A stretch of 64,000 nucleotides of DNA from Thermococcus litoralis DSM 5473 (GTDB lineage Archaea > Methanobacteriota_B > Thermococci > Thermococcales > Thermococcaceae): positions 181,994 through 245,993 of the forward strand of contig NC_022084.1 in assembly GCF_000246985.2 (NCBI RefSeq). Reading direction: 5' to 3'. Each line of letters opens with the position of its first letter. The first letter of the stretch is position 1. The translations under genes were made by a program, and so were the position numbers. Below the pieces are notes generated by a model that was not told where the DNA came from, ran no database searches, and worked only from the letters and a program-made list of their open reading frames with translations. This document shows positions 1-64,000 of this stretch, one piece after another.

Positions 1-519
1 TTTCGCGAGCGTTCTCACGAGGCCGGCCATTGATATTCTGACCACGTTGCTGAGGGCGATGTTCGGTATCGGCTCCTTTATTGCCACACTGGTGGAGTAA
101 ACTATCCTTCCAAAGCCCTTCCGCTCCATAGCGGGAACGAGCGCCTTCGTGAGATAGACAGCCGGATAGAGGAGAAGCTTAACTGCCCCTTCCCAGTCTT
201 CCATGTCCATCTCCATGAAGTAGCCCGGCTTAGGCCCGCCGGTGGAGAAGAAGAATATATCCGGCTCACCAATGTTTCTGAGCTCCTTTACGGTTCTCTC
301 AAGGTCTTCCCTCCTGGTGAGGTCTGCAACAATGTAGCTCACCTCAACATCGCTCTCGGCCCTGATATTCTCCTTTGCCCTCTTCAGGTTCTCCTCGCTT
401 CTGGAGAGGAGTATTACATCGGCTCCAGCCTTTGCCAGAACCCTCGCAACGCCGAAACCTATGCCCTTGCTTGAGGCCGTAGTAAACGCTAATCTTCCAG
501 AAAGGTCTATGCTCAACAT
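1..519 (-). CDS. SDR-family oxidoreductase, C-terminus cut by window edge
   Basis: The reading frame runs from ATG at 519 off the left edge, leaving 173 codons. The start is preceded by GGTG with a six-base gap; an in-frame ATG at 525 sits too close to that GGTG. The N-terminus has the Rossmann dinucleotide motif TASSKGIGFGVA (residues ~14-25), followed by an acidic VADL segment and the STGG motif, the order expected of classical short-chain dehydrogenases. A Ser-containing YSTSVAIKEP segment follows. At the place where the catalytic YxxxK should appear the sequence reads NVVR, so this belongs to an atypical subgroup or is catalytically altered. The substrate is unknown. Family call is firm, function is not. 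Confidence 0.8.
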   Translation of the reverse strand, partial: MLSIDLSGRLAFTTASSKGIGFGVARVLAKAGADVILLSRSEENLKRAKENIRAESDVEVSYIVADLTRREDLERTVKELRNIGEPDIFFFSTGGPKPGYFMEMDMEDWEGAVKLLLYPAVYLTKALVPAMERKGFGRIVYSTSVAIKEPIPNIALSNVVRISMAGLVRTLAK

Positions 520-561
520 TAGCATCACCATAAAACATAGGTTCAAAGGAGGATAAAAATG

Positions 562-1388
562 TTAGTGGACAAATTTGACCTCTTTTCCTACGTATAAAGG
601 TTCTACTTTACTTCCAAAAGCAGACATAAAGCTGCAAATCCCATCAAATCCTGTGCAGTGCCCTGGATAAAGTTTTTCAACCCCAAGGGCGCTAATGCCT
701 TTAATGGCATCTTCCAAAATATTTCTCTTGGCTCCAGTTAGATGAAATCCACCCACCAGAGCAAAAATCGGCTTATTCATAAGTTTTATTGAGTGCCTCA
801 CTATGTTCAAAATTCCACTATGGCCACAGCCAGTTATAACGACCATTTTGCCTCCAAGCTCAACGAGCAGTGACATGTCGTCTTTTAGAGGGTCTTTTAT
901 CAGCTTTCTCCCATCCACGACATGGCCAACTGATCTATCCCAAGTCGTTCTCTCTATCTCACCGCTTGTGTATACCCCATCAAAAATCTTAACTGGTTTT
1001 TCCTTTAGTATAAAGTTGGCTCCGAGTTTTTCTAGATGCTCCTGTGAAAATGGAATTCCAATTTTCCTGCGCTTGGGTTTTAGAGCCACCCTTCTTAAAA
1101 ATATATCGGGGTGAGCATAAACCACTATGGAGTCTTTTCTCGCTGTTAAAAACTTTTCAAGCCCCCCAGTATGGTCGTAGTGACCGTGAGTAATGAATAC
1201 TGCATCAATCTCGTTGGGAGATATATTGAGCGCTTCCATATTGTGAAGCAAAATCGTGCCATCCGTACCTGCATCCACCAAAATCTTCCTCCCATTGTGC
1301 TCCACAAAAAGAGAAAAGCCATGGGCCCCGAGAAGGCCCTTTTAAACCCTGCATGATTTTCAAATAGCACTACCATCCTCATATTCAT
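562..1388 (-). pseudogene. MBL-fold metallohydrolase (COG1237-like), single-base frameshift
   Basis: Two overlapping frames make one protein of about 275 residues. The 5' part starts at ATG 1388, overlaps the stop of the upstream gene (ATGA), and reads MVVLFENHAGFKR. The 3' part reads GLLGAHGFSLFVEHNGRK and continues to the stop at 562. The switch lies near 1335-1341 in an AAAAGGGCC run, where adding one base restores a single frame. The metal-binding THGHYDHTGGL motif (about residues 65-75) and GCGHSG are intact. The family includes the methanogen protein annotated as dihydropterin-methyl-ribofuranosylaminobenzene-phosphate synthase, but the reaction here is unproven. The lesion could be a homopolymer sequencing error. 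It appears co-transcribed with the unknown gene upstream. Confidence 0.8.
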
Positions 1389-2293
1389 CCCTCAAAGGGG
1401 AGCTTGCCAAAATCCACTTCCAGTGTTTGGGTTGTCCTCCATACAAATGCTCCTTCTCCTTTAAGAACATGCTTTCTCATATCTCCTTGAGGCACTCCAT
1501 TAGCTTCATAAATCATGCTCTGCAGATCTGGATCGTTGTAAAGAACTAGCGTTGGTCCCGGTATGTTAAGGAGATTTTCCGCAACGTATCTGGAGCCTAA
1601 TACTGTAACCCTCCCCCTCATGGGTTGAGTCAATAGAGGAATGGCTGCACTTCCGGGGGTTGTGTAGAAAAGAACCGCCGCATCATCGATTCCTATTAAA
1701 GTGCTCCTTCTATCTTTAACAGCCGCCGCAAGGATTAGAAACGCCATTCCCACGGTACTTATGCTGTAAGTTTTTCCAAAGTCAACCAAAATGCTCTTGC
1801 CGAGCTTGGGAACTTCTCCCTCAAAAAAGGTCTCATCGAGGGAAGTGTAAACTTCTCTTATAACCTCTCCGTACTGTTCCTTTGACTTGGCTGCATCCGC
1901 TACACTTTTAACTTTGCCCCCAAGAATATCGGCATAGAGTTTATCGGTAAGAGAGCGATCCAATCCGTATATGGTCTGAATTATCGTTGATGCGGTGTAA
2001 AAGTCCTTCAAGAGACCTTTTTTAACCATCTTTATAGGATCAAGGCCTGTAGGCTTATTGTCCTCCATTTCTATTATAGTGTCGAATTTCTCCTTAGGAT
2101 ACTTTCCTCTTGTGTCAAAGAAAATCAGCCCGTATTCCTTTTCGAGAAATTGGTCTCCAATGTAATCTATAACTCTCGTGGGGTCATCATCGATGCCAAA
2201 AACCTTTAGAGTTCTGCCGTGGTAAACCGGATCGTAGTATATCTCCTTTCCTTCGTACTCCAAAATCTTTATGGCAAGTTTGCTGTACTTCAT
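1385..2293 (-). CDS. conserved protein of unknown function
   Basis: 302 residues from ATG 2293, chosen because GGTGAACTCT precedes it; the frame also extends to a TTG twelve bases upstream. I do not recognise a family. There is no P-loop, signal peptide or membrane segment. Visible features are an acidic FGIDDDPTR segment near the N-terminus, LIFFDTRGKYP, and a hydrophobic stretch near residue 185 (VGMAFLILAAAV) followed by IGIDDAAVLF. The alternating beta/alpha pattern and the late DDAA motif vaguely recall ATPases of the HerA/VirB4 type lacking a Walker A, but that is only an impression. It overlaps the MBL-fold gene by four bases (ATGA), so the two are translationally coupled. Confidence 0.7.
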   Translation of the reverse strand: MKYSKLAIKILEYEGKEIYYDPVYHGRTLKVFGIDDDPTRVIDYIGDQFLEKEYGLIFFDTRGKYPKEKFDTIIEMEDNKPTGLDPIKMVKKGLLKDFYTASTIIQTIYGLDRSLTDKLYADILGGKVKSVADAAKSKEQYGEVIREVYTSLDETFFEGEVPKLGKSILVDFGKTYSISTVGMAFLILAAAVKDRRSTLIGIDDAAVLFYTTPGSAAIPLLTQPMRGRVTVLGSRYVAENLLNIPGPTLVLYNDPDLQSMIYEANGVPQGDMRKHVLKGEGAFVWRTTQTLEVDFGKLPFEG

Positions 2294-2355
2294 AGAGTTC
2301 ACCAAAAAGAATAGGGGGAATAAGTATAAACGGCTTTCCCTTAGAAGTTAAAGGA

Positions 2356-2766
2356 TTACCATCCCCCTTGTCTTCTGCCTCCAAAGCCTCTTACATGACC
2401 CGTTCCACCTCCTTTTGACCTAAATAAAGCCTGAGTTAGCTCCCCTCTCAGAAAAGCCCTTACTGCTTCTTCCACCCTCATTGTGGGGAGAGCCGAGACG
2501 AACTTTATACCTGAAGCTTCAAGTACTTGGGCAGAATTCGGCCCAAATTGCCCAGCTATAACAACATCTACCCCTTCGTTTATGCAAAACTGAGCTGCTT
2601 GAACTCCAGCACCTCTAGGAGCGCTTGCACCCGGATTGGGAACCACTCTAACATTCTTTATCTCCCCACCTTCAATATCAACTATCGTAAAGGTCGGTGT
2701 TCTCCCAAAGTGCTGATTGACAAAATCATCTAAACCTCCGTTTACAGTTGCAACTGCTATCCTCAT
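2356..2766 (-). CDS. NifX/dinitrogenase iron-molybdenum cofactor-like protein
   Basis: 136 residues with the usual NifX-domain opening MRIAVATVNGGLDDFVNQHFGR, then FTIVDIEGGEI, GAGVQAAQFCINEGVDVVIAGQFGPNS and a Gly/Arg-rich tail (GGTGHVRGFGGRRQGGW). These small proteins bind iron-sulfur clusters or Fe-S cofactor precursors in other organisms; this lineage has no nitrogenase, so a role in Fe-S handling is an inference. The frame is open upstream to 2922, but a strong GGAGGTGG site just before ATG 2766 and the family length of about 110-140 residues fix this start. Its partner at 3062-3619 has the same fold and tail type. Confidence 0.85.
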   Translation of the reverse strand: MRIAVATVNGGLDDFVNQHFGRTPTFTIVDIEGGEIKNVRVVPNPGASAPRGAGVQAAQFCINEGVDVVIAGQFGPNSAQVLEASGIKFVSALPTMRVEEAVRAFLRGELTQALFRSKGGGTGHVRGFGGRRQGGW

Positions 2767-3030
2767 CCTACCACCTCCAGGTAAATTAGGAAAGCCGAAT
2801 TTAAAAATTTTGCATAAGATCAAAAAAATTCTGCCCAGCCTTGGCCTCAAAAGACCTCTAACGATAAAAATAACCAAAACGCCCAATGCATAGATTAATG
2901 CCACTAGGAAGAGCTTAGCCAAGAGTTATAACATCCCAATTAGAAGAAACACGTTTAAGACCCTATAAAAGCTTCCAAAATGCCAACTTAACAAATTTCT
3001 TCGATAGTTTCTTCCAAATCCGCGTGCCAT
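2767..3030 (-). other. possible small membrane-protein gene interrupted by an in-frame stop
   Basis: ATG 3030 opens a 34-codon frame beginning MARGFGRNYRRNLLSWHFGSF and ending at TAA (2928-2926). The same frame then continues with a strongly hydrophobic stretch (LFLVALIYALGVLVIFIV) and a basic segment to 2767, running directly into the NifX-like gene. The Arg/Gly start resembles the Arg/Gly tails of the two flanking NifX-like proteins. Either the 34-residue peptide is a real small gene, or a membrane protein of about 85 residues was broken by a nonsense change. No convincing Shine-Dalgarno site precedes 3030. Low confidence. Confidence 0.3.
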
Positions 3031-3061
3031 TCTATGGCTCCCAAAATTTAAAAGAAAGAGT

Positions 3062-3619
3062 TCACCACCAGCCAAAATACCTAGAAAGCCAGTTTCTTCT
3101 ATTTGGTATTCCTGTCCAAGGGCAATAACCTAATTTTGCCCCCCAACCTCTTCCTCTGCCCCATCCACGTCCAAATCCTTTGCCAAAGCCACGGCCTCTT
3201 CCTCCCCATCCATAATCATAGGGTAGATAAGCTGGGGCTGGATTTGCCGGAACTGCTGGAAGATAAGTTTGTTGTGCTGTTTGCTGCATTCCCTCTTTAA
3301 TTACCTTTTCAACAGCTTCCTTAATGGGAGTTCCAGCAGGAAAGAGGTAATAAGTTATTCCTGCAGCTTGGAGGGCTCCCATGACATTGGGGCCTATTTG
3401 TGGGGCGATTATTGTATCCACTCCTTCATTTATCAACGTCTGCACGGCTATTGGACCTGCCCCACCACCAGCGTATGCTGCTTGGTTTTGAATCACCTTT
3501 ATGCTCTTTATCTCCCCATTTTCTACATCAACTACTGTGAAAACTGGTGCCCTTGCGAATACAGGAGCAATTTTGTCTTCCAATCCTCCACCATTTGCAC
3601 TCGGTACTGCAATCTTCAT
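3062..3619 (-). CDS. NifX-like protein with Gly/Arg-rich C-terminal extension
   Basis: 185 residues. Residues 1-110 form a NifX/NifB-C-type domain (MKIAVPSANGGGLEDKIAPVFARAPVFTVVDVENGEI, then INEGVDTIIAPQIGPN). The remainder is a low-complexity tail: a Gln/Ala/Pro linker, then repeated GRGFGKGFGRGWGRGRGWG, ending in aromatic YFGWW. ATG 3619 was chosen over GTG 3628 because of the GGAGGTGAGG site. The domain is known to bind Fe-S or cofactor precursors; the RG/W tail suggests binding to another macromolecule or metal, which is inference. A TATA-like CTTTTAAG and the GCATATGC motif lie just upstream, shared with the divergent ATPase gene region. Confidence 0.85.
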   Translation of the reverse strand: MKIAVPSANGGGLEDKIAPVFARAPVFTVVDVENGEIKSIKVIQNQAAYAGGGAGPIAVQTLINEGVDTIIAPQIGPNVMGALQAAGITYYLFPAGTPIKEAVEKVIKEGMQQTAQQTYLPAVPANPAPAYLPYDYGWGGRGRGFGKGFGRGWGRGRGWGAKLGYCPWTGIPNRRNWLSRYFGWW

Positions 3620-3643
3620 GTTCCTCACCTCCTACTATTATGA

Positions 3644-3666
3644 GCATATGCACAAAAACTTAAAAG
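3644..3666. promoter_or_regulatory. GCATATGCACAAAA-type motif upstream of NifX-like gene
   Basis: Plus-strand GCATATGCACAAAAACTTAA and the bases after it. Read on the minus strand this gives the TATA-like CTTTTAAG followed by TTTTTGTGCATATGC, 25-47 bases before the NifX-like start at 3619. The palindromic GCATATGC core and the attached ACAAAA are repeated almost exactly at 3856-3878, and in part at 7183-7200. Confidence 0.5.
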
Positions 3667-3714
3667 TCTTTCGGTTAGCCTAATTGGGAGATTGAGCAGC
3701 CAATAACTATGTTT

Positions 3715-3838
3715 TTATTTCAGATTTCTTTTCTTAATTTCCTCTAAGAGTTCTTCAAAGTTTTCAACAATAATTTTGGCTCATTCTAAATTCCTTTAGG
3801 GCATCTTCCATGCCGAAAACTACTTTTAGGCACTTCAT
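3715..3838 (-). pseudogene. tiny gene (~40 residues) with a frameshift
   Basis: ATG 3838 follows GGTGGTAAAAA and encodes MKCLKVVFGMEDALKEFRM, then runs into a stop. Shifting frame by one base at about 3779-3782 continues as AKIIVENFEELLEEIKKRNLK and stops at 3715. Joined, the product is about 40 residues, beta-alpha-beta-like, with a helical acidic end. A promoter-like CTTAAAAGTTTTGTGCATATGC lies directly upstream in the same arrangement as at the NifX-like gene, which is the main reason to think this was a real gene. Function unknown; it could be a sequencing error. Confidence 0.4.
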
Positions 3839-3855
3839 TTTTTACCACCAATATA

Positions 3856-3878
3856 GCATATGCACAAAACTTTTAAGG
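3856..3878. promoter_or_regulatory. second GCATATGCACAAAA motif, between divergent genes
   Basis: GCATATGCACAAAACTTTTA lies between the tiny minus-strand gene (start 3838) and the plus-strand ATPase gene (start 3910). For the plus gene the palindromic GCATATGC lies upstream of the TATA-like CTTTTAAGG. For the minus gene it lies downstream of the TATA element. This placement would suit an operator controlling both directions. Confidence 0.5.
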
Positions 3879-3909
3879 TTTTAGGTTTCCTAACTGTGGA
3901 GGTGAGGTA

Positions 3910-4770
3910 ATGCAGATAGCAGTGAGCGGAGGTAAGGGAGGAACAGGAAAATCAACTGTAGCCATTAACCTTGCAATAGCCTTACGGAAGTATTTCGACT
4001 TAGCTCTGGCAGATTTAGATGTCGAGGCACCAAACGATCATATTCTCCTTGGAGTTGAGTTGCAGAATGAGGAACCCGTTCATATGTTCATGCCGCGCTT
4101 TGATTATTCGAAGTGCATAAAATGCAGAAAATGTGCGGAAGTTTGTGAAGAAAACGCAATAATCACAATGAGAGATGGAACACCGTTCTTAATGCCCACC
4201 TTGTGCTCTGGGTGCAGGGCTTGTGAGATAGTCTGCCCAGTTACGGGAGCAATATTGGAAGGAGAGAAGCTTATGGGACACACCTACCTCACCGAGACAC
4301 CTTATCAGTTCCATTTGGTTACCGGAAAACTGCTCGAAGGAGAAGAGCGGGCAATGCCTATTGTAACCGCAGCAAAAAAGAGGGCGAAAACCCTTAACAA
4401 AGAGCTTTTGCTAGTGGACACAGCAGCAGGAACAAGCAACACTGTTTCCAAGGCATTGGAAGATTCAAAGCTTCTCATAGCAGTTACAGAGCCTACTCCG
4501 TTGGGTCTTCATGACTTGACCCTTATCCTTGAGCTCGCCAAATTAATGGGCATAGAGGCTTGGATTGTTGTCAATAAGGCTGATATTGGAGAGAAAAAGA
4601 GAGTAGAAGAGATAGTGCAGAAATACAACGCCGAGATAATTGGGGAAATCCCATACAGCGAAGCTATTATCCAGAGCTATGTTAGGGGAGAACCTATAGT
4701 CCTAACCGATAAAAAGGAAGCTAAAATCTTCAAAGACCTTGCCGAAAGGGTAGCCAGTTATTTGGGGTGA
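3910..4770 (+). CDS. MinD-superfamily ATPase with inserted ferredoxin domain
   Basis: 286 residues. The deviant Walker A GGKGGTGKST (residues ~7-16) marks the MinD/Mrp/NBP35 P-loop class. Between about residues 60 and 105 is a bacterial-type 2x[4Fe-4S] ferredoxin insert: CIKCRKCAEVC and CSGCRACEIVCP. Later motifs include LLVDTAAGTSN and VVNKADIG. This is the COG1149 architecture. Members are thought to act in Fe-S cluster or metallocofactor assembly, unproven here. The start follows GGAGGTGAGGTA. It is followed after five bases by a paralogue, and both sit beside NifX-like and radical SAM genes, which supports an Fe-S role. The upstream region carries the shared GCATATGC motif. Confidence 0.9.
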   Translation: MQIAVSGGKGGTGKSTVAINLAIALRKYFDLALADLDVEAPNDHILLGVELQNEEPVHMFMPRFDYSKCIKCRKCAEVCEENAIITMRDGTPFLMPTLCSGCRACEIVCPVTGAILEGEKLMGHTYLTETPYQFHLVTGKLLEGEERAMPIVTAAKKRAKTLNKELLLVDTAAGTSNTVSKALEDSKLLIAVTEPTPLGLHDLTLILELAKLMGIEAWIVVNKADIGEKKRVEEIVQKYNAEIIGEIPYSEAIIQSYVRGEPIVLTDKKEAKIFKDLAERVASYLG

Positions 4771-4775
4771 TTAAA

Positions 4776-5663
4776 ATGCAGATCGCGATAGCGAGTGGAA
4801 AGGGTGGAGTAGGAAAATCGAGCGTAGCTGCTTCACTCATATACCTCCTCAAAGATGAATATTCACTAATAGCAGTTGATGCTGATGCCGACGCTCCAAA
4901 CCTCGACCTGCTCTTTGGGGTTGAAATGTGGGAAGAGGAAAAAGAGCTCATAGGTGCAAAAGTGGCAAAGATAAACACCAGCACCTGCATAAGGTGCGGT
5001 ATATGCGCTGAAAGATGCCCCTATGACTGCATAAAGATTGTTGATGGAAATTACGTGGTTAATGAGCTAACTTGTGAAGGTTGTGGAGTTTGCAAGCTCG
5101 TATGTCCTGTGGAAGGGGTAATCACTTTAGAGGAAGTACGTTCAGGCATAGTTAGGAAAACAACAACCAAATACGGCTTCCCACTAATTTCAGCCCAGCT
5201 CGACGTGGGAAGGCCAAACAGCGGAAAGCTCGTTACGGAGGAAAAAGAGTGGGCTAAAAGGATCATGAAGGAAAAAGGAATAGAACACATGATAGTTGAT
5301 TCGGCAGCCGGAATAGGATGCCAAGTGATAGCAAGCCTCGGAGGGGCGGATGTAGCGATCCTTGTGGCAGAGCCAACTCCCGCTTCGCTAAGTGACGTGA
5401 AGAGGGTTTACAAGGTTGTCCAGCACTTCAGAGAACCAGCATACCTTATAATAAACAAAGCTGATCTGAATCCAAGCTTTAAGGGACTTTATGAATTCGC
5501 CGAGGAGGAAGGCATACCAATAATTGGTGAGATACCGTACGATAGAGCAATCCCAAAAAGCATGGTAATGCTTAAGCCGGTAGTTGAGGCATTTCCGGAT
5601 TCAAAAGCCTCTATAGCGCTCAAAGAAATAGCAGAAGTCGTTAAAGAGGAGATTTTAGAGTAG
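4776..5663 (+). CDS. MinD-superfamily ATPase with inserted ferredoxin domain, paralogue 2
   Basis: 295 residues. The Walker A-like SGKGGVGKSS (~7-16) is followed by DADADAPN and an inserted 2x[4Fe-4S] unit (CIRCGICAERCPYDC and CEGCGVCKLVCPVEG). VDSAAGIGCQV and LIINKADL complete the nucleotide-binding site. ATG 4776 was preferred over GTG 4767 because GGGGTGATTAAA precedes it; the GTG overlaps the upstream stop. The tandem pair probably forms a heterodimer, as Mrp-class ATPases dimerise through the P-loop (family knowledge plus inference). It shares the operon with the preceding ATPase. Confidence 0.9.
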   Translation: MQIAIASGKGGVGKSSVAASLIYLLKDEYSLIAVDADADAPNLDLLFGVEMWEEEKELIGAKVAKINTSTCIRCGICAERCPYDCIKIVDGNYVVNELTCEGCGVCKLVCPVEGVITLEEVRSGIVRKTTTKYGFPLISAQLDVGRPNSGKLVTEEKEWAKRIMKEKGIEHMIVDSAAGIGCQVIASLGGADVAILVAEPTPASLSDVKRVYKVVQHFREPAYLIINKADLNPSFKGLYEFAEEEGIPIIGEIPYDRAIPKSMVMLKPVVEAFPDSKASIALKEIAEVVKEEILE

Positions 5664-5732
5664 CTCTCTTCTCTCTAATCTTTGGGCACTTTCAGAAATC
5701 TTCATTAATGTTGAGTTGTAATGAGGATTAGT

Positions 5733-6830
5733 ATGAGAAAGTGTAAGCTGTGCGGATATAAATCTGAGGAAATTAGCGAATCAATTGGGGTCTGCGTTAA
5801 CTGCTTGCGAGAAAATCCGGAAGAAGCGCTAAAAATATCAAGGGAGTCCCACCGGAAATGGCGTAGGCTCATAGGCTTGCCTCTAGAAGTGCCGAGAGAA
5901 GGCATTCAATGCCTGCTTTGCGTGAACGAATGCAAAATTCCGGAGGGAAGTTCCGGCTACTGCGGGATAATGTGGAACAGGAAAGGAAAGTTAGTTCCCA
6001 TAACTGGAAGCTTTGATAAGGCATATCTCCATTGGTATCTCGATCCTCACCCAACAAACTGTGTCGCAAGACCAGTTTGTCCAGAAAAAGAACATAGGGG
6101 ATTTTACAACCTAGCAGTCTTCTTCGCCGGATGCAACTTAGATTGTCTTTTCTGCCAGAACATAGAGCACAAATACATGATAAAAAACGGGAGCATAGAT
6201 CCCTTTGAAGGGGTTGTAATGAGCTCAAAGGAGCTAGCAGATATAGCAATGAGAAGTAGAGTATCATGTGTGTGCTATTTTGGCGGAGATCCAACGCCTC
6301 ATTCTCCCTATGCAATAAAAGCTTCAAGAGAAATTCTCAAACGAGCCGAGAAAGTTGGAGCAATAAAAAGAATTTGCTGGGAAACGAATGGGCTTGAAAA
6401 TCCAAACATAATGCGGGAAATGGCAAGAATAAGCCTTGAAAGTGGGGGAATAGTCAAGATTGACTGGAAAGCATATAGCCCAAGTATCTACGAAGCTTTA
6501 ACGGGAGTTAACGGAAGGAAAGCCCTTCAGAGAATAAAGGAGAACATAAGGATTATAGTCGCAATGGACGAGAGAAAGGAGCCTCCCCTTTTAGTAGTTA
6601 GTACCCTTGTTGTACCCCATTACATAGATGGGAAAGAGGTTGGTGGAATATCGAGGTACCTTGCTCAGCTGAATCCGGACATACCATACGTTCTCTTGGC
6701 ATTTGCACCGCAGCATCTAATGCACGATGTGCCAACCACCAGTAAGAGACAGATGGAAAGGGCTTACACAATCGCCAGAAGAGAAGGACTAAAACGAGTC
6801 TTCATCGGTAACCTTTGGCTCCTGAGATGA
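5733..6830 (+). CDS. radical SAM protein, PflA/PflX-like (COG1313 type)
   Basis: 365 residues. The N-terminus has zinc-ribbon-like cysteines (CKLCGY, CVNC) and then CLLCVNECKIPEGSSGYCGIM. The radical SAM motif reads AGCNLDCLFCQN (about residues 134-145), the CxxxCxxC that ligates the SAM-binding [4Fe-4S] cluster. FGGDPTPH corresponds to the SAM-binding GGEP motif. The family resembles activating-enzyme-like proteins of unknown target. ATG 5733 follows GAGG; an in-frame ATG at 5721 is possible. It overlaps the convergent DUF134 gene by 42 bases. The Fe-S neighbours suggest maturation of a metalloprotein, which is inference. Confidence 0.85.
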   Translation: MRKCKLCGYKSEEISESIGVCVNCLRENPEEALKISRESHRKWRRLIGLPLEVPREGIQCLLCVNECKIPEGSSGYCGIMWNRKGKLVPITGSFDKAYLHWYLDPHPTNCVARPVCPEKEHRGFYNLAVFFAGCNLDCLFCQNIEHKYMIKNGSIDPFEGVVMSSKELADIAMRSRVSCVCYFGGDPTPHSPYAIKASREILKRAEKVGAIKRICWETNGLENPNIMREMARISLESGGIVKIDWKAYSPSIYEALTGVNGRKALQRIKENIRIIVAMDERKEPPLLVVSTLVVPHYIDGKEVGGISRYLAQLNPDIPYVLLAFAPQHLMHDVPTTSKRQMERAYTIARREGLKRVFIGNLWLLR

Positions 6831-7151
6831 TCTGGGAATTTCATTTCCCTGGGCAAGGATTATTAGCTCTCTCCCCTCAACAAGCATTTGGGCTACCTTT
6901 TTTCTTGCAGAACTTAGAGCCCTCCACACAGTGCCCCTTGAGACGCCCATTCTCTGCCCGGCTTCCTCTTGAGTTAGTCCTTCATAATCCACCAGCCTTA
7001 AGGCCTCAAACTCCTCGTAGGTCATGAAAATCGGAGGCTGTGGAGGGCCAAAAGGTGGCTTAGCTGGATAGAAATGCCTAACCTCGGGGATAAACCCTAT
7101 AAATCGCATTTTTCGTCTTCTTCCTCTTCTCCATCCCATCCCGTGTGGCAT
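6789..7151 (-). CDS. DUF134 helix-turn-helix protein
   Basis: 120 residues. It starts with a basic Arg/Gly stretch (MPHGMGWRRGRRRKMRF), then FIPEVRHFYPAKPP and a sigma-70 region-4-like HTH (MTYEEFEALRLVDYEGLTQEEAGQRMGVSRGTVWRAL). This is the DUF134 family, often encoded beside NifX-like and MinD-type Fe-S genes. ATG 7151 was chosen for the GGTGTTAAA site and family length. It is likely DNA-binding. A motif related to the GCACAAAA element of the neighbouring operons lies in its promoter, so it is a candidate regulator of this locus (inference). Confidence 0.85.
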   Translation of the reverse strand: MPHGMGWRRGRRRKMRFIGFIPEVRHFYPAKPPFGPPQPPIFMTYEEFEALRLVDYEGLTQEEAGQRMGVSRGTVWRALSSARKKVAQMLVEGRELIILAQGNEIPRSSQEPKVTDEDSF

Positions 7152-7182
7152 TTTAACACCTAAACTACAGTTTGAGTTTCCC

Positions 7183-7200
7183 CTTTTTAGGTTTTTGTGC
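7183..7200. promoter_or_regulatory. third copy (partial) of the GCACAAAA motif
   Basis: On the minus strand this reads GCACAAAAACCTAAAAAG, placed before the DUF134 gene in the same order (GCACAAAA, then a TATA-like element) as at 3861-3878 before the ATPase operon. The GCATATGC half is replaced by GC-rich sequence. The hef TATA box lies just to the right. Confidence 0.4.
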
Positions 7201-7240
7201 GGCGGCGTATTTATAAACCTCCTTGCCAAAATATAGATTA

Positions 7241-9556
7241 ATGTATCTGCGGAAAGACCTTATCCAGCCAAGGGTTTATCAAGAAGTAATCTACGCGAAG
7301 TGCAAAGACAAAAACAGCCTAGTTGTTCTGCCGACTGGGTTAGGGAAAACTCTAATAGCCCAGATGATAGCTGACTATCGCTTATCTAAATACGGCGGGA
7401 AAGTTCTGATGCTCGCACCAACAAAACCCCTAGCCCTCCAACATAGAGAAAGCTTTTTGAAACTTTTTGATCTTCCAGAGGAGAAGATAAACACATTAAC
7501 TGGCGAGATCCAACCAGAGAGAAGAGAGGAAATATGGAGGAAAAGTATTATTATTACCGCTACCCCCCAAACGATAGAAAACGACCTTGTTGTTGGGAGG
7601 ATAAGCCTTGAAGACGTTGTTCTGCTCGTCTTTGATGAAGCCCATAGGGCGGTGGGGAACTATGCTTATGTTTACATAGCCAAAGAGTACATGAAACAGG
7701 CAAAACATCCCCTAATTTTGGGTCTTACAGCTTCTCCTGGAAGCGATGAGGCGAAGATTAAGGAGATTGTTAAGAACCTCTTCATAGAGCACATTGAGGT
7801 TAGAACCGAGAATTCTCCCGATGTTAAACCCTACGTCCAAGGGATAAAGTTTGAATGGGTTAGAGTAGAGCTGCCGGGGATTTACAAGGAAGTTAGAAAA
7901 ATTCTAAGGGAAATGCTCAAAGATTCGTTGAAGCCCTTGGCTGAGGCAGGTCTTATCGAGAGCGCTTCTCCGGATGTTCCGAAAAAAGAAATCCTCAAAG
8001 CGGGACAGATAATAAACGCCGAGATGGCAAAAGGCAACTATGATGTAGGAAAACTCATGTTTTACCAAGCAAAAGCCCTGAAGCTCCACCATGCAATAGA
8101 ACTTCTCGAAACCCAAGGATTATCCGCCTTGAGGGCTTACCTCAAGAAGCTCTATGAAGAGGCCAAGAGGGGAAAGACAAAGTCGACGAAGGAGCTGATG
8201 CAGGATCAGAGAATGAAAAAGGCAATAGCCCTTCTCGTCCAAGCAAAAGAATTGGGAATCGACCATCCAAAGTTAGACAAGATGAAAGAGCTGATTAAAG
8301 AGCAATTGAGCAAGAAACCCGCCTCAAAGATAATCGTCTTCACAAACTACAGGGAAACTGCAAAAAAGATCGTAAAAGAGCTCCTTCAAGAGCAAATAAA
8401 GAGCATGCGTTTTGTGGGACAGGCAAATAAAGAAAACGACAAGGGCTTAAGCCAAAAGAAGCAAAAACAGATTTTAGATCTCTTCTCTCAGGGAGAATTC
8501 AACGTTCTCGTTGCCACAAGTGTTGGCGAAGAAGGTCTGGATGTTCCCGAAGTGGATTTGGTTATCTTTTACGAACCTGTGCCTTCTGCTATAAGGAGCA
8601 TCCAGAGAAGGGGAAGAACCGGGAGACACAGGCCAGGCAGAGTTGTTATATTAATGGCAAAGGGCACGAGGGACGAAGCTTACTACTGGAGTTCCCGTCA
8701 TAAGGAGAAGCAGATGATCTCTCTCTTAAAGAAGGTGGAGGATATGGTTAAAAAAGAAAAACAGGCCTCCCTCTTAGGTTTTGTAAAGCCGAAGGAGAAG
8801 GAGGAAAAAGCCGAGGAAGTTGTCGAAAAGAGGGAAGAGCCAGAGAAAGATGTGTATGAAAAGCTCCCTATAAAGCCCATTTTTGTGAAAAAGCCGAAAG
8901 GGATTGTAGTTTATGTTGATTCACGCGAGCTCAAGAGCCAGGTTCCAAAAATACTAAAGGAACTAGGTGCTCATTTGGAAGTTAGAACCCTCGACGTTGG
9001 GGACTATATAGTGAGTGAAGACGTGGCTATAGAGAGAAAAGCCGCTAATGATTTCATTCAGTCAATAATAGATGGTAGGCTTTTTGATCAGGCAAAGCGT
9101 TTAAAAGAGGCCTATTCCAGACCGGTCATTATTATCGAAGGAGAGCTCTACGGAATTAGGAACGTGCACCCCAATGCTATTAGAGGTGCTTTGGCTGCTT
9201 TAACTGTAGACTGGGAGATCCCAGTTCTTTTCGCTAAAGATTCGAGTGAAGTTGCCAGCTACATTTACCTCATCGCCAAGCGTGAACAGGAGGAGAGAAA
9301 GAAGGAAGTAGCCGTTAGAAGTGAGAAGAAGGCCTTAACATTGGCTGAAAGGCAGAGGCTAATCGTTGAAGGGCTCCCCTATGTGTCGGCAACCTTAGCG
9401 AGAAGACTCCTCAAGCATTTCGGGAGCGTGGAGAGGGTTTTCACGGCAAAAGAGAGCGAGTTAATGCAGGTGGAAGGAATTGGAGAAAAAATTGCCAGAG
9501 AGATAAGAAAAGTCATAACATCCCCATACGAAGAGGAGGAAGAGAAAAATATATAA
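7241..9556 (+). CDS. hef: Hef, fork-structure helicase/nuclease
   Basis: 771 residues, close to the Pyrococcus Hef length. The N-terminal superfamily 2 helicase has Walker A LPTGLGKTLIA (~30-40), DEAH in VFDEAHRAV, TASPG and motif VI QRRGRTGR. A charged linker (residues ~510-550) leads to an XPF/Mus81 nuclease with GDYIVSEDVAIERK and D three residues later, and a C-terminal helix-hairpin-helix pair (LPYVSATLARRLLKHFGS, VEGIGEKIAREI). Hef processes stalled replication forks and is specific to euryarchaea. ATG 7241 lies about 27 bases after a TATA box (TTTATAAACC), so the transcript is probably leaderless; the frame also has a TTG at 7223. Confidence 0.95.
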   Translation: MYLRKDLIQPRVYQEVIYAKCKDKNSLVVLPTGLGKTLIAQMIADYRLSKYGGKVLMLAPTKPLALQHRESFLKLFDLPEEKINTLTGEIQPERREEIWRKSIIITATPQTIENDLVVGRISLEDVVLLVFDEAHRAVGNYAYVYIAKEYMKQAKHPLILGLTASPGSDEAKIKEIVKNLFIEHIEVRTENSPDVKPYVQGIKFEWVRVELPGIYKEVRKILREMLKDSLKPLAEAGLIESASPDVPKKEILKAGQIINAEMAKGNYDVGKLMFYQAKALKLHHAIELLETQGLSALRAYLKKLYEEAKRGKTKSTKELMQDQRMKKAIALLVQAKELGIDHPKLDKMKELIKEQLSKKPASKIIVFTNYRETAKKIVKELLQEQIKSMRFVGQANKENDKGLSQKKQKQILDLFSQGEFNVLVATSVGEEGLDVPEVDLVIFYEPVPSAIRSIQRRGRTGRHRPGRVVILMAKGTRDEAYYWSSRHKEKQMISLLKKVEDMVKKEKQASLLGFVKPKEKEEKAEEVVEKREEPEKDVYEKLPIKPIFVKKPKGIVVYVDSRELKSQVPKILKELGAHLEVRTLDVGDYIVSEDVAIERKAANDFIQSIIDGRLFDQAKRLKEAYSRPVIIIEGELYGIRNVHPNAIRGALAALTVDWEIPVLFAKDSSEVASYIYLIAKREQEERKKEVAVRSEKKALTLAERQRLIVEGLPYVSATLARRLLKHFGSVERVFTAKESELMQVEGIGEKIAREIRKVITSPYEEEEEKNI

Positions 9557-9608
9557 GATTTTCAAAATTATCTAAACCAATAGAAAAATCACAAACGGGG
9601 GTGCCGCT

Positions 9609-10211
9609 GTGCACAACTTTCTTTCTATACTGGAAAAACTAAAATTTGGCGAAACCGTTTTAGTGGAGTACTCTTCAAAAGCCCCGATTTATCTGCTCTT
9701 CCACGAACTTATAAAGTGGAGCAGGGAGAATAACCACCCGATCCTCGTAGATGATTTCTTGGACACGCTCCACATGTACAGAGCTCAGATGGAGATTGCT
9801 GGAATAGATACTTCCCTTCTCAACGACCTTAATGTAATAAAGATTGGAGGGGCTATAAACATAGGGAACGTCTTAGGGAGAGTCCCAATAACTGAGAGCA
9901 CGGTTTTGGAAAGAGAATACGATAAAATCTTTGAAAAACTGCCCGAAGAGAAAATGATAAACCTCGTGCTGGGTTTTGATAAGCTTTTCATTCTCCACAG
10001 CGAGAGAAAAGATTTCATACCCAGTATATACGGAGTGCTGAAATATCTCGGAAACAAAAAGAGGATTGCCTTCTACTTCATCAACGCAGATTTGATAAAA
10101 TCAGCGGTTCCGGAAGTTTTACCTATTATGGAGGAGATTTCAACAGCAGTTGTTTCAATCGAGGAGAAAGATGAATTTAGGATAAACCTTCTTAAGCCAC
10201 TCAACATTTAA
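9609..10211 (+). CDS. DUF257 family protein
   Basis: 200 residues beginning at GTG 9609 after GGGGGTG. It is recognised as the Thermococcales-restricted DUF257 family from its overall pattern: an N-terminal GETVLVEYSSKAPIYLLFHEL, then DDFLDTLHMY and VLGRVPITESTVLEREYD. The fold resembles a RecA-like or RadC-like alpha/beta domain without a P-loop. No catalytic residues are evident and the role is unknown. It follows hef after 52 bases and may share its transcript. Confidence 0.75.
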   Translation: MHNFLSILEKLKFGETVLVEYSSKAPIYLLFHELIKWSRENNHPILVDDFLDTLHMYRAQMEIAGIDTSLLNDLNVIKIGGAINIGNVLGRVPITESTVLEREYDKIFEKLPEEKMINLVLGFDKLFILHSERKDFIPSIYGVLKYLGNKKRIAFYFINADLIKSAVPEVLPIMEEISTAVVSIEEKDEFRINLLKPLNI

Positions 10212-10284
10212 AGTGTGCCCCGGAGGAGCGAAGGGGAATCACAGCTCGCCACTCGCTCATCCCCCGCGGTTTCTCCGGGGCATT
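10211..10284 (-). ncRNA. probable H/ACA guide RNA
   Basis: A GC-rich island of about 72 bases in AT-rich surroundings. On the minus strand GCCCCGGAG pairs with CTCCGGGGC, and an ACA trinucleotide (10216-10214) follows the 3' strand of this stem directly. Inside is a second stem (GGGG/CCCC) capped by a GATGA...TGTGAT element that could form a kink-turn for L7Ae. The unpaired AAACCGC and TTCGCTC strands would form the pseudouridylation pocket. The upper stem to ACA distance is about 16 bases, within the 14-16 typical of archaeal H/ACA RNAs. The target uridine was not determined. Confidence 0.65.
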
Positions 10285-10411
10285 GATAGTTAGATGAAAA
10301 AATCAAAAATTTTCTCATAACCGAGGGGAATAAACCTTCAAAAGCTTCATATCTCTGGCTCATGAAAAAGGTTATATAGGGTTTCTTTTCTAAAATAAAG
10401 TGGTGACAGCT

Positions 10412-10651
10412 ATGAAAATTGTTGAACTGGACATAAAATTGCCTTATGAGAAAAGGGGAAAAATTTTGAGTAAAATTTTGAGTGAAGTTAGGGGAAAGAT
10501 TAAGGACATACACTTCTTGCCTCCCACAAGCAAAGGTATTAGTGAAATAAGGATGGAAGTTGCAGAAGAGAACGTTCAAAAGCTCCTTGAGGACATCAAA
10601 AAGATAGTAAGAGACGGAAAAATCAGCTTCAAAGTGCTGAGTGAAGCCTAA
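10412..10651 (+). CDS. small conserved protein of unknown function
   Basis: 79 residues from ATG 10412, which follows GGTGACAGCT. A TATA box (TTATATAGG) lies about 40 bases upstream. The sequence MKIVELDIKLPYEKRGKILSKILSEVRGKIKDIHFLPP suggests a small alpha/beta (ACT- or NIL-like) domain with two amphipathic helices and no Cys or His. I do not recognise a named family. The gene is convergent with, and overlaps by four bases, the M55 peptidase gene. Confidence 0.65.
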   Translation: MKIVELDIKLPYEKRGKILSKILSEVRGKIKDIHFLPPTSKGISEIRMEVAEENVQKLLEDIKKIVRDGKISFKVLSEA

Positions 10652-11490
10652 CGCCTAAGTATTGATGTAACTCCAGTAGCAGCAAACACCAGTAGCTGAA
10701 ATGCCTTGTATGCCTCGATAATGTCCTTTGCTTCAAACTCTACCGTTTTTCCATCTATCCTTCTTGCCCCCGGTAGAAGTTCTCCTACATCCGCCATGCC
10801 GCTGTTGTTGTAAGTGAGCCTCACCCTAACGGGATAGTCAAGTTTTAGGGGCTTTGTTCCTCCGTTTTTGTACTTTTCAACAGCTCTGAAGACGGAGTTT
10901 TCGAGCTCTTTCTTAATTTTCTTCATGCTCGGGCTTATGGCGGAATACCTTGAGAATGCCTCCTTAAATACCACTCTCTCAGCCCATGGAGTGAATTTCT
11001 CCACATCCTCCTCGAGGAGTTTTTCGTCTCCTCCAACAAGGATCACTGGAATGTTGAAATGTCCCACAGCAAAGCCGTTTAGAAGAAATTCGCTGACTTC
11101 TATGTCATTTAGCTCAAGCTTTCCAACGTTTGCACCGCTGTAGGTGTGGTCAAAGATACCATATGCCGTTCCGGCCTTTGCATGGTACCCTAAAAATAGT
11201 GCAACGTCACATCCTTCAGCTCCAGCAACCATAGCCATTGGCCTTGGGTAACCTCTGACGAGGTAAACGTATTCGGGAAGCTCCTCGGGAATCAAATTTA
11301 CCATCGGACCGTGGCTGTCAGCTACTATGACCTCTTCAAAACCTTCCCTATGAAGGGCATCTGCAGCGGTTAAAGTTATTTCCGTAGCTATTTTTCGAGC
11401 TTCGTTGTATAGAGCGCCTTTTTCCACTAAGTGCTGGGGACTGACTATAAAAGGCATCCCTTCTAAATCAACAGAAATAAAAGCGCGCAT
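10648..11490 (-). CDS. M55-family D-aminopeptidase (DppA-like)
   Basis: 280 residues. The N-terminus MRAFISVDLEGMPF carries the paired metal ligands Asp8 and Glu10 seen in Bacillus DppA. EVIVADSHGPMVNL, LFLGYHAKAG and FDHTYSG carry the histidines expected for the dinuclear zinc site. M55 enzymes form decameric aminopeptidases acting on short peptides, including D-amino-acid peptides. ATG 11490 follows GGTGATCCAA; an upstream in-frame GTG is less likely. It is cytoplasmic with no signal peptide. Confidence 0.9.
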   Translation of the reverse strand: MRAFISVDLEGMPFIVSPQHLVEKGALYNEARKIATEITLTAADALHREGFEEVIVADSHGPMVNLIPEELPEYVYLVRGYPRPMAMVAGAEGCDVALFLGYHAKAGTAYGIFDHTYSGANVGKLELNDIEVSEFLLNGFAVGHFNIPVILVGGDEKLLEEDVEKFTPWAERVVFKEAFSRYSAISPSMKKIKKELENSVFRAVEKYKNGGTKPLKLDYPVRVRLTYNNSGMADVGELLPGARRIDGKTVEFEAKDIIEAYKAFQLLVFAATGVTSILRR

Positions 11491-11499
11491 TTGGATCAC

Positions 11500-11712
11500 C
11501 GATTAAATATCTCGGTGGCGCACATTTAAATAAGTTTGGGAAACAAGACACTCTCAGAAACAAAAACGGTAATCAATAGTTGTGTGGTTAGTTATCGTAA
11601 TAGTGATTATATGGTTTCTAGAAGGATTCTGGAAATGCCTCTCAGAGCTTGTTGGAGATTTCTTGGGAACCTCAAAAAAGTGAAGTTAGGAACAAAGGTT
11701 CACCAGTCAAAC
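11500..11712. other. intergenic stretch, no feature recognised
   Basis: Between the divergent start of the M55 gene and the end of the GGGP synthase gene. It has no tRNA-like or box C/D pattern and no frame with a family resemblance. It must hold the M55 promoter (TTTAAATAAG-like sequence near 11524). Confidence 0.5.
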
Positions 11713-12480
11713 TCAAGGCTTGACTTCTTTGACCCCTTTTATTATCCTTTCCAGCCTTTTCCTAGCTTCCTCCAAAGATCCCGCTTTTTCTATCGCTGTT
11801 CCAGTAACGATTATGTCCGCACCGCTCTGGGCAACCTCTTTTGCATCTTCGTAGCTCCTTATGCCGCCTCCAACTATTAGGGGAACATCAATTACGGCTT
11901 TAACAGCTTTAATCATATCATTCGGCACATGTTCTGGAGCACCGCTTCCCGCTTCAAGGTAAACAAGCCTCATCCCCATGTACTGCCCAGCTAATGCATA
12001 AGCAGCAGCTATTTTTGGTTTGTGCCTTGGAATCGGCTTGGCATCACTTACCCATCCAACTGTTTCACCCGGCTCTACGATGAGATATGCCATCGGTATC
12101 GGCTCAATTCCATAGCGTTTTACCGTAAAAGCTCCAAGCGCCTGGGCACCAGTAATAAAAAAGGGATTTCGTGAATTAAGGAGGCTCATAAAGAATATTG
12201 CATCCGCATATTTGCTTACCCCTCCATGTGAACCCGGAAAGAGTATCACAGGTAAGCTGGAACTCTCTTTTATCGACTTAACGACCTCATCAAGAATTTC
12301 TCCCTCTGCCCCTGTGGAACCACCAACCATTATTGCATCCACACCGAGTTCCTCACTCATTTTGGCAAGCTTCCCAGCAGTTTCGGGAGAAACATCATCA
12401 GGGTCTAAGAGAACAAAGTGAAGTTTTTCTTTCTCGAGCTTCTCGTGAATGTAAGATTCAACTTTTCCTATCCTCAGCAT
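11713..12480 (-). CDS. geranylgeranylglyceryl phosphate synthase
   Basis: 255 residues, a complete TIM-barrel prenyltransferase. It links sn-glycerol-1-phosphate to geranylgeranyl diphosphate, the first committed step of archaeal ether lipid synthesis. Diagnostic segments are LLDPDD (residues ~24-29), MVGGSTGAEG, LFPGSHGGVS, YLEAGSGAPEHV and the phosphate-binding VGGGIRSYEDA and GADIIVTGTAIE. The start overlaps the end of the DUF123 gene by 23 bases, so they probably form one operon. Confidence 0.95.
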   Translation of the reverse strand: MLRIGKVESYIHEKLEKEKLHFVLLDPDDVSPETAGKLAKMSEELGVDAIMVGGSTGAEGEILDEVVKSIKESSSLPVILFPGSHGGVSKYADAIFFMSLLNSRNPFFITGAQALGAFTVKRYGIEPIPMAYLIVEPGETVGWVSDAKPIPRHKPKIAAAYALAGQYMGMRLVYLEAGSGAPEHVPNDMIKAVKAVIDVPLIVGGGIRSYEDAKEVAQSGADIIVTGTAIEKAGSLEEARKRLERIIKGVKEVKP

Positions 12481-12919
12481 TCTCTTCCCTCCACTTCATA
12501 ATTTCTTTGGGACTTTTAACTCTTTTCCACCTAAGGTTTCTTGAGTTTAAGATGTTACATATTGTTCCATCTGGAGGAGTTGCGGAATAGTATAAATTTG
12601 TTTTTACTTTAACATCACTCGCCCCAAAACCTTCAACCCCTTGAAAAACTTTTCCCACGATACGGGAAAGTTCCTCCTCAATTCTTTCCTCGCTGGGTAT
12701 TAGATAAGCGCTCAAAAGCTGTGCTCTTTGGAGAAGAAAGTCAATATGCCAGTGAAGACGTTTTTTCTTTCTGAAATGTCTTGCAACCCTTTTTTCGAGG
12801 GAGTTCATTGCAGAGCCAACGTAAATGTAATACCCTTTCTTCAAATGAAACTCTCGGGCTTTTGTTCTTATGTTTGCGTCTCTTTCCAAATAGATTACAA
12901 GAAGATAGGAGCCCTTCAT
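12458..12919 (-). CDS. DUF123 GIY-YIG-like protein
   Basis: 153 residues. MKGSYLLVIYLERDA and KKGYYIYVGSAMNSLEKRVARH form the GIY-YIG-like core, followed by HWHIDFLL and a C-terminal CNILNSRNLRWKR. This is the DUF123 family, found in archaea and sometimes fused to endonuclease III. Nuclease activity is uncertain because the GIY-YIG residues are partly altered. ATG 12919 lies about 25 bases after TATATATTC, so it is probably leaderless. It overlaps the GGGP synthase gene downstream. Confidence 0.85.
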   Translation of the reverse strand: MKGSYLLVIYLERDANIRTKAREFHLKKGYYIYVGSAMNSLEKRVARHFRKKKRLHWHIDFLLQRAQLLSAYLIPSEERIEEELSRIVGKVFQGVEGFGASDVKVKTNLYYSATPPDGTICNILNSRNLRWKRVKSPKEIMKWREENAEDRKS

Positions 12920-13020
12920 GTTTAGAACTCTGCAAAAGAATATATAAGGGCTTTGCAAGGATAAGGCAACAAAGTATATAAACAGACCAGTGGAGTAAAG
13001 TTTGAAGAGAGGTGCCTAGT

Positions 13021-13401
13021 ATGGTGGACAAAAAGAAAAAGCGCCCCATTGATGAATTTCCTTGGCAGGAATATGATAAGGAAGAATTTAAAGAAAAATA
13101 TCCCCACTTAGCTAAAGAACTTGAAGAAGAGCCCGGTCTTGTTATCGAAGGCTATAGAGTGGAAGAGGAAGAAGAGGAAGAATTGATGGATTTTTCCGGG
13201 TACAATCCTACGGTTATTGACTTCATAAGAAGATGCGAGACCGATGAGGAGGCATTGGAAATTATCAACTGGATGGAGGAGCACGGCGAGATAACTCCTG
13301 AATTAGCCAAAGAACTCAGGATAAAGCTTGTGAAAGAAGGGGTAAGAAGCTTTGGAACCAAAAAAGAGTGGGGATGGTACGAAAGGCATAGAAAACGTTA
13401 G
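13021..13401 (+). CDS. DUF2095-like acidic protein
   Basis: 126 residues, strongly charged: a Lys-rich start ([23 protein letters not shown]), an acidic centre with a long run of Glu (VEEEEEEE), then a helical region ([30 protein letters not shown]) and a basic end. It resembles the archaeal DUF2095 family; function unknown. ATG 13021 follows GAGAGGTG, and a TATA box (AGTATATAAAC) lies about 45 bases before it. It overlaps the convergent AMP phosphorylase gene by four bases. Confidence 0.7.
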
Positions 13402-14909
13402 ATATTTCCAATTCTCTGGAGCACCATGCCCTCTATTCTTATCGGCTCCATTCTCCTTGCTTGAATTATTGCTTGGTCGAGTCTAACTTCGCTCTCTGCG
13501 TGTATTGTAAAGAGGGGATCCCCTTCCCTAACTTTTTCTCCAACTTTGACGTGGAGCAGAATTCCGGCACCTTTGTCTTCCGGAGCCCCAGCGGCTCTTG
13601 CTATTGTCGTTATCGCTTTGTTATCAATCTTTGTTACATATCCAGAGGTTTGAGCTACGAAGGTGTAAGTTTTGTCGCCTATTGGGATATCTTCTGGCTT
13701 TATATTTGGATCTCCGCCCTGCTCGGCTATTATCTCCTTTAACTTTTCGTAAGCTTTTCCGCTCTCGAGGATTTCTTTCGCCATCTTCTTTCCCATTCCT
13801 GCCGGTGCTACTCCGCCCATCTCAAGCAGAATCCCCGCTAAGCCTGTGGCCTTCTCGACCAGACTCCCCGGACCTTTGCCTGTCATTATGGTCTCTAAAG
13901 CTTCTTTAGCCTCAAGCGCAGGGCCAACTGTGTGTCCTATTGGCTGGCCCCCATAAGTAATCGCTGTTTCCACATATTGACCGAGTCTCTTTCCCAGCTC
14001 TATGAAGTCTTTTGCCAGAGACCTTGCCTCCTCTATGGTCTCAACCTTCACTCCCTCTCCCGTTGGTATGTCTATGAGAACGTATTGAGAACCCATGGCG
14101 TACTTCTTCGACATTATGCTCGCAAGCATAAGCCCCCTAGGATCAATGCTTAATGCCCTTTCGGCTTTAATTGTTAGGTCATCAGCGGGGGCCAAGTTAA
14201 GGGCTCCACCCCACACCAAACAGGCGCCAATTTTTTCTACAATCCTCTTTATTTCGTCCAATGAGAAAGTCACTGGAGCAAGAACTTCTACCACATCAGC
14301 AGTTCCAGCGGCACTTGTTATTGCCCTTGAAGAGGTCTTTGGGATTGTTAAGCCGGCTGCGGCAACTATCGGCACTACAAGCACATTTGTCTTGTTTCCG
14401 GGAACTCCACCTATGCTGTGAACATCCATAATCGGCTTTCTATCTATATCCAACATATCTCCAGTCTCTGCCATTGCCATTGTAAGCCACGCAATCTCAT
14501 CCATATCAAGTCCGTTTATCTCAAGAGAAGTTACAAAAGAACTTATTTCTATGTCCCGAAGTTTTCTATCGACGATGTCTTTAACAATTGCCTCTATTTC
14601 AACCTTCTTAAGCTTTTGACCATTCATCTTTTTCTTAACATATCTCACGCTTTCTGGAGTTCCTGCAGGAACTACGTTTACCATTTCTCCTTCAGAAAAG
14701 GAATAAGCACGCATTATGTCCTTTGTAACCCCTATCTCCCCCGGCTGAACCATGTTGCTTATAACCACATCTCCGTATATTGTTCTTTTTGCGGTTTCTA
14801 TTTTAATTAGGTCCTCTGGATGAAGCTTTGCTTTCTTAGCGTCTTCCTCGTTGATTACTACCATAAATCTCCCGGTCTCTACATCCAAAATCTTCACTTT
14901 CGCCCTCAT
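13398..14909 (-). CDS. deoA: AMP phosphorylase
   Basis: 503 residues, the normal length. An N-terminal archaeal extension precedes the thymidine-phosphorylase-like core. [17 protein letters not shown] and [23 protein letters not shown] are the phosphate- and nucleotide-binding motifs. In Thermococcus this enzyme converts AMP and phosphate to ribose-1,5-bisphosphate and adenine, feeding the archaeal RuBisCO pathway of nucleoside degradation. The start is preceded by GGAGGGTGAAAAC. Its partners (R15P isomerase, RuBisCO) are not in this window. Confidence 0.95.
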
Positions 14910-15004
14910 GTTTTCACCCTCCTAAATGAGTGGGGATGTAACAATATTACTCTAGAATACTTAAGCTTTTCTTAAGGACAAAAAGAATTTAAGGGACAGA
15001 GAAC

Positions 15005-15247
15005 TCATAAGTTCCGTATTTCTTCTTCCAAGGATTCCTCAAGGGCCCTCTCCCATTCCTCAACATCAAACTCAACTAATTCTGACTCCAGCTCTTCTTT
15101 TAGGTGGGTAACCCTTCTCTTCAAGGTATTCCTTGTTTCCGTGTCATACCCAACATAGTATGGAGATCTTCTCTCCGCTATGTATAGTATCGCCAGTATT
15201 ATATTTGTAGCCAAGAGGATAATGACCAGAAAAGTAAGTGGGCTCAT
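15005..15247 (-). CDS. small membrane-anchored protein downstream of minD
   Basis: 80 residues: an N-terminal membrane helix (MSPLTFLVIILLATNIILAILYI, residues 1-23), then a charged tail ending in an acidic amphipathic helix (EELESELVEFDVEEWERALEESLEEE). No family is recognised. ATG 15247 overlaps the minD stop (ATGA), so translation is coupled, and a functional link with MinD at the membrane is plausible but unproven. Confidence 0.7.
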   Translation of the reverse strand: MSPLTFLVIILLATNIILAILYIAERRSPYYVGYDTETRNTLKRRVTHLKEELESELVEFDVEEWERALEESLEEEIRNL

Positions 15248-16026
15248 CTTCTCCCCCCTCCAAATAAGGCTTTGAAGACCCTCTTTATTGGGCTTTCTGG
15301 TTCCGGAGGCTTGTATTTAACTCCTGCAAGCTTTGCGGCGAGCTGCTTATAGGCTATTGCTGCCGGCGACATTGGATTTTTGATAACCAGGGGAATCCCA
15401 TAAGCACTTGCCCTCTTCACTTCTGGGTCTTCAGGTATTACTGCAAGTACTGGGACTTCTAAGATGGCTTCAATGTCCTCTCTGCTTAGTTCCGTTTTTT
15501 CATTTGTTACCCTGTTCAATACAGTCCCCAACGGAAGGGTTCCAAGCTTTTCTGCCACAAGTTTTGTTTTAAGGGAGTCTGTGATCGCAGAAATCTCTGG
15601 GTTTGTCACCAAAATAAGTTCCTTCCCTATGAGCAGAGCAGTAATTGAGGTCATCTCCAGACCAGCAGGGGCATCGATTAAAACAAAATCCGCCATTGAT
15701 GAGATCTCCCTTATGAGCTCCTTCAATCTCTCTGGATTCTTTACCTTCTTTATTTTTTCAAGGCTTAGTCCGCCGGGGATTACTTTAATCCCTGCTGGGC
15801 CTTCGTAGATGGCATCTCTGAGCTCTGCTTCTCCTGAGAGAACATCGTGGAGGGTTATTGGAATATCCTCCATACCGAGGATTAAGCTCAGATTTGCCAT
15901 TGTAATATCTGCATCAATTACTATGACCTCCTTTCCAAACTGTGCCAAAGCGACACCAACATTTGCCAGTGTTGTGGTTTTACCCGTGCCACCTTTTCCA
16001 GAGGCGAAAACAATAGACCTTCCCAA
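15244..16026 (-). CDS. minD: MinD-type ATPase
   Basis: 260 residues. MGRSIVFASGKGGTGKTTTLANVGVAL carries the deviant Walker A (KGGTGKT, ~11-17), then VIDADITMANLSLILG and FVLIDAPAGLE. No ferredoxin insert is present, unlike the two ATPases at 3.9-5.7 kb. It matches the Pyrococcus MinD structures in length and motifs. A C-terminal basic segment (ESPIKRVFKALFGGGRR) may be the membrane-targeting amphipathic helix. The start is a TTG, supported by GGAGGGATTAAA immediately before it and by the lack of a nearby ATG. Confidence 0.9.
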   Translation of the reverse strand: MGRSIVFASGKGGTGKTTTLANVGVALAQFGKEVIVIDADITMANLSLILGMEDIPITLHDVLSGEAELRDAIYEGPAGIKVIPGGLSLEKIKKVKNPERLKELIREISSMADFVLIDAPAGLEMTSITALLIGKELILVTNPEISAITDSLKTKLVAEKLGTLPLGTVLNRVTNEKTELSREDIEAILEVPVLAVIPEDPEVKRASAYGIPLVIKNPMSPAAIAYKQLAAKLAGVKYKPPEPESPIKRVFKALFGGGRR

Positions 16027-16170
16027 TTTAATCCCTCCATATCTTTAAATCCAATGTACGAAATTTGTAATCAATGCATCTAACTTATATGTTGATGTCT
16101 AACTTTTTATAGTTAACTCAATTAATCCTTAAAAAAGAATTAAAGGGCAGTTAAAAACGTAAAGAAAAGG

Positions 16171-16968
16171 CTACTCCTTTTCTTCCTCTAACTTTTTCTT
16201 TGCGACTTCAGCTGTATCAGAAAGGCTCCTGAATAGCTTCAACATCTCCATCGGGAGTGTTAGAACTATAACATTGCTTTTATCACTTGCTACGTCACTT
16301 ATTGTTTGCAAGGTTCTAAGCTGGAGTGCCATTGGGTGCTCGGAGATAATTTCTGCAGCTTCTCTAAGCTTCTCGGCAGCCTGTCTTTCTGCCTCAGCAA
16401 GTGTAATTCTTGCTCTCCTTTCTCTCTCTGCCTCTGCTTGTCTTGCCATTGCCCTTTGCATTCCAGCTGGAAGCTCAACATCTTTGATCTCCACAGCCGT
16501 AACTTTTATTCCCCATGGATCAGTGGCTTCATCAATTATCCTTTGCAGTTCTCTGTTGAGCTTTTCCCTCTCACTGAGCAGTTCATCCAAGTGCGCTTGA
16601 CCGATTACACTTCTCAGAGTTGTTTGGGAAATTTGGGATGTTGCCATGATAAAGTTCTTAACCTGGGTAACAGCTTTTACCGGGTCGACGACTCTAAAGT
16701 AAACAACGGCATTAACCCTAACAGGCACGTTGTCCTTTGTTATTGTTTCTTGAACTGGAACGTCTAAAACCTGAGTTCTCAAATCAACTATCACGGCCTT
16801 TTCGAATATTGGGATTATGAAGAACAATCCCGGTCCTCTGGCTCCAACAACCCTACCAAGCCTGAAGATCACTGCTCTCTCGTATTCTTTCACTATCTTT
16901 ATAGCCGAGGCTAAAAACACCAAAATAAAAACTAAAATGATAACATACACAATCCACTCAAAGGCCAT
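16171..16968 (-). CDS. stomatin-like SPFH protein
   Basis: 265 residues: an N-terminal membrane helix ([20 protein letters not shown]), then an SPFH domain ([56 protein letters not shown], given here only as landmarks), and a coiled-coil region rich in Ala/Glu/Arg ([27 protein letters not shown], landmark). It is homologous to Pyrococcus stomatin PH1511, the substrate of the protease encoded directly upstream. The ATG is one base after that gene's TAG. Confidence 0.92.
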
Positions 16969-16969
16969 T

Positions 16970-18325
16970 CTACTTCACCTCATTAGTATTTTCTTTTTCA
17001 TGCTTTTTTTCTTTTTCCCTAACCACGATAAGTTTGAGCCCATCCATTCCAACAACCTTAACTTTTTCTCCAACATTTATTGTTTCACCATCCCTGCTTC
17101 TTGCCCTCCAAAGCTCTCCTCTGACTCTTATCATCCCTTCTGGGGCTAAAGGTTCCACTACCTCTCCTGAAAGGCCTATCATCTCTTCCTTGCCTGTTTG
17201 TGCTTTTCTTCTATGAGCCCTTATCACTGCAGCCATTCCAAAGGCAAAGAACAAAGCAAGCAGTGCACCAATTGTTATTATTATCAATCTAATCTGGGAA
17301 TAAACTTCCCTTGAAATCAGGTAGTCCACTCCCCCACCTCCGCTGAAGAGCATTATGCTACCCAAAACAAACGTTATAAAGCCAGCAACGGTAAAGAGGC
17401 CAAAAGTAGGCGTTAGGGCTTCTGCTATGAAGAATATCACTGCAAGGATTATCAGCAACAATCCCGCACTCCTGTAGCCGAAGTATCCAAGCCCTATTAT
17501 GGCTAGGACAATCATTATTGCTCCAGCCGTTTCTGGAACGTGCCACCCTGGACTCAGGAAGCCTAAAACAAGAGCCCATATGCCGAGTGTTAAGAGAACG
17601 TAAGCGACTGCTGGATCGGTGATGTATGTTATTACTCTATCCTTTAAACTCGGCTCTAGATATCTAACTTCAGCTCCTTTAAGATCTAAAGTTACGTATT
17701 CTCCCCTTACGGGAACTTTAGTTTTCATGCCATCTGCTTTTTCCAAGAGGTCATCCACATCGTTTGCAATGACCTCAATAACTCCGTACTTTAGGGCTTC
17801 TTCTGGATCTATGGCCAAATCCTCCGTTATGAACTTTTCTGCCATTGTCTCATTTCTTCCACTGGCCTTTGCCAAGCTTTTTATGTAGGAGATGTAGAAG
17901 TTAACGACCTTTGGGGGAGCCTCTATAATGCTTCCATTTTGAGAATAACCTAAAATAGGCCTGCATGCGCCGATGCTTGTTCCGGGTGCCATGGCTATTA
18001 AATGTGAACCCAAGGCAATATATGTTCCAGCGGAGGCTGCCATGGCTCCAGGTGGATAAACGTAGGTTATAACGGGAACATCGGCGGATTTTATTCTCTC
18101 GATTATGTTTTGCATTGCATCCGCTCTACCGCCGGGAGTGTCGAGGAGAATTATTATCGCGTTTGCGTTTGCTTTCTCTGCCTCGCTTATGTACCTATCG
18201 AACTGATCGTATGTGTAGGAAGTTATCTCACCTTTTATTTGAGCAACGTAAACGGTTTTTGCTTCAGCTAGCGCTGGGCCCAAGAATATGAGCAGAAGCA
18301 GAGAGATAAAAATGATTTTTCTCAT
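16970..18325 (-). CDS. NfeD-family membrane serine protease (PH1510-like)
   Basis: 451 residues. A signal peptide ([22 protein letters not shown]) precedes a ClpP-like domain with PGGRADAM, the nucleophile Ser98 in MAASAGTY, and Lys139 in APPKV. This is the Ser/Lys dyad spacing of Pyrococcus PH1510 (Ser97/Lys138). Several membrane helices follow (residues ~230-380), then a C-terminal NfeD/OB domain. The family cleaves the C-terminus of the partner stomatin, whose gene is one base downstream. ATG 18325 follows GGTGGTGGTT. Confidence 0.93.
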
Positions 18326-18391
18326 AACCACCACCTTGTGTGGATATAGTTCTTCAGCTTAATTAAGTTTTCTCAAGAAAAGTTAATAAGA

Positions 18392-18706
18392 ATGGAACCC
18401 AAAATCATATGGGGGGGCATGAAAGAGGAGATAAGAAAGTTCAAACTATCCAAAGGAGAGGAGAAAATCAAGGCTGCTTGGAGTTTAATTAGAAAGGTAG
18501 CCAAATACTCTCATACAGAGCCTTACTGGGATTTCTTAAGAGAAAACTTTGGAATAAGGGAGAAAGACGTTAAGGAAATCATGCGTTTTCTGGAAGAGGT
18601 AGGAGAACTTGAAATTCACCGTTCCGTGGATGGAAAGAGACTCTACGTATCAACGCTAAAGGATATAAAGGAAAACCCTGTTAAGCTGGACAGATGGTTA
18701 AAGTGA
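18392..18706 (+). CDS. small wHTH-like protein, function unknown
   Basis: 104 residues, helical (KIKAAWSLIRKVAKYSHTEPYWDFLRENFGIREKDVKEIMRFLEEVGELEIHR, landmark only), with a shape suggesting a winged-helix domain ending in a beta-hairpin (IHRSVDGKRLYVSTL). The start could be ATG 18392, about 27 bases after a TATA-like TTAATTAAG, or ATG 18419 after a G-run. It overlaps the glycosylase gene by 13 bases, the first of four overlapping genes. Confidence 0.65.
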   Translation: MEPKIIWGGMKEEIRKFKLSKGEEKIKAAWSLIRKVAKYSHTEPYWDFLRENFGIREKDVKEIMRFLEEVGELEIHRSVDGKRLYVSTLKDIKENPVKLDRWLK

Positions 18707-19554
18707 TCGACCTCAAGAAGGTAGCCCATGAGATGATAAAAAACGGCACCTGGAAGTTTGAGAATGGAGTCTTCAAACAAGCGCTAGAGAATGGTATAGT
18801 GGGTTTTGACGGAAAAAACTTCTATTTTCCGGAATATTTTTCACAAAAAGAGCGAAAAGATGCCAAAAAGAAGCTTGAATTCATTCTTGGCTTGGATATT
18901 GACCTTGAGAACTTTTATTCAGAGATAGAAGACTCAAAGTTTTCGTTCTTAATTGAGGAGTTTTATGGGTTAACCCTACCAAGGGCACCGAGCAAATATC
19001 AAGCCCTCGTGGAGGTAATAGCCCAGCAGCAGGTGAGCTTTGAATTTGCCATGAGAACAATTAACAACCTTGTGAAGCTCGTGGGAAGAAAAATCGGGGA
19101 TCTCTACCTCTTCCCAAAGCCAGAGGACATCTTAAACCTAAGTGACGAAGAGCTCAAAGAGACTAAGCTCGGATATAGGGCAGCTTACATAAAATCCCTT
19201 ACAGAAGAGTACGTCAAGGGAAACTTAAGCTTAGATCTTGAGAAGCTCAGCGAGGAAGAGGCGATAAAATACCTCACAAAATTCAGGGGCATTGGAAAAT
19301 GGAGTGCCGAGCTTTTCTTGGCCTATGGTCTTGGGAAGAACACATATCCAGCGGGAGATTTGGGGCTGAGAAGGGGAATAGCGAAGATATTTAATCTGAA
19401 CCCCAGAGAGGTAAAAGAGAGGGATGTTAGAGAAATCATCGAGCCGTATGGAAAATGGAAGTCTCTGCTTGCTTTTTATATTCTCTGCTATGACAGGAAG
19501 ACCGAGATGATGAAAAATGCCAATAGAAATAAAGGTAGAAGGAAAAAGATTTAG
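18694..19554 (+). CDS. HhH-GPD DNA glycosylase (AlkA/OGG-like)
   Basis: 286 residues. The C-terminal half holds the helix-hairpin-helix LTKFRGIGKWSAELFLAY and the catalytic aspartate in YPAGDLGLRRG. IAQQQVSFEFAMRTI matches the AlkA-type alpha-helical core. Such enzymes remove damaged purines by attacking the N-glycosidic bond; the exact substrate (3-methyladenine, hypoxanthine or 8-oxoguanine) is not decided by sequence. The C-terminal tail is basic (NRNKGRRKKI). Overlaps with both neighbours suggest one operon. Confidence 0.9.
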   Translation: MVKVIDLKKVAHEMIKNGTWKFENGVFKQALENGIVGFDGKNFYFPEYFSQKERKDAKKKLEFILGLDIDLENFYSEIEDSKFSFLIEEFYGLTLPRAPSKYQALVEVIAQQQVSFEFAMRTINNLVKLVGRKIGDLYLFPKPEDILNLSDEELKETKLGYRAAYIKSLTEEYVKGNLSLDLEKLSEEEAIKYLTKFRGIGKWSAELFLAYGLGKNTYPAGDLGLRRGIAKIFNLNPREVKERDVREIIEPYGKWKSLLAFYILCYDRKTEMMKNANRNKGRRKKI

Positions 19555-19840
19555 AAAACTAAAAGAACTGGATGTCCTGGAACTGATAGAAAAGAATCTC
19601 GCCAAAGCTGAGAAGACTCTGCAGGCTGAGAGAGAGGCATTTCTCCTTGAGAAAAAGGCAAAGCTTGAAGAAAAGCTGAGGGAAATCGAGGATGAGTTGG
19701 AAGAGCTTAGGGCTTTCTATGAAAAGGCTTTGAAGGATAAAGAGCTGATGACAAGCGTTAGAGAAAAGCTGAGAAAGGAAAACGAAGAGCTCAAAAAAGA
19801 GCTGGAGGAGAAGAGGCGTGAAATTAATAATAAGACCTAA
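19517..19840 (+). CDS. coiled-coil protein A of an overlapping pair
   Basis: 107 residues. A short N-terminal beta part (MPIEIKVEGKRFRKLKEL) is followed by an almost continuous heptad-rich, highly charged coiled coil (residues ~25-105). No family is recognised. It overlaps the glycosylase gene by 38 bases and the next coiled-coil gene by 23. The pair may form a heteromeric coiled coil; function unknown. Confidence 0.65.
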   Translation: MPIEIKVEGKRFRKLKELDVLELIEKNLAKAEKTLQAEREAFLLEKKAKLEEKLREIEDELEELRAFYEKALKDKELMTSVREKLRKENEELKKELEEKRREINNKT

Positions 19841-20213
19841 ACGGGGGTTTGGAAGAATTGAAGTTGATCTCCCCGATGAACTCGCAGAGAAGATAAAAAC
19901 ACTCAGTAAGCGCTATGCTGTGAGTGAGAAAAAAGTCCTCGAAATAGTGCTCTCTGGAAGCTTTAAAGAGCCAAAAGGAGATGTCAAAAGGCTAGAAAAT
20001 GAAGTCAGGGAGCTTGAGAAAAAAGTTAGTAAGCTTGAGAAGGAGTGGGCACCGTTAAGGTACAAAGCTTATGGAGTCAGTGAAGACAACAAGATTTTGG
20101 CTATCGAGCTTAACGCCCTTCTCGCAGAAAACTCCCAGTTAAAGCGCTTTTTAAGAAAAAAGGTAGAAAGAAACCTAGAGCTGAGAAAGCTCATTCAGTA
20201 CTATCTCCGCTGA
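19818..20213 (+). CDS. coiled-coil protein B of an overlapping pair
   Basis: 131 residues from GTG 19818, supported by GGAGGAGAAGAGGC. The N-terminus (MKLIIRPKRGFGRIEVDLPDELAEKIKTLSKRYAVSEKKVLEIVLSG, landmark) looks like a ribbon-helix-helix or similar small DNA-binding domain. A coiled coil then follows (RLENEVRELEKKVSKLEKEW), and a basic C-terminal helix. A DNA-associated role is an inference from that layout and the neighbouring repair gene. It overlaps the convergent helicase gene by 23 bases. Confidence 0.65.
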   Translation: MKLIIRPKRGFGRIEVDLPDELAEKIKTLSKRYAVSEKKVLEIVLSGSFKEPKGDVKRLENEVRELEKKVSKLEKEWAPLRYKAYGVSEDNKILAIELNALLAENSQLKRFLRKKVERNLELRKLIQYYLR

Positions 20214-22878
20214 GGAGTTTTTCCCAAACCCTTATGGCCTGCCATTTGTCAAGGAATTCGTTAAAAGTGCCGCACTTTGGCGAATAAACACACAACGGAC
20301 AGCCGTCTTTGCACTCGCACTTTTTCATTTGTTCAAGACTCTTCTCCATGAGCTTCTCGGCGTTTTTATAGAGGATCTCCGCCAATCCAAAGCCACCTTC
20401 GTTTCCATCGTATATGAACACTATGGGCTTGCCTATAAAGGGAGGACTTGGAAAACTTTCATAACTGTATCCACCGAGCTCCCTGCTGTCTACATAAGTG
20501 AAAATTGGGGCGATTTTAATCATGTTGTGCTCTATTGCATGGAGTCCGCTTCCGATTCCATCTTTACTGTCCACCATTTTCTTTACTGCAAAAGCAAGCT
20601 CTTCATCTTCAATCTTCGAATTCTTTAGGCTCTCTTTGATGTAGTTTCTTAGGTAGTGACTCGTTGCACCCAAAAGTTCGGGGAAAAGAGACCTCCTGTC
20701 CAAGCGCTCGTAAAGACTAAAGGCAATATCTTCATAGTCCTTTTCCACAGCAATCCTGAAGAACTCCCTAAACTCCTCGTTTGCAATCTCCCTAATGCTC
20801 TCGGGAAACACAAGCCATATTCCATCCGTTTCAAACTCCCACATTAAAGGCTCATCAAACTCAACCTTCGCAAACTTTTCCCAGTTAAGAATGCTCCACT
20901 CCTCATCAACCTCAGCACTCTCTTTGAGCTCCAGCATTGGAGAGTAAAGCTCCCCTTTCAGAATCCCTTCTTCCTTGAGCTTCAACAGTTCTTGAAGATA
21001 CTGAGGCGTATCTTTTCCTTTGACGGCAAACCCCCAATAGTGGTGCCTAACCCTCAGCCGGCCGATATAGATCTCTACCCCTTTGTACTCCTTTTTGTCG
21101 TAGATCTTAAGAACCTCTACTTCTTCTCTCTTTGACGGGAACGTATCAACTTCCCAGAACTTGTTGAGTGGAGAGGCGAAGATAAAGTGGAACTTTCCAA
21201 GACTGAGCTTGTCTTTTGCAATATAAAGCTCTCCCCTCGAGAAATACGCCATTCCCGGCAAGAGCGACCTGTAGTATTCGGACTTATCTACTTCCTCTAT
21301 TACATATCCCTTAAGCTTGAGCCAGTTTATAAATCGGATTAAGTCCCTTACACTGGACTTTTCCAAAAGTTTGTACCTTATCCACGGTTCATCGAGCAGG
21401 AGGAAATAGCTCTCATCACTTGCCGTTCTTATAGAGGAGTAATTAAAAGCTGGCCTCAGGATGCGGATTTCCCTTTTACCCGTAATTGGATTGTCGTAGA
21501 GCTTTGCTTTTTTCTCATCCACGAGCTCCATGGCAAGCTCCTTCTCAAACTCGTTCAGCTCGTCCCAATCAAGAATCTTGAGCTCACTCAAGAGGTAGTG
21601 GAGGTGCTTTTTCACAACGAGTCGGTTTTTGAGGTTTATGGGCATGTATTCGATTATCCCTTTCTCAAGTTTTTCTACCAGCTCCTCAACGTGCTCCTTA
21701 TAGTAATAGTCTAGGCCGTTTTTTCTTAAAACGATTGCATTTATGGCTTCCCTTTCCTGTTTTCTTCCTGCTCTTCCGAAGCGCTGGATAAGGGAGAACA
21801 GCCCATCAGGTAGTATTCCATAGTTTACAACGGCATCCAGGTCGCCTATATCAATTCCAAGCTCCAGAGCGTTTGTTGTCAAAAGCACGAGAAGTTTCCC
21901 TTCCTTAAAGTCCTTCTCAATTTCCCAGCGAATGTTTTTTGGAAGGGTGCCCTTGTAAGTAGTGGTTTTGTAAACCGCTGGAGACGTCAAAAGAAACCTC
22001 ATGAGCTTTTCAGTCCCTTTTCTTGAATCAAAGAAAACAAGGGTTTTAATGCCTTTCTCAGCCAGCTTTTCGACGATTGCCCTTAAAAGCTGCATCTCAT
22101 TAAGCCTCCTTGGCTCGAACATCACGAGGTATCGTTTTGGGAAGGGGTTTGCAGGCTTTGTAATAGCATCAAAGGGCTTTCCAAAAAAGGTTTCCGCAAA
22201 CTCTTTTGGATTCCTCAGTGTTGCTGAGAGGGCTATTATTTGTGGTCTCCTCCCGTATCTCTCCAGCGCCTTGAGAAGCCGTTTAAAAACGTAAGCGGCG
22301 TTAGTTCCGAAAACACCCCTGTAAATATGAAGTTCATCAACTACGAGATACCTCACATTCCTCAAAAGCCACTCGTAATCTTTTCTCTTCCTTAGAATGT
22401 TATAGTGCAGCATATCCGGAGTCGTGAAAACAACCCTCGGCTTTTCTTTAATGAGCCTCCTCCTCTCGCTCCACTCAACATCGCCCGTTAGAATTCTTGC
22501 ACTAACCATCTTTCCTGTAAGCTGGAAAAAGTGGAAGTTCTCAATGCTGAACTTTTCGTATTGGTTGTTTATTAATGCCCTCGTTGGATAAACGAGCAGA
22601 TACGTGTCTTGAGGATTTGAGAGATAGTTATCAAATATAGCCAGTCTAAAAATTTCGCTTTTGCCGGAGGCGGTTGGGGTTGTCACCACTATGTTCTCTC
22701 CAGAATAGAGGGCTTTCAAGGCATCAACCTGATGCTTATAGAGCTTAAAGCCCATCTCTTCAACTAACTTGTTCACTTCAGGATTTTTAAACTCAAAAGA
22801 GCCGTATTTACCCCGCTTAGGCTTAAACTCTTTAAGGGCTACAATCTCACTTTTTAATCCCTCAAAGATGCTCAGCAT
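20191..22878 (-). CDS. DEAD/DEAH-box helicase with C-terminal Cys cluster (MrfA/YprA-like)
   Basis: 895 residues. Motifs: Walker A TTPTASGKSE (~62-71), DELH in VVDELHIYRG, ALSATLRNP, ALELGIDIGDLDAVVNYG, and motif VI RFGRAGRKQ. The C-terminus has a DUF1998-type region with CECKDGCPLCVYSPKCG, which in characterised relatives binds a metal or Fe-S cluster. The bacterial relative MrfA acts in mitomycin repair, so a repair role is likely but unproven. The start at ATG 22878 has no clear Shine-Dalgarno site and is probably leaderless. Confidence 0.88.
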   Translation of the reverse strand: MLSIFEGLKSEIVALKEFKPKRGKYGSFEFKNPEVNKLVEEMGFKLYKHQVDALKALYSGENIVVTTPTASGKSEIFRLAIFDNYLSNPQDTYLLVYPTRALINNQYEKFSIENFHFFQLTGKMVSARILTGDVEWSERRRLIKEKPRVVFTTPDMLHYNILRKRKDYEWLLRNVRYLVVDELHIYRGVFGTNAAYVFKRLLKALERYGRRPQIIALSATLRNPKEFAETFFGKPFDAITKPANPFPKRYLVMFEPRRLNEMQLLRAIVEKLAEKGIKTLVFFDSRKGTEKLMRFLLTSPAVYKTTTYKGTLPKNIRWEIEKDFKEGKLLVLLTTNALELGIDIGDLDAVVNYGILPDGLFSLIQRFGRAGRKQEREAINAIVLRKNGLDYYYKEHVEELVEKLEKGIIEYMPINLKNRLVVKKHLHYLLSELKILDWDELNEFEKELAMELVDEKKAKLYDNPITGKREIRILRPAFNYSSIRTASDESYFLLLDEPWIRYKLLEKSSVRDLIRFINWLKLKGYVIEEVDKSEYYRSLLPGMAYFSRGELYIAKDKLSLGKFHFIFASPLNKFWEVDTFPSKREEVEVLKIYDKKEYKGVEIYIGRLRVRHHYWGFAVKGKDTPQYLQELLKLKEEGILKGELYSPMLELKESAEVDEEWSILNWEKFAKVEFDEPLMWEFETDGIWLVFPESIREIANEEFREFFRIAVEKDYEDIAFSLYERLDRRSLFPELLGATSHYLRNYIKESLKNSKIEDEELAFAVKKMVDSKDGIGSGLHAIEHNMIKIAPIFTYVDSRELGGYSYESFPSPPFIGKPIVFIYDGNEGGFGLAEILYKNAEKLMEKSLEQMKKCECKDGCPLCVYSPKCGTFNEFLDKWQAIRVWEKLLSGDSTE

Positions 22879-23004
22879 GACAAGAATAATTTTTGCTTTT
22901 TGGTTAAAGTACTTTTTGCCGAGATTGAAAAACTTGAGGTATCTAGAATCAAAACTGTCACCACCGAGTGATATTGTAAAATTTAAAAAAAGGATCTGTT
23001 ATTG

Positions 23005-24195
23005 TTAACCCCACTCCAAGAATATTTCGTAATAGTTTCTGCTACTCTTGTCTAGATATGCATAGTAAAGAACATCATGGCTTCCCCAATTATTAATTTT
23101 GACTTCATAATGTGGCCTGTAGTTGGATTTACTCTCTCTGTATGTTTCAACGTTCCCTGTAAAGCACACCTGTACTCCTTCACCACCGCATATTGAGAGG
23201 GAAGTACTGAAGTAAACCCCTCCATTGTCTGTTGGTGCATCAAAGCTTATAGCGAACTCATTTGCACCCTCCAATTTATATCTTGTCTCCCTCTCAAGGT
23301 TTGAGGGTATTCCTCCGCTGTAAGAGCCTGTAACTGTAGAGTGAAAGTTTTTTATTCTCACAGGGATTAAGGACCAAATGTCTCTGCACCATAGGGAGGT
23401 GCATATTTCGTTTTCAGTTATCTGGTAAAGAACATCAGAAGTCACCAGCCTAACATCACCACTGGAGGCAGTATAAGTTATCCACACGTCTTTGTCTTGA
23501 ACCAAGGTGGGGCCACTACTCAACCAACCGTTTGGATCCGGCGTCCCACCCCATGTTTCCTGAGAAAAGCTCTCGTAGGTTACTGCATCGTTTCTTTCAA
23601 TGACCCACTTAACATCTATTCCTGGAATACTTCTTATTATGGCTGTTTTTATTCCATTCATCCTGACCGTGCCATGGTCTGTGACCGAAGCAGTCTGAAC
23701 GTAATTTCCTTTTTTGGCGGGTTCATAATGAAGGGGAACCTCTGCAGAGATTCTTGCCAAGGGTTTTTTAGGCTCGAAACTTATCACTCGTGCACCCCAA
23801 TAATTTTCATCTGCAACTATTACTAAGAGAGAAACTGGTCTGAACCTCGTCTTAAGGACGCTCTCACTTTTTCCATTCGCTTGCACATTCTCCACATATG
23901 TATCAATGGGTATTCTCTCTATCTTTACAGTTGGTGAGAGAAGAGAACCTGAGTACAAAGTCCTTGGATGCTCTTTGCTATAGTCCTGAACTATTACAAC
24001 CGGATTATGGAGACTTTTATTAACTTTTATCTCAATGCTTGCAAGCCCTACAGGCTTTCCTTGAAGCCAGTCTAAATATACGCTGTAAAGGACATCAGAG
24101 TTCTCTGGAGAGACTCCCTGAGCTGTAGGAATTCCTACAAACACCACCAAAACGATGGCTAATGCAGTTACTACAACCTTGCTCTTCCTTTCCAT
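23005..24195 (-). CDS. exported protein of unknown function
   Basis: 396 residues. A clear signal peptide (KSKVVVTALAIVLVVFVGIPTAQG, residues ~4-27) is preceded by GGAGGGGAATAG at the start codon. The mature part is beta-rich with many Tyr/Trp/Ser residues and four Cys (CTSLWC, and CGGEGVQVC further on), which may form disulfides. YSVYLDWLQGKPVGLASIEIKV and NYYEIFLEWG stand at the two ends of the mature protein. No enzyme motif is seen. It is probably a secreted or surface-anchored protein. Confidence 0.7.
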   Translation of the reverse strand: MERKSKVVVTALAIVLVVFVGIPTAQGVSPENSDVLYSVYLDWLQGKPVGLASIEIKVNKSLHNPVVIVQDYSKEHPRTLYSGSLLSPTVKIERIPIDTYVENVQANGKSESVLKTRFRPVSLLVIVADENYWGARVISFEPKKPLARISAEVPLHYEPAKKGNYVQTASVTDHGTVRMNGIKTAIIRSIPGIDVKWVIERNDAVTYESFSQETWGGTPDPNGWLSSGPTLVQDKDVWITYTASSGDVRLVTSDVLYQITENEICTSLWCRDIWSLIPVRIKNFHSTVTGSYSGGIPSNLERETRYKLEGANEFAISFDAPTDNGGVYFSTSLSICGGEGVQVCFTGNVETYRESKSNYRPHYEVKINNWGSHDVLYYAYLDKSSRNYYEIFLEWG

Positions 24196-24619
24196 CTATT
24201 CCCCTCCAGATGAGATATTGCGATAATATTACATCAAAGTAGTATAAAAACATTTCTACATAGTTAAACTATACTAACGATCTTAGATGATTAAATATTA
24301 AAAATAATGGTGGTTGATAGGTCAACATAATTTAAATACTAAAAATCCTTAAATCCTTCCTTAATAGCTATATCACAATAGCCTTCTTTGGAAGTTCACT
24401 GCCAGGTATTTCACGTATTCTCTCTGAACTTCAGGTTTCCTCTCCCTTTCCCAAAACCTTCTCAAACCCTCGAAACCAAACATCACCACATCACCAATAA
24501 TTAATAGAATGCTCAAACTACAAGGAAATACTGGTCAAAAATGGCCAACTCCAACAAATAGAGGCCAATTCTTCAACAACTTTTTAAAGGCATTCCAGAA
24601 ATGGTAACCGGTGAGGCTT
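24196..24619. other. AT-rich intergenic region
   Basis: It holds the promoter of the exported-protein gene (24196-24300, very AT-rich), a possible 36-codon minus-strand frame (24373-24483) and, near 24525-24580, two imperfect copies of GGCCAACTCCAACAA / GGCCAATTCTTCAACAA. A TATA-like CTTTTTAAAGG at 24580-24590 and GGTGAGGCTT serve the ABCE1 gene. Confidence 0.5.
24373..24483 (-). CDS. possible small protein (36 residues)
   Basis: ATG 24483 follows GGTGATGTGGTG. The frame reads MFGFEGLRRFWERERKPEVQ and then ReYVKYLAVNFQRRLL-like residues to TGA 24373. It is helical and basic-aromatic, with a good ribosome-binding site, but has no recognisable relative. It could equally be the 5' remnant of a lost gene. 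Confidence 0.3.
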   Translation of the reverse strand: MFGFEGLRRFWERERKPEVQREYVKYLAVNFQRRLL

Positions 24620-26395
24620 ATGAGGATCGCGGTCATCGATTACGACAAGTGTAATCCCGACAAGTGCGGTCATTTCCTGTGTGAGAGGGTATGTCCAGTA
24701 AATAGAATGGGTGGAGAAGCTATAATCATCGACGAAGACAACTATAAGCCCATTATTCAAGAGGCAAGCTGTACTGGGTGTGGGATATGCGTCCACAAAT
24801 GTCCCTTCAATGCTATAACGATAGTTAACCTCCCAGAGGAGCTGGAGGAAGGGTGTGTACACAGATACGGAGTTAACGGCTTTGCCCTCTACAGATTACC
24901 AGTGCTCAAGGAGGGCATGGTAGTTGGTATCCTAGGTCCAAACGGTACCGGTAAGACCACTGCTGTTAGAATACTCTCCGGAGAAATGATTCCTAACCTC
25001 TGCGGTTCCAACGACAGCTGGGACAATGTCATAAGGATGTTCAGGGGAAATGAGCTCCAGAACTACTTTGAAAAGCTCAAAGAGGGCAACATAAAGAAGG
25101 TAGTTAAGCCCCAGTACGTTGACTTAATCCCCAAGGTCGTTAAAGGGAAGGTAAGAGACCTCCTTCAGAAGGCAGATGAAAAGGGTATTCTGGAGAAGCT
25201 TGTCGAAGAGCTTGAGCTTTCAAATATCCTAGACAGGGAAATTCAACATTTGAGCGGTGGTGAATTGCAAAGAGTGGCAATAGCGGCAGCCATGGCAAGG
25301 GATGCAGACTTCTACTTCTTTGACGAGCCGTCCTCATATCTTGACATAAGGCAGAGGCTTAAAGTTGCAAGAGCAATTAGAAAACTTGCAGAAGAAGGGA
25401 AATCCGTTATGGTCGTTGAGCACGATTTAGCGGTTCTTGACTATTTGAGCGACATCATTCACATAGTCTATGGTAAGCCCGGAGCATATGGTATCTTTTC
25501 AATGCCCAAAGGAACCAGAGTCAGTATAAACGCCTTCTTGGAGGGCTATCTCCCCGAGGAAAATGTAAGGTTCAGGCCTTATCAGATAAGGTTCACAAAG
25601 CTCAGCGAGAGGCACAGCCAAGCTGGAGATGTTCTTGTAGAGTATCCAAGACTAGTTAAAGACTATGGAAGCTTTAGGCTTGAAGCAGAGGGGGGAGAGC
25701 TGTACAAGGGAGAAGTTGTGAGCATAGTGGGGCCTAACGGCATAGGTAAGACAACTTTCGTAAAAATGCTGGCTGGAGTTGAAGAACCAACGGAAGGGAA
25801 AGTAGAATGGGAGCTCAAAGTAAGCTACAAGCCCCAGTATATAAAAGCCGACTATGAAGGGACAGTTTATGAGCTCTTAAGTAAAATTGACGCTGCAAAG
25901 CTCATGAGCAACTTTTACAAAACCGAGCTTCTCAATCCTCTAGGAATTCCAGAGCTCTACGATAGAGCCGTAAACGACCTAAGTGGTGGTGAATTGCAAA
26001 GGGTGGCAATAGCTGCCTGTCTGTTAAGGGATGCCGATTTATACCTTCTCGACGAGCCTTCCGCCTATCTCGACGTTGAGCAGAGGTTGGCGGTTTCAAG
26101 GGCTATAAGGCATTTAATGGAAAAGAACGAGAAAACCGCACTTGTAGTTGAGCACGATGTGCTGATGATAGACTACATAAGCGACCGCATAATGGTATTT
26201 GAAGGCGAGCCAGGCAAACACGGTAGGGCTTTGCCCCCAATGGGTATGAGAGAAGGGATGAACAGGTTTTTAGCAAACGTGGGCATAACCTTCAGGAGAG
26301 ACCCAGACACTGGAAGGCCAAGGGCAAATAAAGAAGGAAGCGTCAAGGACAGAGAACAGAAGGAGATAGGGGAATACTACTACGTGAGCGAATAG
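24620..26395 (+). CDS. ABCE1/RLI ribosome-recycling ATPase
   Basis: 591 residues. The N-terminal Fe-S domain has CNPDKCGHFLCERVCP and CTGCGICVHKCPF, the ligands of two [4Fe-4S] clusters. Twin ABC domains follow: Walker A GPNGTGKTT and GPNGIGKTT, and signature LSGGELQRVAIAAA in each half. Together with aPelota or termination factors this protein splits ribosomes. ATG 24620 was chosen because GGTGAGGCTT precedes it. It stands alone on the plus strand before the CRISPR leader. Confidence 0.97.
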   Translation: MRIAVIDYDKCNPDKCGHFLCERVCPVNRMGGEAIIIDEDNYKPIIQEASCTGCGICVHKCPFNAITIVNLPEELEEGCVHRYGVNGFALYRLPVLKEGMVVGILGPNGTGKTTAVRILSGEMIPNLCGSNDSWDNVIRMFRGNELQNYFEKLKEGNIKKVVKPQYVDLIPKVVKGKVRDLLQKADEKGILEKLVEELELSNILDREIQHLSGGELQRVAIAAAMARDADFYFFDEPSSYLDIRQRLKVARAIRKLAEEGKSVMVVEHDLAVLDYLSDIIHIVYGKPGAYGIFSMPKGTRVSINAFLEGYLPEENVRFRPYQIRFTKLSERHSQAGDVLVEYPRLVKDYGSFRLEAEGGELYKGEVVSIVGPNGIGKTTFVKMLAGVEEPTEGKVEWELKVSYKPQYIKADYEGTVYELLSKIDAAKLMSNFYKTELLNPLGIPELYDRAVNDLSGGELQRVAIAACLLRDADLYLLDEPSAYLDVEQRLAVSRAIRHLMEKNEKTALVVEHDVLMIDYISDRIMVFEGEPGKHGRALPPMGMREGMNRFLANVGITFRRDPDTGRPRANKEGSVKDREQKEIGEYYYVSE

Positions 26396-26878
26396 CCGAA
26401 GATTCTTTGTATCACGTTTAGCTTTTCCTTTTTTGGATTTTCTTTCTTCTGGTGGGCCAGTTTTGATGTTAAGGCTCTAAGGTTGCTCTGGAAGCCTTTA
26501 GTAACTAAAAGTTATTATCAAACAGGAGGTTATGATATTTTGAGGTTTTTGTAACGAAATTTTTTCGGAATTTTGAGCGGAAGCTCCTCAGGAATCCTTT
26601 GATATTCTCTCCTCGTGGAAATTTAATTTTTTTGGATTTAATGATGTTTTAAGGCTTTGTTTTTGATTTTGGCTTTTATTTTGTCTCTGGAAGTCTTATG
26701 AACATTTTTGTGCATGAAAGAAAAGTAGTAAATTCAGGCGAGTGAGTGCTTTGAAGTCTTTTCTGAAAGCTGGAATTCAAGCCAGTTGAAGGGAGTTTTA
26801 TTGACCCTTTGTGGAAAGGCTTATAAATTTCAAGCTTTCTAATTACTTTATAGGGAGTTTAGAGGAAAATTCGCCCCG
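26396..26878 (+). promoter_or_regulatory. CRISPR leader region
   Basis: 483 gene-free bases between ABCE1 and the first repeat, AT-rich with T-runs. GGCTTATAAATTTC at about 26817-26830 is a good TATA box, placing transcription start roughly 30 bases before the first repeat, in the direction that yields crRNAs ending in the ATTGAAAG tag. Degenerate repeats lie at the opposite end of the array, which also puts the leader here. No open frame with protein-like content was found. Confidence 0.75.
26417..26450 (+). terminator. candidate T-rich terminator after ABCE1
   Basis: A pyrimidine-rich run (TTTAGCTTTTCCTTTTTTGG and onward) starts about 20 bases after the ABCE1 stop, consistent with archaeal oligo-T termination. 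No stem is needed or seen. Confidence 0.35.
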
Positions 26879-29800
26879 GTTCCAATAAGACTTTAAAAGA
26901 ATTGAAAGAGTTGGTCTTTTTTCTATACCGTATTCTTCCGCCCCGTTCCAATAAGACTTTAAAAGAATTGAAAGGAGGATACCCAGCCATTCTGGAAACA
27001 TAAGTTCGAAAGTTCCAATAAGACTTTAAAAGAATTGAAAGTTTCTTACTCCCAACATTTCAGCATTTCTAACTAATCGTTCCAATAAGACTTTAAAAGA
27101 ATTGAAAGCTTTTCAAATTCATGGTATCTCTGCCTTGCTTCATGGGTTCCAATAAGACTTTAAAAGAATTGAAAGTTGAAGACCTTTGGGGGTCTCTGGC
27201 ATGATGTCATCAAGTTCCAATAAGACTTTAAAAGAATTGAAAGACAGCTTCATCTAACTTGACGACAATCTCGACATCAGGTTCCAATAAGACTTTAAAA
27301 GAATTGAAAGACTTCTTTTCCACAGATACTACATTTCTTCTTTTCTTCCATAGTTCCAATAAGACTTTAAAAGAATTGAAAGAGGGGGGACGCTAGAACC
27401 CCTTAAAATATTGAGTTCCAATAAGACTTTAAAAGAATTGAAAGTTCTTTTAGTTTCTTGAACGTTATTTCTATTTCTCTTGTTCCAATAAGACTTTAAA
27501 AGAATTGAAAGTAAAATATTGAAAAAAGAAGTTACGACGGATTTAGAAAGTTCCAATAAGACTTTAAAAGAATTGAAAGAAAATGGATTATTAGCCGACG
27601 GGGGCGGTACCGATGGTTCCAATAAGACTTTAAAAGAATTGAAAGAAAACCGTAGCTACGGGTATTTTGTTCCCTTCCGGGGGTTCCAATAAGACTTTAA
27701 AAGAATTGAAAGAAAGCTGGGGAGAGTGATTAAATGAAAATGAAAGGTTCCAATAAGACTTTAAAAGAATTGAAAGAGAATATTCCATCTCTAGCGCACG
27801 GCTATAAATTTCCGTTCCAATAAGACTTTAAAAGAATTGAAAGCTAGCTTCGTCAATGATATAAAGCAAATAGGGGGCATGGTTCCAATAAGACTTTAAA
27901 AGAATTGAAAGAAACATTTTCCACGAAAAGGCTACCCTAGTGGGCATGAGTTCCAATAAGACTTTAAAAGAATTGAAAGATATTCTAAATTTATCGAATT
28001 CTTAGAAGACTACCTAGTTCCAATAAGACTTTAAAAGAATTGAAAGGCCGACGACGTGGACGGCTAGAGAAGCGTTAAATTTAGTTCCAATAAGACTTTA
28101 AAAGAATTGAAAGTTCTTTAACAATAGTTCGACGTCCTCTTCGGTCGCGGTTCCAATAAGACTTTAAAAGAATTGAAAGGAATTCCCCCGCCCCGGATTT
28201 TTCCCCGCGCTAAAGCCGCTATTAGCGTTCCAATAAGACTTTAAAAGAATTGAAAGAGTTACTACTACAGTAACGAACGACACCGCTAGGTTTGTTCCAA
28301 TAAGACTTTAAAAGAATTGAAAGTAGGTCTTTTGAAATTTGAGGTATACCTTTACCGTTTGTTCCAATAAGACTTTAAAAGAATTGAAAGCGGTCTAAAG
28401 GGACGCGTTCACCGTCTAAGTCCGCACAAAGTTCCAATAAGACTTTAAAAGAATTGAAAGTAGGGTCTTAATGTTTCAACGAGAATAATGAGGTCAATCG
28501 AAGGTTCCAATAAGACTTTAAAAGAATTGAAAGTCAACCAGCTTGAGTATCAGGGCGATTGTAATTGCGAGAGCGTTCCAATAAGACTTTAAAAGAATTG
28601 AAAGATGTCTCTCATTCTCTCTGTTTTTTCACCGCTGACACCGTTCCAATAAGACTTTAAAAGAATTGAAAGGAAGAGATCGATGCAAACTATGTTCTCC
28701 ACCAATTGGAGTTCCAATAAGACTTTAAAAGAATTGAAAGTATTGAAAACGACCCCGTGAGTAAAAAGGCAACTCTGTTCCAATAAGACTTTAAAAGAAT
28801 TGAAAGGAGCTTGGGTATCTAAAGACAAGTGTCGAGCCGTCTTGGTTCCAATAAGACTTTAAAAGAATTGAAAGCTTTAAGCTGGGAGATTTACGTAGAG
28901 GTTGATGCATACGTTCCAATAAGACTTTAAAAGAATTGAAAGCACTTCCTCCGGTAAAGCCCCTTCACTTACCAAGTCGCGTTCCAATAAGACTTTAAAA
29001 GAATTGAAAGGTAAGTCGTAGTTCACAAGGTCGCTTTGGAGCTTAGAGTTCCAATAAGACTTTAAAAGAATTGAAAGAATTTGAAGCAACTTTTAGTTCT
29101 GCTGATGGGCTTACGTTCCAATAAGACTTTAAAAGAATTGAAAGGTCTGGTTCGCTAAGCACTTCTTGTGCTACGTCATCGGTTCCAATAAGACTTTAAA
29201 AGAATTGAAAGTGCATTGACCCTTGCAGAGAATGTGAAATGATCCGTGTTCCAATAAGACTTTAAAAGAATTGAAAGATTCATATTTTTCTCAGCATCTA
29301 TTTTATGGCTTAACGTTCCAATAAGACTTTAAAAGAATTGAAAGAGAATTGGAGCACCAGCGTAGTAGGCAATTGAGAGTGTTCCAATAAGACTTTAAAA
29401 GAATTGAAAGAAGCTCTTTACGATTTCAACGACTTCATACGGGATGTGTTCCAATAAGACTTTAAAAGAATTGAAAGCGGATGGACTCACTGGACAAAGT
29501 GCGGTTACTGAATAGTTCCAATAAGACTTTAAAAGAATTGAAAGTAGGAAATCCCTCTTTAGAGTCCCAATGATTGCAGAGGTTCCAATAAGACTTTAAA
29601 AGAATTGAAAGGGAATGATGAAGAATATTAGGCCAACCCCTATCACGAGTTCCAATAAGACTTTAAAAGAATTGAAAGATAGGCCGATGCCTTGACATCA
29701 ACGTGCCGTGGAATCCACGTTCCAATAAGACTTTAAAAGAATTGAAAGATCAATTGAAGGCTTGAAGAGGCCGCGTCCGCTTGGGTTCCAATAAGACTTT

Positions 29801-30281
29801 AAAAGAATTGAAAGTCGCATAGGCTTCCAAAAGGTCTTCCGGCTTGCGGGTTCCAATAAGACTTTAAAAGAATTGAAAGTCCTTCGCCGTCAAGGCCTTT
29901 CGTCTGATGCTTTCCTCAGTTCCAATAAGACTTTAAAAGAATTGAAAGTGAGTGGTGGGATGAGAACGTGTACTAACCCTTCTGTTCCAATAAGACTTTA
30001 AAAGAATTGAAAGACGTTTGGGACAAAGTTTAGGGACACGGGAACAGTAGGTTCCAATAAGACTTTAAAAGAATTGAAAGACAGGACTAAGCGGGGCAGT
30101 TTACGAGGGCTATATTGTTCCAATAAGACTTTAAAAGAATTGAAAAGTTATCCTCGAAGTATTCTCTCTCGTAATCCCCGTAGGTTCCAATAAGACTTTA
30201 GAAGAATTGAAAAACCCACTTTCCGAACACTGTTATCATGTCATCGATGTTGTTCCAATAAGACTTTAGAAGAATTGAAAG
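26879..30281 (+). CRISPR. CRISPR array, 51 repeats and 50 spacers
   Basis: The 30-base repeat begins GTTCCAATAAGACTTTAAAA and ends GAATTGAAAG. It is related to the Pyrococcus repeat, differing in the middle. By hand I count 51 copies. Most spacers are 35-39 bases; outliers are 32 (27383-27414), 34 (27713-27746), 40-43 (several) and 47 (28180-28226). The repeats are identical until the right-hand end: the copy at 30117 ends in A, that at 30184 has A18G and a terminal A, and the last at 30252 has A18G. These degenerate copies mark the trailer end, with the leader on the left. No duplicate spacers were noticed. No cas genes lie in the window, so processing must use Cas proteins encoded elsewhere. 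Confidence 0.98.
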
Positions 30282-30342
30282 ACCCGAAGCCCCTTAGCGA
30301 CCGAGTAGAGCTTGAAAGACCCACCTCAAAAACAAAATTGCA

Positions 30343-31314
30343 CTACTTCTGGGCAACTTTGTTAATGAGCCTCAAAATGTAGGTGTTCTCTTCAACGGTT
30401 GTTGCTCCCCTGTTTCTTGGGATGCCCAGGTCGATAGTAGCTCTAATCCCATATTCCTTGAGAAAATCGTGAGCCTTTGCTTTTATACTCCCATACTCAC
30501 TCCTTTTTATCAGTCCATAGACCGTTGGTCCCCAGGAGCTCTGCCCATAGCCGTATGTGTTCTCACTCAGGAACTCCATGATGAGCTTAACATCCTCTCT
30601 GAACTCTCCACCTTGATACTCTTCAAAATGCTTCCCAACCAGTTTTTGAATTTCACTCAAATGCTTTCCAAACTCTTCGATGTTTTTCTCCTTTAACGCC
30701 GGCAACAGCCCCAAAAGAACTCTGTGGGAGATTTTCTCCGCTATGCTGCTTTCCCCTTTCACGCTCTGCATTATTGGTTTTTCTTCCTCCTCGTCAAAGC
30801 CCTTCTTTGCTTCTGGAATTATTAAGAGAAATCCCCACTCCTCTGGAAAATCTTCCCTAATGATGAGGGGAGGAACCTTATCCTTAACTCCCCCATCTAT
30901 CACAAACCCACCGTACTTAAAAGCGTAAATTCCAGCACCAGAGTTTTTTCCCCTGCCAAGAAGATGAGCCAGATCCTCGATTTCAATCCTAAGGGAGTTA
31001 AGCCTTGCTATTCCCAATCCTACGGCAAGCGTTAGCTGAGTAGTGGAGCCTAAGCCGATGTGCCTTGGGATGGCTTTCTCAACCTCAATGAGGTAGTTAA
31101 ATCCCGTTGTAAATTTCTGGTTCATTTTATCAACAGCATGGCGTATTGTTTTAGTGTCTTCTTCACTTGCCCTTATTTCAAGCTTATCATGGGGCATTAC
31201 CCTTATTCTGTACCCTCCCTCAAGGGCAACTCCAAGTGATCCAAATCTCCTCCCCAATGATCCGGAAGGATCTATCAAACCCAAGTGCAACCTCTTCGGT
31301 GTCTCGATTAACAT
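30343..31314 (-). CDS. beta-ribofuranosylaminobenzene 5'-phosphate synthase (GHMP fold)
   Basis: 323 residues. MLIETPKRLHLGLIDPSG and the glycine-rich PRHIGLGSTTQLTLAVGLGIARL are typical of this GHMP-kinase-like family; GRGKNSGAGIYAFKYGGFVIDGG and GYGQSSWGPTVYG are further family landmarks. It condenses PRPP with p-aminobenzoate or 4-hydroxybenzoate with loss of CO2 in tetrahydromethanopterin-type pterin synthesis. The start follows GGTGAGAAA. It is divergent from a dihydropteroate synthase-like gene that would act on its product. Confidence 0.9.
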   Translation of the reverse strand: MLIETPKRLHLGLIDPSGSLGRRFGSLGVALEGGYRIRVMPHDKLEIRASEEDTKTIRHAVDKMNQKFTTGFNYLIEVEKAIPRHIGLGSTTQLTLAVGLGIARLNSLRIEIEDLAHLLGRGKNSGAGIYAFKYGGFVIDGGVKDKVPPLIIREDFPEEWGFLLIIPEAKKGFDEEEEKPIMQSVKGESSIAEKISHRVLLGLLPALKEKNIEEFGKHLSEIQKLVGKHFEEYQGGEFREDVKLIMEFLSENTYGYGQSSWGPTVYGLIKRSEYGSIKAKAHDFLKEYGIRATIDLGIPRNRGATTVEENTYILRLINKVAQK

Positions 31315-31368
31315 TTTCTCACCCCAAATTTTTATAGTGTGGGCATTAAAACACTTTTCGGTGAGAGC

Positions 31369-32193
31369 ATGAAGTTTGCAGGGGTAAGTTTAGATGAGCC
31401 AAAAATTATGGGAGTTATTAACATTTCCCCAGAAAGCTTCTATAAGGGAAGCGTTAGGCAAAATGAGGAGGAGCTGATAGAAACTGCAGTTCAAATGGTG
31501 AAGGAAGGGGCCTCTTTTATAGACATTGGAGCGAAGTCCACGGCACCGTATTTAGAAACTCAGATACCCGTAGAAGAAGAGATTAGAAGGGCAGTCTGGG
31601 CGATAAGCACCATCAGGGAGCATGTTAAAGTTCCAATAAGCATAGATACAACTAATGCAAAAGTTGCCGAGGAAGCCATCAAAGCAGGAGCAGACATCAT
31701 AAACGACGTTACCGGTCTCAAAGGAGACTCAAGGATGGCAGAAGTTGCCAGGGAGTATAATGTTCCGGTGATAGTTTGTGCCCATAAAGAAGTAAAGAAC
31801 TTCACCGATCCAGTTCATGAAGTCATTGATGCCCTCGAAGAGAGCCTCCAGATTGCATATAAAAACGGAATTGAAAAAGAGAGAATAGCAATTGACCCAG
31901 CAATTGGATTTCTAAGGCCTAAATATCCCCCATGGTACGAGTGGGACTCAAAGGTTATCGCAAACCTGAACCTGCTAAAAGTCTTTGGGCTTCCCATCCT
32001 GGTTGGAGTATCGAGGAAGTCGTTTATAGGAGCCATAACCGGAAGAAAAGACCCGTTGGAAAGATTAGCCGGAAGTCTAAGCGCAACAGCGATAGCAGTA
32101 TGGAATGGTGCTAACATTGTAAGAACCCACGACGTTAAAGAGACCCTCGATGCCGTAAAGATGGCGAACTTCATAAAAAAGTTTAGAGGGTGA
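31369..32193 (+). CDS. dihydropteroate synthase-like enzyme
   Basis: 274 residues in the DHPS TIM barrel: IMGVINISPESFYKGS (~13-28), FIDIGAKSTAPY, PISIDTTNAKVAEEAI, DIINDVTGL, IAIDPAIGF and ILVGVSRKSFIG, covering the pterin and phosphate sites. It joins a pterin diphosphate to the aminobenzoate unit; in this lineage the acceptor is probably the ribofuranosyl-aminobenzene phosphate made by the divergent neighbour (inference). ATG 31369 follows GGTGAGAGC. It overlaps the convergent amidotransferase gene by 11 bases. Confidence 0.88.
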   Translation: MKFAGVSLDEPKIMGVINISPESFYKGSVRQNEEELIETAVQMVKEGASFIDIGAKSTAPYLETQIPVEEEIRRAVWAISTIREHVKVPISIDTTNAKVAEEAIKAGADIINDVTGLKGDSRMAEVAREYNVPVIVCAHKEVKNFTDPVHEVIDALEESLQIAYKNGIEKERIAIDPAIGFLRPKYPPWYEWDSKVIANLNLLKVFGLPILVGVSRKSFIGAITGRKDPLERLAGSLSATAIAVWNGANIVRTHDVKETLDAVKMANFIKKFRG

Positions 32194-32977
32194 GCTCCCT
32201 CACCTCGAACTTTTCCCCCTTTAAGTCTATGGTTGTGTAAAATGCCCTTCCGTTTGGAATTTCTTCAAAGGGGAGGGACGAATAAAGCTCAAAAGTTGAA
32301 GATACGATGGCAAAGAGACCTTTTTCTTCAACTTTTAAAAGGCGTGAATATCTTCTGTACAGCGGGTCTTTCTCTCTCTTCTCCACCATGTAGGCAGTTA
32401 CAAACCCCCTAATCTCTTCTGGGGTTATTAAAAGGGTGCCCGTGTTGAGCGTGGTATTAACTGCGGGAAGAACAACCTTAAACGCGTTAAGAACCTCACT
32501 TTCCTCAAATGAGGACAATTTGCTCAAAAGATAAAGTCCAAATACATAGCTGTCGGAGGCGTCTTTAAGCTCTTCTTCCTCAAACCCTGCCATTTTTATA
32601 AGTTCATCCTTTCTCAGGTCACCGTTGTGATAAAACCAAAATGTAAAGCCCTTTGGAGACGAATAAGAAAACGGTTGAGCATTGAATAGGTTGACACTTC
32701 CTTGGCTTGCAGCTCTCGTGTGGGCCAATAAAACTCCAAAACCTTTTAAGGAGTCTAAAAGCTTTTCAACTCCTTCTTTATCCTCAAAAATGGGTTTGAT
32801 CGTTTTGTAATGTTCGGCTTTGTCTTTGGACATCCAGAAGAATCCCCATCCATCTTTATGGGAGGGACTCTTACCTAATGCTACTTTATAAAGGTCATTT
32901 TCAGAGGATTTTACCAGCGCATCTACAAGGTCTTTCATCGCTTCTCCATTTCCAACTGCAAACAGCACCCTGCACAT
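32183..32977 (-). CDS. class II glutamine amidotransferase-like protein
   Basis: 264 residues. ATG 32977 follows GGTGGATAAA and is followed at once by Cys2, the N-terminal nucleophile of Ntn-type glutaminases. SHKDGWGFFWMS, LLAHTRAASQG and NAQPFSY plus FWFYHNGDL are the GATase_2 landmarks (Arg loop and oxyanion residues). No synthetase domain is attached, so the acceptor is unknown. Related proteins are annotated as stand-alone class II amidotransferases. Confidence 0.85.
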   Translation of the reverse strand: MCRVLFAVGNGEAMKDLVDALVKSSENDLYKVALGKSPSHKDGWGFFWMSKDKAEHYKTIKPIFEDKEGVEKLLDSLKGFGVLLAHTRAASQGSVNLFNAQPFSYSSPKGFTFWFYHNGDLRKDELIKMAGFEEEELKDASDSYVFGLYLLSKLSSFEESEVLNAFKVVLPAVNTTLNTGTLLITPEEIRGFVTAYMVEKREKDPLYRRYSRLLKVEEKGLFAIVSSTFELYSSLPFEEIPNGRAFYTTIDLKGEKFEVRELTL

Positions 32978-33032
32978 TTTATCCACCAAACTTTTTTAGG
33001 CAATACTGTTTAAAAAGGTTGGAGGAGTAGAA

Positions 33033-33764
33033 ATGATGCTGAAGCTGTTAAAAGAGAGGGCAATGAAAGCGATTGAAGAGGAATTCAAGCTGGTGGACTT
33101 TTCCTTTGCTTTACCATACACTTACGTTGTTATTGAAGGGGAAAAGGGAAAATCTATAGGGCTAGCTATGACTCTCCCAGAGGAGATTGGTGAATATAAA
33201 AATACCTTCACAGAGCCAAGCTTGGAGGAGTTTATAGAAAAGGCAGACAGCCTTAACATAATAGAAAGAACCCTTGGACTTGCGGCGATCAACGCTGTTT
33301 CTCAGTACTACTTAGAGGTGGTGGATGAAGAAAAAGATGCTATAGAGCTAATAGAAGAGGAAAAAGTTGCCGTTATAGGGAACATGCCTCCAATCGTAAA
33401 GGCGTTAAAAGATAAGAACAAAAAGGTGTTCGTGTTCGAGAGAAACCCCAAACTCTGGGACAGAGAGACCCTAAGCGATGCCCTTGAGTACATTCTTCTC
33501 CCAGAAATGGAAGCTGTAATTGTGAGTGGCTCTGCATTGTTAAACTGCACCCTTGATATGATACTTGAGAGGAGTAAAAGGGCAAAGAAAATCATACTCA
33601 CCGGGGCAACAGCCCAAGCATTGCCGGAGTTCTTCAAGGGGACAGGAGTTACTCATCTTGCCTCTGCAAAGGTCATCGATATCGAGAAAGCCCTTATAAA
33701 CCTAAAACTCGGAAGTTTTAGGGGATTTGGAAAGCAGAGCAAGAAATACGTTATTGAAGTCTGA
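33033..33764 (+). CDS. DUF4213/DUF364 Rossmann-like protein
   Basis: 243 residues. The first third resembles the enolase-like DUF4213 fold; the rest is a Rossmann-like DUF364 domain (KVAVIGNMPPIVKALKDKNKKVFVFERNP, landmark, then EAVIVSGSALLNCTLDMIL and KKIILTGATAQALPEFF). In other organisms the family is linked to heavy-metal chelation. ATG 33033 follows GGAGGAGTAGAA, with ATG 33036 possible. The HSDR_N-type gene follows after 12 bases. Confidence 0.85.
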   Translation: MMLKLLKERAMKAIEEEFKLVDFSFALPYTYVVIEGEKGKSIGLAMTLPEEIGEYKNTFTEPSLEEFIEKADSLNIIERTLGLAAINAVSQYYLEVVDEEKDAIELIEEEKVAVIGNMPPIVKALKDKNKKVFVFERNPKLWDRETLSDALEYILLPEMEAVIVSGSALLNCTLDMILERSKRAKKIILTGATAQALPEFFKGTGVTHLASAKVIDIEKALINLKLGSFRGFGKQSKKYVIEV

Positions 33765-33776
33765 CAGGTGTGAGAG

Positions 33777-34649
33777 ATGCTTGAAATCCAGAGGGCTGTA
33801 ATAAGCGTTCTCAAAAAGGTTCGAGAACACAGGTTGCTCTATGAAAGAAACGAAGAGGCGGTAAAGCAGCATCTTATAGGGGAGATATTCAAAGCCTTGG
33901 GATGGAGCTGGGAGAACCCAAAAGAGGTAAGACCCGAAGAGAGAACGGAAGAGGGAAGGGCTGACTATGCTCTCGTCATCAATGACAGAGTGATAGCCTA
34001 TTTGGAGGCCAAAAATTTAAGCGTAAACGTTTTGAAAAGTGAAAAACCCCTAAGACAGCTCGCCAAATACTGCTTTTCTCATGGAGTTAAATATGGTATT
34101 TTAACAAACGGCATACAGTGGAAAGTGGTGAAGGCCTTCGAAGAAAACTCCACTCTTGAGGATAGGGTTCTTCTGAGGATAGACCTCTCTAACGAGCCTC
34201 TTGAGAAAAGCTCCTTGAAACTCAGCTTCCTCTCAAAGGAAAGGATATCCTCGCTGGAAGAACATGCCAACTACCTAAAGGCTTTTTACTGGGGTTTTGA
34301 GATGCTAAAGGCGAAAGGATACTCAAAAGATTCCCTCATTTCATACCTGCAGAGCACGATAAGGCCAAGCTTCTTCCTTCTGGAGCATCTGAGCGGTGAT
34401 GAAATTCCACAAGCCCTCTACGTATACGACAATGGATGGAAAGTTGTTCCTCTAATCGAGAAGAGCATGAAAGGTGTTCTGCTTTCCCTGTTGCTATATT
34501 TAGCGGAGAAAGCAGAGAAAAAAGAAAAAACTGAATTGCTCGAAGCGTACAGGCACTTGAGGGGAGTTCCTTTGGATAGGGAGAAAATAATGTTTCTCCT
34601 TAAAGGCTTAGAAAAAGAGAAGGGCGTTAAGGTGGGAATTGAAATCTAA
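33777..34649 (+). CDS. orphan HSDR_N-type PD-(D/E)XK protein
   Basis: 290 residues. The N-terminal half matches type I restriction R-subunit nuclease domains: a helical start (NEEAVKQHLIGEIFKALGW), RADYALVINDRVIAYLEAKN carrying the Asp and Glu-x-Lys of the PD-(D/E)XK site (~62-82), and QLAKYCFSHGVKYGILTNGIQWKVV. No helicase domain and no methylase or specificity gene is nearby. The C-terminal ~130 residues are helical and unassigned. It may be a stand-alone nuclease for repair or defence (inference). Start is ATG 33777 after GGTGTGAG. Confidence 0.85.
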   Translation: MLEIQRAVISVLKKVREHRLLYERNEEAVKQHLIGEIFKALGWSWENPKEVRPEERTEEGRADYALVINDRVIAYLEAKNLSVNVLKSEKPLRQLAKYCFSHGVKYGILTNGIQWKVVKAFEENSTLEDRVLLRIDLSNEPLEKSSLKLSFLSKERISSLEEHANYLKAFYWGFEMLKAKGYSKDSLISYLQSTIRPSFFLLEHLSGDEIPQALYVYDNGWKVVPLIEKSMKGVLLSLLLYLAEKAEKKEKTELLEAYRHLRGVPLDREKIMFLLKGLEKEKGVKVGIEI

Positions 34650-34813
34650 GGATCTTCAAAGAGCCACAATACAGCGTTGGGGAATCTCCTTGACCAGTAG
34701 TATTCGTTGTGTGTGGCACCTTTTTCTTCAATCACCATTAAGTTAACTCCCTCTGTGGACTCTATCTCTGGATACTTGAAGCAGACATATATTGAGCAAG
34801 GAACTCCAAAAAT
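34646..34813 (-). pseudogene. C-terminal remnant of a putative esterase gene
   Basis: An open frame of 55 codons without its own start reads KYPEIESTEGVNLMVIEEKG and then ATHNEYYWSRRFPNAVLWLF before the TAG. The THNE-x2-W-x2-RFP-x2-LxWLF pattern is the C-terminal end of the enterochelin-esterase-like alpha/beta-hydrolase family, including the catalytic His. The 5' part is missing: an in-frame TAA lies upstream and the epimerase promoter occupies the space. Confidence 0.55.
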
Positions 34814-34852
34814 TATAAATTCCCCAAGAAGAACTCAAAATGAGGGAGGGCA

Positions 34853-35782
34853 ATGATAAAGAACAAGCTAATTGTGGTCACTGGAGGGGCAGGGTTCATA
34901 GGCTCCCACATAGCTGAAGAGCTCAGCAAAGAGAACGAGGTGGTAGTGATAGATAACCTCTATTCAGGCAAAGCCGAGAACGTCCCTTCAAATGTGAAGT
35001 TCATTCAGGCTGATATAAGGGACTACCAAAGCATAGCCGAGCTAATTTCTCAAGCGGATTACGTTTTTCATGAAGCTGCTTTGGTTAGCGTTGTTGAGAG
35101 TGTAGAGAAGCCAATTCTCACCGAAGAGATAAACGTCCTCGGCACTTTAAACATTCTGAAAGCCCTGAGCGAGGGACATGGAAAGCTAATATTTGCCTCC
35201 TCTGCCGCAGTCTATGGAGACAACCAGAACCTCCCCCTCAAAGAGAGCGAAAAACCCAACCCTTTGTCTCCCTACGGTGTGACGAAAGTAGCTGGGGAAT
35301 ACCACTGCAGGGTCTTTTACGAGCTTTATGGGGTTCCAACCGTAAGCTTGAGGTACTTCAACGTTTTTGGAGAAAGGCAAGGTTACAATCAATATGCCGG
35401 TGTAATAAGCATCTTCATAAACAGGGCTCTTAAAGGGGAACCCCTAATAATCTACGGCGATGGAAAGCAAACGAGGGACTTCATTTACGTTAAAGATGTT
35501 GTAAAGGCAAATATCCTTGTAGCTAAGAGCAGTAAAGCAAACGGGAAGGTCTTCAACGTTGCGAGGGGAGAGAGAACAACAATACTTGAACTTGCGCTCA
35601 AGGTCATCGATGCCACAAATTCTCCGAGCTCAATCATCTTTGATAAGCCAAGACCCGGGGACATAAGGCACAGCCAGGCGGATATAAGCGAGATAAGAAA
35701 ACTTGGTTTTGAGCCGGAGTATTCACTTGAAGAGGGACTATTGAAGACAATTGAGTGGTACAAGCATAGGGGAGTAGGATGA
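34853..35782 (+). CDS. NAD-dependent sugar epimerase (UDP-glucose 4-epimerase type)
   Basis: 309 residues in the extended SDR fold: TGGAGFIGSHIAEEL (~10-24), the FASSAAVYGD segment with the catalytic Ser, SPYGVTKVAGEY with the Tyr/Lys pair, and YFNVFGERQG. The substrate is probably a UDP-hexose or UDP-uronic acid. Start is ATG 34853 after GGGAGGGCA, with a TATA-like TTATAAATTC about 35 bases upstream. It overlaps the next gene by four bases (ATGA). Confidence 0.9.
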   Translation: MIKNKLIVVTGGAGFIGSHIAEELSKENEVVVIDNLYSGKAENVPSNVKFIQADIRDYQSIAELISQADYVFHEAALVSVVESVEKPILTEEINVLGTLNILKALSEGHGKLIFASSAAVYGDNQNLPLKESEKPNPLSPYGVTKVAGEYHCRVFYELYGVPTVSLRYFNVFGERQGYNQYAGVISIFINRALKGEPLIIYGDGKQTRDFIYVKDVVKANILVAKSSKANGKVFNVARGERTTILELALKVIDATNSPSSIIFDKPRPGDIRHSQADISEIRKLGFEPEYSLEEGLLKTIEWYKHRGVG

Positions 35783-36714
35783 AGCAAATTGTCCTCAAAA
35801 GAAGTGTCAGGAGCATCTTGTTTCTTATGGTATTCGGGCTGGTAATTGGTGCGCCAATGCTTGTGATAGTCCTTGCCCATGATATTCCTCTCAAGATAAA
35901 AGCTGGAGTGACTGCTTTCATTGGCCTGTGGTTTGGGCTTACTCTTTTTGCATTCTACCGAACAAAGAGAAGCCTCAAAAAAGTTGAAGAGTTAGAAAGG
36001 CTTATTTCCGTTAGTGGATATGAGCTCAGGTTTTCCACTCCCGTACAAGCTGAGGTTGGATACTTCCATGCGAGCGGTTATTGGAGCTCAAGTGGAAAAA
36101 GCAGAAGCTATCACGTTTTTAGAAACTTCTTGAAGGAATCAGAAACCACTTTAAGTTCCCTAAAGTTTGAAAACAAGCCTTTCCTTCTTGCAATTGCCCA
36201 AGACGGAGAGGGCGAAGTTCGTCTTCCGGGGATTAGGATTTTGAATGAGACACTCCAGGGAGCCCTCATACTGTATGCAAAGCCTTCCTACAAATTCAGC
36301 TTTCCCGTTGAAAGCTTTAGTGTTTCCTATGAGGGAGATTTTGCCGAGGCCAGAATAGAAGAGACAGAAAACGGGTTTAGGGTTTCGGTAAGTGCAAACC
36401 TCTCAAAGGCAAAAAGAGCTAAAGTGGAGCTAATTTCAAGGGGAGAAAGGGCTGTTAAAGAGCTCATCGGCGATACAAAAAACATTGGAGTTTTTGAAAA
36501 AGAATTTCTAAACGAGCCTTTGGTGATAGTGGGGCACTATGACCAGATAAGCCCTTTGGAAATCTTAAAAGCCGGTAAATTTGGAAGAATAATATCTGGA
36601 CATGGAAAGTTCATCCTCAGGTTAGCGCTGGATATTCCTTTTAGACCTGATATAAAAGAAGAAATTGAGTTTGAGGTTATCCCAAAGGAAGAGACTACTT
36701 CTTGGGGACTTTGA
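35779..36714 (+). CDS. membrane-anchored protein of unknown function
   Basis: 311 residues. Two membrane helices near the N-terminus (residues ~12-34 and ~41-60) are followed by a large beta-rich domain. [21 protein letters not shown] and several [22 protein letters not shown] beta stretches are visible. No family is recognised. The start overlaps the epimerase stop, so the two are co-translated; it is convergent with and overlaps prefoldin alpha by 20 bases. Confidence 0.7.
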
Positions 36715-37138
36715 AGCTCATCGCCTGCTTTTGCTGTAGCTGCTGGGCTTTTTGAGCTAATTCTTGAAGCTTGTGTTCCAGCTGGTGTAATGCTTCTTGA
36801 GTCTTTGCAATGGCACTTTCGTACTCCTTGATCCTCTCTTCAAGGTATACTATTGCATCATCAATGCTCTTCTCGATTGCGTATCCGGAACCAACGCTAA
36901 CTATAGCATTGTTTTTGTCTTCTATCCTTCCCTTTAAGAACGAACCAGCCCCTATTGGAACGAGAATCTCAGGCTTCTCTTCTTCAACATTTTTTAGCCC
37001 TTCAAGGGTCTCTTTTACGGCCTGGAACTCATTCTTACCAAGGGTTAAGAGCTCAAGGTTTTGGGCCAAAAGCTGTGCCTGGGCTTGTAAAAGCTGATAC
37101 TCATAAGCCAATCTCTCAAGCTGTTCTTTGTTTTCCAT
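36695..37138 (-). CDS. pfdA: prefoldin alpha subunit
   Basis: 147 residues, the usual length. Two long coiled-coil helices (residues ~1-45 and ~95-140) flank the beta-hairpin region [35 protein letters not shown] (landmark). Two alpha and four beta subunits form the jellyfish-shaped chaperone that hands unfolded proteins to the thermosome. ATG 37138 was chosen because GGTG lies six bases upstream. It is the last of a translation gene cluster. Confidence 0.95.
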
Positions 37139-37200
37139 TTCCATCACCAAAAAAGAGTAACTGGAGAAGTTTTTAAGAATGTTGGTTAAAAAATAAAGTG

Positions 37201-37437
37201 TCAAGCAAGCTCTAGGCTGAGTCTTCTAACTATTGGGTTTTCTGCCTCTTCTGGCTTTATCTCTTCAACGCTCTCTATGTATATCTTTGATCTCTTAACG
37301 CGGTGCTTGCTTCCAATCTCTGAAAGAACAAGCTCCTTAATGTCTTCTGGCTTTAAAGCCCTGTACTCCTTGGTGAACTTGAACTTCCTTCCGTTCTTTT
37401 CAAAGACTCCCCTAACTCTGAACACCTTAACCTCCAT
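37201..37437 (-). CDS. rpl18a: 50S ribosomal protein L18a (eL20, LX)
   Basis: 78 residues: [20 protein letters not shown] and the later [17 protein letters not shown] are typical of archaeal LX. It lies directly downstream of aIF6 with a six-base gap, the standard archaeal order L39e-L31e-IF6-L18a-prefoldin alpha. Confidence 0.95.
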
Positions 37438-37443
37438 CGCCCA

Positions 37444-38130
37444 TCACCCCAAAAAGCCTAATGCTTCTTCAATCTTAACTATCTCAGGACCAGTTGTGAG
37501 GTGCCCAACTACAACACCAAAGGAATTTGCAATCATACATGAACCCACAAAGGGAACACCCATATTGGCAGTTCCCACATAAAAATCAACTTTGAAGAGG
37601 TCTTCAAGCCACTCAAGTTCTTCATCAGTTGCTTCGGGGTGAACAAGACCGCCTTTATTCGTAACAACCCCAACGCTTCCAACTGCATGGTAGTTGGCTA
37701 TTATCCCCCTCTCAACTTCGACACCAAAGATATCCTCGAACTGCTTCGCTTCTTCCCTTGTAAACTTTGAGCTTATCAAAGCAGCTTTATCGTTCACAAG
37801 TATAAGGTTTCCAAAGGCGGTGAGCTTGCTTAAGACAGGCTCAACCCTAACATCCAGGCCGTTCTCCTCTAGGGAAGTTTTAATTTTCTCAAGTTCGGAG
37901 TCCCAGATGTAGTAGGGAACCACTACAGCACTTGAATTTGCAGCGGCGAATATTCCGACTATTCTTGACTTCATTATGCTCGTTTCAATAACCGGAACCT
38001 TTAAAACTTCCCTGAGGACGTTAAGCTTCTTCTCTTGAAGCCCTTCTCTAACTAGGGCAAACTTATCAGTGGCTAAGCCAAATACCCCAAGATACGGCGA
38101 GTTTTCAAAGTCCAGTCTTTCAATGTGCAT
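37444..38130 (-). CDS. eif6: translation initiation factor 6 (aIF6)
   Basis: 228 residues with the pseudo-five-fold pentein repeats (FENSPYLGVFGLATDKFAL, VVPYYIWDSELEKI, GIIANYHAVGSVGVVTNKGGLVHP, NSFGVVVGHLTTGPEI as landmarks). It binds the 50S subunit and prevents premature joining. ATG 38130 was selected for the GAGGTGTGGAA site. Confidence 0.96.
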   Translation of the reverse strand: MHIERLDFENSPYLGVFGLATDKFALVREGLQEKKLNVLREVLKVPVIETSIMKSRIVGIFAAANSSAVVVPYYIWDSELEKIKTSLEENGLDVRVEPVLSKLTAFGNLILVNDKAALISSKFTREEAKQFEDIFGVEVERGIIANYHAVGSVGVVTNKGGLVHPEATDEELEWLEDLFKVDFYVGTANMGVPFVGSCMIANSFGVVVGHLTTGPEIVKIEEALGFLG

Positions 38131-38170
38131 TTCCACACCTCGGTTTTCCCTCATTGGAAAAAATTAGGAA

Positions 38171-38431
38171 TCAAGCAAGGTGTACTTCAGCCACCTTAAC
38201 GCCTTCCCTCTCTTCGATGGTTACCTTGACACGGAGCTTGCTTGGTGGCTTCTCGATGCCTCTCTCCCAGATCTTTTCGTTAACGTCTGTGCCTATTATG
38301 ACCTCATCTGCCTTTGTGTGCCTGGCTATGAACTCTCTAACAAAGCGAGCGGCTCTTGGCGCTCTCTTCCATCTTGGGACGATTTTCTTGACCTTTCTAA
38401 TAGGAACAACGTAAATTCTCTCTTCCGCCAT
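38171..38431 (-). CDS. rpl31e: 50S ribosomal protein L31e
   Basis: 86 residues: [36 protein letters not shown] and [18 protein letters not shown]. It shows the full-length family pattern and sits six bases after L39e. Confidence 0.96.
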
Positions 38432-38437
38432 CTCACA

Positions 38438-38593
38438 TCACTCCTTAAGCTTGGTTCTCCTCCAGTATCTCCTCTTGGGGTGAGTCAAAACCTTCCTGTT
38501 GGTTTTCACAATAACCCAAACAGGTATTCTCCTATTTTGCTTAGCTGCCTTCGCCAAGCGGAGCTTCTTTGCCAACGGTTTGTTTCTTGCCAT
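38438..38593 (-). CDS. rpl39e: 50S ribosomal protein L39e
   Basis: 51 residues, very basic: [20 protein letters not shown], ending [16 protein letters not shown] 38593 follows GGAGGGGTTAAGA; the longer upstream frame is not coding. It is the first gene of the ribosomal/IF6/prefoldin cluster. Confidence 0.96.
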
Positions 38594-38740
38594 TCTTAAC
38601 CCCTCCTTAAGTTGTGAACGTGAAAAGCCCAACTAATGCCCGATTAGTAAAGCCTTATTTAAATTTTTGCTTTCACTCACATTCAAAGATTAGGGGTTAA
38701 AAAGCTTTTCATTCGAATAGGCAAGAAAAAGAAGAAAAGG

Positions 38741-39904
38741 TCACCCTATCTGGAAAGCTGTACTCCTAAGCTCTCCCCTCTCAAAGCGGTGTGGGTCATA
38801 CCACTCCCAGTCAAGTGGCACGTGAGTTTTTCCTTTAACAATCAGCTCTGCCATTGCTTCTCCAACTCCTGGAGCCATCATAAAGCCGTGTCCGCTGAAA
38901 CCAGCCGCAATGTAGAATCCATCTATGTAGTTAATCTTTCCTATAGCCGGATTGCTGTCCGGAGTCTTTGCGTAAAACCCCGCCCACTGCCTTAGTATGT
39001 GAACATATTTCAACGCTGGGATTATTCTCGTTGCCCATTTGAGCACTTCCCTTAAGAAGTCATACGTTGGAGTTACATCGTATGTTGGGCCATGCTCTAG
39101 TCCAGTTCCACAAAGAACTCCGCCATCTTCCCCATCTTGAATTACATAGGAGTCGTTCCATGCTGGAGGACATACAAGCGGTTCAATCTGCCCTTCTTTA
39201 AGTGGTTCCGTTTTAACAAGCTGGTGCTTGTAGGGCTTTATTGGGATGAACTCCTTATCCAGTCCAGCCATCTCGTTTATTATCGGTGCCCAAGCGTTTG
39301 CAGCGTTAACAACAACGTCAGCGTTTATAGTCCCTCTGTTTGTTTTCACTCCTTTGACCTCGTTGTTTTCCACGATAATGTCAGTTACCTCAGTATATTC
39401 ATAAATCTCCGCCCCGAGCTCTTTGGCTTTCCTTGCGAAGGCAAAGACCGTTTTGAAGGGATTCGCCTTCCCATCGGTTGGATTCCACTGCCCAGCCAAG
39501 AATTCATCAGCATTTAATAAAGGAACTATCTCTTTTGCCTCCTCTGGGGTTATGAGCCTTGTTGGAACGCCGAACTTGTTGTGGAGCTTTATGTTTTGTT
39601 TAAACGCTTCAACTTCCTCTTCAGTTGTTGCGAGGAAGAGATAACCAGTCTGCTTGAAGTTTACGTCATATTCAAGCTCTTCACTGAGCTTTTTCCACCT
39701 TTCAACGTTGTATTTTTGCAACTTAATGTTCGCCTCATCGGTAAACTGCTGCCTGATTCCAGTTGCGCACCTAAATGTTGAGCCGTTTCCAAGGTAGCCC
39801 TTCTCAACGAGAACAACATCAGCACCAAGCTTTGCTAGGTGGTAGGCTATGGAAGTCCCTGTGCTTCCTCCGCCTATGACAACTACCTCCGCTTTACTCT
39901 TCAT
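38741..39904 (-). CDS. FAD-dependent proline dehydrogenase-type beta subunit
   Basis: 387 residues in the sarcosine oxidase beta/DAAO fold. VVVIGGGSTGTSIAYHLAKLGADVVLVEK binds FAD (landmark), then RCATGIRQQFTDEANI, and the C-terminal DGFYIAAGFSGHGFMMAPGVGEAMAELI. It is the catalytic subunit of the alpha-beta-gamma-delta dye-linked L-proline dehydrogenase (PDH1) type known from Thermococcales. The four genes at 42108-38741 have exactly this composition and overlap end to end. The substrate may be L-proline or a hydroxyproline isomer. A close paralogue lies at 42222-43361. Confidence 0.85.
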   Translation of the reverse strand: MKSKAEVVVIGGGSTGTSIAYHLAKLGADVVLVEKGYLGNGSTFRCATGIRQQFTDEANIKLQKYNVERWKKLSEELEYDVNFKQTGYLFLATTEEEVEAFKQNIKLHNKFGVPTRLITPEEAKEIVPLLNADEFLAGQWNPTDGKANPFKTVFAFARKAKELGAEIYEYTEVTDIIVENNEVKGVKTNRGTINADVVVNAANAWAPIINEMAGLDKEFIPIKPYKHQLVKTEPLKEGQIEPLVCPPAWNDSYVIQDGEDGGVLCGTGLEHGPTYDVTPTYDFLREVLKWATRIIPALKYVHILRQWAGFYAKTPDSNPAIGKINYIDGFYIAAGFSGHGFMMAPGVGEAMAELIVKGKTHVPLDWEWYDPHRFERGELRSTAFQIG

Positions 39905-40175
39905 TCATATCACCCACCAGAACTCCCGCTGGAACTGGTCTAATTGGAATCCTAGTTGCGGGGAGCTTTATCTCATCCGGACTCTTTCCGGTTTTTCTTG
40001 CTATTATGCTGATCACCATTGGAAGACACGTTCTTCCCTGACAAGGCCCCATCCCAATTCTCAAAAGACGTTTTATCATCTCTATGTCCGTAACCCCCTG
40101 CTCAATTAGCGCCTCAATCTCCTCGAGAGTTACTTCATTACATCTGCATATTATCCTCTCGCCCTTTTCACTCAT
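39894..40175 (-). CDS. BFD-like [2Fe-2S] subunit (gamma) of the dehydrogenase complex
   Basis: 93 residues. ICRCNEVTLEEIEALIEQGV and IGMGPCQGRTC supply the four cysteines of a bacterioferritin-associated-ferredoxin-type [2Fe-2S] cluster. It overlaps the beta-subunit gene by 11 bases and the ferredoxin gene by four. It likely passes electrons from the FAD of the beta subunit. Confidence 0.88.
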   Translation of the reverse strand: MSEKGERIICRCNEVTLEEIEALIEQGVTDIEMIKRLLRIGMGPCQGRTCLPMVISIIARKTGKSPDEIKLPATRIPIRPVPAGVLVGDMNEE

Positions 40176-40678
40176 TCTCTCACCACCTTAACAGCCCTAA
40201 CATCCCAAGCCAGCTCTATGGGCATCTCAACGGTTATAATTGGTGTATCCCCCTTGCTTTTCTCCCTCGGAATTACTGTGACCACTTTGCCTTCTCCTAC
40301 TTCCTCTCCGACCCTGTTGAGAAGAACCACTTTTTCGCCCACCTTTGGAACTGGGAGAATCTCGTGAGGCATTGTTACCCTTGCTTTGTCTCCAATATAG
40401 TGCACCATGAAAAACGCCAGTCCCGGGCAAATTTGCACGCACAGAGAACAGCCGACGCACTTTTCATAATCAACGATTGGAACCGCATTCGGGTGTTCCA
40501 TGAGAACCGCATTGGTGGGACATATCTCTTTACACGGCGTACACGGGATTTCTTGAGGGCACTCGGGAACGGCTACGGGTCTTTGTCTTAATCTCTCTTC
40601 GCTTGGCAAACCAACGTACTTTTTCAGCTCTTCAACGCTCAGATAGCCCTCCCTTAGGTATTTGGGGATTTCGTTCAT
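40172..40678 (-). CDS. ferredoxin-like subunit (delta) of the dehydrogenase complex
   Basis: 168 residues. Two [4Fe-4S] motifs lie in the middle (CTPCKEICPTNAV and CVGCSLCVQICPG), with a beta-rich C-terminal domain (VPKVGEKVVLLNRVGEEVGEGK). The start and stop overlap both neighbours by four bases, as in a tightly coupled complex operon. Confidence 0.88.
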   Translation of the reverse strand: MNEIPKYLREGYLSVEELKKYVGLPSEERLRQRPVAVPECPQEIPCTPCKEICPTNAVLMEHPNAVPIVDYEKCVGCSLCVQICPGLAFFMVHYIGDKARVTMPHEILPVPKVGEKVVLLNRVGEEVGEGKVVTVIPREKSKGDTPIITVEMPIELAWDVRAVKVVRE

Positions 40679-42108
40679 TCTACCACCACCTTCTTAAGGC
40701 CTTCAAGAACCTTTCTTCCAAATGGCCCGCTCCTGAACTCTTCAAGCTCTTTCTGGGCTTTCTCTATCTCCTTAAGCCATTCTGGAGATGCAACTCCCGC
40801 AGCTAAAGCAGCCCCAATTCCGGCTATCTTTCCTTCAAGCATTGCGGTTGTGGCCTCTTCAATACCTGCCGAATCACCAGCAACAAAAATTCCCTTTATC
40901 GTCGTTTCCATCCTTGAGTCTCTAATCACAACATGACCACCAAGCTCTGGAACGTACTTTATCTGACATCCAACTTGGTGGAGAAGCTCTATACTCGGTC
41001 TCAATCCAACGGCTAGGGCAATTACATCAACTTCAAAGACCTTCTCAGTTCCCGGAATAACGTTCCAATTCTCATCGAGCTGAGCAACAACCGCTCTTTC
41101 AACTTTTTCTTTGCCCTCTGCTCTTAGGATTGTATGCCTTGTGAGTATCGGAATGCCGAGTCTCCTAACTTTGGCTGCATGAACGAAATAGCCTCCTATC
41201 TTCGGCATTGCTTCAACTATTGCCTCAACTTTCACTCCCGCTTGGTAGAGCTGGTATGCTAGAATTAGTCCCACATTGCCGGCTCCCACTATTAAAACTC
41301 TATCTCCCGGCTTTACTCCGTAAGTGTTCATTAGGGTTTGAATCGCACCAGCTCCATAAACTCCGGGCAAATCGTTGTTCTCAAAGGGAATCATCCTTTC
41401 CATTGCTCCCGTTGCGACAACAACGGTCTTCCCTTTGAACTCTATCAGCTCCTTGTTCTTTCTAACTCCAACAACGAGCTTCTCCTCTCCATTTTGTAGA
41501 AGCATTATTGCGGAGGTTTCCAAGAAAATTTCAATGTTTCTTCTCTTGAGCTCTTCGCTTAATATTTCGGCAATTTTTATTCCCCTAACTCCAGCAAACT
41601 GCTCTCTCTTACCAAAGAACTTGTGGGTCTGCTTAACCAATTGTCCTCCGAGCATCGGGTTTTCATCTAAGAGAACAACCTTTGCCCCAGCATCTCTCGC
41701 ATTTATTGCCGCCATCATTCCAGCTGGACCACCGCCAATCACAATCACGTCTGCCTCTATTCTCGGCGGTTCTTTCCACTTGGGTGGCTTTGTGGTTTTA
41801 GGCAAGGCAGGCTTTTCTTCTTGCCTCTCTATTTGCATGCCTTCTTCAACAAGTGTTATACAAGTCCTTACGTTTGGGATACCGTTTACCTTCATTAGGC
41901 ATGAGGAACACTTCCCAATTGCACAGAAAAGCCCCCTTGGTCTGTGCTTCTTAGTGGAGTGCTGGAAAGTCCTTATACCCGCAGCATGGAGAGCCATTGC
42001 AATTGTTTCGCCTTCGTAGGCTTTTATCGGCTTTCCTTCAAAATAAATTGTAATCTCCTTTCCGCGTACTCTTTCAAAATCTAAAATAGGATGTTCAGTA
42101 AGTCGCAT
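40675..42108 (-). CDS. FAD/NAD(P)-dependent alpha subunit with N-terminal [2Fe-2S] domain
   Basis: 477 residues. Residues ~1-95 form a Fer2_4 ferredoxin domain (GLFCAIGKCSSCLMKVNG, RTC) with its cysteines intact. Then comes a pyridine nucleotide-disulfide reductase fold: VIVIGGGPAGMMAAINARDA, VVATGAMERMIPFENNDLPGVYGAGA, VLIVGAGNVGLILAYQ, and GIFVAGDSAGIEEATTAMLEGKIAG. It is the PDH1 alpha subunit, which carries FAD, ATP and NADH dehydrogenase-like activity in relatives. Start follows GGTGAAACTTT. Confidence 0.88.
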   Translation of the reverse strand: MRLTEHPILDFERVRGKEITIYFEGKPIKAYEGETIAMALHAAGIRTFQHSTKKHRPRGLFCAIGKCSSCLMKVNGIPNVRTCITLVEEGMQIERQEEKPALPKTTKPPKWKEPPRIEADVIVIGGGPAGMMAAINARDAGAKVVLLDENPMLGGQLVKQTHKFFGKREQFAGVRGIKIAEILSEELKRRNIEIFLETSAIMLLQNGEEKLVVGVRKNKELIEFKGKTVVVATGAMERMIPFENNDLPGVYGAGAIQTLMNTYGVKPGDRVLIVGAGNVGLILAYQLYQAGVKVEAIVEAMPKIGGYFVHAAKVRRLGIPILTRHTILRAEGKEKVERAVVAQLDENWNVIPGTEKVFEVDVIALAVGLRPSIELLHQVGCQIKYVPELGGHVVIRDSRMETTIKGIFVAGDSAGIEEATTAMLEGKIAGIGAALAAGVASPEWLKEIEKAQKELEEFRSGPFGRKVLEGLKKVVVE

Positions 42109-42221
42109 AAAGTTTCACCAGTGTAAAATAGAGTGCAATACTTTATGAAGATTTTTTCATAAAAAAGTTGTACACCTTTAGTTGTTGAGGAAACAAAAGT
42201 AGTAAAAGAAAATAGATTGGG
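42109..42221. promoter_or_regulatory. promoter region of the four-subunit dehydrogenase operon
   Basis: It contains an 8-bp perfect inverted repeat, TTTATGAA (42142-42149) and TTCATAAA (42156-42163) with a six-base loop, and the element GTTGTACACCTTT (42167-42179). The latter recurs in opposite orientation with one change at 44923-44935, before the second dehydrogenase operon. ATTTTACACTGGTGA precedes the start codon. Confidence 0.45.
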
Positions 42222-43361
42222 TCAACCCATCTGCAGGGCTTTTTGTCTGAGCTCCCCACGTTCAAAGCGGTAAGGATCATACCATTCAATGGGAAGTGAT
42301 GTTTTACCCTTGGTTATTAAATCACTAAGCATTTCCGCAACTGCTGGAGCCATCATGAAGCCGTGTCCGCTGAAACCAGCCGCAATGTAGTACTCATCTA
42401 TTTCATTTATCCTTCCGATTGCAGGGTTGCTATCGGGAGTCTTTGCGTAATAGCCTGCCCAAGTTCTCAAGATCAACAACTCTCTAATTGCAGGAACTAT
42501 CTTTGAGAGGTAGGCTGTGACCTCGCGCAAGAACGTATAAGAGGGGCTTAAATCATAAGTTGGGCCAACTTCGTAACCCACTCCTCCGATTATTCCACCG
42601 TGGTCAGTTTGAGTTAGATAAGAATCTTTGTATCTGAAAGAGATTACCATCGGATTTATTGTATTCTTTTTTATCGGCTGGGTTATTATTGCTTGGTGTT
42701 TGTAGGGTTCTATAGGAATACGTATGGGCACCTTGGCCATTGCATTGATGAGCTTAGCCCATGCATTGGTCGCGTTGATTACTATTCCTGTTTTTATAAT
42801 CCCTTTGTTGGTTTTTACTCCCTTAATTTCGCCTTTCTCTATAATTATGTCTTTGACTTCAGTGTATTCGTATATTTTCGCTCCCATCTCTTGGGCATGT
42901 AGGGCAAAAGCTGTCGTTGCATGGAACGGGTCGGCTTTTCCATCAGTTGGGTTCCATGAAGCCGCCATGACTTCACTTACATCCAAAAGAGGTACTATCT
43001 CTTTTGCTTCTTCAGGAGTTATGAGCCTTGTAGGAACGCCAAAGCGGTTTTGGATTGATATGTTCTCTTTGAATTGATTGATCTCTTCTTCACTGTAGAG
43101 TAAGAAAAGATAACCCGTCTGCTTAAATGGGAATCCGTATTCTTCGCTGTATTTTTTCCACAGCTCCACAGAGCGTTTCATGACTTGGACGTTTGCTTCA
43201 TCGTTGAATTGCTGCCTGATTCCAGTTCCACACCTAAAGGTAGATCCAGAACCTATAAACCTCTTTTCGAGAACCACTACATCTTCTCCTCTTCTGGCAA
43301 GCTCATGAGCCAAAGCAATGCCAGTTATTCCTCCACCGATGATAACAATATCCCCTTTCAT
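42222..43361 (-). CDS. second FAD-dependent proline dehydrogenase-type beta subunit
   Basis: 379 residues. It parallels the 38741 gene throughout: IVIIGGGITGIALAHELARRGEDVVVLEK (landmark), RCGTGIRQQFNDEANV, TPEEAKEIVPLLDVSEV, and YIAAGFSGHGFMMAPAVAEML. ATG 43361 follows GGAGAGTGATAGT; the frame begins further upstream inside the preceding gene. It probably uses a different proline-type substrate, for example D-hydroxyproline made by the epimerase at 46049, but this is inference. Confidence 0.85.
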   Translation of the reverse strand: MKGDIVIIGGGITGIALAHELARRGEDVVVLEKRFIGSGSTFRCGTGIRQQFNDEANVQVMKRSVELWKKYSEEYGFPFKQTGYLFLLYSEEEINQFKENISIQNRFGVPTRLITPEEAKEIVPLLDVSEVMAASWNPTDGKADPFHATTAFALHAQEMGAKIYEYTEVKDIIIEKGEIKGVKTNKGIIKTGIVINATNAWAKLINAMAKVPIRIPIEPYKHQAIITQPIKKNTINPMVISFRYKDSYLTQTDHGGIIGGVGYEVGPTYDLSPSYTFLREVTAYLSKIVPAIRELLILRTWAGYYAKTPDSNPAIGRINEIDEYYIAAGFSGHGFMMAPAVAEMLSDLITKGKTSLPIEWYDPYRFERGELRQKALQMG

Positions 43362-43365
43362 ACTA

Positions 43366-44850
43366 TCACTCTCCTTTGGCAAGAGCTTTCACTCTCACAT
43401 TCTTAAGCGGGGGTCTTGCAACGGGAAGGTCTATTTTAGCCATATCTATTCCGGTTCTCTGGCTAACAAGCAGTGCACCATTGAATAAGCAGAATCTTCC
43501 TTGGCAGAATCCCATTGCCAAGTGGGTAAGGCGCTTCACGATCTGCAAATCAGTTATTCCCTTCTTTACTACATCGTCAACTTTCTTTAGGTTGACATCA
43601 CAGCCGCATATTTGGACATCCTCTAGGTTCATGTCCTTGAACTCTATCCTCTGCATGGGCATTGGCTCGGGCTCATATTCCTCAAGCTTTTCTCTGTAAA
43701 CTGCTGGAGTGGCCTCGTAGCCAAATTCCCTTAGGATGTAAGCCCCTACAAGTTTACCCTCCAGATAATTGGCATAGTGGGGCTTTATTCCATTTGCACT
43801 TCCCGCAACATATATCCCATCTCTTATGCGGTTTTGTTCATCAAGAACCGGAACATAATAGCCCCATTTGAATTTGAGCTTTCCTCCTGCTTGGGTGATT
43901 GGGTTTATATCGGGCAAGCGGTAGTCACTCACGATGACTGCATCAACTTCATACACATTGCCGTTGGTATCTATAAGCCTCTCAACTTTCTCTTCCCCTT
44001 CAACGCGCTTTGGATTTGGCACTACAATGTACTCAATGTTACATTTTTCAAGCTCCGGTGTTATTCTCTCAGGTTTTCTTCCAACGACGGCAACTCTCTT
44101 GCCCGGAGCAACTCCCCACTTGTTTATAACCTCAAGAGCAAAGTCGAGCCTAAAGACACCCGGAAACTCGTTGTTCTCAAAGAGAAGAATATTTTCCACA
44201 GCTCCGGTAGCTAATACAACCCTCTTCGCCATTATTTCTATCAGCTGGTCTTTTTTGACTACGGGAACCAAGAAGTATTCCCCTTCATCAAAAACCCCAA
44301 GAGCTATTGTACCCTTGAAGACATTAACGTTATCGTTGAATTGAGAGGTCAGTTCCTTGATGACTTTCTTGGGTTCTTCTTCAAACCCTTCCTGCTGGGT
44401 GCTCTTTAGGGACATTAAGCCTCCAAGCCACCCTCTCTCTTCGATTAGGGCAACTGTTAGATACTCCTGAAGCTCCAAAGTTGCGCCTATTCCAGCTATT
44501 CCTCCCCCTATTATAGCGACGTCAACAACCTCCCTAAGAACTCCCTTACTTTCGTCTATTTCCACAGTTTCTTGAAATTCACCGTAGTTCTGCCTCTCTA
44601 TTCTCATTCCATCCTTAACGAGGGTTTTCCTCCCGTTTATATTCTTAACTCCATTTACAATGACCGGCAACGGGCCAAAAGTGAATGCACCCCTTTTCCT
44701 TCCCTGAAGACTGGTCGTTATCCAGTAAATGCCGTTTGCAAGCAGTGCCACTGGAAGTTTTTCTCCTTCATATGCTTCCAGAGCTTTGCCCTCAAAATAT
44801 ATTGTGACTTTCTTAGAAGCGTCTTTCTCATACAGATCCAGCGGACGCAT
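43366..44850 (-). CDS. second alpha-type subunit, degenerate ferredoxin domain fused to a BFD-like domain
   Basis: 494 residues. The N-terminal region aligns with Fer2_4 (VTIYFEGKALEAYEGEKLPVALLANGI, landmark) but has none of the cysteines, so it cannot hold a [2Fe-2S] cluster. The middle is a flavoprotein fold with VAIIGGGIAGIGATLEL and GIYVAGSANGIKPHYA. The C-terminus (~405-470) is a BFD-like domain with ICGCDVNLKK and MGFCQGRFC, i.e. the gamma subunit fused on. ATG 44850 follows GGGTGATAGC. It forms a two-gene operon with the beta paralogue, the compact form of the four-gene system. Confidence 0.83.
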   Translation of the reverse strand: MRPLDLYEKDASKKVTIYFEGKALEAYEGEKLPVALLANGIYWITTSLQGRKRGAFTFGPLPVIVNGVKNINGRKTLVKDGMRIERQNYGEFQETVEIDESKGVLREVVDVAIIGGGIAGIGATLELQEYLTVALIEERGWLGGLMSLKSTQQEGFEEEPKKVIKELTSQFNDNVNVFKGTIALGVFDEGEYFLVPVVKKDQLIEIMAKRVVLATGAVENILLFENNEFPGVFRLDFALEVINKWGVAPGKRVAVVGRKPERITPELEKCNIEYIVVPNPKRVEGEEKVERLIDTNGNVYEVDAVIVSDYRLPDINPITQAGGKLKFKWGYYVPVLDEQNRIRDGIYVAGSANGIKPHYANYLEGKLVGAYILREFGYEATPAVYREKLEEYEPEPMPMQRIEFKDMNLEDVQICGCDVNLKKVDDVVKKGITDLQIVKRLTHLAMGFCQGRFCLFNGALLVSQRTGIDMAKIDLPVARPPLKNVRVKALAKGE

Positions 44851-44880
44851 GCTATCACCCATGAACAAGTTTTATCATGA

Positions 44881-45024
44881 AAGTTTACACATATAAACTA
44901 TTTAAACCTTTTGTTTAAACACAAAGGTGTAGAACCTATGGTCGTATGGATAACTTATTGATATTTTCGTGTTCAAAGCAAAGAACATTTATACAACAAA
45001 GAGCATTACAATATGGTGTTCGGC
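44881..45024. promoter_or_regulatory. divergent promoter region with palindromic TTTAAAC and TACACC elements
   Basis: For the minus-strand operon, ATTTAAACC...GTTTAAAC at 44898-44920 contains an imperfect inverted repeat beside a TATA-like element. AAAGGTGTAGAAC (44923-44935) is the inverse of the element at 42167-42179. For the plus-strand OCD gene, CATTTATACAAC (44987-44998) is the likely TATA box and GGTGTTCGGC the ribosome-binding site. Confidence 0.45.
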
Positions 45025-47044
<2,020 letters not shown>

Positions 47045-47061
47045 AAAGAAAAAGTTAAAGG

Positions 47062-47184
47062 TCAGGAACTCTGAGCCCTAGCTTTCTCTTTTTCTTTCTG
47101 TAGCGCAAGTCTAACGAAATATAGTGTAAGTCCCCAGTAAAATCCAAGAACCACTATCATGGAGATTATCACTGATGCCTCCAT
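47062..47184 (-). CDS. MetS-like small subunit of the NSS transporter
   Basis: A 40-residue gene. MEASVIISMIVVLGFYWGLT continues as a single membrane helix and ends in a basic-acidic tail (LALQKEKEKARAQSS). The ATG lies one base after the stop codon of the transporter gene, on the same strand. Corynebacterium MetP, an NSS transporter, needs a comparable small subunit MetS, and similar micro-genes are common after prokaryotic NSS genes. Identification rests on position, size and the membrane helix. Confidence 0.7.
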   Translation of the reverse strand: MEASVIISMIVVLGFYWGLTLYFVRLALQKEKEKARAQSS

Positions 47185-47185
47185 T

Positions 47186-48670
47186 TCAGACCCCCTCCTC
47201 AGTTAGCTTTGCTTCAATTTTAGGCATGAGTACTTTGTTCACTATAATCCAGATGGCAACTGCAGCTATAATCCACTGCACAATTACTGTTCCCGCGCTA
47301 TAAATCTCAAGTGGATTCCACCAGGTTTCTGGATACCAATCGATTGACTGCTTGAGCCACCAGAGCATGACGATGATTATGCTTATTGGGGAAACATAGC
47401 CTATCATAATGTCCCACCACTTGCCGATCTTGATGTCTGATCCTCTGTTTGCGGTCTCTCTGTTCTTTTCTAAGCCTGTCTTGACCATTATGAAGGATAT
47501 GACAATTGCGCTAACCAGCAACGCAACACCCCAAGCCCAATCTTGGTTGTTGAGCCAGTTAATACTGAGTGCCGCTGGAAGGCCTGCTACTAAACCGATG
47601 ATGGCAACATAGGTAGCGGCTTTCTTTCTTGGAACCCCAAAGTCTGCTACGTTCTTAACAAAGACATCTGTAATTGCTATTTGTGATGTGAATGCAGCAA
47701 AGAACAGGGCTAAGTAAAAGAGGGTACCTATGGCAAATCCTGCTGGTACTTTGGGGAAGAGTTCAGTCAACCAAATGAAAGTCAATCCCACGTTACCTTC
47801 AGCATATACTTTGAAAGGATCTAACCCAATAAGGGGTGCCGTAACGGCAACAGTAGTAATTACTGCCAAACCGCCCAAAAGTGCCGCACTTGTATCACCA
47901 AATCCGGTAATGTGGGAGTTGAGATTAATGTCATCGTTTTTCTTCAAATATGAGGAGTATGTTAAGTAGATACCCCATCCAGCACCAGTGCTCCACAACA
48001 CTTGACTGTATGCCTGAAGCCAAGCTTCTGCGTTTGATAGCTTTGTGGTGTCAAACTTGAACATGTATGTTAAGCCTACATCAGCTCCTGGCATTGTAAT
48101 TGCTCTTATAATGACAATCACAAGGAAAAGTATCAGTGATGGGACCATGAAACTGGCAACCTTTTCAATTCTTTTAACACCAACTGCCATTACGTACCAT
48201 GTAAATATCCAGACGAGTATTGTAAATAGCACTGGTTGCCATCCACTTATGAATGCATTCCATGTTTCCAGACCCTTTCCTGGAGCATAGCTTGCATAAA
48301 GTCCAGTAAGCCCCTTAAGGAAGTACGCGAGTGCCCATCCATTGACAACTGCATAGTAAAACATAATTGCTATGTTAACCCATGCAACCCATGCTCCAAG
48401 CCATGCATACTTTTTATTCCCAGTATACTTTGCAAAGCCAAGGATTGTGCTTTTTCCAGTTTCTCTACCTATGATACCCTCTGCAATAAGCAGTGGAATT
48501 GCAACTGTGAACAATGCAATGCTGTAGGGAATCAAGAAGGCACCGCCACCGTACATTGCCATCATTCTTGGAAAACGCCATATGTTACCACTGCCGACCA
48601 TTGCACCTATAATGGCAAAAATAAACCCCAATCGAGTTCCCCAGTGTTCACCTGTTTCAACTTTTTCCAT
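47186..48670 (-). CDS. sodium-dependent NSS/SNF-family amino acid transporter
   Basis: 494 residues with about 12 membrane helices. The start region WGTRLGFIFAIIGAMVGSGNIWRFPRMM (landmark) carries the unwound TM1 glycine and the conserved NIWRFP of LeuT-type symporters. WSTGAGWGIYLTYSSYLKKNDDI lies in the TM6-7 region. It imports an amino acid with Na+; its place between the racemase and the hydroxyproline operon suggests proline or hydroxyproline (inference). Confidence 0.92.
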   Translation of the reverse strand: MEKVETGEHWGTRLGFIFAIIGAMVGSGNIWRFPRMMAMYGGGAFLIPYSIALFTVAIPLLIAEGIIGRETGKSTILGFAKYTGNKKYAWLGAWVAWVNIAIMFYYAVVNGWALAYFLKGLTGLYASYAPGKGLETWNAFISGWQPVLFTILVWIFTWYVMAVGVKRIEKVASFMVPSLILFLVIVIIRAITMPGADVGLTYMFKFDTTKLSNAEAWLQAYSQVLWSTGAGWGIYLTYSSYLKKNDDINLNSHITGFGDTSAALLGGLAVITTVAVTAPLIGLDPFKVYAEGNVGLTFIWLTELFPKVPAGFAIGTLFYLALFFAAFTSQIAITDVFVKNVADFGVPRKKAATYVAIIGLVAGLPAALSINWLNNQDWAWGVALLVSAIVISFIMVKTGLEKNRETANRGSDIKIGKWWDIMIGYVSPISIIIVMLWWLKQSIDWYPETWWNPLEIYSAGTVIVQWIIAAVAIWIIVNKVLMPKIEAKLTEEGV

Positions 48671-48796
48671 TTTTCCTTCCCCCGACCTAGTTTGTGGACA
48701 AAATCTTCCAACCCCTTATATAGGGAGCTATAGCATCTTCATGTTTGTAATACTCATATTTATACTTTTCTGATTATTCACTTGTTATTAATGATC

Positions 48797-48899
48797 TACT
48801 TTGATACACGTTGTATAACATTAACCATTTAAAGGGCGTGAAATTGATGAAGGAACATTTATATATTTTGGTCTCATTGTAATATCAGCGGTGATCTAA
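48797..48899 (+). promoter_or_regulatory. promoter of the hydroxyproline dehydratase operon
   Basis: ATTTATATATTTTGG (TATA box, about 48855-48869) stands about 35 bases before the start, and GGTGATCTAA is the ribosome-binding site. Upstream, CTTTGATACACGTTGTATAAC contains the inverted repeat ATACA-N2-TGTAT. CTTTTGATACACTGG occurs just upstream of the racemase start (46027-46040), so the two may share a regulator. Confidence 0.5.
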
Positions 48900-51356
48900 A
48901 TGAGTGAGGTCGTTACTTGTTGTGTTGATGTTAAGGAGAAAATAGAAAAAGAGTTAGAAAGGCGCAGAAGTTCTATAAGGCCCATAAACGAGAGGGTCGC
49001 TAAACTCAGAGAAGAGAGCGTGAACACTGAGGTGAGAATCTCTTCTGAGAGGGCGAGGCTGATAACCGAGTTCTACAAGAGTGATTTACCCAAAGGAAAA
49101 TCAATTCCCGTTCAAAGAGCTCTCGCATTTAAATACCTCCTTGAACACTGTAGCCTACCCGTTGAAGACGGGCAGCTCATCGTCGGGATTAGGGGCACTG
49201 GCGTTAAAGAGGTTCCAACTTATCCCGAAATCACGGTTCACAGCATAGAGGATCTTGAAATTTTGAACTCAAGGGAGAATATGCCATACAGGGTTGATGA
49301 GGAGACTAAAGAACTCTACGAGAGGGAGATAATCCCCTTCTGGAAAGGAAGGGCGATGAGGGACATAATTTTCGAGAACCTACCCCAGGAGTGGATCGAC
49401 GCTTACGAAGCCGGCGTCTGGACAGAGTTCATGGAGCAGAGGGCTCCGGGACACACTGCGGGTGGCGAGAGAATTTTCAAGATGGGCGTTCTCGACATCA
49501 AAGAGGAGATCAGGAGGAAGATGGAGGAACTCGACCCGAGCGACCCTGAGTATTACGAGAAGATGGAAGAGCTTAAGGCAATGGACATCGTTGCAGATGC
49601 GATTTTAATCTACGCCCGTAGGTACGCTGAAAAGCTGGAGAAAATGGCGGAGGAGGAGACCGACCCCAAGAGAAAAGAAGAGCTGAAGCAGATGGCAGAG
49701 ATATGCAGGTGGGTGCCCGCTCATCCCCCCAGAACCTTCTGGGAGGCCTTACAGCACTACTGGTTCATACACGTGGGAGTCACCTATGAGACCAACCCGT
49801 GGGACTCATTCAACCCCGGCAGGATAGACCAGCACCTCTACCCCTTCTACAAGAAGGACATAGAGGAGGGAAGGCTTACGAGGGAGAAAGCGAAGGAGCT
49901 CCTCCAGTGCTTCTGGCTCAAGTTCAACAACCAGCCTGCCGTTCCGAAGGTTGGGGTGACTGCAGAGGAGAGCTTCACATACAACGACTTCTCAAAGCTC
50001 AACGTTGGCGGACTGAAGGAAGACGGCTCCGATGGAGTTAATGAGCTCTCCTATTTGATTCTCGAAGTCCTCAGTGAAATGAGGACTTTGCAACCAAACA
50101 CCGCCGTGCTGGTGAGCGAGAAAAATCCTGACCGCTTCCTCATTGAAGCCCTGAAGGTAGTTGGACCAGGATTCGGCGAGCCGCCGTTCTTCAACTTCGA
50201 CGGCGTCATAGTGAAGATGCTCAGGCAGGGTAAGAGCCTTGAGGATGCGAGAACTTCGGGAGTGAGCGGCTGCGTGGAGAGCGGAGCCTTCGGGAAGGAA
50301 GCCTACATACTCACCGGCTACTTCAACCTGCCAAAAATCCTCGAGATAACCCTCAACAACGGCGTTGATCCAAGAACTGGCAAAAAGATTGGCCTTGAGA
50401 CCGGCGACCCGAGGAACTTCAAGAGCTTTGAGGAGCTCTGGGAGGCCTTCATGAAGCAGATAAAACACTTCATGGACATAAAGATGAAAGGCAACGACAT
50501 AATTGAGACCCTCTACGCAAAGTATCTGCCGGTGCCATTCATGTCTCTGTGGATAGAGGACTGCGTTGAGAAGGCTAAGGACTACAACTGCGGGGGAGCT
50601 AGATACAACACTCAATACATTCAGGTAGTTGGGCTAGGAACTATAGCAGACAGCTTAGCCGCAATAAAGTACCACATCTTTGATAAGAAGACGTTCACGA
50701 TGGAAGAGCTTCTTGAGGCATTAAAGAACAACTGGAAGGGTTATGAACTTATGAGGGAAATACTCCGCAACCCCGATAAAACTCCCAAGTTTGGAAACGA
50801 TGATGACTACGTCGACGAGATAGCCAAGAGAGTCGTGGATGAGGTTGTTGACCTCATCGAGAGCTATCCACCTTCTCCGGTTAGGAAAGCATCAAAGAGG
50901 GCTTACTTCCTCCCGACGACTGTTCACGTTTACTTTGGAAAAGTTACCGGAGCAACGCCCGATGGAAGGGAGGCAGGCTTTCCAGTCTCTGAGGGAGTTT
51001 CTCCAGTTCAAGGTATGGATAGAAAAGGAATTGCTGCTGTATTTAGGAGCGTTACCAAGTGCGACTGGGACAAGACGGGAGGGGCATTGCTAAACCAGAA
51101 GCTTACTCCAGATTTGTTTGATAGTGAAGAGAACCTCAAGAAATTGGCACAACTAATAAGGACGTTCTTTAGACTTGGTGGCCACCATGTGCAGTTCAAC
51201 GTTGTGAGTGCTGAGCTCCTTAGGGAGGCTCAAAGAAACCCTCAAGACTTTCAGGATTTAATGGTTAGAGTGGCAGGTTATAGTGACTACTTCGTAAACC
51301 TGCCCAAAGGGCTACAAGAGGAGATAATAAGGAGGACAGAGCACAAAGAACTCTAA
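48900..51356 (+). CDS. hypD: glycyl radical dehydratase, probably trans-4-hydroxy-L-proline dehydratase
   Basis: 818 residues. The glycyl radical site is RVAGYSDYF with Gly793; the thiyl cysteine is Cys458 in SGCVE. The Glu two residues after the Cys marks a dehydratase/lyase, not pyruvate formate-lyase, which has CC. Residues reported for Clostridioides difficile HypD (recalled: F152, H160, D278, S334, D339, F340, C434, E436, Y450, T645, G765) fall here on F177, H185, D302, S358, D363, F364, C458, E460, Y474, T673 and G793, with only small offset changes. HypD removes water from trans-4-hydroxy-L-proline to give pyrroline-5-carboxylate. An activase is encoded two genes downstream. The enzyme is oxygen-sensitive, consistent with an anaerobe. 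Confidence 0.83.
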   Translation: MSEVVTCCVDVKEKIEKELERRRSSIRPINERVAKLREESVNTEVRISSERARLITEFYKSDLPKGKSIPVQRALAFKYLLEHCSLPVEDGQLIVGIRGTGVKEVPTYPEITVHSIEDLEILNSRENMPYRVDEETKELYEREIIPFWKGRAMRDIIFENLPQEWIDAYEAGVWTEFMEQRAPGHTAGGERIFKMGVLDIKEEIRRKMEELDPSDPEYYEKMEELKAMDIVADAILIYARRYAEKLEKMAEEETDPKRKEELKQMAEICRWVPAHPPRTFWEALQHYWFIHVGVTYETNPWDSFNPGRIDQHLYPFYKKDIEEGRLTREKAKELLQCFWLKFNNQPAVPKVGVTAEESFTYNDFSKLNVGGLKEDGSDGVNELSYLILEVLSEMRTLQPNTAVLVSEKNPDRFLIEALKVVGPGFGEPPFFNFDGVIVKMLRQGKSLEDARTSGVSGCVESGAFGKEAYILTGYFNLPKILEITLNNGVDPRTGKKIGLETGDPRNFKSFEELWEAFMKQIKHFMDIKMKGNDIIETLYAKYLPVPFMSLWIEDCVEKAKDYNCGGARYNTQYIQVVGLGTIADSLAAIKYHIFDKKTFTMEELLEALKNNWKGYELMREILRNPDKTPKFGNDDDYVDEIAKRVVDEVVDLIESYPPSPVRKASKRAYFLPTTVHVYFGKVTGATPDGREAGFPVSEGVSPVQGMDRKGIAAVFRSVTKCDWDKTGGALLNQKLTPDLFDSEENLKKLAQLIRTFFRLGGHHVQFNVVSAELLREAQRNPQDFQDLMVRVAGYSDYFVNLPKGLQEEIIRRTEHKEL

Positions 51357-51399
51357 CTCCCTTTTGATTTTATTTTTAGTGAAGGTTTGAGGTGAGATA

Positions 51400-52446
51400 A
51401 TGTTCAAAAAACTTGAGAACTTAGAGAAATGGGAACCCCCAAAAGATTGGATGGTAATTAAAACTCTCGATACTCACACTGCTGGAGAACCACTAAGGAT
51501 AATCTTAAGCGGTTTCCCAGAGATTCCCGGAAAAACAATACTAGAAAAGAGGCGCTATCTCATGGAAAACCTAGATCACCTTAGAAAAGCCCTAATGTGG
51601 GAGCCAAGAGGACATGCAGATATGTATGGGGCAATAATAACGGAACCTGTTAGTGAAGAAGCAGACTTCGGCGTAATATTCATGCACAACGAAGGTTATA
51701 GTACAATGTGTGGTCATGCGACCATAGCCCTTGGAAAAGTTGCTGTGGAGTGCGGGCTTGTTGAAGCTAAAGAACCAATAACCGAGATAAAGATGGACAG
51801 CCCAGCTGGTCTAATCAAGATTTACGTTAAGGTTAGGGATGGAAAAGTGGAGAAAGTTTACTTCCACAACGTGCCATCTTTTGTTCTTTTCAAAGATGAA
51901 ACTATCAACGTTCCAGGAATAGGGGAAGTTAAATACGATCTTGCCTATGGGGGAGCGTTCTACGCATTCGTGAATGCTGAAGAGATTGGATTAAAGTGCA
52001 CTCCAGAATATTACAGGCAACTCATTGACGTCGGCATGAAAATTAAAAGAGCTATAATGTCCGAAAAAGAAATAAGGCACCCATTTGAGGAGGATTTAAG
52101 CTTTCTGTATGGGACGATATTCATAGGAGAGCCGGAAGATGAGAACTCTCACAGCAGGCATGTTTGCATATTCGCCGATGGTGAAGTTGATAGAAGTCCA
52201 ACGGGAACCGGCGTAAGTGCAAGGCTTGCAATCCTCTATGAAAAAGGAGAAATCGACATAGGAGAAGAGATAACAATCGAGAGCATAATCGGCACAAAGT
52301 TCACCGGAAAAGTTGTTGAAGAGACAAGATACGGCCTTTACAGGGCAATAATCCCTGAAGTTGGAGGAAACGCCTACATAGTGGCTAAGAATACCTTTTT
52401 AATCGACCCCCAAGATCCACTCAAGTACGGATTTTTCTTAAGATGA
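51400..52446 (+). CDS. trans-3-hydroxy-L-proline dehydratase (proline racemase superfamily)
   Basis: 348 residues. The first catalytic cysteine is kept (Cys104 in TMCGHATIA), but the second is Thr268 (DRSPTGTGVSAR). The Cys/Thr pair defines the dehydratase subgroup, as in human L3HYPDH, and excludes racemisation. The product is pyrroline-2-carboxylate, the substrate of the OCD homologue at 45025. ATG 51400 follows GAGGTGAGATA; it lies 43 bases after hypD and nine before the activase, in one operon. Confidence 0.92.
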   Translation: MFKKLENLEKWEPPKDWMVIKTLDTHTAGEPLRIILSGFPEIPGKTILEKRRYLMENLDHLRKALMWEPRGHADMYGAIITEPVSEEADFGVIFMHNEGYSTMCGHATIALGKVAVECGLVEAKEPITEIKMDSPAGLIKIYVKVRDGKVEKVYFHNVPSFVLFKDETINVPGIGEVKYDLAYGGAFYAFVNAEEIGLKCTPEYYRQLIDVGMKIKRAIMSEKEIRHPFEEDLSFLYGTIFIGEPEDENSHSRHVCIFADGEVDRSPTGTGVSARLAILYEKGEIDIGEEITIESIIGTKFTGKVVEETRYGLYRAIIPEVGGNAYIVAKNTFLIDPQDPLKYGFFLR

Positions 52447-52455
52447 GGAGGACAA

Positions 52456-53370
52456 ATGATGGTCAAGGGTATAATCTTTGACATAAAGCGCTATGCAATC
52501 CATGACGGCCCGGGAATCAGAACTACAATCTTTATGAAGGGCTGTCCGCTGAGGTGCTGGTGGTGTCACAACCCAGAGGGGATATCCCCAAAGCCGGATA
52601 TCATGTACTTCAGCTTTAAGTGCATCCACTGCCACACCTGCGTTAAGGCTTGTCCCGAAAATGCGGTTAGCTTCGATGAAAATGAGATTCAACATATCGA
52701 TAGAGAAAAGTGCACAGGTTGTGGGATTTGTGCAGAGCTTTGCCCAACGAATGCCCTAAGGCTTGTGGGCAAAGTTGTTACTGTGGATGAGCTCATTCGC
52801 GAGATTGAAAAGGACATTAAGTTCCATGACAGCTCCGATGGGGGAGTAACGTTCTCTGGTGGAGAACCTCTTTTCCAGCCAGAATTCTTGGAAGATATCC
52901 TCAAGGAGTGCAAGAAGAGGTACATTCATACAACAGTCGATACCTCTGGATACGCCCCAACAAGAATTTTGGAGAAGATACTCTCTTACACAGACCTCTT
53001 CCTATATGACCTGAAACTTTTTGATGAAAAAGAACACATCAAATATACTGGAGTTCCAAATGAATTGATAAAGAAAAACTTAATTTTCCTTGTTGAAAAG
53101 AAAGCTAACGTAATCCTAAGGTTTCCAGTTATCCCGGGAATAACAGACACAGAATGGAACGTAAAAGGTTGGGCAAGATTCCTTTCAGAGCTTGACTTAA
53201 GTTCTATTCAGGAGATAGATCTGCTGCCATACCATGATGTTGGAGAAAAGTTCAACCGCTTGGGAAGGGAATACAAAATGGAAGTTCACCACGCGCCATC
53301 TGACGAAACATTAAAATGGATCAAGGAAGAATTTAAAGGCTTAGGGCTCAAAGTCAAAATCGGTGGGTAG
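52456..53370 (+). CDS. glycyl radical enzyme activase (radical SAM)
   Basis: 304 residues. The radical SAM motif is CPLRCWWC (Cys30, 34, 37), followed by two inserted ferredoxin-type [4Fe-4S] motifs (CIHCHTCVKACPENA and CTGCGICAELCPTNA), the layout of dehydratase activases as opposed to PFL activase, which lacks the insert. GGVTFSGGEPLFQPEF is the SAM-binding GGEP region. It would generate the radical on Gly793 of the HypD-like enzyme in the same operon. The start follows GGAGGACAA. Confidence 0.92.
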   Translation: MMVKGIIFDIKRYAIHDGPGIRTTIFMKGCPLRCWWCHNPEGISPKPDIMYFSFKCIHCHTCVKACPENAVSFDENEIQHIDREKCTGCGICAELCPTNALRLVGKVVTVDELIREIEKDIKFHDSSDGGVTFSGGEPLFQPEFLEDILKECKKRYIHTTVDTSGYAPTRILEKILSYTDLFLYDLKLFDEKEHIKYTGVPNELIKKNLIFLVEKKANVILRFPVIPGITDTEWNVKGWARFLSELDLSSIQEIDLLPYHDVGEKFNRLGREYKMEVHHAPSDETLKWIKEEFKGLGLKVKIGG

Positions 53371-53373
53371 TGG

Positions 53374-55092
53374 ATGAGAAAAGTACTCTCAAATGGGCAT
53401 TCATATGCTGTCTTAAAGGAACGAGAACTGACCGTTGACTTCTATGCATACGGTACACTCTTTGTTGAAAATTTGAGGCTTTCCTTAGGGGCTAACCTCA
53501 CACCTATAAGTGTTTCCATCTCAAGAAATTTGGTCACGATTCTATATTATGGTGATAGAGTCTGGCTTACGCGAGAGATATTGGTGAACAATGGAAGTTA
53601 TGAAGAGAGGTGCCTTTTTGTAAACAGGGGGAATAGCGAGGTCACCATAGAGGGAAAATACGATTTCTCAACTCCTTTTTCGGACATCCTCGAGAGGGAC
53701 TATCCCCAATTTACGCTAAAGAGAAATTTTGTAAGAGTTCGGGATAAATACGTTTATAGAGGGATAGATGGCAGAGTTAGAGGGTTAGAAGTTGTTGGTG
53801 AGAAATTTAAGTTCACGCTAAATGAAAACGAGACTTTAGAAACCAAGTTCTTAGCTAGGGCCTTCGTGAAGGGAACTTTTAGGATTCCAACGTTTAAAAG
53901 TGCAGACATTTCATTTAAGATGAAGTGTTTTGATAACGAACGCTATCAGCAAGTGTATCTGATGGCAATTAATGACCTTAAAAGCCTAATTGTAAGCATT
54001 GGCGGTTATCCCTTCCCACTTGCAGGACTTCCAGATTTTGGAGCGGTTTTTGGGAGGGACTCCATATGGACCGCATTCTTTTTGCTCGATGAGTATCCAG
54101 AAATAGCAAAGGGAGTTCTAATGACTCTTTCTAAGCTCCAGGGAAGAACATTTAACGAGAAAACGGAAGAAGAGCCCGGTAGAATTCCCCACGAATTCAG
54201 ATTTGGAGAGCTATGTCAAGCTGGAGTTATTCCATTCAACCCATACTATGGAAGTGTAGATTCAACTCCCTTGTACGTAGCTCTAGCTGGAGAGTACCTC
54301 AGAAAAACTCAAGATAATGAAACTATCGGGGAAATTAAGGAAAACCTAACCAATGCTGTGGAGTGGATATTGAGGCGTCTTGAGGAAGGTGAGGGCTATA
54401 TAAGGTATAACAAAACTCCTCTCGGCCTTGAAAATCAAGGGTGGAAGGATTGGAAGAACAGCATACCCGATGAGACTGGAAGACAAGTGAGGCATCCTGT
54501 GGCAGTTGTGGAGGTACAAGGATATGCCTACTGGGCACTTAAGCAGGCAGCTGAGCTTGAATTGACGGATTTAGATGAAAAAATGCTCAATAAGGTAGCT
54601 GAAGATCTAAAGAAGAGGTTCAACAGAGATTTTTGGACTGGGGAGTATTACGGAATAGCCCTTGATGGGGAGAATAATCCTGCAAGAGTTGTGTCTTCAA
54701 ACATGGGACATCTCTTAATAACTGGTATTGTGCCCAGGGATAGGAGAAAGGGAGTAGTGGAGAGGCTTTTTAGAAGTTATATGTTCTCAGGATGGGGCAT
54801 AAGAACGCTGAGCTCAAGGGAAGCTGCATACAATCCTTTCAGCTATCATAATGGAAGTGTATGGCCTCATGATAATGCAATAATTGCGATTGGTCTTTTT
54901 GAATTAGGATTCTATGAGGAAGTTAAAAAGTTGTCATCTCTAATTGAAGCGTGCTATAGATTAGGAAAAATACCGGAGCTGTTTAGTGGTCTTGAAAGAC
55001 TTTCACCAATTCCCTATGCGAACTCTCCTCAAGCTTGGAGCGCTGCGGGAATTTTAAAGCTCTTAGAACTTTTAAAGGAGGTAGGAGTATGA
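53374..55092 (+). CDS. amylo-alpha-1,6-glucosidase-like glycosidase
   Basis: 572 residues. An N-terminal beta-sandwich (residues ~1-190) precedes an (alpha/alpha)6 barrel. PDFGAVFGRDSIWTAFFLLDEYP, GRIPHEFRFGE, SVDSTPLYVAL, NQGWKDWKNSIPDETGRQ and HNGSVWPHDNAII are landmarks of the GDE/GH15-GH63-like clan, with likely acidic catalytic residues in GRD and PHD. The substrate is unknown. It begins three bases after the activase stop, so it is in the same transcript, and overlaps the GH1 gene by four bases. Confidence 0.83.
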   Translation: MRKVLSNGHSYAVLKERELTVDFYAYGTLFVENLRLSLGANLTPISVSISRNLVTILYYGDRVWLTREILVNNGSYEERCLFVNRGNSEVTIEGKYDFSTPFSDILERDYPQFTLKRNFVRVRDKYVYRGIDGRVRGLEVVGEKFKFTLNENETLETKFLARAFVKGTFRIPTFKSADISFKMKCFDNERYQQVYLMAINDLKSLIVSIGGYPFPLAGLPDFGAVFGRDSIWTAFFLLDEYPEIAKGVLMTLSKLQGRTFNEKTEEEPGRIPHEFRFGELCQAGVIPFNPYYGSVDSTPLYVALAGEYLRKTQDNETIGEIKENLTNAVEWILRRLEEGEGYIRYNKTPLGLENQGWKDWKNSIPDETGRQVRHPVAVVEVQGYAYWALKQAAELELTDLDEKMLNKVAEDLKKRFNRDFWTGEYYGIALDGENNPARVVSSNMGHLLITGIVPRDRRKGVVERLFRSYMFSGWGIRTLSSREAAYNPFSYHNGSVWPHDNAIIAIGLFELGFYEEVKKLSSLIEACYRLGKIPELFSGLERLSPIPYANSPQAWSAAGILKLLELLKEVGV

Positions 55093-56276
55093 AGTTTTTG
55101 TGGGGAACCTCGACTGCAGCTTATCAGATTGAAGGAGACAATAAATGGAGCGACTGGTGGTATTGGGCCGAAAAAGGAAAGCTTCCAAAGGCGGGAAAAG
55201 CCTGCAATCATTGGGAACTCTATAGGGAGGACATAGAACTTATGGCCAAGTTGGGATACAATGCCTATCGCTTCTCAATTGAATGGGGGAGGATATTTCC
55301 CGAGGAAAACAGAGTAAATGAAGATGCTCTAGTTAGGTATAGGGAGATAATAGAGTTGCTATTGAAAAAGGGAATAGAGCCAATGGTCACTCTCCACCAC
55401 TTCACTCTCCCAACTTGGTTCGCTCTTAAGGGTGGCTTTCTAAGGGATGAGAACTTAAAATACTGGGAAAAGTACGTTGAGGCTGTTGCTGATATTTTGA
55501 AGGGGGTAAAATTAGTGAGCACTACAAACGAGCCCATGGAGCTGGTAATAGAGGGATATTTAACTGGGAATTGGCCTCCATTCATCAGAGATCCTAAAAA
55601 GGCTTTCCAAGTCGAAAAGAATCTAATAAACGCCCATTCAATTGCCTATGAAATGCTGAGTGGTAAGTACAAAGTTGGAATTGTCAAAAGCATGCCCTCA
55701 ATAAAGTTCCCAGATGGGAGAATTGCCGAGGAAGTTGAGAATCTTCAGACGTTTTATTTCTTCGATGCAATATTTGGAGGAACATTAAAAACTCCTTTCG
55801 GAGAGCTAAGAGTTTTGGAGTCAGATCTTGACTATATCGGTATAAACTACTACACCCTTCACATAGTCTCTCCAGACAAGGATCCCGTTGTAAGTCTCTA
55901 TGAGTATGAATTTGATGGATATGGAAGAACTCAAATGGGATGGAGGATATACCCAAAGGGCATCTACGAGGCAATTGTGAAGGCTTCAAGGTATGAAAGG
56001 CCAATGTATATTACCGAAAACGGAATTGCCACAGAAGATGAAAATGAAAGAATAGACTTCATAAGAGCCCATATCTCTTGGGTTAAGCGGGCTATAGAGG
56101 AAGGTTTTGACGTGAGGGGATACTTCTACTGGTCATTCATAGACAACTACGAATGGGATAAGGGCTTTGAGCCAAAATTTGGGCTTGTAGCTTATGATCC
56201 ACTAACATGGAGAAGAATTCCAAAAAAGAGCGCTTTCGCATTACGGGAACTGGGAGTAAGTGATTACCTAGCATGA
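55089..56276 (+). CDS. GH1 beta-glycosidase
   Basis: 395 residues, short for archaeal GH1 enzymes (usually 420-490). MKFLWGTSTAAYQIEGD opens the barrel; NEP in STTNEPMEL holds the acid/base Glu, and ITENG the nucleophile Glu; YRFSIEWGRIFPE and YFYWSFIDNYEWDKGF are also typical. The enzyme is retaining, with preference for beta-glucosides, galactosides or mannosides unresolved. ATG 55089 overlaps the upstream stop (ATGA) after AGGAGGTAGGAGT. It overlaps the convergent GTPase gene by 13 bases. Confidence 0.92.
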   Translation: MKFLWGTSTAAYQIEGDNKWSDWWYWAEKGKLPKAGKACNHWELYREDIELMAKLGYNAYRFSIEWGRIFPEENRVNEDALVRYREIIELLLKKGIEPMVTLHHFTLPTWFALKGGFLRDENLKYWEKYVEAVADILKGVKLVSTTNEPMELVIEGYLTGNWPPFIRDPKKAFQVEKNLINAHSIAYEMLSGKYKVGIVKSMPSIKFPDGRIAEEVENLQTFYFFDAIFGGTLKTPFGELRVLESDLDYIGINYYTLHIVSPDKDPVVSLYEYEFDGYGRTQMGWRIYPKGIYEAIVKASRYERPMYITENGIATEDENERIDFIRAHISWVKRAIEEGFDVRGYFYWSFIDNYEWDKGFEPKFGLVAYDPLTWRRIPKKSAFALRELGVSDYLA

Positions 56277-57427
56277 ATCTCAACTATATCTCCATCTTCA
56301 AGAACATGATCTGGCCCAACTCTCTGCCCTGGGAACTTTGCGCTCTTTCCCCACACCCTTGCATACTTAAAGTTCTTTGCGAAGTCTTTATGGATTCTCT
56401 CCGCCACATCAAGAACGGTTGAGCCTTTTTTAAGAGCTATGGGGGGATAAGCCGGCTCTTCACCGGGCGATTTGGTGAAAACCCTTATTATACCGGCAAG
56501 TTCATAGAGCTCTTCTTTAAGAGTTTCAATATTTGCCATCTTTTTCGCAGAAACGGGCACTATTTTAAACCTATCCCCATAAGCTTTAACGAGCTTTTCG
56601 TAGTTCTCTTTGCTCCCCGGTGCATCGCCTTTGTTGGCAATGATTATTGCCTTCCTCCATACAAGGCTCTCATCAAGAGCATCTGAAAACTCTTCAAGGG
56701 TAACAGGTTCCTTTACAGTGATCTCAGCACTGTGAATGCCTTCTTCCCTAAGCATTTTCATGACTTCGCTTATATCTCCCTGGATCAAATCCTGCCCGTT
56801 GATTACAATTCCACCCATTGGCATTCTCTTTATCTCCACTTTTGGCTTTCTTTTGTTGATTTTTATTCCAGCACGTTCAAATTCTTTCAATATTATCTCC
56901 ATCTGCTTTATTGGATCCTGAGAAAGATCGACGACGATAGCTATTGCATCGGCATTTCTTATGACGCTCAAAAGCTGCGTCCCCATGCCTTTACCAAGGG
57001 CAGCTCCTTCTATCAAACCCGGCACTTCCACGAGTTGGATCTGAACGTCTTTGTGCTTCATCATGCCCGGAATTGGCTCAACCGTCGTGAAAGGATAATC
57101 GGCAACATCCACATCAACGCCCGCAAGAACCTTAAGGAGTGAAGATTTTCCGACGTTTGGCAAACCCGCGAGAACTATCTGGGCGGCACCTTCCTTTTTA
57201 ACGCTAAATGAATAGCCTCCCCCTTTTCGTTGGCTCTGCTGCTTTTCCAGTTCTTTCCTGAGCTCTGCTAGCTTTCTCTTTATTTGGAGTCTGAGCTTCT
57301 CTGTTCCCTTGTGCTTTGGCACAGTGGCATACATTTTCTCTAATGCCCTTATTTTTTCGGGTATTGTTTTAGCTTGTCTGTATTCCTCTTCCGCCGCTAG
57401 ATATTCTGCTGTTACGTTTGTTGGCAT
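56264..57427 (-). CDS. DRG-type GTPase with TGS domain
   Basis: 387 residues. Residues ~1-75 are a helical basic region; the OBG/DRG G domain has G1 GLPNVGKSS (~89-97), G3 DLSQDP region with VEVPGLIEGAALGKGMG, and G4 NKGD. A TGS domain lies at the C-terminus (GSTVLDVAERIHKDFAKNF to VGPDHVLEDGDIVEIH). These GTPases associate with ribosomes. The start follows GGTGAATAGAA. Confidence 0.92.
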   Translation of the reverse strand: MPTNVTAEYLAAEEEYRQAKTIPEKIRALEKMYATVPKHKGTEKLRLQIKRKLAELRKELEKQQSQRKGGGYSFSVKKEGAAQIVLAGLPNVGKSSLLKVLAGVDVDVADYPFTTVEPIPGMMKHKDVQIQLVEVPGLIEGAALGKGMGTQLLSVIRNADAIAIVVDLSQDPIKQMEIILKEFERAGIKINKRKPKVEIKRMPMGGIVINGQDLIQGDISEVMKMLREEGIHSAEITVKEPVTLEEFSDALDESLVWRKAIIIANKGDAPGSKENYEKLVKAYGDRFKIVPVSAKKMANIETLKEELYELAGIIRVFTKSPGEEPAYPPIALKKGSTVLDVAERIHKDFAKNFKYARVWGKSAKFPGQRVGPDHVLEDGDIVEIHAR

Positions 57428-57548
57428 TTCTATTCACCTCTCCTTCTCTAGCCCATTAGGGTTATGATGGAGGGTTTTTATAAATCTATGGTGTGAAACT
57501 ATCATCAACTTTATATACTTTCTCGAAAAATTTTAGGGTGGTGAGAAT

Positions 57549-58001
57549 ATGAAGGGACTTTTAGATGAAATTGATAAGGAAATCTTGAGGGTGCTTCAAA
57601 AAAATAGCCGTACTCCCCTAAGAGAGATATCCAAGCGAGTTGGACTTGCAGAATCAACGGTCTATGAAAGGATTAAGAAGCTGAAGGAGAGAGGAATAAT
57701 AAAGAAATTCACGATTATCCTTGATCCAGAGTCCCTTGGCTTTCATCTACTGGCTTTCATATTGATAAAGGCAAAAGCTGGAAAGTATGCTGAAGTTGCC
57801 GAGAAGCTCATCGCCTATCCAGAGATAGTGGAAATTTATGAAACCACGGGCGATTACGACATGATACTCAAGATAAGAACGAGGAGCAGCGAAGAGCTCA
57901 ACGACTTTCTTGATAAGATAGGGGAGATAGAAGGCGTTGTTGCGACCCATACAATGGTTGTGCTGAAGATACACAAAGAGACAACCGAGCTTCCGCTTTA
58001 A
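57549..58001 (+). CDS. Lrp/AsnC-family transcription regulator (FL11-like)
   Basis: 150 residues. An N-terminal HTH (DEIDKEILRVLQKNSRTPLREISKRVGLAESTVYERIKKL, landmark) is followed by an alpha-beta RAM/ACT ligand-binding domain (LLAFILIKAKAGKYAEVAEKL, IYETTGDYDMILKIRT). It closely resembles Pyrococcus FL11, a lysine-responsive global regulator, including the ending HKETTELP. ATG 57549 follows GGTGGTGAGAAT, with a TATA box (TTTATATACTTT) about 35 bases upstream. It may regulate nitrogen metabolism including the nearby amino acid island (inference). Confidence 0.9.
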   Translation: MKGLLDEIDKEILRVLQKNSRTPLREISKRVGLAESTVYERIKKLKERGIIKKFTIILDPESLGFHLLAFILIKAKAGKYAEVAEKLIAYPEIVEIYETTGDYDMILKIRTRSSEELNDFLDKIGEIEGVVATHTMVVLKIHKETTELPL

Positions 58002-58561
58002 ATTTTCCCCTCTGCATAAAGTTTATGATAGGCTTTCAAAAGGGCATCCCTTACCCTCTTTGGCCCGTATCTTCTCACCGCGCTTTTTAATCCTTCGGAA
58101 TAAACCCTTTTAACTATTAAATCAACATCGGGAGAATCTTTTAGGCTGTTTTCTACATAGAGCTTTGCTATCTCCTCTGGATCTCTGTAGTTCAGTCCCT
58201 TAAGCCATTTTAAGGGGATTCCACTTTCAAACTTCTTTATTACCTCAAACTCAATTACCGTCACTTCGTCATCTCCATGAAGTTCCCCGTATATCTTGTT
58301 CAATGCACCTACTAGCTCTTTGACATCCTTAAACCCGTCTTTTTTCGCATCTTGATTTGTAAGCTCCTTAACCTTTTTCTTCTCTACTTTTGTGATTTTT
58401 ACCTTTGCAACGGCGGTGTCGCTTGGTGTTATTACCAGATAAACCTCGCTTTCGGGTTTTGCCTCATACTCCCCAAATCTAATCGTGGTGGTCTTTTTTC
58501 CGCTTAGTATTTTGGATTTGTATGAATTATCTATCAGCAGGAACTTCCTTATTTGAACCAT
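57998..58561 (-). CDS. ASCH-domain protein
   Basis: 187 residues. Residues ~1-115 form an ASCH/PUA-like beta-barrel ([32 protein letters not shown], landmark; the GKKTTTIR loop is typical). The C-terminal 70 residues are helical and basic. ASCH proteins bind RNA or modified nucleosides; the role here is unknown. Its start lies inside the HAD gene (35-base overlap), and it is convergent with the Lrp gene. Confidence 0.82.
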
Positions 58562-59246
58562 CCTTGAGCACCTCTAAAATCTCCGGAAGCTCTAAGAGGT
58601 CGTTAATTTTGAAATCAGCGTACTCCTTATATTCAAGCTCTCTGTCCGCGTATTTGCCATAGCGGAACCATACAGTGTGCATTCCTACCCTTTTTGCCCC
58701 ATAGATGTCTGAATAAAGCCTGTCCCCCACCATCAATGCCTCTTCCGGAGACACTTCAAATATCTTAAGGGCTTTTTGGTATATTTTTGGATGTGGCTTC
58801 TTCACCCCTTCAAAGTCTGAGACCACCATATGCTCAAAGAAATCATCTAGATCAAGCCTTAGAACCTTCTCCCACTGCTTTATTGGATTGCCATCGGTTA
58901 TGATGCCCAGTCGATAGCCCATCTCTCTGAGTTTGATGAGGGTTTTTCTTGCATGCTTAACTTCCCTTATGTGGGCAAATTTGGTGTTGTGATAGGCTAT
59001 AACCCCTGCAGCAACCCACTTGGGGTTGTATTTTAGATCAAGCCTCCTGAGAAGGTAATCAAAGTGATGAGGAAAATTGCTCCCGTATTCGTTTATGAGC
59101 TCTAAAAGTTCGTTATAGGCAGTGTCAAAATCAACAGGCATTCCGTGCTGGATCATGTTTTCTATGGCGTTTTTTCTGGCAAGCTCAGCTAAACGAGAGG
59201 TGTCCACAAGGGTGTCATCGAGATCAAAAAACACGACCCTTATCAT
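58527..59246 (-). CDS. HAD-superfamily hydrolase
   Basis: 239 residues. Motif [16 protein letters not shown] (Asp nucleophile, ~8-10), motif II IITDGN, motif III Lys in [13 protein letters not shown] and motif [13 protein letters not shown] helical cap follows motif I (type C1). It resembles the archaeal TIGR02253-type group of glyoxylate/phosphatase-like enzymes. ATG 59246 follows GGGGATTAAA. Confidence 0.88.
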
Positions 59247-59280
59247 TTTAATCCCCACTCAAATAAAAAGGTTAAAGTAT

Positions 59281-59673
59281 TTAACTTTTCCCTATGTCGA
59301 GATAAAAGGATTTCATCTTTTGCTTTTCCTCTCTTAGCTTTCTAAAGTATTCGTCCTCTCGAATGAGCTCATCAAGAAGGTCTTCAAGCTTCCACGTTAG
59401 AGATGTGGGCGTTGTGGTTGCAAAGATTGGGTTAATTCCTTGAGAGCGAATCCCCTTAATAACCTTCTTTACCTCTTCATTTGAGAGGTTGTGCATTATG
59501 ACGAACTTTCTCCAGTGCCAGTTGCCGCTTCCTTGGAAAGTAGGGGCCTTTGCTACAACTTCCTCCACAACCCAGTCCCTGCAGTATTCCGGAACCTCAT
59601 AAATGTCGAACTCACTTAAGATCTCTCTCACCCTGGAAACTTCATCCTGCTCAAACCCTATTACGAGTATCAT
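59281..59673 (-). CDS. DUF3783-like protein
   Basis: 130 residues. The C-terminal part (FVIMHNLSNEEVKKVIKGIRSQGINPIFATTTPTSLTWKLEDLL, landmark) matches the DUF3783 domain known in archaea and clostridia. No catalytic residues are evident. ATG 59673 follows GGTGGTGTT; it lies ten bases after the Sir2 gene, so probably in one operon. Confidence 0.75.
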   Translation of the reverse strand: MILVIGFEQDEVSRVREILSEFDIYEVPEYCRDWVVEEVVAKAPTFQGSGNWHWRKFVIMHNLSNEEVKKVIKGIRSQGINPIFATTTPTSLTWKLEDLLDELIREDEYFRKLREEKQKMKSFYLDIGKS

Positions 59674-59683
59674 AACACCACCC

Positions 59684-60451
59684 TTAACAGCCTTTATCTT
59701 TTAAGCATCTTTTAACCTTTGCCAAAAGGTGTTCCATTGTCTCTCCAGCAAACCCTTTCAGAAAGATATCCGCTATCGGAGTTATGCCGCTTTCCCGTGG
59801 GTTGATCTCTATCACATACCCTCCGTTCTCTTTTACAATGTAAGGAACATACGCCGCAGGAAACACTTGACCACTCGTCCCAATGACCAAACAAACGTCA
59901 GCCCTTTCGGCAAGCTTAAAGGCTTTTTGAAGGGCTTCTTGAGGGAGAGGTTCCCCAAACCAGACAACATCCGGCCTTAAGAGGGAACCGCACTCTGGGC
60001 ATTTGGGTAAGCCCTCTTCTTCCAAGAACTCCTCAAGCCTTCCTGAGTCAAGGAGATTTTCCCTATAAGCACAGCTGGTGCACTTAACTCGATAAATGTT
60101 CCCATGAAGTTCTACAACGTTTTTGTTTCCGGCTTCTCTGTGGAGGTTGTCAATGTTTTGAGTTATGACAGCTTTTAAAAGACCCATTTTCTCAAGCTCT
60201 GCCAATGCCAAGTGAGCCCTGTTAGGCTTTGCCTCCTTCATAAGCCTCATTCTCATCTTGTAAAACTCCCATACAAGCCTTGGATTTCTTCTAAAAGCCT
60301 CTGGAGTAGCTACCTCCTCCACTCTGTACTTCTCCCACAGACCGCCTTTGTCTCTAAAAGTTGGTATTCCGCTTTCTGCACTTATTCCAGCTCCGGTAAA
60401 AGCTATTAAAAATCGGGAATGGGCTATCAATTTGGCAGCTTCCTCCATCAT
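59684..60451 (-). CDS. cobB: Sir2-family NAD-dependent protein deacylase
   Basis: 255 residues. [20 protein letters not shown] binds NAD (~18-37); [12 protein letters not shown] and VELHGN with the catalytic His; zinc ligands CTSC and [17 protein letters not shown] completes the Rossmann fold. The YxxR acyl-lysine selectivity motif of class III sirtuins appears as YKMRMR (residues ~67-72), suggesting desuccinylase activity (inference). Confidence 0.94.
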
Positions 60452-60561
60452 AGGACATCGCTTTCTAATTCCCCCTTGAAATTTTTAAAGGTATTCTAAC
60501 GGCAAGATTTAAATTACATGGATGTAAAATATCACATGCAAGAAAGCACTGGGGTGATACC

Positions 60562-61839
60562 ATGAGCTACCAGATGTATAGAGACAAAGTTTTGGAATTT
60601 GTTGAGATGCACGAAAAGTGGAGAGCATCAACAATAAATTTGATTGCAAGTGAAAACGTGACTTCCCCAAGCGTTACAAGGGCTGTGGCAAGTGGTTTTA
60701 TGCACAAATACGCCGAAGGGTGGCCAAGACAGAGGTATTATCAGGGATGTAAGTACGTCGATGAAGTTGAGCTCATAGGAGTCGACCTCTTCTGCAAGCT
60801 CTTCAAGAGCGATTTCGCAGATCTAAGACCAATCTCTGGAACTAACGCAAATCAAGCCGCGTTCTTTGGATTAACAAATGCGGGCGATAGGGCTATTGTT
60901 CTCCATACCTCCCACGGTGGGCACATAAGCCACATGCCCTTTGGAGCAGCTGGTATGAGGGGATTAGAAGTCCACACATGGCCTTTTGATAACGAAGAGT
61001 TCAACATCGATGTCGACAAGGCAGCCCAAATGATTAGAGAGCTCGAACCCAAGATAGTTGTCTTCGGTGGTTCATTGTTCCCGTTCCCACACCCAGTTAA
61101 GGAGCTTGCTCCAGTGGCTAAAGAAGTTGGCGCTTATGTAATGTATGACGCAGCCCACGTTTTGGGATTAATAGCGGGAGGAAAGTTCCAAGACCCACTT
61201 AGAGAAGGAGCCGATGTTGTAACTTCCTCAACACACAAGACCTTCCCAGGCCCACAAGGTGGTGTAATACTCTACAAGGACCTTGGGGAAGACACGGCAA
61301 AACTGCAATGGGCAATCTTCCCAGGTGTTCTGAGCAACCACCACTTACACCACATGGCTGGAAAAGTCATTACAGCTGCGGAGATGCTCGAATTTGGTAA
61401 AGCCTACGCTGAGCAGATCGTAAAGAACGCAAAAGCCCTAGCCGAGGCTCTTGCAGAGGAAGGATTCAAAGTCATTGGGGAGGACAAAGGCTACACGGAG
61501 AGCCACCAGGTTATCGTGGATGTAAGTGAGCTCCACGAAGCTGGAGGAGGATGGGCTGCTCCGCTATTAGAGGAAGCGGGCATAATCCTCAACAAGAACC
61601 TCCTCCCATGGGATCCACTTGAGAAGGTCAACACCCCAAGCGGTCTAAGAATCGGTGTGCAGGAGATGACAAGAGTTGGCATGATGGAAGACGACATGAA
61701 GGAGATAGCAAGATTCATGAGGAGAGTCCTTCTTGACAAGGAGGATCCAAAGAAGGTAGAGAAGGAAGTATTCGAGTTCAGGAAGCAATTCCAGAAGGTC
61801 TACTACTCCTTCGACTACGGTCTGCCAATGAAAGAGTGA
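60562..61839 (+). CDS. glyA: serine hydroxymethyltransferase
   Basis: 425 residues. INLIASENVTSPSV, YAEGWPRQRYYQGCKYVDEVE (landmark), DAAHVLGLIAGG and the PLP lysine in SSTHKTFPGPQGG define the family. It transfers the serine hydroxymethyl group to a pterin carrier; in this lineage that is a methanopterin-type cofactor, whose synthesis genes lie at 30.3-32.2 kb. The start follows GGGGTGATACC. Confidence 0.96.
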   Translation: MSYQMYRDKVLEFVEMHEKWRASTINLIASENVTSPSVTRAVASGFMHKYAEGWPRQRYYQGCKYVDEVELIGVDLFCKLFKSDFADLRPISGTNANQAAFFGLTNAGDRAIVLHTSHGGHISHMPFGAAGMRGLEVHTWPFDNEEFNIDVDKAAQMIRELEPKIVVFGGSLFPFPHPVKELAPVAKEVGAYVMYDAAHVLGLIAGGKFQDPLREGADVVTSSTHKTFPGPQGGVILYKDLGEDTAKLQWAIFPGVLSNHHLHHMAGKVITAAEMLEFGKAYAEQIVKNAKALAEALAEEGFKVIGEDKGYTESHQVIVDVSELHEAGGGWAAPLLEEAGIILNKNLLPWDPLEKVNTPSGLRIGVQEMTRVGMMEDDMKEIARFMRRVLLDKEDPKKVEKEVFEFRKQFQKVYYSFDYGLPMKE

Positions 61840-61842
61840 GTC

Positions 61843-61868
61843 CTTTTATCTTTTTTCTTTGCTTTTTG
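61843..61868 (+). terminator. candidate T-rich terminator after glyA
   Basis: TTTTATCTTTTTTCTTTGCT lies just after the glyA stop, the usual archaeal oligo-T signal. Confidence 0.4.
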
Positions 61869-61902
61869 AATGCAGTTTTTGGAAGTTGTAAATAAAGAGA
61901 AA

Positions 61903-64000
61903 TCAACTCCCAGACACCATAACGCTTATCCTTGTCCCATCTGCCTCCACATCAAAGCTCTTGCTGAGGAATGGAGCTCCGTATATCACGATCTCTTTTG
62001 GCTCTCCGGGAAGGGAAATCTCGACCTTCTGAGGTTCGCCATAGTAGAAGCCTTCCACCTCGGTTCTCTGCCCCTGCCATCCTATTACCCCGATTTTAAA
62101 TGGAAACGCAAAGCCATTTTTGTCCACCAGAGTAAACCTTACGGTGTAGTTGCCATTGGTTTTCGCTATCTCTACATTTTCCACTGTGAGGTTTGGAAGT
62201 GCAGGCTTTGTTGTCCAAGTTTTCCAAATCAGCATGACCTTCTCATCTCCTGATTTTTTAGCCAAGAGTTCTGCAAAATCATCGAAATCTGCTTCCTTGA
62301 AGATTACTTCTCTTGAAAATTCTGTCAAAGCCTCTTTAAACGCTTCCTCTCCTGCTTGAGTGTAGAGGAGGTAAAACGTCAAGAAACCTTTGTAGACCAT
62401 TGAGCTCCTTATCCATGACTTGTCGCTGTAAAAGTATCTGTAGCCTTCAATTAAGGGATATCCAACGTCTGGAAAATCCCTCAAATTCACTCTGTATTTA
62501 TATAGCGCGCTTTTTCTGTAATCCCCAAGCCGATTTAACTCGACTCCCTCTAAGAGGGGAAATAAACTATCTGGAACCCATGCATCTTTCGGCTTTATCT
62601 TGAAGCTGTTAAGCCAGCTATAATATAAGCCCCAAAGAAGGTACAGCTCGTGATACCCGCTTTTAGGCTTATAGATGAGCAGATCTCTCGACCGATAGGT
62701 GTATTCTTTGATAGGCCCTCTTGTGTAGACGATTCTGAAGTTAGAGGAGGGAAGCTCAAACCATTCCAAAGCAGTGTTGAAAGCGCTTAGACTTTGTTTA
62801 AACACAGTTGCAGGGCTTTCCACATCGTTGGTATAGTAGAACTCAACTTCTGTTCCGTTTACAAAGCTCTTAAATGTCTTAAATCTACCAGTCACAAGGA
62901 ATACAGCTTGGCTCGGCAACGTTGTAGTTATGGGGGTGTTCTTGCTAACTACTTTTATTCCACCTTTTGGAAGTTGCTGAGCAGCAGGCTTTGGGAACAA
63001 ATAATAGTCGAAAAGCAGGGTCAGGTTGGGTGTCATAAACATCCCGGAGAGGAAGTAGTTGATGCCCTCATCATACGTCAATGGCTGAATGCTGAAGTTT
63101 CCAATGTAGGATAGCTCATATACATTTTTTCGTTCATAGGGGAGCAGGAAAGTGAAGCTCTGTAGATATTGAATATCCATCGCCTTTACATTGAGATAGA
63201 CATTCTTGAAGAAAACCGGATAGTACTCCTTAGTATAATTAACCTTGAAGCTTCCATTTGCTAAGAAAAATGCACTTTCTTCATCAACGCTTACTGTAAG
63301 ATTCATTTCCTCGAGCTCGGAAGAGCCCTCTAAGATTCCCCCTCCCCAGAACCATCTGATGAACTCGTTGTACTCTTTTTCAGCGTTGGGGAGGCTTTTT
63401 ATTATCTTGGATGGAGTATCGGTTTCAAGAAGCCTTAAAACTTCACCAATACCATATTTATGGACAAGAAAGCCCACAAAGTCAACCATGCTCCCCTCTT
63501 GCTCCTTAATCTTGCTAACATCTCTGCTGTCTACCAAGGACAAGAGCTCACCAAAGGAAAGTCCTGAGTAATCGGCTCCCCTAAAGTAGAGTTCCCCCAG
63601 GAGAGGGAATACAAAAGTTAGCCCGTTCACTTTTCCGGTTAAATACGCTATCAGTGCACTTTCTACGTTGTAGTAGTCAAGACTTTTGGCGTCCTTCTCA
63701 ATAAAGGTAAATATTTTGTTTCCCTCTATATACCAGGGGAGATCAGTCGAGTAGTCAAACTTTAGATCGTCCTCGGAGGGAGATATGTAAAGCTCGATTT
63801 TTTCTGGAGCTTTTCCAAAGGCTTTTGCATAGCTTTCGTACACGTAATCGATCCCAACCAGGAGAAACCTTATGTTGAAGTTAAACCCTTCTGCCTTAAC
63901 AGGAGGGTAGTAGATCGTAAAATACTTTGTTTCATTCTTCAGCCACCCTTCATAGGCGTTTTCCTCAGCCACAGTATGTACTGGAGTTGAAGATTGGGGC
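61903..64000 (-). CDS. large exported or surface protein, N-terminus beyond window
   Basis: At least 699 codons; the frame is open to the right edge (PQSSTPVHTVAEENAYEG at the visible start), so the true start and any signal peptide lie outside. An alternative GTG at 63972 has no ribosome-binding site. The visible protein has KYFTIYYPPVKAEG and AKAFGKAPEKIELYISPS near its start, resembling peptidase MA/M1-like gluzincins, but I see no HExxH, so it may be an inactive relative. The C-terminal 100 residues look like an immunoglobulin-like beta-domain (NYTVRFTLVDKNGFAFPFKI). Function unknown. Confidence 0.75.
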   Translation of the reverse strand, partial: PQSSTPVHTVAEENAYEGWLKNETKYFTIYYPPVKAEGFNFNIRFLLVGIDYVYESYAKAFGKAPEKIELYISPSEDDLKFDYSTDLPWYIEGNKIFTFIEKDAKSLDYYNVESALIAYLTGKVNGLTFVFPLLGELYFRGADYSGLSFGELLSLVDSRDVSKIKEQEGSMVDFVGFLVHKYGIGEVLRLLETDTPSKIIKSLPNAEKEYNEFIRWFWGGGILEGSSELEEMNLTVSVDEESAFFLANGSFKVNYTKEYYPVFFKNVYLNVKAMDIQYLQSFTFLLPYERKNVYELSYIGNFSIQPLTYDEGINYFLSGMFMTPNLTLLFDYYLFPKPAAQQLPKGGIKVVSKNTPITTTLPSQAVFLVTGRFKTFKSFVNGTEVEFYYTNDVESPATVFKQSLSAFNTALEWFELPSSNFRIVYTRGPIKEYTYRSRDLLIYKPKSGYHELYLLWGLYYSWLNSFKIKPKDAWVPDSLFPLLEGVELNRLGDYRKSALYKYRVNLRDFPDVGYPLIEGYRYFYSDKSWIRSSMVYKGFLTFYLLYTQAGEEAFKEALTEFSREVIFKEADFDDFAELLAKKSGDEKVMLIWKTWTTKPALPNLTVENVEIAKTNGNYTVRFTLVDKNGFAFPFKIGVIGWQGQRTEVEGFYYGEPQKVEISLPGEPKEIVIYGAPFLSKSFDVEADGTRISVMVSGS

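What the first reader, a model, noticed from the sequence alone, without database searches (positions are those of the whole stretch)
2356..7240. Iron-sulfur assembly-like locus with a shared GCATATGCACAAAA promoter element
Two NifX-like proteins, two ferredoxin-inserted MinD ATPases, a radical SAM protein and a DUF134 HTH protein sit together in an organism lineage without nitrogenase. The element occurs at 3644-3666 and 3856-3878, and in shortened form (GCACAAAAACC) at 7183-7200 before the DUF134 gene. In each case it abuts the TATA box. DUF134 could be the regulator and the locus an uncharacterised metallocofactor pathway.
Basis: partly seen in the sequence, partly recalled or inferred. Interest (0 to 1): 0.6.

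Follow-up and report, generated by a model that had tools for sequence, protein, structure and literature searches.

The report
DUF134-controlled iron-sulfide storage regulon
A short mirror-image DNA switch in front of iron-sulfide storage and carrier genes is shared by heat-loving archaea and unrelated bacteria, and it is most likely read by DUF134, a protein family with no known function until now.

Summary
The element is real, and it is a palindrome, TGTGCATATGCACA. In this 2.2 Mb Thermococcales genome the degenerate form TGNGCATATGCNCA occurs exactly only twice, both times at promoters of this gene family: here (3641-3654) and before a further NifX-like gene. A variant lies at 3853-3866.

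The 3062-3619 gene encodes IssA/SipA, the thioferrate storage protein. In Palaeococcus, published RNA-seq puts IssA, a NifX and both MinD genes among the five most sulfur-induced genes; these carry the element.

The same 14-mer lies directly before DUF134 genes in Micrarchaeum and Fusobacteriales. There, 27 of 27 genomes with the element have DUF134, against 0 of 45 without DUF134. Operator sequence covaries with the DUF134 recognition helix. Some Fusobacteria fuse DUF134 to a NifX domain.

Best reading: DUF134 is the operator-binding regulator, probably a repressor, of an anaerobic iron-sulfide storage and Fe-S carrier regulon in Archaea and Bacteria. DNA binding, direction of control and signal are inferred, not shown.

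The parts
2356..2766 (-). NifX-like protein NifXa (PF02579); start ATG 2766
   Evidence: Pfam Nitro_FeMo-Co 1e-23. In Palaeococcus G002 the syntenic stretch has its own operator just upstream; in the window only a 3-mismatch version at 2812-2825.
3062..3619 (-). IssA/SipA-type iron-sulfide (thioferrate) storage protein (NifXb), 185 aa, start ATG 3619
   Evidence: PF02579; W/G/R-rich tail with the protein's single Cys, as described for P. furiosus IssA (PMC5524996).
3641..3654 (.). Operator copy 1, palindrome TGAGCATATGCACA; between TATA box and expected start of issA
   Evidence: one of only two exact TGNGCATATGCNCA in the genome.
3658..3667 (.). TATA-like box ACTTAAAAGT, near-symmetric, used by issA (minus strand)
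   Evidence: sequence.
3670..3683 (.). Iron-box-like palindrome copy 1, TTCGGTTAGCCTAA
   Evidence: C1:185663-185676.
3717..3838 (-). Remnant of a divergent NifX-like gene (NifXe), intact in many relatives; frame broken and middle missing here
   Evidence: start of protein (MKCLKVVFGMED) and end (IIVENFEELLEEIKKRN) survive.
3853..3866 (.). Operator copy 2, ATAGCATATGCACA; directly upstream of the BRE/TATA of MinD1
   Evidence: 48 of 49 distinct Thermococcales MinD1 promoters keep GCATATGCACA with <=1 mismatch.
3870..3878 (+). TATA-like box CTTTTAAGG of MinD1
   Evidence: sequence and alignment.
3881..3893 (.). Iron-box palindrome copy 2, TTAGGTTTCCTAA, between TATA box and expected start of MinD1
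   Evidence: same box at feoA across the class.
3910..4770 (+). MinD1, MinD/ParA ATPase with inserted two-[4Fe-4S] ferredoxin domain
   Evidence: Pfam CbiA/ParA + Fer4; in 88 of 94 Thermococcales genomes.
4776..5663 (+). MinD2, second such ATPase, same operon
6789..7151 (-). DUF134 (PF02001/UPF0251) HTH protein, proposed operator-binding regulator; recognition helix SRGTVWR
   Evidence: PF02001 5e-26; single copy in nearly every Thermococcales genome; model and fold search.
5721..6830 (+). Radical SAM protein, neighbour; not a core member
   Evidence: next to the MinD pair only in some groups.

Best explanation
The window holds the core of an iron-sulfide storage and Fe-S carrier regulon: IssA (thioferrate storage), other NifX-like proteins and a pair of ferredoxin-containing MinD ATPases. 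The palindrome TGTGCATATGCACA is the operator of DUF134, which binds it as a dimer through a sigma-region-4-like helix-turn-helix. DUF134 most likely represses: it sits over the start region, or against the TFB/TATA site, and is released when sulfide and iron are both plentiful, so that IssA, NifX and MinD proteins are made to store or traffic iron sulfide. The sensor is probably a NifX-type domain, fused to DUF134 in some Fusobacteria and a separate protein in Thermococcales, where DUF134 has no cysteine. At the MinD promoter a second operator, the feoAB-type iron box, adds iron control. SHOWN HERE BY SEQUENCE: the elements, their conservation, targets, co-occurrence with DUF134, and covariation of operator with recognition helix. 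SHOWN BY OTHERS: sulfur induction of these genes in relatives, IssA biochemistry. INFERRED: DNA binding by DUF134, repression rather than activation, the sensing step.
For: (1) Conserved operator at MinD1/IssA/NifX promoters across Thermococcales. (2) Same palindrome directly before DUF134 in Micrarchaeum and Fusobacteriales, close variants before DUF134 in other archaea. (3) Fusobacteriales: 27/27 genomes with the exact 14-mer have DUF134; 0/45 genomes without DUF134 have it. (4) Operator covaries with recognition helix: SR[GA]T with TGTGCN4GCACA 13/16 vs 4/22 (p=1.5e-4); ARxx/SRTT with TTGACN4GTCAA 4/6 vs 2/32 (p=0.003). (5) DUF134 is an HTH, fused to a NifX domain in some Fusobacteria. (6) Four of the five most S0-induced Palaeococcus genes are SipA, a Fe-Mo-cofactor-binding protein and two CobQ/Fe-S genes; G002, of that strain's genome length, has operators before MinD1, IssA and NifXa. 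(7) The second box is the feoA box.
Against: No DNA-binding data. In Thermococcales DUF134 has no operator in its own promoter and is often not beside the target genes. Association tests are not corrected for ancestry. The operator lies upstream of TATA at MinD1 and NifXc, which would also suit an activator. In Hadesarchaea the exact element is rare and one match is an unrelated hairpin. Three of 16 SR[GA]T loci showed no site within 3 kb.
Confidence: 0.7

Rival explanations
1. DUF134 binds the operator but as an activator (or dual regulator): from the site upstream of BRE/TATA it recruits TFB at MinD1 and NifXc when sulfide rises, while repressing from sites inside the promoter.
For: The operator lies just upstream of BRE/TATA at MinD1 and NifXc; TFB-recruiting activators are known in Pyrococcus (PMC5937170, listed, abstract only).
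Against: In Fusobacteriales, Micrarchaeum and at issA the site lies over or near the start region; both site types are S0-induced in Palaeococcus, which needs no dual action.
Confidence: 0.22
2. Another, unlinked transcription factor reads the palindrome and DUF134 is only a frequent neighbour.
For: DUF134 often lies far from the targets in Thermococcales and has no site there; other regulators can bind similar strings (C. difficile Xtr and GCATATGCACCACC, PMC13260099).
Against: The identical 14-mer goes with DUF134 in two domains of life, presence/absence association and helix/operator covariation are not expected of a bystander.
Confidence: 0.12
3. The palindrome is only a conserved core-promoter feature (extended BRE/TATA context) of duplicated promoters, without a specific regulator.
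For: It abuts TATA boxes, and window copy 1 looks like a copy of the whole MinD1 promoter module.
Against: It is palindromic, occurs on either side of the TATA box, is almost absent elsewhere in the genome, and is identical at bacterial promoters, which have no BRE.
Confidence: 0.03
4. Sulfur/iron response of these genes comes from SurR or the iron regulator alone; the palindrome has another role.
For: The iron box is present at MinD1 and beside issA; feoAB is induced with sulfur too.
Against: NifXc and NifXa promoters have the palindrome but no iron box was seen beside them, and SipA induction needs iron rather than iron shortage.
Confidence: 0.1

Closest known systems
IssA / SipA of Pyrococcus furiosus (PF2025), iron-sulfur storage protein (PMC5524996)
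   Same: The 3062-3619 protein has the same two-part build: NifX-type domain plus W/G/R-rich tail holding the only cysteine; orthologues are sulfur-induced in Palaeococcus and Thermococcus.
   Different: No regulator or operator was named for it in the papers read; thioferrate binding not tested for this protein.
[quoted passage not shown]
   Same: Two MinD-type ATPases with two [4Fe-4S] ferredoxin motifs each (Orp3/Orp4) together with NifX-type proteins (Orp8); Mrp-NifX fusions of the MrpORP kind occur under the same operator in Fusobacteriales.
   Different: orp operons are controlled by sigma-54; no MrpORP fusion at this locus; cofactor unknown here.
DUF134 / UPF0251 (PF02001)
   Same: The regulator candidate is a clear member.
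   Different: The family is labelled 'unknown function'; no paper found assigns it a DNA target.
feoAB iron box (DtxR/IdeR-type, from memory)
   Same: Same TTAGGN4CCTAA sequence and similar position as at feoA across the class.
   Different: Binding protein not identified; window copies are slightly degenerate (N3 spacer; TTCGG).
SurR sulfur-response regulator of Pyrococcus
   Same: Also governs sulfur-dependent expression in Thermococcales.
   Different: Its known motif (GTTN3AAC, from memory) is not this element.

Membership tests
DUF134/UPF0251 (PF02001) | Match above Pfam's curated cut-off | tested here: met
   91.6 bits vs cut-off 27.
DUF134/UPF0251 (PF02001) | Sigma-70-region-4-like helix-turn-helix | tested here: met
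   Sigma70_r4 2e-9; model pLDDT >92 over the HTH; best PDB matches are ECF sigma region 4, E 0.04-0.05.
Operator-binding regulator of this element | Binds TGTGCATATGCACA | not testable with these tools
   Indirect only: co-occurrence and helix/operator covariation.
Operator-binding regulator of this element | Operator in its own promoter (autoregulation) | tested here: not met
   Not in Thermococcales; met in Fusobacteriales and Micrarchaeum.
IssA | N-terminal IPR003731/PF02579 domain | tested here: met
   PF02579 4.8e-20.
IssA | Gly/Arg/Trp-rich C-terminal tail with the protein's single Cys | tested here: met
   sequence; definition.
IssA | Binds thioferrate; sulfur-induced | not testable with these tools
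   Known only for relatives.
ORP complex | Pair of MinD-type ATPases each with two [4Fe-4S] motifs | tested here: met
ORP complex | MrpORP fusion protein in the cluster | tested here: not met
   None at this locus; a separate Mrp/NBP35-like gene lies elsewhere.
ORP complex | Sigma-54 control | tested here: not met
   Archaeal TATA promoters here.
feoAB-type iron box | Same sequence as the box at feoA in related genomes | tested here: met
feoAB-type iron box | Bound by an Fe(II)-dependent DtxR-type repressor | not testable with these tools
   none

The most novel reading that the evidence does not exclude
DUF134 is an ancient regulator, shared by Archaea and Bacteria, that senses intracellular iron sulfide through a NifX-type metallocluster domain (fused in some Fusobacteria, separate in archaea) and switches a regulon for iron-sulfide storage and Fe-S carrier ATPases, reading its operators by a simple helix-to-operator code. 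It would be the missing sulfide- and iron-dependent regulator of IssA/SipA.
Probability: 0.45. Interest if true: 0.85.

Novelty: new variant of a known kind. Interest (0 to 1): 0.74.

Why it matters
DUF134 (UPF0251) occurs in Archaea and many anaerobic Bacteria with no assigned function; no paper found here characterises it. If the reading holds, the family gains a DNA target, a regulon and a testable recognition code. It would also supply a candidate regulator for IssA/SipA, the most strongly sulfur-induced gene of this group in Pyrococcus and Palaeococcus, whose induction needs both sulfide and iron. More broadly it suggests that strict anaerobes of both domains share one control circuit for handling iron sulfide.

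Tried and rejected
Third site before DUF134 (7183-7200): rejected; not palindromic, not conserved.

1-mismatch match at C1:1021670: inside a coding sequence, chance. Palindrome half at C1:1480600: near the start of a transporter-type gene, sequence only partly matching, not pursued.

Radical SAM gene as core member: often not near the MinD pair; degraded in G080.

TTAGGN4CCTAA with 1 mismatch genome-wide: not enriched over the reversed control (62 vs 118); only exact or position-conserved sites are informative.

TTGACATATGTCAA in one Clostridia order: few hits (5 of 96 genomes); 3 at DUF134/NifX operons, 2 probably plain -35 boxes.

Hadesarchaea as an independent test: weak; 3 of 27 genomes, two with the operator before a small Gly-rich protein and an Mrp-type ATPase, one an unrelated long hairpin.

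No DUF134 structure in the PDB by sequence. No paper found that characterises DUF134/UPF0251/COG1342. The archaeal DtxR regulon paper (doi 10.1128/JB.02386-14) is not held.
Full report
OBSERVATION. GCATATGCACAAAA is present exactly at 3644-3657 and 3856-3869. In the 2,215,172-base genome these are the only exact copies. Of three 1-mismatch matches, one is inside a gene and two are the two strands of a single perfect palindrome at C1:1392219, in the promoter of another NifX-like gene. The element is therefore a palindrome, TGNGCATATGCNCA.

ANATOMY. Each palindrome, a TATA-like box and a second palindrome, TTAGG-N3/4-CCTAA, form one module. Before MinD1 the order is palindrome (3853-3866), TATA (3870-3878), second palindrome (3881-3893), Shine-Dalgarno, ATG 3910. 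Before the 3062-3619 gene (ATG 3619, minus strand) the same module is read from the other side. Between the two modules lies the remnant of a divergent NifX-like gene that is intact in many relatives.

CONSERVATION IN THERMOCOCCALES. A 14-fixed-base form hits 55 of 94 genomes, with 0 hits for the reversed pattern. Among 49 distinct MinD1 upstream regions, 48 have both GCATATGCACA and the TTAGG box with at most one mismatch, at nearly fixed positions; shuffled sequences reach this in 0.1% and 0.7% of cases. Of 30 loci taken from the pattern hits, most precede MinD1, NifXc, IssA/NifXb or NifXe; three precede a cation-efflux transporter, one an SBF-family transporter, one runs into a contig end.

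THE SECOND PALINDROME IS AN IRON BOX. Exact TTAGGN4CCTAA sites in this genome include feoAB, genes resembling metal ABC and ZIP transporters and two peroxiredoxin-like genes, as well as unrelated genes such as a type III Rubisco-like gene and a prenyltransferase-like gene (names from sequence likeness). The box lies 10-43 bp before feoA across the class, missing only from three internal feoA paralogues and four feoB-only matches. The protein that binds it was not identified; DtxR/IdeR is the likely class (from memory). A near version, TTAGACTAGCCTAA, precedes an Mrp/NBP35-like gene.

THE GENES. The 3062-3619 protein fits the description of IssA (SipA): N-terminal dinitrogenase-cofactor domain, W/G/R-rich tail, one cysteine, in the tail (PMC5524996). 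[quoted passage not shown] The MinD pair resembles Orp3/Orp4 of the Desulfovibrio orange-protein complex, each with two [4Fe-4S] motifs (PMC6345978). NifXc lies beside genes that look like sufC and sufB/D.

PHYSIOLOGY FROM PUBLISHED DATA. In Palaeococcus pacificus grown with elemental sulfur, four of the five most induced genes are SipA (75-fold), a Fe-Mo cofactor-binding protein (20-fold) and two CobQ/Fe-S genes (13- and 11-fold) (PMC6981617; fold values from the log2 figures). Genome G002 has that strain's chromosome length, 1,859,370. In it, operators lie before MinD1, IssA and NifXa. Matching these to the PAP_ gene numbers is by position and annotation, an inference. SipA was detected in Thermococcus onnurineus only in sulfur-grown cells (PMC4463584). 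sipA is induced by sulfide only when iron is sufficient (PMC5524996).

WHO READS THE OPERATOR. Among 74 distant MinD2-type loci from Archaea and Bacteria, 63 have NifX-like genes and 35 a DUF134 gene. The palindrome or close variants sit in the promoter of DUF134 itself in Micrarchaeum, Fusobacterium, Asgard archaea and others. In the Fusobacteriales the exact 14-mer occurs in 27 of 96 genomes with no reversed control hit; about 25 of 33 sites lie directly before DUF134, six before Mrp/NBP35 or NifX genes, two are unclear. All 27 genomes have DUF134; none of the 45 without DUF134 has the site. In redundancy-filtered loci, DUF134 proteins with helix SR[GA]T have TGTGCN4GCACA sites nearby in 13 of 16 cases against 4 of 22 for other helices, while helices beginning AR, or SRTT, go with TTGACN4GTCAA in 4 of 6 against 2 of 32. 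Both classes occur within one bacterial order (L308). DUF134 is single-copy in nearly all Thermococcales and is modelled as a sigma-region-4-like HTH.

MECHANISM. The most likely scheme is repression by a DUF134 dimer. In Fusobacteria and Micrarchaeum the site overlaps the start region. For issA it lies between TATA and the expected start, and for MinD1 it presses against the TFB/TATA site. Co-induction by sulfur then corresponds to release. The DUF134 of this genome has no cysteine, so sensing is probably by a partner; fusion of DUF134 to a NifX-type domain in Fusobacteria points to a NifX-type protein as sensor of iron sulfide. Activation or dual action from the upstream sites remains possible. 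DNA binding itself is inferred.

LIMITS. No wet-lab data for DUF134 were found. Association tests are not corrected for ancestry. The operator is not at the DUF134 promoter in Thermococcales. In Hadesarchaea the exact element is rare and one match is an unrelated hairpin. Genome identities given by length are inferences.

VERDICT.

Noticed in passing
window 3717-3838 (-): Degraded NifX-like gene (NifXe): start and end of the protein survive, the middle is gone; intact and divergent from MinD1 in many relatives.
   Followed up: partly
L096:6041-6721, L277, L281: Fusobacterial proteins in which DUF134 and a NifX-type domain are fused in one 226-aa chain.
   Followed up: partly
L109, L114, L115, L268 (genus g3); L128, L267 (G035): The operator also precedes a cation-efflux (CDF) transporter in several genomes of one genus and an SBF-family transporter in another genome.
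   Followed up: partly
L265:2439 (G000 C1:1719938): Iron-box-like TTAGACTAGCCTAA directly before an Mrp/NBP35-like Fe-S carrier gene; conservation not checked.
   Followed up: no
L241, L242, L239, L243: Exact iron boxes at two peroxiredoxin-like genes, a type III Rubisco-like gene and an endonuclease-IV-like gene.
   Followed up: no
L309, L311: DUF134 proteins with helix SRPSVQL have very long inverted repeats (arms of 17-24 bases) upstream instead of a CATATG palindrome.
   Followed up: no
window 1385-2305 (-): 306-aa protein with no Pfam or NCBIfam match; also next to NifXa in Palaeococcus G002 (L360 12236-13138).
   Followed up: no
L363:1501: Perfect long hairpin containing TGTGCATATGCACA between genes unrelated to this family; probably chance or a terminator.
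   Followed up: no
literature: PMC13260099: A C. difficile XRE regulator (Xtr) was reported to bind GCATATGCACCACC before a 4Fe-4S protein gene; likeness to half of this operator may be coincidence.
   Followed up: no

Follow-up and report, generated by a model that had tools for sequence, protein, structure and literature searches.

The window, a 64,000-nucleotide stretch of Thermococcus litoralis DNA, contains a gene that, judged by its sequence, very probably encodes the alpha subunit of PDH1, a dye-linked L-proline dehydrogenase made of two subunits (Table 1). The first-pass annotation had presented this subunit as an unexplained oddity. That description no longer holds, because the protein is PDH1, the structure of a close relative has been solved and both of the features that had drawn attention are in print (2007 and 2015). 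In PDH1 a Fer2_4-type domain free of cysteines and a fused four-cysteine domain are already known to be normal, and the flagged gene is settled as that of a known enzyme.

Identity of the gene pair

The best solved relative of the window alpha was PH1363, chain A of PDB entry 1Y56, the structure of L-proline dehydrogenase PDH1 from P. horikoshii solved in 2005 (E = 6.3e-226, residues 7-498 of the 500-aa open reading frame). The product of the gene directly downstream matched chain B (1y56_B) with an E value of 1.9e-213. At a locus of P. horikoshii type (L052) the alpha matches 1y56_A over residues 1-493 of 493, and the window alpha and beta were 68.6 and 79.9% identical to this pair. For T. 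litoralis OCC_00357/OCC_00352 against PH1363/PH1364, the accessible part of PMC4364671 (2015) gives 69 and 80%. Because these values agree and the surrounding genes also match in kind the T. litoralis cluster set out in that part of the paper, the window pair is evidently the gene pair described there. With the P. horikoshii enzyme (PH1363/PH1364, alpha4beta4) the window shares both genes and their order, a full-length PH1363-type alpha with a PH1364-type beta directly downstream, as well as the cysteine-free Fer2_4-type domain, the single GxGxxG motif and the fused four-cysteine C-terminus. The differences are species divergence only, plus the context: a PDH2 operon follows directly downstream of the window pair, whereas the fetched flanks of L052 contained no PDH2 gene.

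Table 1. Features of the PDH1 pair and the adjoining PDH2 operon in the window.
Feature	Coordinates	Strand	Details
PDH1 alpha subunit	44850-43366	minus	494 aa from ATG at 44850
Longer alternative alpha ORF	44868-43366	minus	500 aa, TTG start
Fer2_4-type N-terminal domain without cluster cysteines	44814-44587	minus	Pfam PF13510, 57.7 bits, residues 19-94 of 500-aa ORF
First dinucleotide-binding region with the only GxGxxG of alpha (GGGIAG)	44523-44080	minus	Pfam PF07992, residues 116-263 of 500-aa ORF
C-terminal A3/BFD-type four-cysteine domain (C415, C417, C449, C454)	43608-43375	minus	Pfam PF17806, extended to C415
PDH1 beta subunit, FAD-dependent catalytic (DAO family), 379 aa	43361-42222	minus	1y56_B match, Pfam DAO, RTW motif
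PDH2-type paralogous alpha (alpha2), four Fer2_4 cysteines and second GxGxxG kept	42108-40675	minus	Pfam, alignment, motif
PDH2 ferredoxin-type subunit (gamma, pdhF in print)	40678-40172	minus	Pfam Fer4; name by gene order (accessible part of PMC4364671)
PDH2 BFD-type subunit (delta, pdhX in print)	40175-39894	minus	Pfam Fer2_BFD and SO_alpha_A3; C10, C12, C45, C50; name by gene order (accessible part of PMC4364671)
PDH2 beta subunit	39904-38741	minus	Pfam DAO

The ATG is the likelier start of alpha than the upstream TTG, since a GGTGA-like site lies just 5' of it and the alignment with PH1363 begins there. As the only cysteines of the 494-aa protein are C270, C415, C417, C449 and C454, the Fer2_4 region is cysteine-free. 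The claim that it lacks the cluster cysteines kept by the paralogue at 40675 was thereby borne out (0/4 against C62, C67, C70 and C83). The best Pyr_redox_2 (PF07992) stretch covered just profile positions 2-149 of 291, and a single GxGxxG remains, the second having gone. In the P. horikoshii enzyme this first dinucleotide region reportedly binds ATP. SO_alpha_A3 (PF17806) scored 37.3 bits over residues 424-498 of the 500-aa frame.

Cysteine loss in the Fer2-type domain of 1Y56 had been printed in 2007 (PMC1949818), and the accessible text of that paper has the inserts kept in the lineage; beside this statement stands the 4-residue gap that our own alignment places at the cysteine loop of PDH1 alphas relative to alpha2. 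Similarly, a supplementary-table legend in the accessible part of PMC4575208 (2015) likens the delta subunit to the last ~90 residues of the alpha from P. horikoshii. The first-pass annotation had equated the C-terminal BFD domain with a gamma subunit: a fused four-cysteine A3/BFD-type domain is indeed present, but its counterpart is named delta (pdhX) in print.

An AlphaFold model of the window alpha, built with 18 sequences, reached a best mean pLDDT of 80.6 (66.0-72.0 for the other four models). Foldseek returned 1y56_A as its first match (TM 0.92 by query length), with sarcosine oxidase alpha next. The model is uninformative on cysteine geometry and too weak at the cysteines to speak for a cluster, with pLDDT below 50 at residues 45-55, 224-226, 446-450 and 486-494. 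Heterotetrameric sarcosine oxidase SoxA (2gag, 1vrq) also matches alpha in sequence over the Fer2_4-type and first dinucleotide regions and shares the A3 family name. Membership in that family was rejected: SoxA has ~965 aa, alpha is far shorter at 494 aa, and the soxA model gave 122.3 bits against a cut-off of 1164.

The racemase and hydroxyproline genes in the neighbourhood leave room for a PDH1-like complex that acts not on L-proline but on D-proline or cis-4-hydroxy-D-proline, supplied by the neighbouring racemase/epimerase. There are two proline racemase-family genes nearby, one of them at 46040-47044, and according to the accessible part of PMC4364671 an archaeal D-ProDH can convert cis-4-hydroxy-D-proline. 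We consider such a switch very unlikely, as the beta is 79.9% identical to its P. horikoshii-type counterpart and groups with 24 other PDH1 betas (100/99 in the beta tree). A ProR-type neighbour, moreover, occurred in just 2 of the 24 further loci that carry alpha1 and beta1 (L047 and L048), as far as their short fetched flanks reach. L-proline dehydrogenase PDH1 remains the preferred identity.

Other genes of the neighbourhood are recorded here in their own right. The plus-strand stretch 48900-53370 carries a gene for a glycyl-radical enzyme of the HypD type (trans-4-hydroxy-L-proline dehydratase, 1161 bits against a cut-off of 1100), then a proline racemase-family gene and a radical-SAM activating-enzyme-like gene. 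Among the 94 genomes of the order, 5 had a HypD match above the cut-off, and there were three more partial matches that fell short of it; the one match among 14 control genomes, in E. coli, was likewise too low. The words 'glycyl radical' are absent from the accessible text of PMC4364671, which describes the cluster. At L052 a sodium:solute symporter gene (PF00474; L052:2239-3849, plus strand) lies directly 5' of the PDH1 pair and plausibly encodes a proline importer.

Distribution and the missing cysteines

Searching 94 genomes from the order to which the window belongs (evidently Thermococcales) with the alpha protein, and counting the listing by hand, we found a full-length fused alpha in 67, a short alpha in 7 (matches ending at residues 387-398) and alpha only as pieces in 6. 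In the other 14 there was either no match at all or none better than 3.8e-42, where matches to the alpha2 paralogue lie. A single TGA fell within the match in four of the 67 genomes (G048, G071, G072 and G055); the rows from these genomes (L024, L025, L026 and L060) nevertheless retain the four-cysteine domain in frame. A wider search of the phylum covered 115 genomes at a threshold of 1e-20, and 3 of the 21 genomes from other families matched alpha (3.0e-37, 5.1e-36 and 1.0e-27).

The motif differences were uniform, in a survey whose rows do not each stand for a separate species. All 53 PDH1-type alphas with the region, seven split ones among them, had 0/4 Fer2_4 cysteines, the same 4-residue gap and no second GxGxxG, whereas all 12 PDH2-type alphas had 4/4 cysteines and the second GxGxxG. 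The CxC...CxxxxC pattern was present in 47/47 fused rows, 7/7 separate BFD-type genes of the split form described below and 12/12 delta genes. RxW occurred in every one of the 24 beta1 proteins of other loci and in 8 of the 9 beta2 proteins examined; the ninth is truncated by its contig stretch.

A broken frame does occur nearby: the ornithine cyclodeaminase-like (Pyr2C reductase) gene at 45013-46001 (plus strand) is in two frames of 224 and 102 aa, and it might be asked whether the missing alpha cysteines also reflect a sequencing or frame error. The first-pass annotation had itself named a frame error masking the cysteines as one thing that would overturn its reading. We give this practically no credence. 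It is refuted by the 53/53 relatives without the cysteines and with the same gap, and by the crystallised protein (1y56_A), which lacks them likewise. The Pyr2C reductase gene is whole at L010, L047 and L048 (328-330 aa). Its break in the deposited T. litoralis sequence seems already known, because the accessible part of PMC4364671 writes the gene as OCC_00362(7).

The adjoining PDH2 operon and the electron path

The four-subunit PDH2 (alpha-beta-gamma-delta; T. profundus pdhA/F/X/B), encoded in the window at 38741-42108, has alpha, beta and BFD-type parts homologous to those of PDH1. It differs in that its alpha keeps the four Fer2_4 cysteines and the second GxGxxG, and in that its BFD-type and ferredoxin-type parts are separate subunits. 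The alpha1 unit of the window has none of these cysteines, one GxGxxG and a fused BFD-type domain, and a ferredoxin-type gene stands only in the neighbouring unit. The window order of alpha, ferredoxin-type, BFD-type and beta fits the PDH2 order alpha, gamma (pdhF), delta (pdhX), beta given in the accessible part of PMC4364671, and on this ground gamma is the ferredoxin-type and delta the BFD-type subunit. By description in the accessible text of PMC4575208, the bacterial flavin-containing opine and D-hydroxyproline dehydrogenases (alpha4beta4gamma4) comprise the same modules with FAD, FMN and [2Fe-2S]; unlike in PDH1, their Fer2-type part is a separate gamma subunit.

The absence of a delta ferredoxin gene from the operon, as claimed earlier, held for the two-gene alpha1-beta1 unit, which contains no ferredoxin gene. 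The ferredoxin is, however, named gamma (pdhF), and its operon is close by: only 113 nt separate the beta1 stop from the start of alpha2, which lies on the same strand and is followed by the ferredoxin-type gene. Since the two units are so arranged, alpha1-beta1 may be co-transcribed with the ferredoxin-containing PDH2 operon in this genome. A TTTAAATA stretch was seen by eye ~50 nt 5' of the alpha ATG. A sigma-70/terminator scan of 38500-45100, with a tool not built for archaea, gave fewer promoter-like sites than shuffled sequence (4 against a mean of 8.5) and more terminator-like sites (11 against 6.3, sd 2.7).

This arrangement raises the idea that PDH1 alpha-beta shares the PDH2 gamma 113 nt downstream as its outlet in vivo. 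The tandem units on one strand speak for it, as do a downstream gamma homologue in 11 of the 24 other alpha1-beta1 loci and the lack of a minus-strand terminator-like site in the beta1-alpha2 gap (42109-42221) in the same non-archaeal scan. The gap nevertheless has T-rich stretches, visible by eye, that could hold an archaeal terminator. Twelve of the 24 loci have no gamma or delta homologue in their fetched flanks (L045 ends too soon to score, and the short-flank loci L012-L040 were left out of the operon count), so that a PDH1 unit without an adjoining PDH2 is common. The P. horikoshii enzyme is also reported as alpha4beta4 in the accessible part of PMC4364671. Taken together, a shared gamma is improbable.

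We instead lean towards the C-terminal four-cysteine domain as the electron outlet of PDH1. Alpha would assemble with the beta encoded just downstream. In work of 2005 (Tsuge; Kawakami) the P. horikoshii PDH1 reportedly binds ATP, carries FAD in beta, which oxidises L-proline, and holds FMN at the alpha-beta interface, and its alpha is said to have no NADH dehydrogenase activity. The loss of the second GxGxxG fits that reported absence. By analogy with this relative, the window beta would oxidise L-proline on FAD and pass electrons to FMN between beta and alpha. From FMN they would leave through the A3/BFD-type domain, if it holds a [2Fe-2S] cluster, to some acceptor. Having lost their motifs, the second nucleotide site and the ferredoxin-like domain at the N-terminus of alpha would probably be structural, and PDH1 alpha would no longer serve as an electron outlet in the way that alpha may do in PDH2. 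The earlier expectation that the electron route differs from that of the four-subunit complex is a fair one, and the loss of the second GxGxxG adds to it.

The printed record touches on parts of this route. The title of the 1Y56 structure paper, as given in reference lists, names FAD, FMN and ATP. In the accessible part of PMC4575208 the RxW motif is linked to FMN, the [2Fe-2S] cluster of bacterial opine dehydrogenase is assigned to its gamma subunit, and a table bears the footnote 'Four cysteine cluster' with no clear tie to one row. In the literature searched we found no statement on iron or [2Fe-2S] in the four-cysteine domain of PDH1 and, in line with the first-pass annotation, no physiological electron acceptor named.

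The split three-gene form and the order of events

Seven of the 94 genomes (L041, L042, L043, L044, L045, L046 and L047) have PDH1 in a three-gene form. Here alpha is 404-420 aa long, and a separate four-cysteine BFD-type gene of 93-98 aa stands between alpha and beta. Its product most closely resembles the C-terminal domain of the fused alpha, and the two such proteins given to Pfam both matched SO_alpha_A3 and Fer2_BFD. We found no paper on this form in a literature search that did not reach most subscription journals. These seven genomes, which pair cysteine-free alphas with an unfused BFD-type gene, make it too simple to treat loss and gain as one event, as the first-pass annotation had done. 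Because the seven split alphas are already cysteine-free, the comparison indicates that Fer2_4 cysteine loss came before, or independently of, the BFD fusion.

The 21 fused rows entered in the alpha tree all fell into a single clade (98/100); the split rows branched outside this clade, towards the alpha2 outgroup. This topology fits a single fusion after cysteine loss and, as the alpha2 outgroup is unfused, one fusion would be the simplest reading. A later fission in place of this order may be conceived, because an A3 domain, by family name, is likewise part of SoxA chains. With a long branch to the outgroup (1.38 on either side of the root), the rooting is insecure, and constraining the split alphas to one clade was not rejected (p-AU 0.401).

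One locus sits awkwardly between the two forms. At L048:4198-5700 the alpha is fused, the only such case in genus code g5; the other five PDH1 carriers of that genus studied here are split. In the alpha tree L048 branches basally within the fused clade (98/100), whereas the beta tree puts its beta outside all other PDH1 betas, at an open fork (82/62). This conflict may reflect transfer or gene fission; constraining L048 with the split alphas gave a borderline result (p-AU 0.0501).

On balance we favour, with some reserve, an origin of PDH1 in two steps. The ferredoxin-type cluster and the second nucleotide site of alpha would have disappeared first, at a time when a gene of its own still encoded the BFD-type protein, and fusion of the BFD-type domain to alpha would have come later; the seven trio genomes would then be living carriers of an older-type, three-subunit PDH1. 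The split trio is a small addition to a known enzyme and the order of events a modest gain, but the trio offers a natural test of what the fusion changes. As the cluster loss is common to the fused and split forms, it was not the fusion of the BFD-type domain that made the old Fer2-type cluster dispensable.
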